IMG/VR virus record: IMGVR_UViG_3300010343_000011
Coordinates: 1 to 29,640 of that record
Source: a virus
Strand: one strand, 5' to 3'
DNA length: 29,640 nucleotides
Shown here: in pieces, positions 1-29,640 of the stretch
Layout of the letters: every line of letters starts with the position of its first letter
Numbering within the stretch: the first letter of the stretch is position 1
Notes under the pieces: model-generated
What the model saw: the letters and a program-made list of their open reading frames with translations, nothing else
The model's database searches: none
What the model was told of the DNA's origin: nothing
Position numbers and translations under genes: made by a program

Positions 1-278
1 CCAAGAGGCACTTTATAGCGCTGTCCAGGTATAAAATTCCACATTTGAATGGGGTCGCCAGCATATTTGCAATACGGTTTTGTAAGTCTTTCATGCCTAC
101 CTGTTCTATTAATGTATTCGACTTCTACCATGCGAGAGTCTTCTTTGTATTCTTTCTCTAGCTGGGCTTTAACTTTTGGTTCCATATGCTTGAAGTCGTC
201 TTTTACGACCGAATTTGTTCGGACGTCAACCAGTCCGTGGGCTTCACCATTTGGAGCATATTGGACAACATGTGCCAT
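1..278 (-). CDS. Partial hypothetical phage protein (3' end outside window)
   Basis: Reading the minus strand from the ATG at 276-278 gives an open frame of 92 codons that leaves the window at its left edge. It begins MAHVVQYAPNGEAHGLVDVR and contains a charged middle (KVKAQLEKEYKEDS). I do not recognise a family. The start lies 2 nt after the stop of the 132-aa gene upstream, so it belongs to the same head-region operon and is probably a virion or morphogenesis protein (inference from position only). The plus-strand reading of the same bases is a shadow. Confidence 0.65.
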   Translation of the reverse strand, partial: MAHVVQYAPNGEAHGLVDVRTNSVVKDDFKHMEPKVKAQLEKEYKEDSRMVEVEYINRTGRHERLTKPYCKYAGDPIQMWNFIPGQRYKVPL

Positions 279-280
279 AA

Positions 281-679
281 TTAATTTCCTATATCGTTTA
301 AGGATTGAAAGGGCACCTGGCTTGTGTTGTTTGAAAAAGCCAAGTTTCTTGAACCTGATGGGCCAAGACTTGCGGGCTGCTCTGCTGTGCTAGCAGGCAC
401 TGCGAAGGGATCAAACCCTTTTGCATAGATATTCAAAGTCAGATTGTTTCCGCTGACTGCGGAGATAACGCCGGTAAGACCATTAGCTTGCTGCATTCCA
501 TAGGAATTTGGGATATTCAAGCGCACAGCTTGCCCTGGAACATATGTGTTTACTTGATCAGTATTTGGTGACACTGTGACGACCATCGGATTTGTCTGGC
601 TGATAGCTGTAATTTCAAGGGCTGAGGGTATCGCGATAACAGGCGGAAGATACGGATTATTGACATTCGGCGCGCTCAT
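281..679 (-). CDS. Small virion-associated protein with one FCCH-like beta domain
   Basis: A 132-aa protein. Residues about 21-95 form a beta-rich unit (LEITAISQTNPMVVTVS ... YVPGQAVRLNIPNSYGMQQ ... AVPA) that aligns by eye with two units in the neighbouring 343-aa protein, including the shared pattern VxGxxVxxNIPxSxGM. Such units occur in phage proteins annotated with an E1 FCCH-like domain (established family name; the assignment here is by eye). The C-terminal 35 residues are Ser/Asn/Gln rich. The gene follows the 343-aa gene after a 66-nt gap with an unusual inverted repeat, and the stretch before its ATG reads TATGGAGTGAG, which supplies the ribosome site. A head-tail or tail structural role is likely by position, not proven. 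Confidence 0.7.
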   Translation of the reverse strand: MSAPNVNNPYLPPVIAIPSALEITAISQTNPMVVTVSPNTDQVNTYVPGQAVRLNIPNSYGMQQANGLTGVISAVSGNNLTLNIYAKGFDPFAVPASTAEQPASLGPSGSRNLAFSNNTSQVPFQSLNDIGN

Positions 680-685
680 CTCACT

Positions 686-731
686 CCATACATAAAAGGC
701 TTATGTATGGTCTTTACTCCATACATAAGCC
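686..731 (-). promoter_or_regulatory. Three-copy inverted repeat with two mutually exclusive hairpins before the 132-aa gene
   Basis: CCATACATAA occurs at 686-695 and 719-728, and its complement TTATGTATGG at 701-710. The central copy can pair with either neighbour: 686-695 with 701-710 (10 bp, loop 696-700) or 698-710 with 719-731 (13 bp, loop 711-718). In the minus-strand transcript the 13-bp hairpin forms first and is followed by TTTT, like a weak terminator; the alternative hairpin takes in TTATGTATGG, which runs into the GGAG ribosome site of the next gene. This arrangement could attenuate or switch expression of the 132-aa gene. Confidence 0.55.
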
Positions 732-745
732 GATCACTTACTACA

Positions 746-1777
746 TTAGCTTGGAACTGGTGCGTTTAAGATACCGGTTTCAAACTTGTATGCTTCCCAT
801 ATGATGATGTCATTTGCTTGCCCACCTGGCGACTGAGCACCCGAAGGAACCAGCATGTACGGAATGAACAGACCTGAGTGATAAGGTACATAGGTGAAGT
901 TATATCCAGTTGTGACGTTAGTGACAGGGTTAAACTGTGTCGATTGACCAGCACTCGTTAACATAGCAAACAACTGAGTCGTTGGTGACGCGCTTGAAAG
1001 CGGAAACGCAAACGCTGTGAAGGTTGTTGTGTTAACGTTGATAGTCATCGTATAGGTCGTAACCGCTGTAATCGTCGCAGGACGCTGCTGAGTATAGCTG
1101 TTAAGCTGGATCATCCCAAAGCTTCCAGGGATATTGAATACGATCTTTTCACCTACAACATAGTTATGGGCTTCAGATACGGTTACAACACCGCTTGTCG
1201 CTTGTGTGATACCTGTGATGAACAAAGCTCTTGGCTCAACACGACCAAGTTTCGGAATGCGGCGCACTGTAAATGCCGTCGCAGCTGAACCTGGGGTGTT
1301 TAACCCTAGCAATGTAAATCCAGAACCAGACACGCTTGATGCAGTAAACGACATACCAGAATACATTAGGGCGCCAACAGAATTGTAAATAACAACTCTG
1401 TCACCTTCTGAATAGGTATTTGTCACGCTGGCAACTGCTGGTGTTGCGTTTGTGATTGTAGTACCTGTCAGAGCAGCTTCTGGATCTGGGTATGTTGTAT
1501 AATATGTGAAACCATTCGATGCTGTCGCTGTGCTGAAGTTGTTAATGTTGATTGCACTGGAAGAATTTGTCTTAGTCCAACGCAAACCATCATTATTAGC
1601 ATAAAGACCGCCTCCATACCATTCACCGCGAATGCAAACGCCAGGGTTTTGTGTCGTTGCCATTTGAGTGACGTTGGTCGTTCTAAAGTAGTCAGCGCCG
1701 CTTGGCAGGTTAATAATTTGGTTAACCGCCGTTGCTGGCTGTGTAAAAGTTCCAGAGGAAACAATAGTAAAAGGCAT
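746..1777 (-). CDS. Virion structural protein with two FCCH-like beta repeats
   Basis: A 343-aa Thr/Ser/Asn-rich protein immediately downstream of the major capsid gene (9-nt gap). Residues about 105-175 and 185-260 form two beta-rich repeats, each starting with a TxITxxTxxxxxVT-like strand; the second carries YVVGEKIVFNIPGSFGM, matched by YVPGQAVRLNIPNSYGM in the next gene. The N-terminus (PFTIVSSGTFTQ) and GEWYGGGLYANNDGLRWTK region look like a phage fibre or decoration domain. No membrane segment or signal peptide. Likely a head decoration, connector or tail protein; the order capsid - this gene - smaller paralogue suggests assembly-linked roles. The start ATG is preceded by TAAGGAGGATTT, a strong ribosome site. 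Confidence 0.75.
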   Translation of the reverse strand: MPFTIVSSGTFTQPATAVNQIINLPSGADYFRTTNVTQMATTQNPGVCIRGEWYGGGLYANNDGLRWTKTNSSSAININNFSTATASNGFTYYTTYPDPEAALTGTTITNATPAVASVTNTYSEGDRVVIYNSVGALMYSGMSFTASSVSGSGFTLLGLNTPGSAATAFTVRRIPKLGRVEPRALFITGITQATSGVVTVSEAHNYVVGEKIVFNIPGSFGMIQLNSYTQQRPATITAVTTYTMTINVNTTTFTAFAFPLSSASPTTQLFAMLTSAGQSTQFNPVTNVTTGYNFTYVPYHSGLFIPYMLVPSGAQSPGGQANDIIIWEAYKFETGILNAPVPS

Positions 1778-1786
1778 AAATCCTCC

Positions 1787-2755
1787 TTAGGATGGCATTG
1801 CGGTTGTTACGTTAAGCCCAGAAATCCAGTTTTGGTTTGTGATTGCGCGTGCAATTGAAAACTTAGCGTACAACTGGGAGTTTTGAGCGACTGACGATAC
1901 AACCCAAGGTGGGCGATAACCGATAACGGCTGTATAGCTGTTTTGTTCGATCTTTGCAGCTGCCTCTAAACCATACATAGGAATGGTGTAGACGGTATTT
2001 CCTTTCGTAGAAACGCCAGGGGTCTTAGCAGCTTTGGAGCTGACAAAGAAACGGAAACGGCTGATCGAGCAATATTCTTCAGGGCGCAGGCCTTCTTGTG
2101 AAGGATAAGCATTCTTTAAGAGTACGCCTTGAACCTTCTGCAAGTCTGCTGTGATGTTTGTATTTGCAAGAGCAATAAAGGCATCACGCGTTGGGCCTGT
2201 GGAGAACTTATTCATTGCGTCGATGGATACAAGCATCGTTCTAGCATCGTTACCGAGCAAGATTGTCTCGATGTTGTTGACATCATTCAATGAGATATTC
2301 GAAGGCTGATCGCCGTTTGTTCCACCTGTTGCGTTGATATAAGTCACAGCGCTAGAGAACAAGTCGCGCATCAGAAGATCTTCTTTTTCACGCAGCCACT
2401 GACCCAAAAGGGCAGTAAACTTTGTGAGCGTCTTGCTGTTTTCATATAGGACGACTTGTTCGTTCGTTACGATACTCTTTCCGTAGATTTCCATCGTTGC
2501 GTCGATATCTGTACGAACAGGAACTTCAGAAGCTGGGTCAATGCCGGAACCATCAAGCTGGCCGCCATCTGTTGATAGGCGCTCGAAGCGTGACAGACGG
2601 GTAGTTTTCCCGATGTAAGCTTCCGCGTGGTGAAGATCCACACCAAAGGAGTGAATCAAGTTATACATTGGAGTAGACAAAAGGTCTTCAGCTGCCTGGA
2701 CGGGCAGTTCTGGAGCCATGTTGTTGATATTTGTAATGCCCGTGGAGAAGGACAT
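1787..2755 (-). CDS. Major capsid protein, N4-gp56 type (HK97 fold)
   Basis: A 322-aa protein, of normal length for the N4-gp56 major capsid family. Visible family traits: an N-terminal helix region (LLSTPMYNLIHSFGVDL), then TRLSRFERLSTDGG ... DPASEVPVRTDIDATMEIYGKSIVTNEQVVLYENSKTL, the typical pattern of an E-loop followed by beta strands asking for a constant orientation, then LGQWLREKEDLLMRDLF and a C-terminal IGYRPPWVVSSVAQNSQLYAKF strand region. It would form the icosahedral shell with the scaffold encoded upstream at 4270-5016. It has its own ribosome site (GAGGTG, 6 nt before ATG) and a long leader after a terminator, so it is probably expressed from its own promoter at high level. Confidence 0.88.
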   Translation of the reverse strand: MSFSTGITNINNMAPELPVQAAEDLLSTPMYNLIHSFGVDLHHAEAYIGKTTRLSRFERLSTDGGQLDGSGIDPASEVPVRTDIDATMEIYGKSIVTNEQVVLYENSKTLTKFTALLGQWLREKEDLLMRDLFSSAVTYINATGGTNGDQPSNISLNDVNNIETILLGNDARTMLVSIDAMNKFSTGPTRDAFIALANTNITADLQKVQGVLLKNAYPSQEGLRPEEYCSISRFRFFVSSKAAKTPGVSTKGNTVYTIPMYGLEAAAKIEQNSYTAVIGYRPPWVVSSVAQNSQLYAKFSIARAITNQNWISGLNVTTAMPS

Positions 2756-2910
2756 GGGAACACCTCGTAGTGTTGTTGATGTTTATGCTTGAAGGCGAAT
2801 CAAGCTAAATATCTACCGAACACTGGCGAGGTGCGTGTCTGCCACGGGATAGCGAAACCCGGAAAGGACCAGCTAACTCAACGTATATACAATTAAATAT
2901 TTAATGAGAA
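2756..2910 (-). promoter_or_regulatory. Long structured leader of the capsid gene with anti-SD element
   Basis: About 150 nt without a gene between the terminator at 2911-2948 and the capsid ATG. On the minus strand the ribosome site CGAGGTG (complement of 2761-2767) is matched by an exact complement CACCTCG (complement of 2827-2833) 60 nt upstream, so the site can be hidden. Two further hairpins are visible: GCTTGA/TCAAGC (2787-2792 with 2800-2805) and CGGG/CCCG (2845-2848 with 2858-2861). A weak promoter could lie at TATATA near 2884-2889, but no good -35 is seen. I do not recognise a known riboswitch. Confidence 0.45.
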
Positions 2911-2948
2911 GAAAAGAAAAAGGCCTAGATACCGAAGCATCTAGACCC
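2911..2948 (-). terminator. Rho-independent terminator after the small membrane genes
   Basis: On the minus strand GGTCTAGAT (2947-2939) pairs with ATCTAGGCC (2930-2922) with one G.U pair around an 8-nt loop containing TTCGG, followed by TTTTTCTTTTC. It ends transcription from the tRNA/secreted-protein/membrane-protein group just before the capsid leader. Confidence 0.8.
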
Positions 2949-2958
2949 TTTAGAAAGA

Positions 2959-3114
2959 TTAAGGCTTACGATCCTTCAAAAGATCGATAAACATACCATA
3001 TAGCTGATCAATCCGCTGATGCGATGAGCGGATATCACTGTCTAACTTATTGAAAAGCCAGAATGTGAATGTTCCAAGCGTTCCAACGATAAATATTGTT
3101 TGTGTCCAGTCCAT
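2959..3114 (-). CDS. 51-aa single-pass membrane protein, holin-like
   Basis: Translation of the minus strand from the ATG at 3112-3114 gives 51 residues starting MDWTQTIFIVGTLGTFTFWL. Residues about 4-21 form one hydrophobic segment, followed by a charged tail (NKLDSDIRSSHQRIDQLYGM ... LLKDRKP). A ribosome site AAAGGA lies 6-8 nt upstream. It resembles the product of the next gene upstream (both begin MDW, then one membrane segment, then a charged helix with RID), so the two look like duplicated partners. Small size, topology and position with a terminator fit a holin or holin-accessory protein, but no lysis enzyme is visible next to it, so function is inferred only. Confidence 0.65.
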   Translation of the reverse strand: MDWTQTIFIVGTLGTFTFWLFNKLDSDIRSSHQRIDQLYGMFIDLLKDRKP

Positions 3115-3149
3115 GTTATTTTTCCTTTTGTAGTTTTTCCAAGGCTCGG

Positions 3150-3377
3150 TTATACCTGTTTTGGGGTATAAGTTTCTTTGATTGCATCGGCTAAGTTCTT
3201 GCCAGTAGCCAGCATAAACATACGTTCATCCATTTGGTCCATGTGTTTTTCTAACCTATCGATCCTAGCATTGACATCATTCTTAAAGTTACGGATGATC
3301 ATGTAGATTAAACCGACGAATGATGCGGATGTTCCTAAAATACCTATCAGCAATGCAGAAATTTGTAGCCAATCCAT
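3150..3377 (-). CDS. 75-aa single-pass membrane protein, paralogue of the 51-aa protein
   Basis: Begins MDWLQISALLIGILGTSASF; residues about 5-27 are a membrane segment, followed by an amphipathic charged region (NDVNARIDRLEKHMDQMDER) with coiled-coil character. This layout is seen in small phage holin-like or XhlA-like membrane proteins (family-level analogy, not a match I can prove). The start codon directly follows the stop of the secreted-protein gene (1 nt between), so the two are co-translated. The MDW start and the RID motif after the membrane segment are shared with the 51-aa protein downstream. Confidence 0.7.
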   Translation of the reverse strand: MDWLQISALLIGILGTSASFVGLIYMIIRNFKNDVNARIDRLEKHMDQMDERMFMLATGKNLADAIKETYTPKQV

Positions 3378-3378
3378 G

Positions 3379-3828
3379 TTAATACCTTAAATGTATTTCA
3401 TAAGATGCAACGTCATAAAATCCATCCCAATCATTTGCGTCTGTATATTTATGATAGAGATTCCCAGAAAAGTTTTCCCCTACTTTCGAAATGAAGAGAG
3501 ACCCCAATTCGAAACCTTCTTTGTCTAAAAGAGTCAAATAAATGTCTCCCTCATTTTCAAATAATGATTGGTACATTGATATTTTGAAATCGTATTTCCC
3601 GTTTGCCTTTCTAATGGTGACCATTGTGTGATTATTTTGGTTATATCCAAAAATCGACAGACCAGGCCCTTCATGATTAGCTGTGAGATAGAATTTACCG
3701 GGCTTACTCTTAATAAGTTCGACTACCTTAGCTTCAGGTAGACCTTTAGAAGCTTCATCGAAAGTCTGCCATGCAGATGCGTTGAGAGTTAAAGCGCAAA
3801 TAATTATTGATAAGATAAGTGTTTTCAT
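3379..3828 (-). CDS. Secreted protein with Sec signal peptide, unknown function
   Basis: The start is placed at the second ATG (3826-3828), because GGAGGAGA (3831-3838) sits just before it; the upstream ATG at 3838-3840 overlaps that ribosome site. The 149-aa product starts MKTLILSIIICALTLNASA, a clear signal peptide with cleavage expected after ASA, giving a mature protein of about 130 residues starting WQTFDEA. The mature part is beta-rich and acidic/aromatic (YDFKISMYQSLFENEGDIYL, GFYDVASYEIHLRY) with no cysteine pair or known motif. Export of a phage protein beside two small membrane proteins suggests a role at the envelope: lysis, superinfection exclusion or lysogenic conversion. None is proven. 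Confidence 0.75.
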   Translation of the reverse strand: MKTLILSIIICALTLNASAWQTFDEASKGLPEAKVVELIKSKPGKFYLTANHEGPGLSIFGYNQNNHTMVTIRKANGKYDFKISMYQSLFENEGDIYLTLLDKEGFELGSLFISKVGENFSGNLYHKYTDANDWDGFYDVASYEIHLRY

Positions 3829-3852
3829 ATTCTCCTCCATGTTGTTTAAAAG

Positions 3853-3924
3853 CTCCGAGGGTAGGTTTCGAACCTACGACCTTCTCGTTAACAGCGAGTT
3901 GCTCTACCACTGAGCTACCTCGAA
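3853..3924 (-). tRNA. tRNA-Asn (anticodon GTT)
   Basis: The minus strand folds into a full cloverleaf of 72 nt: acceptor TTCGAGG/CCTCGGA with one G.U pair, D arm GCTC-AGTGGTA-GAGC, anticodon arm with loop CTGTTAA (anticodon GTT at loop positions 3-5), 5-nt variable loop AGGTC, and T arm GTAGG-TTCGAAA-CCTAC. The first pair of the anticodon stem is an A.A mismatch. The CCA end is not encoded (CTT follows the discriminator G), so the host enzyme must add it. It sits between the secreted-protein gene and a promoter-rich gap. Confidence 0.95.
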
Positions 3925-3935
3925 ATGTCTTGGTG

Positions 3936-3958
3936 AATATAGCATAGCATCATGCTAT
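3936..3958 (-). promoter_or_regulatory. Extended -10 promoter and palindrome upstream of tRNA-Asn
   Basis: The minus strand carries TGCTATATT (3944-3936), an extended -10 (TGn plus TATATT), ending 11 nt before the tRNA 5' end, which is where a start for a tRNA transcript would be expected. It overlaps a perfect palindrome ATAGCAT-C-ATGCTAT (3944-3958). No convincing -35 is seen. The same 9-mer is used at the early switch at 19971-19979, so the palindrome may be an operator for the phage HTH protein (inference). Confidence 0.55.
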
Positions 3959-3995
3959 ATATGGAGGCAAGAGAAATAGCGCGGATTTCCCTATA

Positions 3996-4025
3996 ATTAT
4001 ACTAACGTCTGATAATGATTCTTAA
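3996..4025 (-). promoter_or_regulatory. Sigma70-type promoter (TTAAGA-18-TATAAT)
   Basis: On the minus strand a perfect -10 TATAAT (4001-3996) lies 18 nt after TTAAGA (4025-4020), 4 of 6 matches to the -35 consensus. It would start a transcript about 60 nt before the tRNA-Asn, reading on through the secreted-protein and membrane-protein genes to the terminator at 2911-2948. Confidence 0.5.
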
Positions 4026-4097
4026 GTTGTCCTGATTAGCCTGACTGCTAATTTTCTCCTTCGGGAAAATCTGCTTCAAATTGTTCCACGGGCTCAT
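4002..4097 (-). CDS. Possible 31-aa protein
   Basis: An ATG at 4095-4097, directly after the stop of the 56-aa gene (the bases read TAAATG), opens 31 codons (MSPWNNLKQIFPKEKISSQA...). A GAGAG stretch upstream could be a ribosome site. The coupling to the preceding gene is the main support; length and lack of any recognisable motif leave it doubtful. Its 3' end overlaps the promoter at 3996-4025. The rest of 3925-4097 holds promoters and no other gene. Confidence 0.3.
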   Translation of the reverse strand: MSPWNNLKQIFPKEKISSQANQDNLRIIIRR

Positions 4098-4268
4098 TTA
4101 GCACTCTCGGTCATTTTCTGCCTCTGCTAAAAGCCCCTCGTTAATCAACCTGACAGCCTCTTCGTCTTCCAGGCATTCCTTGCATAGCTTGAAGAACATG
4201 CCCTCATGTATAAGGCTGCCACCATCTAGGCTGTCTCGTCTGCATATGTAGCACGGATAATGCTGCAT
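4098..4268 (-). CDS. 56-aa CxxC zinc-knuckle protein
   Basis: Minus-strand translation from ATG 4266-4268 gives MQHYPCYICRRDSLDGG ... FFKLCKECLEDEEAVRLINEGLLAEAENDREC. CxxC pairs at residues 6/9 and 29/32 with 19 residues between form a likely zinc site; the C-terminal half is an acidic helix. The start is 1 nt after the stop of the scaffold gene (TGA-C-ATG), so it is translated with it. No function is known; small zinc proteins recur through this genome. Confidence 0.7.
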   Translation of the reverse strand: MQHYPCYICRRDSLDGGSLIHEGMFFKLCKECLEDEEAVRLINEGLLAEAENDREC

Positions 4269-4269
4269 G

Positions 4270-5016
4270 TCAGCTCAAACCTTTAAGCGTCCTTTGCATC
4301 CTAGCCCAGTTATCAGCTTTACGCTGCTCGTCTAGCTTTGCCTGTGGCATTGCAGATCCGCCTTGTGTTGTTCCTGTCGATGACATGGAGCCTGGCTTTG
4401 CCATGTTCTTTTCAGCTTTCGCAGCATCTTTCTTAGAGTCGGAATTAGGCAGTAGCTTCTTAATAATATTATATTGCGCAGTCCACTTCTCATAGCCTTC
4501 AGGCATATACTTGAATGGCGCTGCAATCTCTGGGTGATGAAACTCAATGTAAGCGCAGTTTTCATCGCTAACAACTTTCTCATAATCTGGGAATGTTTGC
4601 AAAAGCCTTCTTGGCGCTTCGTTTGCTTCCCTTTCCTCATTTTCTTTGCGCTGGCGGTCTCTATCTCTTTTGATAGCCTCTTCAATCTTGCGCTGCATTT
4701 TGTCATCTTCTGACTCTTCATTATCATAGGAGGGCTGTCCCCTCATTTGATGGTCATTTGATGGCTTGTTGGTAATAGCCTCTAATGCTGCCTTCAAAGC
4801 TTCTGCTTCAGCCTGCTTCTCCGATGCTCTTCGTTCAGCATCTTCTCTTGCTTTCTTTTCCGATGCTCTCTTTTCTCTGAACGCTCTCCAGTTCGCCTGG
4901 TTTTCTTCTGACTTGATATCGGGTTTAGATTCTTCAACTACGATTGGCGCAGCAGGTGGCACTTGATCATTAGTAACTGGTTGTGTTACAGGTGGATTTT
5001 CTACCTGAGGTTGCAT
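4270..5016 (-). CDS. Capsid scaffolding protein (predicted)
   Basis: A 248-aa, highly charged, mostly helical protein. Residues 1-35 are Pro/Val/Gln rich; 36-80 form a Lys/Glu/Ala coiled coil (NWRAFREKRASEKKAREDAE); 100-140 are acidic then Arg-rich; 135-190 hold a more globular part (LLQTFPDYEKVVSDENCAYI ... FKYMPEGYEKWTAQYNIIKK); the C-terminus is basic (LDEQRKADNWARMQRTLKGL), as in scaffolds whose basic end binds the shell. This composition, the position between portal and major capsid genes, and the absence of another scaffold support the call. It would direct shell assembly and then leave. A GGAG site lies about 8 nt before ATG. Confidence 0.75.
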   Translation of the reverse strand: MQPQVENPPVTQPVTNDQVPPAAPIVVEESKPDIKSEENQANWRAFREKRASEKKAREDAERRASEKQAEAEALKAALEAITNKPSNDHQMRGQPSYDNEESEDDKMQRKIEEAIKRDRDRQRKENEEREANEAPRRLLQTFPDYEKVVSDENCAYIEFHHPEIAAPFKYMPEGYEKWTAQYNIIKKLLPNSDSKKDAAKAEKNMAKPGSMSSTGTTQGGSAMPQAKLDEQRKADNWARMQRTLKGLS

Positions 5017-5018
5017 GA

Positions 5019-5309
5019 ATGACTCCTGTTATTGAAAAGCCTAAGTTATCAAAAAGCCAAATAAAAAAAATAAATAAAAAATTGTTGGAATCCTTGGCGG
5101 GGTATCGAAGGGCATTATCCTATATGGCAGGGGATGCTCCCATCGGAGTTCTGTGTTTGTCCAAAACTGTCGAAAGTATTCTTGTTGGTGCTGGTATCGA
5201 AAGAGTCTACGACCTCTTTAATAGAGATCTTACTAAAATCAAAGGGATCGGCAGAGTCAGGGCCAGGGATCTTACATCCCGCCTTGATGAGTTCTTCCCT
5301 ATGGCTTAA
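5019..5309 (+). CDS. Helix-hairpin-helix (RNAP alpha-CTD-like) small protein, antisense to its neighbours
   Basis: A 96-aa protein on the opposite strand to all flanking genes. Residues 1-30 are Lys-rich; residues about 40-95 (APIGVLCLSKTVESILVGAG ... VYDLFNRDLTKIKGIGRVRA ... LTSRLDEFFPM) match the double helix-hairpin-helix pattern of the RNA polymerase alpha C-terminal domain: L-LS---x-LxxxGIxxVxDLxxxxLxxIKGIGxxxxxxLxxRLxEF. GAGG (5007-5010) lies 8 nt before ATG. Its start is 2 nt from the divergent scaffold start, and its last 195 nt overlap the 3' end of the 223-aa minus gene. Likely DNA-binding, perhaps acting on host or phage transcription (inference). The motif is too complete to be a chance shadow. 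Confidence 0.7.
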   Translation: MTPVIEKPKLSKSQIKKINKKLLESLAGYRRALSYMAGDAPIGVLCLSKTVESILVGAGIERVYDLFNRDLTKIKGIGRVRARDLTSRLDEFFPMA

Positions 5310-5786
5310 GAGGTATTCATGCTCAGATGGCATCGTGATCCCGTGCTCGTGGCGTATATATTCCCAAAACGTCCCCTTAAAAAAGGCGACAGACCAGGCT
5401 TGCATGGTTTCGTAGCGTTTGTGCACTATGACATTTGTCCCCGCTAGCTCTGCCATTACCATATCACTTGGAAGCACCCACAGCCTTTTGGTGATCTTGT
5501 CCAAGCCTTTATTGTAGAGAAACACGGCTTGATTTGGCCGAGGCTTCGGAAGATACGGCCAGCAATAGAATTTGCGACGAAGGCAGTTCTTGATAATTGG
5601 ATCTTTTGCGAGTACCATGACAACACAGAATTCATTCTCGTCTATGATGTTGCGATAGTTTTCGATAGACTGTTGGAGATGCTTACCGATATCATCAGTA
5701 AGGGCATGGCCGACCTCTAAAGCATCATACTTTGTGGTATCAGCGGCCGCTTTCTTAGACAATTCACCAGCAGTTTTGCGCTTCAA
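5115..5786 (-). CDS. Conserved phage protein of unknown function (223 aa)
   Basis: Starts at TTG (5784-5786) with AAAGG six nt upstream and a 4-nt TTGA overlap with the 37-aa gene. Residues 1-35 are charged; 45-170 form a compact aromatic-rich domain (NEFCVVMVLAKDPIIKN, KFYCWPYLPKPRPNQAVFLY, ITKRLWVLPSDMVMAELAG, MQAWSVAFFKGTFWEYIRHE) that I recognise as common in podovirus-like genomes near portal and capsid genes, with no function known to me. The last 64 residues (from about 160) overlap the plus-strand HhH gene and are Asp/Ser/Thr rich and probably disordered, as expected of a frame constrained by the other strand. Confidence 0.75.
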   Translation of the reverse strand: MKRKTAGELSKKAAADTTKYDALEVGHALTDDIGKHLQQSIENYRNIIDENEFCVVMVLAKDPIIKNCLRRKFYCWPYLPKPRPNQAVFLYNKGLDKITKRLWVLPSDMVMAELAGTNVIVHKRYETMQAWSVAFFKGTFWEYIRHEHGITMPSEHEYLLSHREELIKAGCKIPGPDSADPFDFSKISIKEVVDSFDTSTNKNTFDSFGQTQNSDGSIPCHIG

Positions 5787-5896
5787 AGCAAACCTTTCTT
5801 ATAGTTTGTCTTGTATGCACGCCACTGCTGGGTTGTAGGATTAGGAATGAACTTGATTAATGCCTTCCATAGGGCTTTAGCTCTTACTCTTCTCAT
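5783..5896 (-). CDS. 37-aa basic protein
   Basis: From ATG 5894-5896: MRRVRAKALWKALIKFIPNP then TTQQWRAYKTNYKKGLL. Strongly basic with Trp/Tyr; a helix followed by an NPTxxQWR stretch that I have a sense of from other phage genomes. It overlaps the previous stop by one base (TGATG) and the next start by four (TTGA), so it lies in a translationally coupled run between portal and scaffold. Function unknown; nucleic acid or portal contact is possible. Confidence 0.6.
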   Translation of the reverse strand: MRRVRAKALWKALIKFIPNPTTQQWRAYKTNYKKGLL

Positions 5897-6075
5897 CAGT
5901 GATCACACTCGTTTGTTTTTTGATGGGGCGTTGCACGTTTTGTGCCAGACATTGGAAGAAATGATTTTGCGGGATCATCATTTTCCCCGTATGGGCATCT
6001 AATATGCATTTCCCAAGGCTTGGAAGCGGCAACTTCCATCTTAGGCTTGATGTTAAGGTTTTTGCTGTCTTTCAT
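5896..6075 (-). CDS. 59-aa small protein with possible Cys/His site
   Basis: From ATG 6073-6075: MKDSKNLNIKPKMEVAASKP, then WEMHIRCPYGENDDPAKSFL and a C-terminal NECDH. H24/C27 and C57/H59 could form a metal site, but the spacing is unusual. The TAATG overlap with the 66-aa gene and TGATG overlap with the 37-aa gene show tight coupling. No family recognised. Confidence 0.6.
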   Translation of the reverse strand: MKDSKNLNIKPKMEVAASKPWEMHIRCPYGENDDPAKSFLPMSGTKRATPHQKTNECDH

Positions 6076-6275
6076 TAGCTGTACTTCATTTTATGTTTTT
6101 TAGTGTAGCTTGCAAGTGCTTTGACTGAGTTTGCCAGGTGTTCTGGATTGCTCATCTCGCCTTGTGTGTATTTGCCATCAGCAGTTTCTAGTTCTGCCAT
6201 TTTCTTTTCGCTATGGCCTTCGTGAAACTTAGCCATTCCGTTCATCTTTGCATGTGCTTCTTTGCTATGGGCCAT
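6075..6275 (-). CDS. 66-aa charged protein of unknown function
   Basis: MAHSKEAHAKMNGMAKFHEG, rich in Lys, His and Glu, with a helical centre (EKKMAELETADGKYTQGEM) and a C-terminal Lys-rich helix (ANSVKALASYTKKHKMKYS). Preceded by GGAGATATC-ATG, a good ribosome site. Lies 8 nt after the portal gene. Small Lys/His-rich proteins in this place are common in phages; no role can be given. Confidence 0.65.
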   Translation of the reverse strand: MAHSKEAHAKMNGMAKFHEGHSEKKMAELETADGKYTQGEMSNPEHLANSVKALASYTKKHKMKYS

Positions 6276-6283
6276 GATATCTC

Positions 6284-8362
6284 CTATGCCTTTGCGGCAG
6301 TTGCTGGTTTTTTAGCTTTGGGTTTAGCTTTATCCTCTTTCCTAAAAGAGGGATGCTTGCTTTCTAGTCCTCTTGTCATTTTGATGGTCTCTGCCATCTC
6401 GAGGCTTGCTCTGAAGTTTGCCAGATCCATGTCCTCAAGTTCAACCATTTGCTTGACAATGTCAAGATCGGCCGCTGCTTTCTTATGTTCGGCTGAGGCT
6501 TCCAGATCATCGATCTTAGCCATGCGCTCCCTTGCTGACATCTGAAGATCTTGGCTCTTAGCGTATTCAGTTTGAATCTTAGCCTGGTCGATCATGGCTT
6601 GCTGTTGTGCTTGCTGCTGGGCTTGCTGCTGTTGAGCTGCAACTTCCTCTTCCATGTCGGCGGTAACTTGCTTTTTGTTGGTGATGAAAGCGGCCCGTAG
6701 TATGGATTTGTTTGCGATTGGGATGCCAAGCTCTTTGAAGTGAAGTAGCTGTTGAAGTTCCACATGCCGCTGGTCTGTTGAATAGTTGCCCTCTTCGACA
6801 GCGATTGAATACTTCTGCGATAGCGAAGTGAAGAAACGAGGGTCCGGGTCATGACCCAGGATGTTACGAATCTTACCCTTACTGAAGTTCTTACGTATGG
6901 CTTGCAATCTAATTTTCCCGTAGAGGCGTTGGGTATAGTCAAGCTTGTCAAAAATTGTTTGAAGGGTAACCAGGCCCGCGCCTTGCCTGAGCATTGAGAG
7001 AATGCCAGATTTGTCATCGGTTGCAGCTCCTAGTAACTCTTCATTAACACCCGATATCTTTGTAATGTCTTCAGAGAGCGAACGGGACAGCTCAATCAAG
7101 CTTGGTGGTATCGATACAGGCTCAATGCGCTGTATTTCTTGCGGTAATCTACCCGCTTTCAATGGAATTAGGAAGCCTTCGCCTCCGCTATTCTGCCTGA
7201 AAGCTTTTGGATCTGTCACCGCATCAACAGGATATATCCAGCCAGCATTTACTGACGACTGCAAAATCTGTAACTCAATGACTTTGCGCATATTATAGAG
7301 GAACTGGGGATCTCTTAGGTTTCTAATGATGCCCATTACCCTAAGATTATATTGCGCAATATCAGGCTCATGGTAACAAAGACTTGGCACGCATGGGTAT
7401 TCATCAATACCTAGCAAGTTAGGGCCATCATAGACTTCCTTATCACCTAAAGCAATAGAGAGACGCACTGTTGGCACTTGCTGCTTCTTAATGATAAGCC
7501 AGGGCTGCTCCCTCATTGCGCGGTCTAGCATGTCCTCTGGATCATCTTCCTCTTGCTCCCATTCGACAGCTTCACCAGTTTTTGGATCGAGGATAATGGT
7601 AGCTTCTCTAGTGGAGCGGTAATGGAATTCATCATAGGTAAATAGATTATTGACAGCAGCATTTTGAAGCTCTGCTTGCACTGGGAATCTACCATCCTTC
7701 ATTTTAGATGGCTGCATTTTATCTATCTCTTTAGCGAAGCCAGGGAGGAGAAGCTTGGCTCCTTCCTTGCTTGTCCATCGCCTGCGCCATACGCCGTTAC
7801 AATCGGACATATCTTGCTTACGGAAATACTGATCAATCAAGAAATTGTTATACGACACGCAATCATCAAACAGGTCGCCAGAGATAGGATCGAATGTATA
7901 GTCTGGATACATGAATAGCATTGTCATGCCAGTATCGCAAGACCCTTCAAATGTCTGGCTTAGGTATTCTTGGAATCCGCTTCTATCATCGCACCATCTA
8001 AGCACTTTGTTGTAGTCATCAGCCAGGCCATCATCTTGTTCATGTAAAGGTAATGTGACAGTGCTTTTACGGTTCTTTCTCTGATATCCGCATACCATAT
8101 TGATATGTCGGCGAATCAGGTTAAAAAAGAATCTAGCTTGATTGTTGTTGTAATTGGCGCCTCCCATATATGCATAGAGGGTTTGATCGCCAACTTTGAA
8201 GCGCTTATCGATTGCTCCTTGTAACCACAAACTACTGGATGCAGTGTAATTACTTTGGTAGAACCAATCCTTCATCTGTTTAATATGTTTATTCCCTTTA
8301 TCTGAAGGGTCAACATATCCGCCTGAAAGGGTATTATAACCACCCGACTCGTATGAAGGCAT
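6284..8362 (-). CDS. Portal protein, P22 type
   Basis: A 692-aa protein, of usual length for the P22-type portal family. The N-terminal 500 residues show the portal pattern: an early FFNLIRRHINMVCGYQRKNR stretch, Trp-rich wing (WLIIKKQQVP), a conserved YPCVPSLCYHEPD segment, and a middle stem/clip region ending ITKISGVNEELLGAATDDKS. Residues about 560-600 are Gln/Ala rich (QQQQAQQQAQQQA), followed to the end by a long charged helix and a Lys/Pro/Ala tail (AKPKAKKPATAAKA), equivalent to the barrel of P22 gp1. It forms the dodecameric DNA gate at one vertex and docks the terminase encoded upstream. AAGGATCCA precedes ATG. Confidence 0.88.
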   Translation of the reverse strand: MPSYESGGYNTLSGGYVDPSDKGNKHIKQMKDWFYQSNYTASSSLWLQGAIDKRFKVGDQTLYAYMGGANYNNNQARFFFNLIRRHINMVCGYQRKNRKSTVTLPLHEQDDGLADDYNKVLRWCDDRSGFQEYLSQTFEGSCDTGMTMLFMYPDYTFDPISGDLFDDCVSYNNFLIDQYFRKQDMSDCNGVWRRRWTSKEGAKLLLPGFAKEIDKMQPSKMKDGRFPVQAELQNAAVNNLFTYDEFHYRSTREATIILDPKTGEAVEWEQEEDDPEDMLDRAMREQPWLIIKKQQVPTVRLSIALGDKEVYDGPNLLGIDEYPCVPSLCYHEPDIAQYNLRVMGIIRNLRDPQFLYNMRKVIELQILQSSVNAGWIYPVDAVTDPKAFRQNSGGEGFLIPLKAGRLPQEIQRIEPVSIPPSLIELSRSLSEDITKISGVNEELLGAATDDKSGILSMLRQGAGLVTLQTIFDKLDYTQRLYGKIRLQAIRKNFSKGKIRNILGHDPDPRFFTSLSQKYSIAVEEGNYSTDQRHVELQQLLHFKELGIPIANKSILRAAFITNKKQVTADMEEEVAAQQQQAQQQAQQQAMIDQAKIQTEYAKSQDLQMSARERMAKIDDLEASAEHKKAAADLDIVKQMVELEDMDLANFRASLEMAETIKMTRGLESKHPSFRKEDKAKPKAKKPATAAKA

Positions 8363-8401
8363 TGGATCCTTGATATATATTTTTCTTTATATCATAACTT
8401 G

Positions 8402-9073
8402 TCATTTTATTTCATATCCATATTCTTGCAAAAATTTCACCGCCCATGCTATTTTGTCAGCCACTCTTTGTCCTGGTGGTTGAGATTTGCTCCATAGCTC
8501 TAGATTTTCTATACGATTATCGTCTCTCACTCCATTTTTGTGATGTACAGATTCTTTTTCATGCAATGGTCTTCCTAAATGTTCGCTCATAACAAGCGTA
8601 TGCATTTGAATACAGTCATTAGATTTAGAATTTGGATGACCTTTTTTATACACCATAATATATCCTGAGGGTGTTTTCCAAAATCCTTTTGATTTTCTAA
8701 TAGGTGCATCAATAGGTTTTCCGCGTGCTATACGAGCAAATTTTCGCATATCATCCCGTCTTTTCTTGAGAAATCCAGGATCATTTGCCTCTCTTTTCTT
8801 TCTATGGCATGTAAGGCAAATATTATTTATAGGATCGCCATGTAAAAGACCATCTCTGCCGCATTCAGAACAAGGAATAGTTCGTTCAATCGCAACTCTT
8901 TCTTTGCGTATACATGCCCAACATTTTGAACCTGCTGTTTTGAATATGCGATTGCAGCATTCGCATTTTTTTTTTGGTATTTTTTTCACCCAAGCATTTT
9001 GATAGCAAGCTTTACAGATATTTTTGTAAGGTGATTCTTTGGTAATTTTGCAGGCTTTGCAGAGGCGAAGCAT
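8402..9073 (-). CDS. HNH homing endonuclease with three CxxC zinc knuckles
   Basis: Start chosen at ATG 9071-9073, preceded by AAAGGAAA. The 223-aa product has zinc pairs C5/C8-C20/C23, C37/C40-C51/C54 and C68/C71-C86/C89, then an HNH_3-type nuclease: KTPSGYIMVYKKGHP, MHTLVMSEHLGRPL (H158), ESVHHKNGVRDDNRIENLEL (HH at 177-178, N186, N190). This is the standard layout of free-standing phage HNH homing nucleases, which cut intron-less or intergenic sites and copy themselves in. It sits alone between terminase-linked genes and portal, flanked upstream by C/A-rich repeats. The nuclease residues are complete, so it is probably active. Confidence 0.88.
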   Translation of the reverse strand: MLRLCKACKITKESPYKNICKACYQNAWVKKIPKKKCECCNRIFKTAGSKCWACIRKERVAIERTIPCSECGRDGLLHGDPINNICLTCHRKKREANDPGFLKKRRDDMRKFARIARGKPIDAPIRKSKGFWKTPSGYIMVYKKGHPNSKSNDCIQMHTLVMSEHLGRPLHEKESVHHKNGVRDDNRIENLELWSKSQPPGQRVADKIAWAVKFLQEYGYEIK

Positions 9074-9102
9074 ATGATTTCCTTTCATAGAAAGACCCAA
9101 AC

Positions 9103-9160
9103 AAACGAAACCAAAAAAAACGTAGACGTAGTGTAACCAAACCAAATGTAACAAAACTTA
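9103..9160. repeat. C/A-rich repeat region, copy 1
   Basis: A run of short AAACGAAACC- and CAAAAC-like words between the HNH gene and the 150-aa gene. AAACGAAACC (9103-9112) and TAACAAAACT (9150-9159) both reappear exactly in the gap on the other side of the 150-aa gene (9683-9692 and about 9698-9707). On the transcribed strand it is T/G-rich. Confidence 0.5.
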
Positions 9161-9191
9161 ATGAATCAAAACCCAACGTGCCAAAACGAAG

Positions 9192-9644
9192 TTAATCTTC
9201 TTCTGTATCTTCTTCAGAAATTTCGTAATATTCAATTTCACGCATGATAAGACGCGAATGCCTGAGTTTCATCTCAAGCAATCTTTTCTCAAGCATAGAT
9301 TCAGCTCTTGCTGAGGAACTCATTTCTTTATAATCGATATTTTCCAAAATCTTTTTTGTGCGTCGATCAAGATTATCAGCACGTTTACGCCTCTGTTTTG
9401 AATAAATAGGAGCATCGTTTATTTTTGCTATACAAAGATCGCCTTGTTGAGTTGTGCAAAACATACCGATTTCCTGTTCAAGATATGCTTTAAAGCATAA
9501 TAGAGGGTCAATGTAATCCCAACTTTCAAAATTCTGAGTTTCAAAAAGGTGACCTAGAACATGCCTAGATATAATGTATCCATATTTTATGTGACCAGCT
9601 TCGCATAATTTATTATAAACATTCTCTAATTCTTCTTTCTTCAT
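9192..9644 (-). CDS. 150-aa protein of unknown function
   Basis: MKKEELENVYNKLCEAGHIK; helical, with an aromatic-rich centre (FETQNFESWDYIDPLLCFKA) and a basic helix (IYSKQRRKRADNLDRRTKKI) followed by a highly charged C-terminus ending SEEDTEED. No known motif, membrane segment or signal. It is bounded on both sides by related C/A-rich repeat gaps, unlike the tightly packed genes around it, which suggests that it or its neighbour arrived as a unit (inference). The start has a usable AGGTTTT site. Confidence 0.65.
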   Translation of the reverse strand: MKKEELENVYNKLCEAGHIKYGYIISRHVLGHLFETQNFESWDYIDPLLCFKAYLEQEIGMFCTTQQGDLCIAKINDAPIYSKQRRKRADNLDRRTKKILENIDYKEMSSSARAESMLEKRLLEMKLRHSRLIMREIEYYEISEEDTEED

Positions 9645-9716
9645 AAAACCTCATTTAAAACATGACCAAACATAACACAAATAAACGAAACCGATAATAA
9701 CAAAACTAAACTTAAC
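9645..9716. repeat. C/A-rich repeat region, copy 2
   Basis: Gap between the 150-aa and 215-aa genes made of the same words as the 9103-9160 gap: AAACGAAACC at 9683-9692 and TAACAAAACT at about 9698-9707, in the same order and direction. It holds no gene. Confidence 0.5.
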
Positions 9717-10364
9717 TTATTTAATTTTTTTGAATTCTTCAATTGTGAACGTTCCATAGTTGCCAGTAGCACGCCCTGGGCGTAGCTCGCATAATCCGTA
9801 TTCATATCCAGCCGTCTCAAGTATCATCTCCAGATTTTTTTCGGGCAATAATTCTGTATCTAGCATTAGACTAAACTTCACTTCCCATTTATGAAATATT
9901 GGTCTAGTTCTTACAATTCTAGACATGCTTACAACAAGATTTTCGACAAATACATAGTTACGCTCGCCTTCTTCATTTACATCATTATAAAGCGATTCAA
10001 TGTCTTGCCCTTTATATGGGATTAGTGGATATCCCACAGCTTCATCAAGTATTACAGCTTTCGTTTGACGTCCCAGCTTAAATTTCTTTGCAGCAGCCTT
10101 GATACATCCTTGAAGACATTTGGAAGGCATGTAAACGCCCAGTTTCTTTTCATAATATAGAGCTGCCTCAAATTCCAGTCTGGCAAGTGCAAGATAATGA
10201 TCGTCAGTTTTCTTTCTGATACAAGTGATTTCTTTGATTCTTTTTGTCAATGGATGAAGTGGATTGCATGCTTTATCGCAATGCATGATAAGAGGCGTTG
10301 CCCCTTTGATATGTACAGAATATTTCTTAGTGTTATTCATATGGATATATATATGAAAATTCAT
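9717..10364 (-). CDS. Conserved phage protein of unknown function (215 aa)
   Basis: The product reads KYSVHIKGATPLIMHCDKA, RIKEITCIRKKTDDHYLALA, YMPSKCLQGCIKAAAKKFKL, RIVRTRPIFHKWEVKFSLML, ending LCELRPGRATGNYGTFTIEE. I recognise this pattern (KGxxPLIMH, RxRPxFxxW, LxxxRPxxxxxGxFxxxxF) from many phage genomes as an uncharacterised protein; the beta-rich fold with a Gly-rich C-terminal strand is reminiscent of RAMP-like proteins, but that is only an impression. The start is unclear: ATG at 10362-10364, or ATG at 10338-10340 (MNNTKKYS) if the transcript begins at the promoter at 10348-10377. Confidence 0.7.
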   Translation of the reverse strand: MNFHIYIHMNNTKKYSVHIKGATPLIMHCDKACNPLHPLTKRIKEITCIRKKTDDHYLALARLEFEAALYYEKKLGVYMPSKCLQGCIKAAAKKFKLGRQTKAVILDEAVGYPLIPYKGQDIESLYNDVNEEGERNYVFVENLVVSMSRIVRTRPIFHKWEVKFSLMLDTELLPEKNLEMILETAGYEYGLCELRPGRATGNYGTFTIEEFKKIK

Positions 10365-10377
10365 CTCATCATGTCAA
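10348..10377 (-). promoter_or_regulatory. Strong promoter TTGACA-18-TATATA before the 215-aa gene
   Basis: On the minus strand a perfect -35 TTGACA (10377-10372) is followed after 18 nt by TATATA (10353-10348). The predicted start falls around 10341, immediately at the ATG of MNNTKKYS (10340), which would give a leaderless or nearly leaderless message. Confidence 0.5.
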
Positions 10378-10380
10378 GTA

Positions 10381-11664
10381 CTAAAAATATCCTCCACTCA
10401 TCCCAGGATTCATATAGCCATAGCCGTCATTTTCGTTGAAGACTTTTCGGCGCAACTGCTCTATTGTCAGGTTCTCGTCAGGATTGCTGAACTCCCCTTG
10501 AGGAAATGCCGTACAAACAGCGTATCTAAGCGCATCGGTTACGTGATCGTTCTTCTTTATTGGCTTGTCTTCGCCGCGTTCAGCAGCTTTCGGATCCCAC
10601 GCGTAACTTTGAATATGATCACGTAAGGTGCTACATGAACGATGGATAACAATGTTCTTGCCCGAGATGAATTTCCCTGTGATCTTGATGCCGAGAAGAA
10701 CGTCATTATTGGCATCAAGCACCGGCAGGTCAGCTTGCCTGAGCGCGATCTTAAGGGAGGCAGCGGCAGGGTCGATATAAATAGCAGAGACGTTTTTACA
10801 TCCGATGAAATCTTTAATATCTCGTACAAGCTCTGCATCCGTCTTCGCCCTGCCGACTTTGACGGAATCATAGTAATATTCAGCCTCCACATGAACTTGA
10901 GGCCATTTATTAGGTGTGATACCGCATAATACGGCCGCAGTAGCGTTCGTAGTGCCATAGTCTATACCTACAATATAATAGTTGGGTGATGCATAAGGAT
11001 GAATGTATTCATTGAAATTATCATAAGTATCGTAAATGGCACCTGTTGCAAGCGCCCATTCTCCTAGCACATAACGCTTATACCACATGCCATGAAATGA
11101 GTTCTTGATAGCCTTCTTATAGGCTTCATCTAGTATTGGATTGTCATCAAGCTCAAAGTTCCAGTGTATGATATCATGATCATCTGGCCTATCAATATAC
11201 TCTTTCTTAAGCCAGTGGGCCGGCCCTTCAGGGTTACATGTGGCAAATAGTTGAGCGCCTGGCACGCTTAATCTTGTTTCGAGCATCTTCCAGAACGGTT
11301 CAGGAATACAAGTGGCCTCGTCAACATAAGCGTAAGCAAGCGTAGAGCCTTGTATAGTAGTAACAGCAGAAACGTCAGGAGCACCAACAAAATAAAGATC
11401 ACGACCATAAAGAGTAGTTTTATTGCACATAGGAGACGGGCAAGGAAAGCCAAGAGTCTTGTAAAGAGTGGTAAGGACGTTTCTATGGATGGTTCCACGG
11501 TTAACTCCTATGATCATGGCATCACCTGGGACGCCGTGTTTTAGTCTGTTTAATAATTTACGAATACTTGAGAATGTCTTACCAGAACGGACAGCTCCAA
11601 CCCAGATATTAAACCTGTGCGTCGCTTCCAGGTAACTCTTGTCTTGCTTTGGTGATGTTATCAA
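10381..11664 (-). CDS. terL: Terminase large subunit (PBSX/Terminase_3 type)
   Basis: A 427-aa ATPase-nuclease that packages DNA through the portal. ATPase: Walker A GAVRSGKT (residues 23-30), Walker B LAYAYVDEAT (D115/E116), coupling motif ATCNPEG (141-147). Nuclease: GIDYGTTNATA (D235), IYIDPAA (D298) and NDHVTDALRYA (D373/D377), a full RuvC-like set. The only start upstream of the Walker A region is TTG at 11664 with a weak AGG site; it overlaps the small terminase gene by 56 nt, so translation is coupled. Length and order are normal for the PBSX-like group. Confidence 0.93.
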   Translation of the reverse strand: MITSPKQDKSYLEATHRFNIWVGAVRSGKTFSSIRKLLNRLKHGVPGDAMIIGVNRGTIHRNVLTTLYKTLGFPCPSPMCNKTTLYGRDLYFVGAPDVSAVTTIQGSTLAYAYVDEATCIPEPFWKMLETRLSVPGAQLFATCNPEGPAHWLKKEYIDRPDDHDIIHWNFELDDNPILDEAYKKAIKNSFHGMWYKRYVLGEWALATGAIYDTYDNFNEYIHPYASPNYYIVGIDYGTTNATAAVLCGITPNKWPQVHVEAEYYYDSVKVGRAKTDAELVRDIKDFIGCKNVSAIYIDPAAASLKIALRQADLPVLDANNDVLLGIKITGKFISGKNIVIHRSCSTLRDHIQSYAWDPKAAERGEDKPIKKNDHVTDALRYAVCTAFPQGEFSNPDENLTIEQLRRKVFNENDGYGYMNPGMSGGYF

Positions 11665-12088
11665 CTTGTGCCTGAAGTTTAGCGAGTTGGGCTTTTAGTG
11701 ACATGTTTTCATTGTCGCGGTCGACGATAGCATCTTGGGGGGGAATCGCGTCTTTTGGATCGTCATTTTCTTTCTGCTTTAACCTTTGTTTACCAAGCCA
11801 TATCAACATAGTTGTATTTTTGTTTTTACATGCCACTTCGAATTGCGTTTGATGAATGAGTTTATCTCCACTAGCTCTCTTTTCTTGACAATATGCCGAA
11901 AAATCCTGGTTAAGATCTTTTTTACATCTAACATATAAAGTATCTGGAGAAATACCTAGAGCAGCAGCAGCTTGTGTGGCTGTACATCCTGACATAATCC
12001 ATTGACCCACCTTATCCCACTCAATTAGAAGCGGCGGCCTTCCACTGGATCTCTTTGCCATTTCTTTTGATTGTGTAGGATTTGCCAT
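11609..12088 (-). CDS. terS: Terminase small subunit
   Basis: Start set at ATG 12086-12088 because GGAGAAG lies just before it. The 159-aa product starts MANPTQSKEMAKRSSGRPP; an N-terminal HTH (MSGCTATQAAAALGISPDTL then YVRCKKD) binds the packaging site, residues about 75-110 form the oligomerising helices (HQTQFEVACKNKNTTMLIWL ... KQRLKQKEN), and the C-terminus is a coiled coil (MSLKAQLAKLQAQVDNITKA). FEVACKNKNTTMLIWLGKQ is typical of this family. It overlaps the methyltransferase gene upstream by 68 nt and terL downstream by 56 nt. Confidence 0.88.
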   Translation of the reverse strand: MANPTQSKEMAKRSSGRPPLLIEWDKVGQWIMSGCTATQAAAALGISPDTLYVRCKKDLNQDFSAYCQEKRASGDKLIHQTQFEVACKNKNTTMLIWLGKQRLKQKENDDPKDAIPPQDAIVDRDNENMSLKAQLAKLQAQVDNITKARQELPGSDAQV

Positions 12089-13271
12089 TCTTCTCCATAA
12101 ATTTCTTATATCGATCAACAATGATATCGCAGTATGCAGGGTCTATCTCTAGTCCATAGCAGATACGGCCTAAATTTTCAGCAGCTATTAGCGTGGTGCC
12201 AGAGCCTAGGAAAGGATCATAGACGCCTTCGCCTTTAGCTGTGTTATTACGAATAGGTCTAGCCATGCATTCAAGAGGTTTTTGCGTGCTGTGAGCTGTG
12301 CGTTGGTCTTCGTCTTTTGAACCTCCCATTGCACTCATTGAAGCTATTTCCCAAAGAGTAGATTCTTTTCTTGAACCTTGCCAATTATGGGTATGCCCTT
12401 TCTTTATGGCATACCAGCACGGTTCATGATGCCAGTGATAATCACCACGGCTTAACGAAAAATTCTGTTTAGCCCAAATGATTTGAGAAATGATTTCATA
12501 TTCACTATCTTCAATATCTTTCTGTACGGAAGAAGCAAATTTTCCTGCATGCCAAACATAAGCAACAGATCCTGGAAATAGAGAATAACTTAAAGCCCAT
12601 TGCGCACAATCGTCATTCGATACTTTTCCGCTTGTTCTACTATGTACGCCAGCTTTTCCTCCAACTTCTTGTCTCCAATTAGGATCATAATTCACGCCGT
12701 AAGGAGGATCTGTTACCATTAGGATTGGTTCTGCGCCATCGAATACCTTTTGGACATCATCAGGCATTGTAGAATCACCGCATAGCAAGCGATGTGGCCC
12801 TAGCTCATAGAGATCGCCTGGCTTTGTTATTGGATCTTTCGGAGGCTCTAAAAGAGAGTCTTCATCCTCAGTGCCTTCAATAGTCTCTATATCATCTAAC
12901 TCAAGCTCATCAGGCAAGAAACCCCAGTCAAGAAGGCAAGGAACGTCAAAAACGTTAGCCAAGACATCATAGTCAAATTCCCCTGTATTGCGGTTAAGCC
13001 TGATCATGAGTTCGTCAACTTCTTTGTCGTCTAGAATGCGGTCAGGTACCATGCACTCGACTTCTTTGGTCTTTTCAGCTTTAAGGTGATTCACGCGCTG
13101 GTGTCCTCCGATGATTCTATTGTCTAGATTGATGATAGGCTTATCGATAAGGCCGAACTTTTCGATGGAGGTTGCGAGGTGACGCATCTGATCTTTGGAG
13201 ATCTGGCGCGGATTATTTGGGTGAGGTTTCAAGTCTTTGATGAGACGTTTTTCTAGGTGCCATTGTATCAT
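12021..13271 (-). CDS. ParB-domain DNA methyltransferase (N4-cytosine/N6-adenine, beta class)
   Basis: Start at ATG 13269-13271 (MIQWHLEKRLIKDLKPHPNN), ten nt after the upstream stop; a TTG further up is less likely. The 416-aa product has an N-terminal ParB/Srx-like domain (LKPHPNNPRQISKDQMRHLA ... NRIIGGHQRVNHLK) and a C-terminal methyltransferase with catalytic DPPYGVNY (about residue 188), a HSTQKPLECM target-region landmark and the AdoMet motif DPFLGSGTTLIAAENLG near the C-terminus; DPPY before FxGxG marks the beta class. It likely modifies phage DNA against host restriction, and the ParB-like part may supply site binding or nicking. Confidence 0.9.
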   Translation of the reverse strand: MIQWHLEKRLIKDLKPHPNNPRQISKDQMRHLATSIEKFGLIDKPIINLDNRIIGGHQRVNHLKAEKTKEVECMVPDRILDDKEVDELMIRLNRNTGEFDYDVLANVFDVPCLLDWGFLPDELELDDIETIEGTEDEDSLLEPPKDPITKPGDLYELGPHRLLCGDSTMPDDVQKVFDGAEPILMVTDPPYGVNYDPNWRQEVGGKAGVHSRTSGKVSNDDCAQWALSYSLFPGSVAYVWHAGKFASSVQKDIEDSEYEIISQIIWAKQNFSLSRGDYHWHHEPCWYAIKKGHTHNWQGSRKESTLWEIASMSAMGGSKDEDQRTAHSTQKPLECMARPIRNNTAKGEGVYDPFLGSGTTLIAAENLGRICYGLEIDPAYCDIIVDRYKKFMEKNGKSYTIKRNGKEIQWKAAASN

Positions 13272-13281
13272 ATTTTTGAAT

Positions 13282-14226
13282 TTAAAGCGCAAGTTCGTAT
13301 TGTTCAAGGGGAATTTTGCAAGATTCTATTCTTTTACAGGCAATTTCGGCGTATTCTGATGATAGTTCAATGCCTGTTGCGTTACGGCCTAGCTGCTTTG
13401 CAGCCACTATCGTGGTGCCTGAGCCGGCAAAGGGATCAAGCAAGACTGCATCAGGATTAGGAGGCATGACAAGTTTGATTAGATATTGCATTAGGGCTAT
13501 AGGCTTAATTGTTGGATGGGTGTTATCTTCGCCACGTTCGCGTGAGGAAGCTTTCGCACAGTAGAAAAAGCGGGAAGCTTCGATTCCACTCTGCTGATCG
13601 AGCATCTTAGCCGCTTCTTCGTCTAGTAACAAATTAGCCGGCCAGCGTTTGCCTTCGACACGTGTGCCTTCAATATTAATGCCAGCTACGCCCCATTTCT
13701 CTGCATTCTGTGCGTAGGTGCCTTCTAGAGGTTTCATGGCCATTATAACTGGCTCGTGTGCCGGCTTAAGCGCTGACCCATATCCTGGTAATCCGAAATG
13801 ATTGTGAGACTTAGGAAAGCCGCTAAAAAGCCAACAAAGGCAATCGCGGATTTCCCAACCGGCGTCTTCTAAACCGCACGTTTGTCTATGAAATCTCCGC
13901 GGCGCACCAAACATGAGTATATGGCTGCCAGGCTTGACAATGCGTAAAGCTTCCTTTCCGAATGTGAAAACAAAATCTTCAAATTGGTCATTTCGGCGAT
14001 CATCATATTCTCCCGCTTGTGTTGCACATGTATGTTGTCTACCTCGCGGATTGTGCTCTTTATTTCTAAATCTAAAATCTTTTGGATGATCATTTTTGAA
14101 TTTATCCCAATCCTTACCCATGAAGTGAAGGCCATAGGGAGGATCTGTTACGATGCAATCGATGGAATTAGGTTCCATGTTGCGCATGACTTCAAGGCAA
14201 TCGCCATTCAAAATATTCCATGACAT
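13282..14226 (-). CDS. Site-specific DNA methyltransferase, beta class
   Basis: A 314-aa stand-alone methyltransferase: catalytic DPPYGLHF near residue 28, MFGAPRRFHRQTCGLEDAGW in the middle, THPTIKPIALMQYLI, then the AdoMet motif DPFAGSGTTIVAAKQLGRNA at about 265-285. DPPY precedes FxGxG, so it is beta class (N6-adenine or N4-cytosine). AGGAATA precedes ATG. It is followed 10 nt later by the second, ParB-linked methyltransferase; two adjacent enzymes of one class suggest two target sites or a protection pair. No restriction enzyme is near, as usual for phage orphan methylases. Confidence 0.9.
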   Translation of the reverse strand: MSWNILNGDCLEVMRNMEPNSIDCIVTDPPYGLHFMGKDWDKFKNDHPKDFRFRNKEHNPRGRQHTCATQAGEYDDRRNDQFEDFVFTFGKEALRIVKPGSHILMFGAPRRFHRQTCGLEDAGWEIRDCLCWLFSGFPKSHNHFGLPGYGSALKPAHEPVIMAMKPLEGTYAQNAEKWGVAGINIEGTRVEGKRWPANLLLDEEAAKMLDQQSGIEASRFFYCAKASSRERGEDNTHPTIKPIALMQYLIKLVMPPNPDAVLLDPFAGSGTTIVAAKQLGRNATGIELSSEYAEIACKRIESCKIPLEQYELAL

Positions 14227-14418
14227 TATTCCTATTTAATAGTTTGCTTAAAAATTGGCAAGCTTCAAAAGCAACTGGTAGAGTTCAATGAGGTATCGGG
14301 CCGAATGGGAAGTCAGCTTTGCCCATTAGATCTTCATATGAGCAATTCTTCCTATAATTGACCGAATAATTGACCGCGAGCAATTCGAGAGGATAACTAG
14401 GGTAAAGCGTATTGGTCA
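14227..14418. repeat. Intergenic region with nested direct repeats (14340-14386)
   Basis: 192 bp without a gene between the methyltransferase and the 74-aa gene. GAGCAATTC occurs at 14340-14348 and 14378-14386, enclosing two tandem copies of ATAATTGACCG (14354-14364 and 14366-14376). A TATAAT sits at 14353-14358 on the plus strand. This ordered set looks like binding sites for a regulator. Nothing else is seen in the gap. Confidence 0.5.
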
Positions 14419-14643
14419 TTATTTTTTAGCAATCCTCGCGTTGAACACATACTGGAATCTGCGTTCATTAGCACGCTTCGTAAACTCGGCCTTGCATTCC
14501 TGGAAATCGGCGTCATCGAGGATAATTCGTTGGTAAGAGTAAGGGAATGGGATGCGTTCCTCGTCGGGGCATTTCTTAGGGGGATGATACTGTTCGCCTG
14601 TGGAGAAGTTCATCCAGTATGTTCGAGGGATTGGGGCGGTCAC
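14419..14643 (-). CDS. 74-aa protein of unknown function
   Basis: Starts at GTG (14641-14643), with GGGGGAG just upstream, overlapping the previous stop in GTGA. Product: (M)TAPIPRTYWMNFSTGEQYHP, basic C-terminus (FTKRANERRFQYVFNARIAKK). No motif recognised. Last gene of the early minus run before the 192-bp gap. Confidence 0.65.
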   Translation of the reverse strand: MTAPIPRTYWMNFSTGEQYHPPKKCPDEERIPFPYSYQRIILDDADFQECKAEFTKRANERRFQYVFNARIAKK

Positions 14644-14816
14644 TTCTCCCCCGTGGTGGTCCAGTAAATATAATGAAAAGGCTCGTCAAGATCTGGGATG
14701 AAATAGCCATCATTCCAAGTTCCGGAGCGAAAATAATGCCCATCGGTGACGCAAATGTGCTGCTTATCTTGCGGTTCTTTCAGCTCGATGAAGTCAAAGT
14801 CAACTGTGATGTTCAT
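14640..14816 (-). CDS. 58-aa protein of unknown function
   Basis: ATG at 14814-14816; MNITVDFDFIELKEPQDKQH, then ICVTDGHYFRSGTWNDGYFI and PDLDEPFHYIYWTTTGEK. Acidic and aromatic, likely beta-rich. It overlaps the DUF29 gene by 17 nt and the 74-aa gene by 4 nt (GTGA), and is preceded by GGGAGACAACC. The regular overlaps are the main support; function unknown. Confidence 0.65.
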   Translation of the reverse strand: MNITVDFDFIELKEPQDKQHICVTDGHYFRSGTWNDGYFIPDLDEPFHYIYWTTTGEK

Positions 14817-15234
14817 GGTTGTCTCCCATTACTTCTTCGAAAGTCCAAGGGCACACTTGAGGAAATTTTCGTAAATCTATACCTGTTTGCTTAGAAGCAT
14901 GTCTCCTAGCATCATGAAAGCATTCAATAAAAACCTTTTGCGAATAATTTCTTAAGCTAGGTTGTCTTTCCCTTTTATGTTCAATTTGAAAACGCGCATT
15001 TATGATAGAATCGTTCCATGATTTTCCATCTCTTTCTGGTTGAACTAATTGTTTAAGCTTATGCATTAGAAGGATTATAAGATGACTCTCGATAGCTTCT
15101 TTCAGTGAATCTCCCAAGGTTTCCATCTCCTCTAAAAGGTGTTCGATGTCTAGGTGGGCAAAGTCTTTTTTCTTAAGGGCTTGAACCTGGGATTCAATCC
15201 AAGCTGAGAAATCCGTTTCATAGAGTGTTTTCAT
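14800..15234 (-). CDS. DUF29 family protein
   Basis: Start at ATG 15232-15234, because GGAGGAGAAAG lies directly before it. The 144-aa product matches the DUF29 pattern: LYETDFSAWIESQVQALKKK (the family's DxxxW start), FAHLDIEHLLEEMETLGDSL, a LIILLMHKLKQLVQPERDGK stretch followed by SWNDSII, and DLRKFPQVCPWTFEEVM at the end. DUF29 proteins are helical, found in many bacteria and phages, and have no settled function. It overlaps the zinc-ribbon gene upstream by 17 nt. Confidence 0.85.
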   Translation of the reverse strand: MKTLYETDFSAWIESQVQALKKKDFAHLDIEHLLEEMETLGDSLKEAIESHLIILLMHKLKQLVQPERDGKSWNDSIINARFQIEHKRERQPSLRNYSQKVFIECFHDARRHASKQTGIDLRKFPQVCPWTFEEVMGDNHEHHS

Positions 15235-15415
15235 CTTTCTCCTCCTTCTTAGGTTCCTGGTGAACATAGGGCAAATGGCATTGCATGCATCGCCAAACGC
15301 TATTATTCACATCTGCATATTTTGGTCGATCTTTCAAGACGATATATTTTGGTCGATCTTTCAAGACGATCATTTTGGCTTCGAAGTTTTTGCATCCACA
15401 TTTAAGGCATTTCAT
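15218..15415 (-). CDS. 65-aa zinc-ribbon protein with internal tandem repeat
   Basis: MKCLKCGCKNFEAK ... VWRCMQCHLPYVHQEPKKEE: CxxC near the N-terminus (C3/C6, with C8) and CxxC at about residues 43/46 make a zinc ribbon. Between them IVLKDRPKY occurs twice in a row, the product of a perfect 27-bp DNA duplication. The duplication lengthens the loop between the metal pairs, which may be tolerated because it lies outside the knuckles. Promoter TGCTATATT lies about 20 nt before the start. Confidence 0.7.
   Translation of the reverse strand: MKCLKCGCKNFEAKMIVLKDRPKYIVLKDRPKYADVNNSVWRCMQCHLPYVHQEPKKEEKDENTL
15317..15370. repeat. Perfect 27-bp tandem duplication
   Basis: Units 15317-15343 and 15344-15370 are identical over 27 bp (each starts ATATTTTGGTCG), followed by a broken third start (ATTTTGG at 15372-15378). 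The length keeps the reading frame of the zinc-ribbon gene and adds nine residues. Confidence 0.85.
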
Positions 15416-15433
15416 TTCCTAATACCTCTTGCA

Positions 15434-15442
15434 AATATAGCA
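15434..15442 (-). promoter_or_regulatory. Extended -10 promoter for the zinc-ribbon/DUF29 run
   Basis: TGCTATATT on the minus strand, the same 9-mer as at the early switch and the tRNA promoter. It lies 19 nt before the zinc-ribbon ATG. No good -35 is seen 17 nt further up. The gap 15416-15480 also serves the plus-strand gene at 15481, for which I see only a poor -10 (TACACT). Confidence 0.45.
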
Positions 15443-15480
15443 TATTGCCATGTTACACTTATTGCCGTCAAGGGGGAAAT

Positions 15481-15747
15481 ATGAACGTTGTCGTACAATT
15501 AGACATGTTCCGTGAGACGACTGAGGAAGATGTTTTGAATGCAAAATTAAATGCTTTAGAAGAAAGTCACCATGCAGTGAGACGTCGAGCTTTTGCTGAA
15601 ATTCGTCAAGTAACCACGATGATGCTTACAGAAAAGGAGCGCAATGATAAGCAAGAGGTACTTATAGCTTATCTAAAAGAAGAGATCGAATTTCTTAAGG
15701 TTAAGCTGGGGCTGGCGTGTGCGATTCAAGCAGGCAAAGATCCATAA
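15481..15747 (+). CDS. 88-aa coiled-coil protein of unknown function, plus strand
   Basis: Start at ATG 15481, with AAGGGGGAAAT before it; an upstream start in the same frame is less likely. MNVVVQLDMFRETTEEDVLN, then AKLNALEESHHAVRRRAFAE and a second helix (DKQEVLIAYLKEEIEFLKVK). The LDMFxET start followed by RRRxFAE is familiar from small phage proteins without known function. It stands alone on the plus strand inside the minus-strand early operon and converges on the RusA gene with 22 nt between, without a clear terminator. Confidence 0.7.
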   Translation: MNVVVQLDMFRETTEEDVLNAKLNALEESHHAVRRRAFAEIRQVTTMMLTEKERNDKQEVLIAYLKEEIEFLKVKLGLACAIQAGKDP

Positions 15748-15769
15748 ACATTCTCGTACTGGAAATTGA

Positions 15770-16126
15770 TCAAAGAGCAATGAATTCGATTTCAATGGCA
15801 TATTCTTCACACCCCCCCTTCTCTTGAAGGTATTCTACTTGTATTCTAGAATCAGCATCGGCTCTTCCAGGAGCCAAACCGGGAATTAATATATCACAAA
15901 GCTGGTCTAAGATCCATTTGAAAGATATACACAAGTTGTCGAAGTCGAACTTACGCGGGGCAATACGCTTTAGAATTATCTTGCATGGTAGAGGAGGTGT
16001 TACAATAGTCTTCATGTACGATCTAACGATTGCTTTCTGAATCTTGTGGCGCTTAGACTTTAGGCGCCAATGATCGTTGTTGTTGGCTTCTGAGGCTATT
16101 TTTATGGGTATCTTGACTTTTGCCAT
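15770..16126 (-). CDS. RusA-like Holliday junction resolvase
   Basis: A 118-aa protein of RusA size. The family pattern is visible: KVKIPIKIASEANNNDHWRL at the N-terminus, a basic helix (KSKRHKIQKAIVRSYMK), LKRIAPRKFDFDNLCISFKW with acidic D61/D63 and N64, D74, and DADSRIQVEYLQEKG with D90/D92, followed by a strand EYAIEIEF. RusA enzymes cut four-way junctions as dimers; here it would resolve intermediates of replication or RecT annealing before packaging. It follows a 33-aa ORF by 6 nt and lies at the end of this block. Confidence 0.85.
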   Translation of the reverse strand: MAKVKIPIKIASEANNNDHWRLKSKRHKIQKAIVRSYMKTIVTPPLPCKIILKRIAPRKFDFDNLCISFKWILDQLCDILIPGLAPGRADADSRIQVEYLQEKGGCEEYAIEIEFIAL

Positions 16127-16132
16127 TGCGCT

Positions 16133-16234
16133 TTAAATTACCATTTTGATATGGAGAAAATTAGTCGTGTCTTTCATATTCCCACTCCTTTTTGGGGCTG
16201 TCTGGTTAGTAGTTATCCAGGCGGCCTTTTTCAT
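16133..16234 (-). CDS. 33-aa peptide upstream of the RusA gene
   Basis: ATG at 16232-16234 overlaps the previous stop in ATGA; MKKAAWITTNQTAPKRSGNM then KDTTNFLHIKMVI. An internal in-frame ATG (16175-16177) has a strong AGGAGTGG site and would give only 14 residues. It may act to couple translation to RusA, whose own ribosome site is poor. No motif. Confidence 0.4.
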   Translation of the reverse strand: MKKAAWITTNQTAPKRSGNMKDTTNFLHIKMVI

Positions 16235-16464
16235 TTACTACCCTCTGGCTTTGCAGGCATAGGCTTATATTCAACTGCGTCTGGTGTGAACTTGCCTGGC
16301 GTGTTCCAATGTCCCGCTGGCGATGCTATGATGTCATGAGATTGCTTCATGATTGGGTCCGCGACTTTCATGACGGTTGATGTTGTTTTGGGAGCTGGCT
16401 TGCCTTTTCCGAAGCACATGCACCCTGTTTGCTTAGGTGATCCTGGTGGTGTCGTTGCTTGCAT
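16231..16464 (-). CDS. 77-aa Pro/Lys-rich protein of unknown function
   Basis: MQATTPPGSPKQTGCMCFGK, then GKPAPKTTSTVMKVADPIMK and a Pro/Lys C-terminus (YKPMPAKPEGSK). CMCFGKGKPAPK near the start is like the Cys/Gly/Pro-rich termini of small phage virion proteins. No strong ribosome site. It overlaps the previous gene by 32 nt and the next by 4 nt. Low complexity leaves some doubt. Confidence 0.5.
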   Translation of the reverse strand: MQATTPPGSPKQTGCMCFGKGKPAPKTTSTVMKVADPIMKQSHDIIASPAGHWNTPGKFTPDAVEYKPMPAKPEGSK

Positions 16465-16684
16465 AGTTTTTTATAAACCTATTTTCTTTTTCTGAAAAAA
16501 CCCAAACCCAAGAGTTTTCGGGTAGTTGTAAAGTAAATTTTTTCTTCCGTGCATCGCAGGCTCTAGGCTGCGTTTTCTTTCTTTTCCTACCTAACTTCAG
16601 TTTGGTGTTGAGATTTGCGCTCTGGAGCCAAATTTGGAGCCTTCCAAGGCCTGTATTTGATGATGTTATGGATTGAGTTTGCAT
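16433..16684 (-). CDS. 83-aa basic protein, uncertain
   Basis: ATG at 16682-16684, just after the stop of the zinc-knuckle gene: MQTQSITSSNTGLGRLQIWL, a Lys/Arg block (KLKLGRKRKKTQPRACDARK), then FTLQLPENSWVWVFSEKENR. The basic core suggests nucleic acid binding but no domain is recognised. The ribosome site (GGAAT) is weak. It may be a decayed gene. Confidence 0.45.
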   Translation of the reverse strand: MQTQSITSSNTGLGRLQIWLQSANLNTKLKLGRKRKKTQPRACDARKKKFTLQLPENSWVWVFSEKENRFIKNYASNDTTRIT

Positions 16685-16685
16685 T

Positions 16686-16895
16686 TTATAGGTATTCCGA
16701 CCCCTCCCCTGTCTTTCCATTCGGCGCAAAGTTTACCCATCTCCCTATCGGACAAAGATCGCGGGGTTGCCTGGCGGCGTTTGCTTTGCGGGTGCAATCT
16801 CTGCACTTGTTGATCTTAGGCGAGAAGTCTAGGTTTTGTTTGGTTATATTGCAAGTCTTGCAATGCTTAGGCTGTAGGGCATGAACCTGCATCAT
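16686..16895 (-). CDS. 69-aa CxxC zinc-knuckle protein
   Basis: Start at ATG 16893-16895, which overlaps the previous stop in ATGA. MMQVHALQPKHCKTCNITKQ, then NLDFSPKINKCRDCTRKANA and RQPRDLCPIGRWVNFAPNGK. Cysteines C12/C15 and C30/C33 make a zinc knuckle like the CKxC..F....xCRxC pattern of small HNH-associated fingers. It looks like the finger of an HNH protein without the nuclease. The longer frame upstream overlaps a membrane gene and is not used. Confidence 0.6.
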   Translation of the reverse strand: MMQVHALQPKHCKTCNITKQNLDFSPKINKCRDCTRKANAARQPRDLCPIGRWVNFAPNGKTGEGSEYL

Positions 16896-17074
16896 GGGTC
16901 TACCAGGATGTTGCCACCTAGCAAAAGATACTCGGTGACGGTCAATTTCGGGTGATAAACCTTCATCGCTTCGTAAACATGCCACTGGTAGATACAATAC
17001 ACTGTCAGGGCATTGAGGAGGAGGAAAACGACAAATCCCCTCTTATGTTCAAAGATTTTACCGAGAGTTTCCAT
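16892..17074 (-). CDS. 60-aa membrane protein
   Basis: METLGKIFEHKRGFVVFLLL, then NALTVYCIYQWHVYEAMKVY. Residues about 13-31 form a single membrane segment after a basic N-terminus, followed by a polar tail with a second weak hydrophobic stretch (EYLLLGGNILVDP). AAGGT lies upstream. It overlaps the 75-aa gene by 17 nt. An early membrane peptide may affect host exclusion or lysis timing; unknown. Confidence 0.65.
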   Translation of the reverse strand: METLGKIFEHKRGFVVFLLLNALTVYCIYQWHVYEAMKVYHPKLTVTEYLLLGGNILVDP

Positions 17075-17285
17075 GAGATTTTACCTTTTTTTTCTTGATT
17101 TGCTTCCTTGCAGGCTTGACTACAAGTTTAAGATTTACAGGCTCTTCCGTCAAGATTTCCTTGATGATTTCAAGAGTTTCTTTGAAGAAAGTCAACTTCT
17201 CGGATGTGCTGTCAAAGTCTGACCTGAGATATTCCAAAAACGCATCCCTGGCCGCTGCTTGTCGAACACGTTCGTTTGGCATCAT
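17058..17285 (-). CDS. 75-aa helical protein of unknown function
   Basis: MMPNERVRQAAARDAFLEYL, then SDFDSTSEKLTFFKETLEII and a basic C-terminus (ARKQIKKKKVKSHGNSR). Mostly helical. Start overlaps the previous stop in ATGA. No family recognised. Confidence 0.65.
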   Translation of the reverse strand: MMPNERVRQAAARDAFLEYLRSDFDSTSEKLTFFKETLEIIKEILTEEPVNLKLVVKPARKQIKKKKVKSHGNSR

Positions 17286-17503
17286 GTCCCCGTCTCCTGG
17301 AGTAAGCGCTGTCCTACGCGTTTGAGGTAATTCCTCCTGAGGTTTTCGGCAGCTTCTCGAACGGCTGCAAAGTCCAGCACTTCATCGCGCTGTTCGCAAA
17401 CGCGGAGTATGAGATCAACCCTTTCGAAGTCTTTCTTTTCCTCGAGCGTCATGCGTATCTTCCATGCCGGATTCAAATATTTAGTAGCAGTGGTTGAGTT
17501 CAT
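17282..17503 (-). CDS. 73-aa helical protein of unknown function
   Basis: MNSTTATKYLNPAWKIRMTL, then charged helices (EEKKDFERVDLILRVCEQRD, REAAENLRRNYLKRVGQRLL). Overlaps the 65-aa gene upstream by 23 nt and the 75-aa gene downstream by 4 nt. No motif recognised. Confidence 0.65.
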   Translation of the reverse strand: MNSTTATKYLNPAWKIRMTLEEKKDFERVDLILRVCEQRDEVLDFAAVREAAENLRRNYLKRVGQRLLQETGT

Positions 17504-17678
17504 CGCTATCCTCGTTTTCGATGTGATCCGATAGGCAGTTGCGGAAGTAAACTATGTCCTGTAGATCTAGCTGGAACGACATTTCGTACGCTTCATCGCT
17601 GATCTTTACGACATAGCCAGAGCCGTCCTCCTTGCAACTTAAGACAATGCCGTTTTTCACTATGCAAAAGTCGCTCAT
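17481..17678 (-). CDS. 65-aa acidic protein of unknown function
   Basis: MSDFCIVKNGIVLSCKEDGS, then GYVVKISDEAYEMSFQLDLQ and an acidic tail (HIENEDSDELNHCY). Likely a small beta protein. Overlaps the 95-aa gene by 4 nt. No function recognised. Confidence 0.65.
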   Translation of the reverse strand: MSDFCIVKNGIVLSCKEDGSGYVVKISDEAYEMSFQLDLQDIVYFRNCLSDHIENEDSDELNHCY

Positions 17679-17962
17679 TCATTTTCCTCATGTGTGGCAA
17701 TTTTAGCACGAAATTCAATATGTTTTTTCACATCAAATATTTTAGAATCGTTATCGATAAATTTCACAAAGCATTCAAAAATATATTTATTGCGATCGTC
17801 ATATAAAAAAAACTTTCTTCCAAATTCAAAGTATATACATTCTTCGGCATGCGAGCAATACTCTAAATCGCTCAATTTGAAAATATAATCGGTTAAAACT
17901 ACAAATTTCATGCTCCCCTCCAGGCGTGTTCTTGCTATCGTGTCGATTGAATCATTTCTCAT
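17675..17962 (-). CDS. 95-aa protein of unknown function
   Basis: Two starts are possible: ATG 17960-17962, overlapping the replication gene stop in ATGA with GAGGG six nt upstream, or ATG 17909-17911 (MKFVVLTDYIFKLSDLEYCS) with an even stronger GGAGGGG site. I keep the longer form because of the regular overlaps, but the 78-aa form is equally likely. Rich in Phe, Tyr, Lys and Glu (YFEFGRKFFLYDDRNKYIFE); no motif. Confidence 0.65.
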   Translation of the reverse strand: MRNDSIDTIARTRLEGSMKFVVLTDYIFKLSDLEYCSHAEECIYFEFGRKFFLYDDRNKYIFECFVKFIDNDSKIFDVKKHIEFRAKIATHEENE

Positions 17963-18705
17963 CCTGTGCCCTCATTGATGTTGATAATTTTTTTGACTAA
18001 AAGCTTGTGATCATTCGAGAGAATGGCTCCGATGTAGCGATAGGGATATCCGATTTTTTTTCCTTCACGCTTTTCTTTCAAGGCAAGCATAAACGTCTCT
18101 CTCACAGGTTCAATTCCATAGTCGTCGATCCATTGCTGGATAATATCGGCACTGCACTTAAGGCCATCTCCGATGCTTCGTTCATGCCATTTGACTGCCT
18201 GTTCCGAGATTGTGCCTTCATAAACAAAAGCCCCTTTTCTTCTTCCTCTTCCTCCCTCTTCTTGATGAAGAGGATGAGGAGATTTATCTCCGAATCCTCT
18301 TTCTTCCATTCTTTCATTCTTGTTAGTTGTTGCTCGCTTGTTGCTCGCTTGTTGCTCGAGTGTTGATTCGCTTGTTGATCTGTTTATGTTTGTTTCCAAA
18401 TTAACGTCCCACACACGATCGTCAGACAGTTTTGCGATTGTTCCTTTGCTTGTTGTTCGGAATGTTGCAAATTTCCACTTTTCTAGTTTCTGTTTCGCAG
18501 TCCTATATCTTTGCAAGGTCATACCATAGTTTTGGTGATCGCCCAGAAGGGCCTCCCCAATTTCAATGTCATGTGAAAAGCAAGAAGTGCGTTTTGCCCT
18601 TAGGGCTATAACGTTAAGCAGAATGAATGCATCATGGTTCTTTCCATCCTTGAGCATCTCAAGAACTTCATCTGATCGATTTTGTTTGATGAATCCGGTG
18701 GACAT
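17959..18705 (-). CDS. Winged-helix replication-initiator-like protein
   Basis: A 248-aa protein. Residues about 1-95 form a winged helix like the N-terminal domain of phage replication (O-type/DnaD-like) proteins: STGFIKQNRSDEVLEMLKDG, AFILLNVIALRAKRTSCFSH, IEIGEALLGDHQNYGMTLQR, then YRTAKQKLEKWKFATFRTTS with KGTIAKL. Residues 110-155 are a polar linker rich in Asn, Arg and Glu; the C-terminal 90 residues (AVKWHERSIGDGLKCSADII ... FMLALKEKREGKKIGYPYRY) resemble a domain that recruits a helicase or loader. No helicase gene is in the window, so it would rely on one outside it or in the host. Ribosome site GAGAGATAGG. Confidence 0.7.
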   Translation of the reverse strand: MSTGFIKQNRSDEVLEMLKDGKNHDAFILLNVIALRAKRTSCFSHDIEIGEALLGDHQNYGMTLQRYRTAKQKLEKWKFATFRTTSKGTIAKLSDDRVWDVNLETNINRSTSESTLEQQASNKRATTNKNERMEERGFGDKSPHPLHQEEGGRGRRKGAFVYEGTISEQAVKWHERSIGDGLKCSADIIQQWIDDYGIEPVRETFMLALKEKREGKKIGYPYRYIGAILSNDHKLLVKKIININEGTG

Positions 18706-18793
18706 ATACCTATCTCTCTGCTTTTATGTTGTTGCAAAAAAGAAGAGCGCGGTATAAAGTAGGAGGCGTTCATTACTCTTACTGTCTTCCGCG

Positions 18794-18822
18794 AGCCCGC
18801 TCCCCAGCGGGCTTTCTTCTTT
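18794..18822 (+). terminator. Hairpin with plus-strand T-tail inside the minus-strand operon
   Basis: AGCCCGCT (18794-18801), loop CCCC, AGCGGGCT (18806-18813), then TTCTTCTTT. The stem is perfect; the T-tail is on the plus strand, against the direction of the flanking genes. On the minus strand it is a hairpin without a T-run in the 134-nt gap before the replication gene and could limit read-through. The rest of 18706-18839 holds only a possible -10 (TTTATA). Confidence 0.7.
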
Positions 18823-18839
18823 AACAAAGTTACTCTAAT

Positions 18840-19058
18840 CTAGCTCTCCCAATTTTGGGAAGACAATTTCGTTGACACATAGACCTTCTTTCGTTTAGAC
18901 TTTCTGCCGTTCTTTACCGGATTCTGTTTTGGGGTCGACACTGTGTCGGCCCTTTTTATTTCCTGGCATTCGTAGCAGGTAAATTGGTCGATGAATTTGT
19001 CTGACCAGTCTTCATATTTGACCTGGCGGCAGTAGTTGCAAAGGAAGCGGTTAATCAT
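18840..19058 (-). CDS. 72-aa CxxC zinc-ribbon protein
   Basis: MINRFLCNYCRQVKYEDWSD, then KFIDQFTCYECQEIKRADTV and a basic tail (NPVKNGRKSKRKKVYV). C7/C10 and C28/C31 form a zinc ribbon; the basic tail suggests nucleic acid binding. Start overlaps the 91-aa stop in ATGA. Function unknown. Confidence 0.7.
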   Translation of the reverse strand: MINRFLCNYCRQVKYEDWSDKFIDQFTCYECQEIKRADTVSTPKQNPVKNGRKSKRKKVYVSTKLSSQNWES

Positions 19059-19330
19059 GTTATGTGCCTATGTATGCAGATTAGCTGGGAACCCTCGCGG
19101 AAGCCGAGGATCTTAATGATAAATGTACCCGGGCTTTCTTCATGAGTGACTATGAAACACATCTCTTCAAGAGTCTTATAAACGCTTCCAAGGTCATCAT
19201 CTTCGATTATAATGTAAGGATCGTCCAGTGTCATTCCAGCAGTAAGATGCGTCCATACATTCTCTAATAAAGGATGCTTAGCTTGGAGACCATAAGCGCA
19301 GTCTATACATGGCATGTAGGTCTGTTTCAT
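19055..19330 (-). CDS. 91-aa protein of unknown function
   Basis: MKQTYMPCIDCAYGLQAKHP, then LTAGMTLDDPYIIIEDDDLG and IVTHEESPGTFIIKILGFRE. One CxxC (C8/C11) near the N-terminus and a mixed alpha/beta body. Starts in an ATGA overlap with the 59-aa gene. No family recognised. Confidence 0.65.
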   Translation of the reverse strand: MKQTYMPCIDCAYGLQAKHPLLENVWTHLTAGMTLDDPYIIIEDDDLGSVYKTLEEMCFIVTHEESPGTFIIKILGFREGSQLICIHRHIT

Positions 19331-19506
19331 GGCTGGAATTTCTGCGCTAATAAGATAAAGTCTAGATGCCTTTTTTTAACTCTTTGTGCCATATCAGGAG
19401 GGCATTCCATAAGTACGGCAGTGCAAAGGAAATGCAGGCTTTCCTCGGTGGCTACAAGACGATTTTCAAGATCCTCAATGCGATCTTGCATGTCATCTAA
19501 CGACAT
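19327..19506 (-). CDS. 59-aa coiled-coil protein of unknown function
   Basis: ATG 19504-19506 with AAGGAGAAGAG upstream: MSLDDMQDRIEDLENRLVAT, then EESLHFLCTAVLMECPPDMA and QRVKKRHLDFILLAQKFQP. A short N-terminal coiled coil followed by a helix. ATGA overlap with the 91-aa gene, 10-nt overlap with the 36-aa gene. Confidence 0.65.
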   Translation of the reverse strand: MSLDDMQDRIEDLENRLVATEESLHFLCTAVLMECPPDMAQRVKKRHLDFILLAQKFQP

Positions 19507-19607
19507 TTGCTCTTCTCCTTTTCGTAGGTATCAATTATATTTTTCAATATGGCGTTATAGGTCTTCCCGATCCGCCTGGTTACCTTAATATAGGATGGTA
19601 CTGACAT
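19497..19607 (-). CDS. 36-aa basic peptide
   Basis: ATG 19605-19607 ten nt after the repressor stop, with AGGG upstream: MSVPSYIKVTRRIGKTYNAI, then LKNIIDTYEKEKSKCR. Basic helix, no motif. Position between two supported genes and the coupling support it. Confidence 0.5.
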   Translation of the reverse strand: MSVPSYIKVTRRIGKTYNAILKNIIDTYEKEKSKCR

Positions 19608-19617
19608 GAGAAAATCC

Positions 19618-19956
19618 CTAAGCGACCTCTTTTCTGGATTTACAGACTCGTTTGCTTTCAAGTGTTGTATCATAGTTTTTGGTAGTGTTGGGTTGATGTT
19701 TGGTGTTCTTTATCTGCTTAGCCGGCTGGTTTAGATCATACCAGGCGGTAATCGTCACTAATCCATCTGTAAGCTTCTCGATTTTTAGTTGGTTGTCATA
19801 CCCTGGACGGGTTTGACCGATCATCCATAATCGCACGTTCTGATAGTTTCCGCCAATGATTTTGGTGAACCTATATTTGGACATTTTCTCGTTCTCCAAC
19901 CATGTGAGAAGAAGATTTCTTGCTTTTGAATCGAACTTTATTTTTTTTGCTTGCAT
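19618..19956 (-). CDS. Cro/CI-like HTH regulator, first gene of the leftward early operon
   Basis: A 112-aa protein. Residues about 14-60 (ARNLLLTWLENEKMSKYRFT then KIIGGNYQNVRLWMIGQTRP) are an XRE-type helix-turn-helix: helix 2 SKYRFTKIIG, turn, recognition helix NYQNVRLWMIG, then the conserved G-x-P-x. The C-terminal half is polar and basic (TKHQPNTTKNYDTTLESKRV), without a LexA-type peptidase, so it is Cro-like rather than a cleavable repressor. It lies beside the face-to-face promoters at 19951-20014 and is likely to bind the TGCTAT/ATAGCA repeat there and repress its own operon. GAGG precedes ATG. Confidence 0.7.
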   Translation of the reverse strand: MQAKKIKFDSKARNLLLTWLENEKMSKYRFTKIIGGNYQNVRLWMIGQTRPGYDNQLKIEKLTDGLVTITAWYDLNQPAKQIKNTKHQPNTTKNYDTTLESKRVCKSRKEVA

Positions 19957-20014
19957 ATATCCTCATCGTATGCTATATTGATCAAACATAGCAAATGATA
20001 GGGCTATATGTCAA
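19951..20014. promoter_or_regulatory. Early switch: face-to-face promoters and operator
   Basis: Plus promoter: TTGCAT (19951-19956), 17-nt spacer, TATATT (19974-19979) with TGC in front (extended -10), starting near 19986. Minus promoter: perfect TTGACA (20014-20009), 18-nt spacer, TATGTT (19990-19985), starting near 19978. The two promoters occupy overlapping DNA, so both cannot be bound fully at once. TGCTAT (19971-19976) and ATAGCA (19988-19993) form an inverted repeat over both -10 boxes, a natural operator for the adjacent HTH protein. Confidence 0.65.
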
Positions 20015-20034
20015 GTAACAAGATGGAGGGGAAA

Positions 20035-20289
20035 ATGAATAGATGCGAGGCATGGGATAGATTAAACCGAAGAAAAGAACGCTGGGAGTCCGGCTACAGA
20101 AACGTTTCAACCTTTTACTGGTATGAAGTGGCAGACCATACGGGGGATGAAGATCCACCAGACTTTGACGATCTTGAATATGCTATGAAGCAGGATATCG
20201 ACAAGGCATATGATCGGTATAAACGCGATTGGTGCGAGAATGAGGAACGGATATGCAATCCTATGAGTTACTACGGGGTGAGCAGATGA
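20035..20289 (+). CDS. 84-aa protein, first gene of the rightward early operon
   Basis: Start at ATG 20035, with GGAGGGG five nt upstream; an ATG at 20008 in the same frame lacks a site. MNRCEAWDRLNRRKERWESG, then YRNVSTFYWYEVADHTGDED and a charged C-terminus. Very rich in Trp, Tyr, Arg and Asp. No family recognised. Ends in an ATGA overlap with the next gene. Confidence 0.7.
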   Translation: MNRCEAWDRLNRRKERWESGYRNVSTFYWYEVADHTGDEDPPDFDDLEYAMKQDIDKAYDRYKRDWCENEERICNPMSYYGVSR

Positions 20290-20492
20290 GGTGCGCGACA
20301 TGCAGCGAATACTTCCACACGGGGGGATGCCAGCACGGCACCCTCACACCTGACTTTGAAACGTTAGCCTTCTGCGGTACCGCTTGCTATATTGAGTTCC
20401 TTAGCACGAAGCCGAACAGGAGGAAGAACAATACCATGAACAGGTCAACTGCAAATGGTCGCATAAATTGCGGCAGGTGGGTAAATTTGTGA
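20286..20492 (+). CDS. 68-aa Cys-rich (zinc-binding) protein
   Basis: ATG 20286 overlaps the previous stop in ATGA: MRCATCSEYFHTGGCQHGTL, then TPDFETLAFCGTACYIEFLS. C3/C6 and C15 with H17, then C47/C51 roughly, form a possible zinc site like MYM or FLYWCH-type small fingers; the C-terminus is basic. Ends in a GTGA overlap with the nuclease gene. The promoter-like 9-mer TGCTATATT occurs inside it (20385-20393). Confidence 0.65.
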   Translation: MRCATCSEYFHTGGCQHGTLTPDFETLAFCGTACYIEFLSTKPNRRKNNTMNRSTANGRINCGRWVNL

Positions 20493-21067
20493 GCGCGATT
20501 AGGCCAGGGTTTACGAGAATTTCATCAGTTGCAAGCGCCTTTGCTGGATATGCTGGTATCTTACCGGCAGTTTTAGAGAATGCACGAGACAGAGGTGAGC
20601 GTGTACATAAGATTATATACAACATTATGTCAGATCTTCCAGTTCCAAACGAGATGTACAAATTCAAGGACACAACGCTGCACACCTATTTGGAATCATG
20701 GTCGCAATTCTATTCCCCTTACCTTGGATCTAAGATTGTCCTACAGGAAGAGCGCATAGATGATGATGCTACCATGTTGACAGGAGAACCCGACCTTATC
20801 ATTGAGCACCAGGGCAAGCTAAAGCTGTTCGACTGGAAGTGTTCTTATTCTGTGGGAAAACATTGGCGGCTTCAAGGCTCTGGTTATCATTACCTGGCAA
20901 GCACGGCCGGCCTTAAAGTCGATGAGATCTACTTTATCAAGCTAGACAAGAACGGCAAGCCGCCTATTGTTACGCAGTACGTGCCGAGCTGGGAGCAGTT
21001 TTTCTCGGCCTATGATCTGTATAAAGAATACTTGAAAGATATAAAGTGCAATCTCGAGGACGAATGA
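20489..21067 (+). CDS. PD-(D/E)XK nuclease (RecB/Cas4-like)
   Basis: Start set at GTG 20489, which overlaps the previous stop in GTGA and has AGGTGG seven nt upstream; a TTG at 20468 lacks a site. The 192-aa product has the RecB-family order: N-terminal helices with GERVH (H40), LTGEPDLII (E100, D102), KLFDWKCSY (D115, K117) and LQGSGYHYL (Q129...Y). These are the metal and catalytic residues of the PDDEXK_1 group. With RecT it forms a two-gene recombination pair: the nuclease resects DNA ends and RecT anneals single strands. Confidence 0.85.
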   Translation: MSAIRPGFTRISSVASAFAGYAGILPAVLENARDRGERVHKIIYNIMSDLPVPNEMYKFKDTTLHTYLESWSQFYSPYLGSKIVLQEERIDDDATMLTGEPDLIIEHQGKLKLFDWKCSYSVGKHWRLQGSGYHYLASTAGLKVDEIYFIKLDKNGKPPIVTQYVPSWEQFFSAYDLYKEYLKDIKCNLEDE

Positions 21068-21228
21068 AAGAACCTATTATCGTTTTCAATTGGTTTTTGG
21101 GATCCGAGATTGTTCAAATCAAAGTCAGAGAATGTGATGCAGAATCTAGCATTGACGCGCTAGGAATGGCAAAAAACATAATCAAAGAATTGAAAGAGTT
21201 AAAGAAAATTGAAAAAAAGGATGAGTGA
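21064..21228 (+). CDS. 54-aa charged protein of unknown function
   Basis: ATG 21064 overlaps the nuclease stop in ATGA, with GAGGA upstream. MKEPIIVFNWFLGSEIVQIK, then a helical part (SIDALGMAKNIIKELKELKK) and a Lys-rich end. Small and helical, no motif. Ends just before the membrane peptide gene. Confidence 0.65.
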   Translation: MKEPIIVFNWFLGSEIVQIKVRECDAESSIDALGMAKNIIKELKELKKIEKKDE

Positions 21229-21360
21229 ATGGAAAAGTGGATTATAGCTTACTTTATATTGGATTTAATATTCAAAGTTGCTATATTGGTATGCATGTAT
21301 TTTTCAATTAAAGTAAACGATTTGTTTATATCATTTTTAAAAAGGAACGGACATGAGTAA
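21229..21360 (+). CDS. 43-aa membrane peptide overlapping the recT start
   Basis: ATG 21229 directly follows the previous stop (TGAATG): MEKWIIAYFILDLIFKVAIL, then VCMYFSIKVNDLFISFLKRN. Residues about 4-27 form one membrane segment. It ends 8 nt inside the recT gene, so the two are coupled. Too short for any family; the tight packing and lack of stops support it. Confidence 0.6.
   Translation: MEKWIIAYFILDLIFKVAILVCMYFSIKVNDLFISFLKRNGHE
21259..21287 (+). promoter_or_regulatory. Possible internal promoter before recT
   Basis: TTGGAT (21259-21264), 17-nt spacer, TATATT (21282-21287) preceded by TGC; the extended -10 is the same TGCTATATT 9-mer as in the early switch. It would start a transcript near 21294, about 60 nt before recT. 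Confidence 0.4.
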
Positions 21361-22192
21361 AGAACTGGCAATACAAGAACCACAATTCGATTTGCTCGGT
21401 GATATCGAGCAAACGCAGAACGCTGTAAAGAAATTACTTCAAACTAAGCACTACCAGGCTTTGGGTGAAGCTGGCATATTCGCTATCATACAGAAGGCGA
21501 AAAGCCTAAAGATTAATGCAGTTGATGCGCTAGGTGGCGGTCTCTACTTCACTAATGGGAAGGTAGGCATGAGCGCCGAGATGATGAACACGCTTATCAG
21601 AAGCCATGGGCACAGCATTACAAAGGACACAAAATCCAATGACCAAATCTGTATACTTCATGGAAAAAGAGCCGATAACGGCGATACATGGACAGAAAGT
21701 TTTAGCATTGAGGACGCCAAACGGGCTGGTATTTTTAAAGATGCTACACCTTGGGGAAAGTATCCCCGCAACATGTGCTTTAACCGTGCGTTATCCAACT
21801 TGGCTAGACAGCTATTCCCCGATGTAATCAAGGGATGCTATGAGATAGACGAACTTAAAAGCTTTGCAGAGGCGCCAGCCCAGAACTTTAGCAAGATGGC
21901 AACGGCTGATGTCGAAATGATCGTCGAATTGACTGAAGAGGCTATTGAATCATTCTACAAAGAATTTAATGGCGATATACAGGCAACTAAAGATTACGTT
22001 CAGATGTGCATGGGTAAAAAAGCCAAGAAGGGTGAAATATTCACTGAATCCCAATTCATCGCCGAAATACAGAAAGATATTCCTTCTGCTCATAAAGGAT
22101 ATTCCGCCTGGAAGGCTAAGCAAAAGCCTGTCGAGATCGCAATGGTTGAAACCCCGAGCATGGATCCTGTAAGCCTTAATGAGATGCAATGA
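21353..22192 (+). CDS. recT: RecT-like single-strand annealing protein
   Basis: A 279-aa protein. The central part shows the RecT pattern: FAIIQKAKSLKINAVDALGG, LYFTNGKVGMSAEMMNTLIR, SHGHSITKDTKSNDQICILH, a substrate-like SFSIEDAKRAGIF and the hallmark TPWGKYPRNMCFNRALSNLA with RQLFPDVIKGCYEIDEL. The last 90 residues are helical and variable (VEMIVELTEEAIESFYKEFN). It would pair complementary single strands made by the nuclease at 20489-21067. AAAAGGAAC precedes ATG. Ends in an ATGA overlap with the last gene. Confidence 0.85.
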   Translation: MSKELAIQEPQFDLLGDIEQTQNAVKKLLQTKHYQALGEAGIFAIIQKAKSLKINAVDALGGGLYFTNGKVGMSAEMMNTLIRSHGHSITKDTKSNDQICILHGKRADNGDTWTESFSIEDAKRAGIFKDATPWGKYPRNMCFNRALSNLARQLFPDVIKGCYEIDELKSFAEAPAQNFSKMATADVEMIVELTEEAIESFYKEFNGDIQATKDYVQMCMGKKAKKGEIFTESQFIAEIQKDIPSAHKGYSAWKAKQKPVEIAMVETPSMDPVSLNEMQ

Positions 22193-22620
22193 TGGAATCG
22201 GATGATAAATTCATGGAAGACTACGAAAAATTCGTGATGTTAACGAAATGGCCAGAGGGAACCACAGAAAAGCAAAAGCAATGGATTTTTCAAAGCCTAC
22301 AAGAGAAAGCGAAAGAAAAGACATCAATATATGTTCTCTATCGTCCAAGTTGTGGGTGTGATTATTTTGAAAGTGTGTTACTAGATCGCTTTCCTATGAG
22401 CCCTAAGATTTTCTGTAAATGCGAAGATTGCGGTAAAGTATCATTGCATGAAATTGTTGAACCTATCGAATTCTATATCCCTTTAACCAAACAGATTTTT
22501 TTGCTTGAAGATCTCAGAGATATGCCAATCATGGATGGACCGCAGAAACCATATCTAGAAGCATATAAAATGGAAGCCATCATGCAGTTTCTAGAAAAGA
22601 AATGTGAGGAAGAAGAATAG
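22189..22620 (+). CDS. 143-aa Cys-containing protein of unknown function
   Basis: Two ATG codons in a row (22189, 22192). MMESDDKFMEDYEKFVMLTK, then YRPSCGCDYFESVLLDRFPM and KIFCKCEDCGKVSLHEIVEP. CGC near residue 56 and CKCEDC near residue 77 make a probable zinc site inside an otherwise helical, acidic protein. Last gene of the rightward operon, followed by the terminator. No family recognised. Confidence 0.7.
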   Translation: MMESDDKFMEDYEKFVMLTKWPEGTTEKQKQWIFQSLQEKAKEKTSIYVLYRPSCGCDYFESVLLDRFPMSPKIFCKCEDCGKVSLHEIVEPIEFYIPLTKQIFLLEDLRDMPIMDGPQKPYLEAYKMEAIMQFLEKKCEEEE

Positions 22621-22633
22621 CGATGCTGAATTA

Positions 22634-22671
22634 AGGCTCGCTATTCTAGAGAATATGAATAGCGGCCTTTT
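22634..22671 (+). terminator. Rho-independent terminator of the recombination operon
   Basis: AGGC-T-CGCTATTC (22634-22646), loop 22647-22656, GAATAGCG-GCCT (22657-22668), then TTTT. A 12-bp stem with one bulged T. It ends the plus-strand operon 14 nt after the last stop. Confidence 0.85.
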
Positions 22672-22675
22672 CCCT

Positions 22676-22825
22676 CTATTTCTTTTTCTTCTTCATCATG
22701 GCTTTCTTGCCCATAGTGCATACCTTGTCGCGCTTCTTATCTTCTTTTTCAAGATGCTTCAAGTCTTTGTGGGCTTTGCCTTTCTTGGGTACTTCTTTTT
22801 CAATTTTGCGAATTTCCTTATCTAT
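22676..22825 (-). CDS. Possible short Lys-rich protein with unusual start
   Basis: The minus strand here is open for about 49 codons and strongly coding-like in bias: DKEIRKIEKEVPKKGKAHKD, then LKHLEKEDKKRDKVCTMGKK, ending in a lysine run. The only candidate starts are ATA near 22825 (after AGGTG) or TTG at 22762; no ATG or GTG fits. A basic tail like this is typical of small phage proteins in fibre regions. It may be a real gene with a rare start or a decayed one. The plus-strand reading is hydrophobic only because it opposes the lysine codons. Confidence 0.3.
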   Translation of the reverse strand: MDKEIRKIEKEVPKKGKAHKDLKHLEKEDKKRDKVCTMGKKAMMKKKKK

Positions 22826-22887
22826 GGTACACCTATAGCCTTATTGTGGAGGTTGTTATGACTAGACCAAATGGAAAATGGATTACA

Positions 22888-23037
22888 TTACTTTTTCCCT
22901 TTCTTTTTGGGAATTTTTGCTCCGCCGCGTCTTGCAACATCAAGAGCTATTGCGATTGCTTGTTTATGTGGTTTTCCAGCCGCTTCTTCGGTTGAAATAT
23001 TCTTGCCGATATTCTTCTTACCTTTCTTAAGTGGCAT
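22888..23037 (-). CDS. 49-aa basic protein
   Basis: Start at ATG 23035-23037, one base overlap with the previous stop (TAATG). MPLKKGKKNIGKNISTEEAA, then GKPHKQAIAIALDVARRGGA and KIPKKKGKK. The segment KQAIAIALxxARRxG is the hallmark of a common family of tiny phage/plasmid basic proteins (DUF6496-like, by memory) of unknown role. It is a probable nucleic acid or virion packing peptide. Confidence 0.7.
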   Translation of the reverse strand: MPLKKGKKNIGKNISTEEAAGKPHKQAIAIALDVARRGGAKIPKKKGKK

Positions 23038-23318
23038 TATAGTATTCCTTCGCTTATTTTTTTCAGTGATTGCAGGCCCATTTCTTCCTGATGAATGGCT
23101 ATAGGCCAATACCCCTCAATGTTAGTTATTGTAACTTTGACCCTATTGTAATAAACAAACAAGAACTTCGGTTCTCCGTTTTCGGTAATTATTTCATATT
23201 TCTCTATGCATAGTTTATCAAATTCAGTTTTAACTTTATCACCATATACAAAATTTAAATGACCTACAATCTCTTCCAAAGTAGGATCGATGCCTTTTTG
23301 TAGTGCAATCACTTTCAT
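23037..23318 (-). CDS. 93-aa protein of unknown function, downstream of fibre gene
   Basis: MKVIALQKGIDPTLEEIVGH, then LNFVYGDKVKTEFDKLCIEK and KFLFVYYNRVKVTITNIEGY. Mixed alpha/beta, preceded by AGGATAAA; the ribosome site sits in the last codons of the 849-aa fibre gene. A chaperone or partner of the fibre is possible by position, since fibre genes are often followed by assembly factors. Confidence 0.65.
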   Translation of the reverse strand: MKVIALQKGIDPTLEEIVGHLNFVYGDKVKTEFDKLCIEKYEIITENGEPKFLFVYYNRVKVTITNIEGYWPIAIHQEEMGLQSLKKISEGIL

Positions 23319-23319
23319 T

Positions 23320-25869
23320 TTATCCTGCCGTTGTTAGCGCTGTCCATGTAGTACCTGAACCGCTTGATGAATTGATATAGGCCCTGTTATTGACTGTTGT
23401 TCCATCCGATCGAAGATAGAGCGACCCTTGAGGAGCTGACACAGAACCGTTTGGAGAACCTGCACCTCCCATAATCTGCGGCCCTGCTGGAAGCGCGATG
23501 ACTGGCCCAAAGGGTTGAGGGTTCTGCGTTGTCGGGTTGATCGTTGAAGAGCTACCGCTGAATGATAGAGGGCTATAATTCAACCTGCCAGATCCTGTGA
23601 TTGCGTTCGTATTGGTCGATTGGACATCACATTCAAATAGCTGAACGGTAGTTCCTGTTCCGATCGAGATAGCTGATGCCGACCCTGCAGTAAACCTGCT
23701 GAAAAAAGCTATTGTAGTGCCCGTTCCTGCTGTCGTAAGTGCTATAGTGTTTACAGGTCGAGAATTAATAATACAGTTTCTCAGCGTGAAAATACCCGAT
23801 GAAGAAGTCGTGAGTGGGAATTCAAGACGGCTATTATCTATAGTAATATTAGTCGCAGATGTTGTGCTTGCATTTGTGCTAGCTCCTGAATTCAGCAGGA
23901 ATGAGGAGAAGATGTATGCATTTCCAGCCCCGCTGTAGTTGAAATAGCTACCAGTAGCGCCACAGTCACCATTACAACTATATAGGTTTACAGATGAGCT
24001 TGCGCTTGAGCTTGAATAGGATATACCAGTTGCATTGTTGGCATTGAGGAAACAGTTTTCGAGGTTAACGACAGAGGCAGCCGATCCAGTAACGGCTAGG
24101 AAGTTATCCCCATTTGTCTTAAGCTGAATACTTGATATCGTTACAGTTCCAGCGCTTGAGAATGATGCCTTACCTAAAATGATAACATTGGGTGTTAATT
24201 CATCTCCTAAGAAAGCTGTAAGATTAACCCCGGCTTTAAGTGTAATATTCTCTGTATAAGTTCCTGGTCGAATGAATATATCTTGACCAGAAACGGCGGC
24301 TGTTATTGCTGATTGAATAGTTGCAAATGTTCCTCTAGCTCCAATTGCGCTTGCAGAATCAACAACAAAAGGTGTTAGGAATGCTCTATCTTCGACGGTA
24401 AGATTTCCACCCTGATTATGCGTCATGGTAATCTGTGCTGTTGTCGTCCCGTCGACTATGCCATTAACATTTATGTTGTTGCCCGATGGAGATATAGCGC
24501 CACCGTCATCTGGCGTTAGTGTCAATGTCGAAGCTGGTGCATTAGCTTTAAGGTTTAGGGTGTTTGTGCCTGTTGTAAAAGTGATAGATCCGTCTGTGCT
24601 AGTAAGCAATGCAAAGGCTGGATCTGCGCCTGTAGCTCCAATGAGAACTGTTCCATTATTTCCAACCGATAAAGATGTCAGGCTGCCAGCACCATTGCCT
24701 ATTTGCACCGCATGGTTGGTTGTACCTGATACGTTGATTGTAGCTGTACCTCCTAAAGAAACAGGAGATCCGGTAACCGTGATATTGCTGCCATTGGCAA
24801 GCGTTATCGAACTATTGGCAAGCGCTGAATTTGGTACGCTAATCAACCCAATCGATAGTGTGTTTGCGCCTGTGGTAAGCGTTACGCCTTGCGTGCCTGC
24901 TACCGTTCCAAAAACTGGGGCGGCTCCTGTTGCACCAATCAATACTTGGCCATTAGTGCCAGCGTTTGTAACTCCAATAGGAGATGTGCCATTGCCATAT
25001 TGAACGCCATTTAATGCAATAGTAGAGACTCCAGTACCACCGTTTGAAACGCTAACCGGAACGGATAGGGAAACTGTTGTCGATCCCCCTAGGTTAATGC
25101 TTCCTCCTCCTGTTAACCCAGTGCCAGCAGTGATTGTAAAGCCATTAGAGACGACCGCTCCAGCTGTTACTGTGAAGTTAGTGGCATTGAAACTTGCAAC
25201 GCCCTTCTGTACGGATGTAGCATTTGCAACAGTCAATGTCACTGTAGACCCAGATCCTGATGTGCTGATCCCTTGGGCAGCTGTTCCTATGATATTTAAG
25301 TTACCAGCAGATGGGACTGCGCTCCCTGAATCTTCGGTAAACTGAATGGGAACAACACCAGATGATGTAATAGTGGTAGCTCCTGCCACACCGTCAGGAT
25401 TTGTAAGAGATATGCCAGTACCAGGAATGAATGTCCGATTGACGAAAGTATTGGCTCCCGTCTGTACAACATATCCATTGCCAGGGAGATTATTCAAAGC
25501 AAGCAAGCTACCTGTTGGCGTGATCGTTAAAGTGCTGCCAGATCCGGTCGTTGTTAAACCGCTTGCGCCAACAACTCCAATGACACCACCAGATTGCGTT
25601 GCGGATCCAGTGTTGCCCATGAGGGACGTTGTACCGCCGCCTCCCCCGCCTCCCCCTGTATTTGTGATGACAATGGAACCTGGTCCGTTAGTGATCGAAA
25701 TGCCAGTTCCTGCTGTCAATGTGCTGATATTGCAATGAGTACTCCCAGCGTTTAAAGCAGTACTACCTATAAGCAATTGACCATCAAGTAGCATTGTAGC
25801 TTGTGGGATTGTTTGTCCCGAAAAGTCAAAATTACCTGCATAGAGCACATTATTTGCAGTTCCTGGCAT
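23320..25869 (-). CDS. Tail fibre/tailspike-like protein with beta-helix region
   Basis: An 849-aa Thr/Ser/Gly/Asn-rich protein. N-terminus (LYAGNFDFSGQ ... QLLIGSTA) is shared with the 320-aa adhesin, probably the virion attachment part. Residues about 70-80 are a run of eight glycines; 80-480 hold many irregular TGxGxSLTNxxG-type beta repeats with recurring VLIGATGAxP; 520-760 look like a right-handed pectin-lyase-like beta helix (RGTFATIQSAITAAVSGQDI, FIRPGTYTENITLKAG, and stacked NxT/NxL turns). The C-terminus APQGSLYLRSDGTTVNNRAY ... TTWTALTTAG is typical of phage fibre tips. It binds the host surface; the beta helix could carry glycan-binding or cleaving activity, but no catalytic triad can be assigned by eye. 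Confidence 0.85.
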   Translation of the reverse strand: MPGTANNVLYAGNFDFSGQTIPQATMLLDGQLLIGSTALNAGSTHCNISTLTAGTGISITNGPGSIVITNTGGGGGGGGTTSLMGNTGSATQSGGVIGVVGASGLTTTGSGSTLTITPTGSLLALNNLPGNGYVVQTGANTFVNRTFIPGTGISLTNPDGVAGATTITSSGVVPIQFTEDSGSAVPSAGNLNIIGTAAQGISTSGSGSTVTLTVANATSVQKGVASFNATNFTVTAGAVVSNGFTITAGTGLTGGGSINLGGSTTVSLSVPVSVSNGGTGVSTIALNGVQYGNGTSPIGVTNAGTNGQVLIGATGAAPVFGTVAGTQGVTLTTGANTLSIGLISVPNSALANSSITLANGSNITVTGSPVSLGGTATINVSGTTNHAVQIGNGAGSLTSLSVGNNGTVLIGATGADPAFALLTSTDGSITFTTGTNTLNLKANAPASTLTLTPDDGGAISPSGNNINVNGIVDGTTTAQITMTHNQGGNLTVEDRAFLTPFVVDSASAIGARGTFATIQSAITAAVSGQDIFIRPGTYTENITLKAGVNLTAFLGDELTPNVIILGKASFSSAGTVTISSIQLKTNGDNFLAVTGSAASVVNLENCFLNANNATGISYSSSSASSSVNLYSCNGDCGATGSYFNYSGAGNAYIFSSFLLNSGASTNASTTSATNITIDNSRLEFPLTTSSSGIFTLRNCIINSRPVNTIALTTAGTGTTIAFFSRFTAGSASAISIGTGTTVQLFECDVQSTNTNAITGSGRLNYSPLSFSGSSSTINPTTQNPQPFGPVIALPAGPQIMGGAGSPNGSVSAPQGSLYLRSDGTTVNNRAYINSSSGSGTTWTALTTAG

Positions 25870-25876
25870 ATTTTAC

Positions 25877-26074
25877 CTATTTTGTTGGGCCTGTTGGGCC
25901 GATGATTTTATGCGGAGGGACGCCAGGCGATAGCGTTCTTGTCTCGTATTCATAGAGTTTCATGATGCCTTCTTCGACAACTTCAACAGCTTCTGCGTCT
26001 TCTTTTGGATGTGTCGCAATCCACTGGCAGCCTGTATTGATGATCAGCGTGAGGAAGAAAATTAGCTTTTTCAT
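25877..26074 (-). CDS. Small lipoprotein-like protein
   Basis: 65 aa: MKKLIFFLTLIINTGCQWIA is a signal peptide with a cysteine after ...NTG, like a lipobox except for Asn at -3. The mature part is acidic (HPKEDAEAVEVVEEGIMKLY) and ends in a short Pro/Gly stretch (PHKIIGPTGPTK). Candidates are an outer spanin (Rz1-like) or an envelope-modifying lipoprotein; no inner spanin overlaps it. The ATG lacks a clear ribosome site, and the structured element at 26081-26425 begins 6 nt upstream, so insertion of that element may have removed its natural leader. Confidence 0.65.
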   Translation of the reverse strand: MKKLIFFLTLIINTGCQWIATHPKEDAEAVEVVEEGIMKLYEYETRTLSPGVPPHKIIGPTGPTK

Positions 26075-26080
26075 CCGATT

Positions 26081-26425
26081 GGCGGCGTGGAAACCCAGTC
26101 CTTTAGGACAGGGAGGAAACGCCGCTCCTTAAATTTTAAAAACGCCGGTCTTTCCCGGCTGCCAGCCCGTAAGGGCCTTGTAACGGAACCTTTCGGTTCG
26201 CTCCCCTCGACAAAGTTGTATAGCGGCACGAACTCTAATCCGTTTCGTGCTTACCCTTTTGCTTGTCTGCAACCAGAGCTTCGAGAGGGCAGAACTGAGG
26301 AAGCATTCTGCCGTCGGTTTTTGGCCTCTATACAACGTAGCTACCTTGTCAATAGCTTAGTCTGGTCAACCAAGACTTGAGTTTCATCCCAAGCCTCTCC
26401 CTTTAGGGAGGGGTCGTTGACACAA
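26081..26425 (-). mobile_element. Non-coding, highly structured element with IS200/IS605-like ends (orphan omega-RNA/HEARO-like)
   Basis: 345 bp between two fibre-region genes with no convincing gene. Both ends carry a hairpin with a TTTA loop (plus strand): 26094-26113 (CCC-A-GTCC/GGAC-A-GGG inside an outer 7-bp stem GCGGCGT/ACGCCGC, 26082-26088 with 26119-26125, with AGGAAACG after the hairpin) and 26394-26413 (CCTCTCCC/GGGAGGGG, then TCGTTGAC). Such end hairpins are the hallmark of IS200/IS605-group elements and of the scaffold ends of TnpB/IscB guide RNAs. The interior has stems at 26144-26159, 26165-26176, 26186-26199, 26226-26250 and 26288-26312, two of them enclosed by a 9-bp pairing GTTGTATAG/CTATACAAC (26215-26223 with 26328-26336). 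GTCAAC (26365-26370) can pair GTTGAC (26416-26421). No tnpA, tnpB or iscB gene is present. Strand is uncertain; minus fits better with ATGA just past the 26081 end. Confidence 0.5.
26129..26360 (-). ncRNA. Candidate structured RNA core
   Basis: The multi-stem centre of the element above, listed apart because it may be a transcript in its own right. Five perfect 4- to 7-bp hairpins, two of them branching from the 9-bp stem 26215-26223/26328-26336, give the multi-branch fold expected of large regulatory or guide RNAs. Short frames cross it on both strands (68 codons minus, 97 codons plus) but both have random-like composition. Alternatives considered: group I or II intron (no core motifs found) and decayed transposon. 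Confidence 0.45.
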
Positions 26426-26432
26426 ATCTCCT

Positions 26433-27395
26433 TTAAGATAAACAATATTCTACTACGATAAGTACTCCAGGTGCTCCAGCACCTCCTGACCTTGCAGATT
26501 GCGAGGCAGCATTAATTGCACCGCTTCCTCCAGCACCAAATCCAGTACCAGCTGATCCTCCAAAACTGCCACCAAGACTTGATTTACCACCACTTCCCCA
26601 TTGGCTATTAGCACCAGAGCCGCCAACTTGTAGATTTGTTGAACCAAAACCCCAGCCACCAATGCTTCCAGGGCCAGCTGCAGTTGATCCAGTTCCGCCA
26701 GTTCCTCCTGATCCTTGATTACCAGATGAAGATGTCCCAGCAGCACCTGTTGATCCTCCAGTTCCTCCAATAGCAGAAATCAATGTGCTGCCTAAACTAC
26801 TAGTTCCGCCAGTTCCGCCTGTTGTTCCGCTTGCAGGTGTTCCTCCAGCTCCAGCAGAATAGGTTTCAGAAACTCCAATAGTTGCAGCGCTGAAAATAGC
26901 AGTTGTTAATTCTCCAGCACCACCCCCACCACCAGCTGACCATTGACTAGCTCCTGTAGAAGCTGCACCACCACCAGAACCTCCTCCTCCTAAACAAAAA
27001 ACTTGGCAATAAAGCATTCCTGAAGTTGGTGTATATGTCCCAGATGTTCCGGTTAATTCTTGGATCACTACCGAAAAATTACCAGCTACTTGAAGAGAAA
27101 CCGATCCCCCTAAAGCAACTGCGCCACCACCAGAAAGGCCAGATCCTGCAATGACATTAATAGTTGAATTTTGGAGCGCTATATTAGGAACGTTTGCAAG
27201 GCTAAAATCTAGCGTTCCTGGCCCTGTAGCAATCGAAACACCGTTTGATCCTGTCGGAACATAGGGACGAATAAATGGAGCAACTGTCGCCCCAACAAGT
27301 AGTTCTCCATTGAGATTGATTTGCCCGGAAACTGGATATGTTCCTGTAAAGTCAATGTTGTCAGCGTAAAGCGTGCTTCCAGAAATGCCGGCCAT
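26433..27395 (-). CDS. Glycine-rich tail adhesin
   Basis: 320 aa. N-terminal 30 residues (GSTLYADNIDFTGTYPVSGQ) parallel those of the 849-aa fibre; a beta region follows to about 115; residues 115-140 (SGTYTPTSGMLYCQVFCLGG) begin a glycine-rich receptor-binding domain that runs to the end (GGGGSGGGAAST, GGTGGTGSTAAGPGS, GGSAGTGFGAGGSGA) and closes with APGVLIVVEYCLS. The YTP-x-SG-xxxxxVxxxGGGG pattern is the common Gly-rich adhesin domain of phage fibres, related in style to T-even gp38, where polyglycine loops choose the receptor. AAAAAGGAAAA precedes ATG. Confidence 0.85.
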   Translation of the reverse strand: MAGISGSTLYADNIDFTGTYPVSGQINLNGELLVGATVAPFIRPYVPTGSNGVSIATGPGTLDFSLANVPNIALQNSTINVIAGSGLSGGGAVALGGSVSLQVAGNFSVVIQELTGTSGTYTPTSGMLYCQVFCLGGGGSGGGAASTGASQWSAGGGGGAGELTTAIFSAATIGVSETYSAGAGGTPASGTTGGTGGTSSLGSTLISAIGGTGGSTGAAGTSSSGNQGSGGTGGTGSTAAGPGSIGGWGFGSTNLQVGGSGANSQWGSGGKSSLGGSFGGSAGTGFGAGGSGAINAASQSARSGGAGAPGVLIVVEYCLS

Positions 27396-27404
27396 TTTTC
27401 CTTT

Positions 27405-27962
27405 TTACGTTGCAGTGACAACGCCAGCAGCATTGATCACAGCCCAATCGATTGTGTGACCAACAACTCCTGTTACCTGAACTAATACAGAGGAACCCGA
27501 TGCGGTTATTGAAAAAGCTGCTGATGCAAGCGCTGCATCTTGATCAAAAAATTTATCTGGAACAGGCAACACTGTGGCTACCCCTGCAACCACTCTACAG
27601 ATAGCAACTAACTGCCCACCAAAGCAAATTCCATTTATAGCATCATACCCAACAATCAAAAATTGATAGGCTTGGGCTGAATTATTAACGGGGATGATTG
27701 TGAGCGCAGTTACAGTCGATCCATCCGTTGTTGTCACTCTTCCAGAATTATAACCTATCTCCAAAACACCAGGAACAAGCGTTGATTGGTATGTTTGAAT
27801 ACCATTTATGCCTGTTGCCCTCAAAATATTGGCTTGAGGGACAACAGTACCTGTCGCCACTGGAAAACTTGCAGTTGTTGTATCTTGAAGATCCGTTGTG
27901 AAAGATGTCGGGATATTCGATGGCAAGTTACTAGCTGTAACCCCTGTGAAAAACTGGCTCAT
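27405..27962 (-). CDS. Tail fibre/virion appendage protein (185 aa)
   Basis: MSQFFTGVTASNLPSNIPTS, then a beta-rich body: DGSTVTALTIIPVNNSAQAY, FLIVGYDAINGICFGGQLVA, and a C-terminal SVLVQVTGVVGHTIDWAVIN. The order strand-rich VTALTIIPV ... VVGHTIDW matches the C-terminal head domain often found at the tips of phage fibres. It lies between the adhesin and a 114-aa virion-like gene, so it is probably a separate tail component or accessory. Confidence 0.65.
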   Translation of the reverse strand: MSQFFTGVTASNLPSNIPTSFTTDLQDTTTASFPVATGTVVPQANILRATGINGIQTYQSTLVPGVLEIGYNSGRVTTTDGSTVTALTIIPVNNSAQAYQFLIVGYDAINGICFGGQLVAICRVVAGVATVLPVPDKFFDQDAALASAAFSITASGSSVLVQVTGVVGHTIDWAVINAAGVVTAT

Positions 27963-27963
27963 G

Positions 27964-28308
27964 TTACCTGTATCCGCTTATGTTGAGGAACGTAGGGCTG
28001 ACGGCCGTTCTTCCCCAAATGATTTGACCAGCGCGCCCGTAAAGCGTCCCTGACCCATAAGGAGGGTTGTTGTTATGATTCGTCTGAAAGTCAAATATGA
28101 TGGTGGCACCAGCTGGCCAGAAGTCGTGCTTGTTGACACCATCATATGAGATATCTACGCCTACGCCTGAACCGTTATAGATCTTCATCATCTTCAAGTT
28201 ATCTGAAAATCCTGATCCATTCAGCGGTTGAAAAGAACCTGTCAATGTTGTTAGATTGAAATCAACTGACAATATAGGCTGAAAGGAATCCAGTTCGGCG
28301 TTTGACAT
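27964..28308 (-). CDS. Virion-associated protein of unknown function (114 aa)
   Basis: MSNAELDSFQPILSVDFNLT; then MKIYNGSGVGVDISYDGVNK, HDFWPAGATIIFDFQTNHNN and a beta C-terminus (AGQIIWGRTAVSPTFLNISG). The pattern xxNGxxxxVxISxDGxxxHDFxPAGxxxxxDF is common in small proteins of phage tail regions and likely a virion beta-sandwich. Start is one base before the stop of the 66-aa gene. Confidence 0.65.
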   Translation of the reverse strand: MSNAELDSFQPILSVDFNLTTLTGSFQPLNGSGFSDNLKMMKIYNGSGVGVDISYDGVNKHDFWPAGATIIFDFQTNHNNNPPYGSGTLYGRAGQIIWGRTAVSPTFLNISGYR

Positions 28309-28509
28309 TTAGCCCTCGGCTTTAGGTTGTTCAACAGCTGGTTTTGCTGCATTTTGCGCATCTTCTTGCTCTTTTACACGTCCATAAAGATAGCTAACTA
28401 GCGTCTTAGCCGCTTGCAAAGCATTAGGTAGCGGGCTATCAGAATCACAGACGAAAAAGAAGTCTTTGCCTTCAACGTTTACTTCCAGGTGTACTTTATT
28501 CTTAAGCAT
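28309..28509 (-). CDS. 66-aa protein of unknown function
   Basis: MLKNKVHLEVNVEGKDFFFV, then CDSDSPLPNALQAAKTLVSY and an acidic/Ala/Pro tail. A small beta-alpha unit that I associate with phage tail clusters, without a known role. AGAGGAAAAC precedes ATG. The terminator at 28529-28568 stands just upstream, so it is read through or has its own unseen promoter. Confidence 0.65.
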   Translation of the reverse strand: MLKNKVHLEVNVEGKDFFFVCDSDSPLPNALQAAKTLVSYLYGRVKEQEDAQNAAKPAVEQPKAEG

Positions 28510-28528
28510 GTTTTCCTCTTTTCAAATT

Positions 28529-28568
28529 AAATCTAGGTTTAAGTGCTTTTTGCCCTAAACCTAGATTT
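28529..28568 (-). terminator. Terminator downstream of the right-end fibre gene
   Basis: AAATCTAGGTTTA (28529-28541) and TAAACCTAGATTT (28556-28568) form a perfect 13-bp inverted repeat with a 14-nt loop. On the minus strand the stem is followed by AATTTG, only weakly T-rich; the stem itself is A/T-ended. The repeat is symmetrical and could work in both directions. Confidence 0.65.
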
Positions 28569-28579
28569 TAATCAAGTCT

Positions 28580-29640
28580 CTAGTCCATCACCCAACCGAT
28601 TACGGTAATGTTCGATGAGGTCGTCGCTGCGCCCGTGCCATTTGTAAACGTGAGTGTCGACTGCCCTGCAGCATTAACCACAGAGGATAATGATACAGCG
28701 GAGCTTGTGGTAGTACCAAACCATGTATACATAATATCTGTTGAAGCACCCGTTATTAATGAGTTGTTAATGACCAATGCTTGCGTTGCACCAGCTGCAA
28801 TAGAAACTGAATTAAAGACAACCTTAAAGTGTCTATTGTTTGCAGTCTGAGGAGATGCACCAGCACCTACGTCTGTTGGGGTAACTTTGATACCCCCAAC
28901 GTTTGAAAGGACGTCTGCAACAGTGACACCGCTTGATGTTACCGATACGCCAACACCAGTTCCAGCTGAAGTGTTGACTGTTACTCCAACAGCAGTACCA
29001 GAGGCCAAAGTGTGAGTCGTTGGGCCGTTGATCGCAACAGTTGTTGTCACCTGGCCGATTACCACGGCATGAGCTGCCACACCGTCTGCGATGTTTACGG
29101 TACCAGCGCGAGTTGCGCCTGTTGACAACAGTTTGAACGCCTGTGTACCAGCAGTACCAGCACCACACATGATATTCATTTGTGTGTTAGCGCCAGGAGC
29201 CGCACCATTAAGAATGTTAACGATATTTGTGCCTGCGTTAGCAGTAGTGCTTTGAATTGAAATTGTCTGACCTGTTGCGTTTGTCGCCTGGCCGATCGTG
29301 ATCGTGCCAGTACCAGCTGTGCCACCTAAAGTTATAGTGCCAGAGGTCATCGCATTACCAATTGCTACGCTACCAGTTGTTTGCGTGTTACCGATCGTGA
29401 TAACGTTAGCGCCAGTTCCTCCGATCTTAATGGTATTGACAACAGCTGCACCAGTACCAATGTTGATCGTGTTAGCCGCCGCATCTGCTCCTACGTTAAC
29501 GTTACCGCCGTTTCCGTTGAAAGCCATTGTGCTGCCAGCTGCTTGAGAGAACGTGATATTACCGCCAGCTGTAGAGCCTACGTTCAAGACGTGAGCCGCT
29601 GCACCCGTTCCAATATTTGTAGTTCCAGCAGTTGTTGTCG
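28580..29640 (-). CDS. Partial beta-repeat tail fibre protein (5' end outside window)
   Basis: At least 353 codons; the frame is open to the right edge (reading ...TNIGTGAAAHVLNVGS), so the visible TTG at 29587 is not the start. Residues from the right edge hold repeated units of 12-20 residues with the shape NTINIGTGAA, NTIKIGGTGA, VITIGNTQTTG, SVAIGNAMTSG, TITLGGTAGTG, a stacked beta repeat of fibre shafts. The C-terminal 110 residues (KVVFNSVSIAAGATQALVIN then a strand-rich end TSSNITVIGWVMD) form a tip domain. It would be a fibre shaft and knob, closed by the terminator at 28529-28568. Confidence 0.8.
   Translation of the reverse strand, partial: TTTAGTTNIGTGAAAHVLNVGSTAGGNITFSQAAGSTMAFNGNGGNVNVGADAAANTINIGTGAAVVNTIKIGGTGANVITIGNTQTTGSVAIGNAMTSGTITLGGTAGTGTITIGQATNATGQTISIQSTTANAGTNIVNILNGAAPGANTQMNIMCGAGTAGTQAFKLLSTGATRAGTVNIADGVAAHAVVIGQVTTTVAINGPTTHTLASGTAVGVTVNTSAGTGVGVSVTSSGVTVADVLSNVGGIKVTPTDVGAGASPQTANNRHFKVVFNSVSIAAGATQALVINNSLITGASTDIMYTWFGTTTSSAVSLSSVVNAAGQSTLTFTNGTGAATTSSNITVIGWVMD

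Follow-up and report, generated by a model that had tools for sequence, protein, structure and literature searches.

The DNA analysed here, which we call the window, makes up an entire IMG/VR record: a linear phage fragment of 29,640 bases with genes for portal, terminase, head, tail and tail fibre on the minus strand. The coordinates given below for the element and its two flanking genes also refer to features of that strand. Upstream is a Gly-rich tail-fibre gene (phrog_863; 26433..27395), and downstream is a gene for a small lipoprotein of 65 amino acids (MKKLIFFLTLIINTGCQW...; 25877..26074), whose lipobox was recognized by eye and which has no Pfam match. Read on the minus strand, the site is ...CTTAAAGGAGATTTGT, followed by the element and then ATGAAAAAGC...; that is, the element stands between a Shine-Dalgarno (SD) sequence, AAGGAG, and the ATGA that contains the lipoprotein start codon (26071..26074). 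This ATGA, read directly, occupies the position of a TAM, and the same motif adjoins the element end in nearly all copies. When the gap at the window locus is closed, AAGGAG-ATTTGT-ATGA gives a canonical ribosome site, a spacing of six bases and a start. The window holds two adjacent fibre genes (23320-25869 and 26433-27395), and both homologues in L272, the nearest phage with the same fibre gene, start with the same MAGFDND module, which suggests that fibre-gene N-termini are duplicated and swappable. Elsewhere in the window, an HNH_3 endonuclease that is not IscB, encoded next to the portal gene (8402-9154), is a candidate free-standing homing endonuclease, and a gene at 12021-13307, near the terminase gene, encodes a fusion of a ParB-like domain with an N6/N4 DNA methylase, with a second methylase gene adjacent to it (13282-14226).

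When the entire 29,640-base window was scanned with 4227 Rfam families, the only matches at gathering were HEARO (RF02033, the IscB omega-RNA) and one tRNA. The HEARO match lies on the minus strand at 26421-26196, covers the model completely (1-211) and scores 113 bits against a gathering threshold of 83; given E = 7e-23 over the whole window and 4227 families, it is not a chance match. The preliminary description had recognized in this interval an orphan element resembling TnpB or IscB guide RNAs, and the link to the omega-RNA family is borne out. Its TnpB alternative was rejected, as the window contained no RNA-model match at gathering for a TnpB guide RNA (reRNA, RAGATH-18). A coding-sequence reading was rejected as well: the ORFs across the stretch (97 aa on the plus strand and 68 aa on the minus strand) had no Pfam match, in agreement with the earlier view that the segment is non-coding. 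A single strand of the stretch folded better than 100 of 100 shuffles (z = -3.8), and among 18 homologues 25 of the 36 consensus pairs showed compensatory two-sided changes in at least one sequence, so that the proposed structure is supported by covariation.

Hairpins are present at both ends, as had been described, namely AGTCC-TTTA-GGAC at 26097-26109 and CCCT-TTA-GGGAGGGG near 26399-26413, with CCTTTAGG as their common part. The long-range stem described as 9 bp also exists; it is in fact longer, pairing 13 nucleotides at 26215-26227 with 26324-26336 at 92% complementarity. The TCGTTGAC end had been taken for a guide-RNA terminator, which it is not, since the RNA is encoded on the minus strand and this end is therefore the 5' end of the omega-RNA (GTCAACGA...). 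The location of the element (26081-26425) was correct, and only its exact limits changed: alignment to about 25 other copies places them at 26075 and 26421, giving a whole element of 347 bp. The LE at 26421 coincides with the first base of the HEARO model and of the aligned copies. The far end at 26075 was set by about 25 homologous ends that halt directly before ATGA, and this boundary is in line with the finding that nearly all inspected Chlamydiota far ends stop directly before ATGA.

Within these limits, the HEARO scaffold occupies 26196..26421, as judged from the RF02033 match, 87.7% identity to a Chlamydiota omega-RNA and the covariation described above. The flank just 5' of the LE (26422..26441), read directly as TTATCTTAAAGGAGATTTGT, is the presumed guide on the basis of the IscB omega-RNA layout; within it lie the TAA that ends the fibre gene and also the SD sequence AAGGAG. 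Downstream of the scaffold, where iscB would begin, is a terminator-like hairpin (GCCGG-GAAAGA-CCGGC, 26144..26159) followed by GTTTTT. Taken alone, this match is weak, because three terminator-like sites were found in the region against 1.8 expected by chance; the same layout of hairpin and T-run is also seen in the orphans L351, L368 and L204. The far end is formed by an IS200/IS605-type terminal hairpin, GCGGCGT...ACGCCGC with an inner TCCTAAAGGA loop-stem (approximately 26080..26126), that is common to Chlamydiota IscB and TnpB elements. No tnpA, tnpB or iscB gene lies inside the element, which at 347 bp is too short to hold one. The statement that nuclease and transposase genes are missing from the element thus stood, with no such gene among the Pfam matches and no IscB detected in a search of the whole record that was run without a positive control. 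As both iscB and tnpA are missing, the element is classed as a non-autonomous (PATE/MITE-like) element of the IS200/IS605 type, and we conclude that it is very probably a non-autonomous IscB-type (ISC, IS200/IS605) omega-RNA element.

This conclusion draws on copies found elsewhere. A subfamily-specific pattern applied to 84,980 bacterial and archaeal genomes yielded 17 stretches, of which the two closest to the window come from Chlamydiota MAGs, a Rhabdochlamydiaceae MAG (L311/L334) and Chlamydiae bacterium RIFCSPHIGHO2 (L313/L335). Over about 260 nucleotides their omega-RNAs are 87.7% (L334) and 86.5% (L335) identical to that of the window, and their far ends are 83% and 78% identical, respectively. 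Between the same two ends, both carry a complete iscB that is missing in the window, so that the copies with a nuclease gene foreseen by the preliminary description do exist. The annotated Cupriavidus basilensis IscB is 55-58% identical to the products of these genes, and the L334 product has RRXRR and HNH domains. In a phylum-wide search, 32 of 234 Chlamydiota genomes had matches to the element, mostly to its far end. The far end also bounds TnpB elements: the ORFs next to it in L353, L369 and L375 match OrfB_IS605 and the Cas12f1-like TNB domain. The assignment of the ends to the IS200/IS605 type is thereby upheld, since they are common to complete IscB elements and to TnpB elements in this phylum. 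As the structure shows covariation and no conserved protein spans the segment, none of the three findings that the preliminary description had named as refuting was obtained. The 32 genomes contain multiple copies of such ends near TnpB, IscB or neither, nearly always at ATGA. Among the IscB and TnpB elements that share the end, no tnpA-bearing copy was identified; ATGA is TCAT on the other strand, which would be consistent with a single transposase serving both kinds of element. Two Chlamydiota orphans, L351 and L368, are 370 bp each, score 124 and 150 bits with HEARO, and have one layout in common with the 347-bp element of the window. A Giesbergeria MAG (G045) holds fourteen HEARO copies, some iscB-bearing and some iscB-less (L312, L314, L316-L318, L320, L326, L330 and others), and the iscB-less copies inspected end directly before ATGA.

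The portal protein of the window has relatives in 10 of the 234 Chlamydiota genomes, with identities of up to 41%. In the class to which Giesbergeria belongs, by comparison, relatives occur in 3 of 274 genomes and reach 27% at best, and the best-ranked of the deposited phages reach about 24%. These portal relatives, and the origin of the element, point to Chlamydiota as the probable host of the phage. The element would thereby link this phage group to a phylum of obligate intracellular bacteria.

A BLAST search of the stretch against a phage collection gave no match. Viral contigs were therefore compared by a two-block pattern of the omega-RNA rather than by an earlier 14-base pattern, which was dropped since almost all of its matches were due to chance. 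With the two-block pattern, 48 matches had iscB behind the omega-RNA, and on 13 contigs orphans reached the HEARO gathering threshold with no detectable iscB. Judging by names assigned from reading the proteins, the genes behind the orphans are portal-like (L149), tail-like (L145 and L189) and fibre-assembly-like (L148). An SD-like tetramer preceded the LE in 20 of 38 viral IscB-bearing elements (13.5% of background windows) and in 7 of 14 orphans (24% of background); about half of the viral elements thus show no SD there, a point against the scheme set out below. Two phage HEARO-like elements, L198 and L192, continue with only the first iscB codons and then a terminal hairpin, and so resemble intermediates that arise by internal deletion as an IscB element becomes an orphan. 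One viral contig with an orphan HEARO also has a RAGATH-18 RNA, of the TnpB guide family (L158:1446-1506).

An element-free version of an orphan site was found for one of these phages. In the sister contig L392 (91-92% identical), the site of the orphan L148/L391 reads CAACAGGAGATACCT|ATGAACACC with no element and with one base differing by the junction, which means that the element is precisely absent at the same SD/ATGA position as the L148 insertion. In L390, a relative of L149, the homologous gene likewise has no element in front of it. The empty site anticipated in the preliminary description is therefore documented for a homologous phage orphan and not for the window locus, where searches with the lipoprotein and fibre genes recovered no empty allele. 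None of the related phages, whose portal proteins are 59-75% identical to that of the window, was found to have the lipoprotein gene, and it is missing from this place in L272.

Insertion between the SD sequence and ATGA cuts the lipoprotein start codon off from its SD, and the element end itself may supply a replacement. At the ATGA-proximal ends, the terminal hairpin has GGAG at its 5' foot, and its 3' foot lies 4-11 bases from the ATG. In the window the corresponding AAGGAG (approximately 26125..26130), a candidate portable SD picked out by the conservation of GGAG in aligned ends, is about 7-8 nucleotides before the start codon if the hairpin is left out of the count; the hairpin is strong (z = -3.6) and the SD is mostly single-stranded. 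An SD-like tetramer occurs at the hairpin foot in 28 of 30 ends, as against 14% of background windows, and the combined spacing is mostly about 8 nucleotides. When ends were selected by the hairpin pattern only, 18 of 20 had both the SD and ATGA, and the two ends lacking ATGA also lacked the SD. Hairpin-spaced SD sequences are known from phage T4. On the strength of this conservation, the AAGGAG at the hairpin foot may restore translation of the lipoprotein gene, a proposal to which we give slightly less than even credence.

One could also envisage that GGAG is a transposase recognition feature unrelated to translation, and we regard this as a serious possibility, if a less than even one. Related ends of IscB and TnpB elements share GGAG, and these ends have to be recognized by TnpA; however, GGAG is conserved to at least 90% across 24 aligned ends in which both sides of the basal stem vary, and more distant ends from phages differ by 2-4 nucleotides in the spacing from GGAG to the stem, as an SD could tolerate. 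The two non-ATGA ends of the hairpin-selected set that also lack GGAG argue in the same direction, in small numbers. Two IscB elements, L126 and L144, end at GTGA instead of ATGA and have no GGAG foot; an ATGA/GTGA site was reportedly described for HEARO by Weinberg in 2009. Given that these ends share a common descent and have to be read by TnpA as well, their conservation suggests a portable SD rather than proving one. If the SD at the hairpin foot is real, it would explain how an ATGA-targeting element can stand before tail, portal and lipoprotein genes and not silence them.

As to how such an element came about and is maintained, the match of both ends in the alignment shows that it kept the LE with the omega-RNA and the opposite terminal hairpin, and has neither iscB nor tnpA. 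Insertion took place precisely between SD and ATGA in the homologous phage orphan and presumably did so in the window. Read-through of the late operon would transcribe the flank together with the omega-RNA; the RNA would then have at its 5' end the guide TTATCTTAAAGGAGATTTGT, matching the empty site with ATGA as the TAM, and the hairpin with its T-run may end the omega-RNA. An IscB encoded by a full element elsewhere, whether in the host or in a co-infecting genome, could act in trans, load this RNA and cut element-free copies of the locus, and such cutting would promote retention and spread of the element by homing, or gene drive; TnpA acting in trans would move it. Several properties of related systems are compatible with this scheme. 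HEARO nucleases are RNA-guided and use a 5' spacer (PMC9755519), IsrB, a relative of IscB, cuts at ATGA TAMs (PMC9581776), and standalone omega-RNAs can function with IscB (PMC9581776). Insertion sequences spread in a population of plasmids as the TnpB encoded by IS200/605 acts as a gene drive among the plasmid copies (PMC11870625). We consider homing in trans by a borrowed IscB to be about evenly poised between right and wrong. If it is true, an RNA-guided gene drive would be operating between phages and would need an IscB of the host. The broader proposal, that there are nuclease-less phage elements which land between SD and start codon, replace the split SD with their own hairpin-spaced one so that insertion is nearly silent, and spread between co-infecting phages by using the IscB of the host to cut element-free genomes, we put forward as rather doubtful.

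A rival view is that the element is a dead relic, an old, decayed IscB element that is not usefully transcribed, is immobile and has been kept by chance. This would fit a record in which neither nuclease nor transposase was detected, and the truncated iscB remnants held by other orphans (L192, L198); but the omega-RNA is complete and high-scoring, both ends are intact, and one layout recurs in three orphans of 347, 370 and 370 bp. In addition, a sister phage with a DNA identity of about 91% lacks the L148 orphan, so elements of its kind do move. We therefore think a dead relic unlikely.

The preliminary description had offered a non-autonomous element or a domesticated guide RNA; the first is supported, and the second gained no evidence in its favour. 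A guide RNA that regulates the fibre or lipoprotein genes or attacks rivals, together with a nuclease or dead nuclease supplied in trans, would resemble phage TldR, a domesticated TnpB-derived regulator (PMC13418256), and would suit an element that lies within the tail-fibre region in the orientation of the operon, as other orphans also precede structural genes; it is nevertheless very improbable, given that the presumed guide is the flank of the element's own insertion site, as required of a mobile element, that no other site of the 16-base guide portion plus ATGA (guide16+ATGA) occurs within five mismatches in the window, and that an IscB gene went undetected in the control-free search of the record. 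HEARO was found in none of 42 related phage records, so the element is not a conserved part of these phages. A TldR-like regulator in the strict sense, which would call for an adjacent nuclease-dead TnpB or IscB homologue and a guide to another gene, was rejected: no IscB was found in the record, the adjacent genes that were searched encode no domain of this type, and the window has no other guide site.

The non-autonomous omega-RNA element, our preferred reading, belongs to a known type; its phage setting and possible built-in replacement ribosome site were not found in the literature searched, which was exclusive of the 2009, 2016 and 2021 HEARO/IscB papers. It indicates that phages carry guide RNAs of the Cas9-ancestor kind that come without their nuclease and insert at start codons within structural operons. 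Like HEARO (RF02033), it has the complete model above gathering, a covarying fold and the GTCAA 5' end, but no iscB lies behind it; a hairpin with a T-run and a terminal IS hairpin follow within about 120 nucleotides instead. An iscB directly downstream is typical of HEARO and not required, and is present in the closest relatives. These two, L334 and L335, resemble the window in the omega-RNA (86-88% identical), the far end (78-83% identical) and the adjoining ATGA, and differ in that they carry a complete iscB and come from contigs binned as bacterial. With the standalone omega-RNAs (Altae-Tran 2021, as cited in PMC9581776) the window shares the lack of an adjacent nuclease, whereas here the omega-RNA belongs to a phage and the two transposon ends are defined. 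The viral orphans L148, L149, L145, L188, L189 and L204 likewise consist of an omega-RNA with no iscB directly before the start of a phage gene; they differ in phage and in target gene, and a closely similar end is seen in L204 only. PATEs and other non-autonomous IS200/IS605 elements are short, have palindromic ends and no ORF, and are moved in trans. The element of the window is similar to PATEs in its short length, palindromic ends and lack of an ORF, but differs from them in carrying a full guide RNA.
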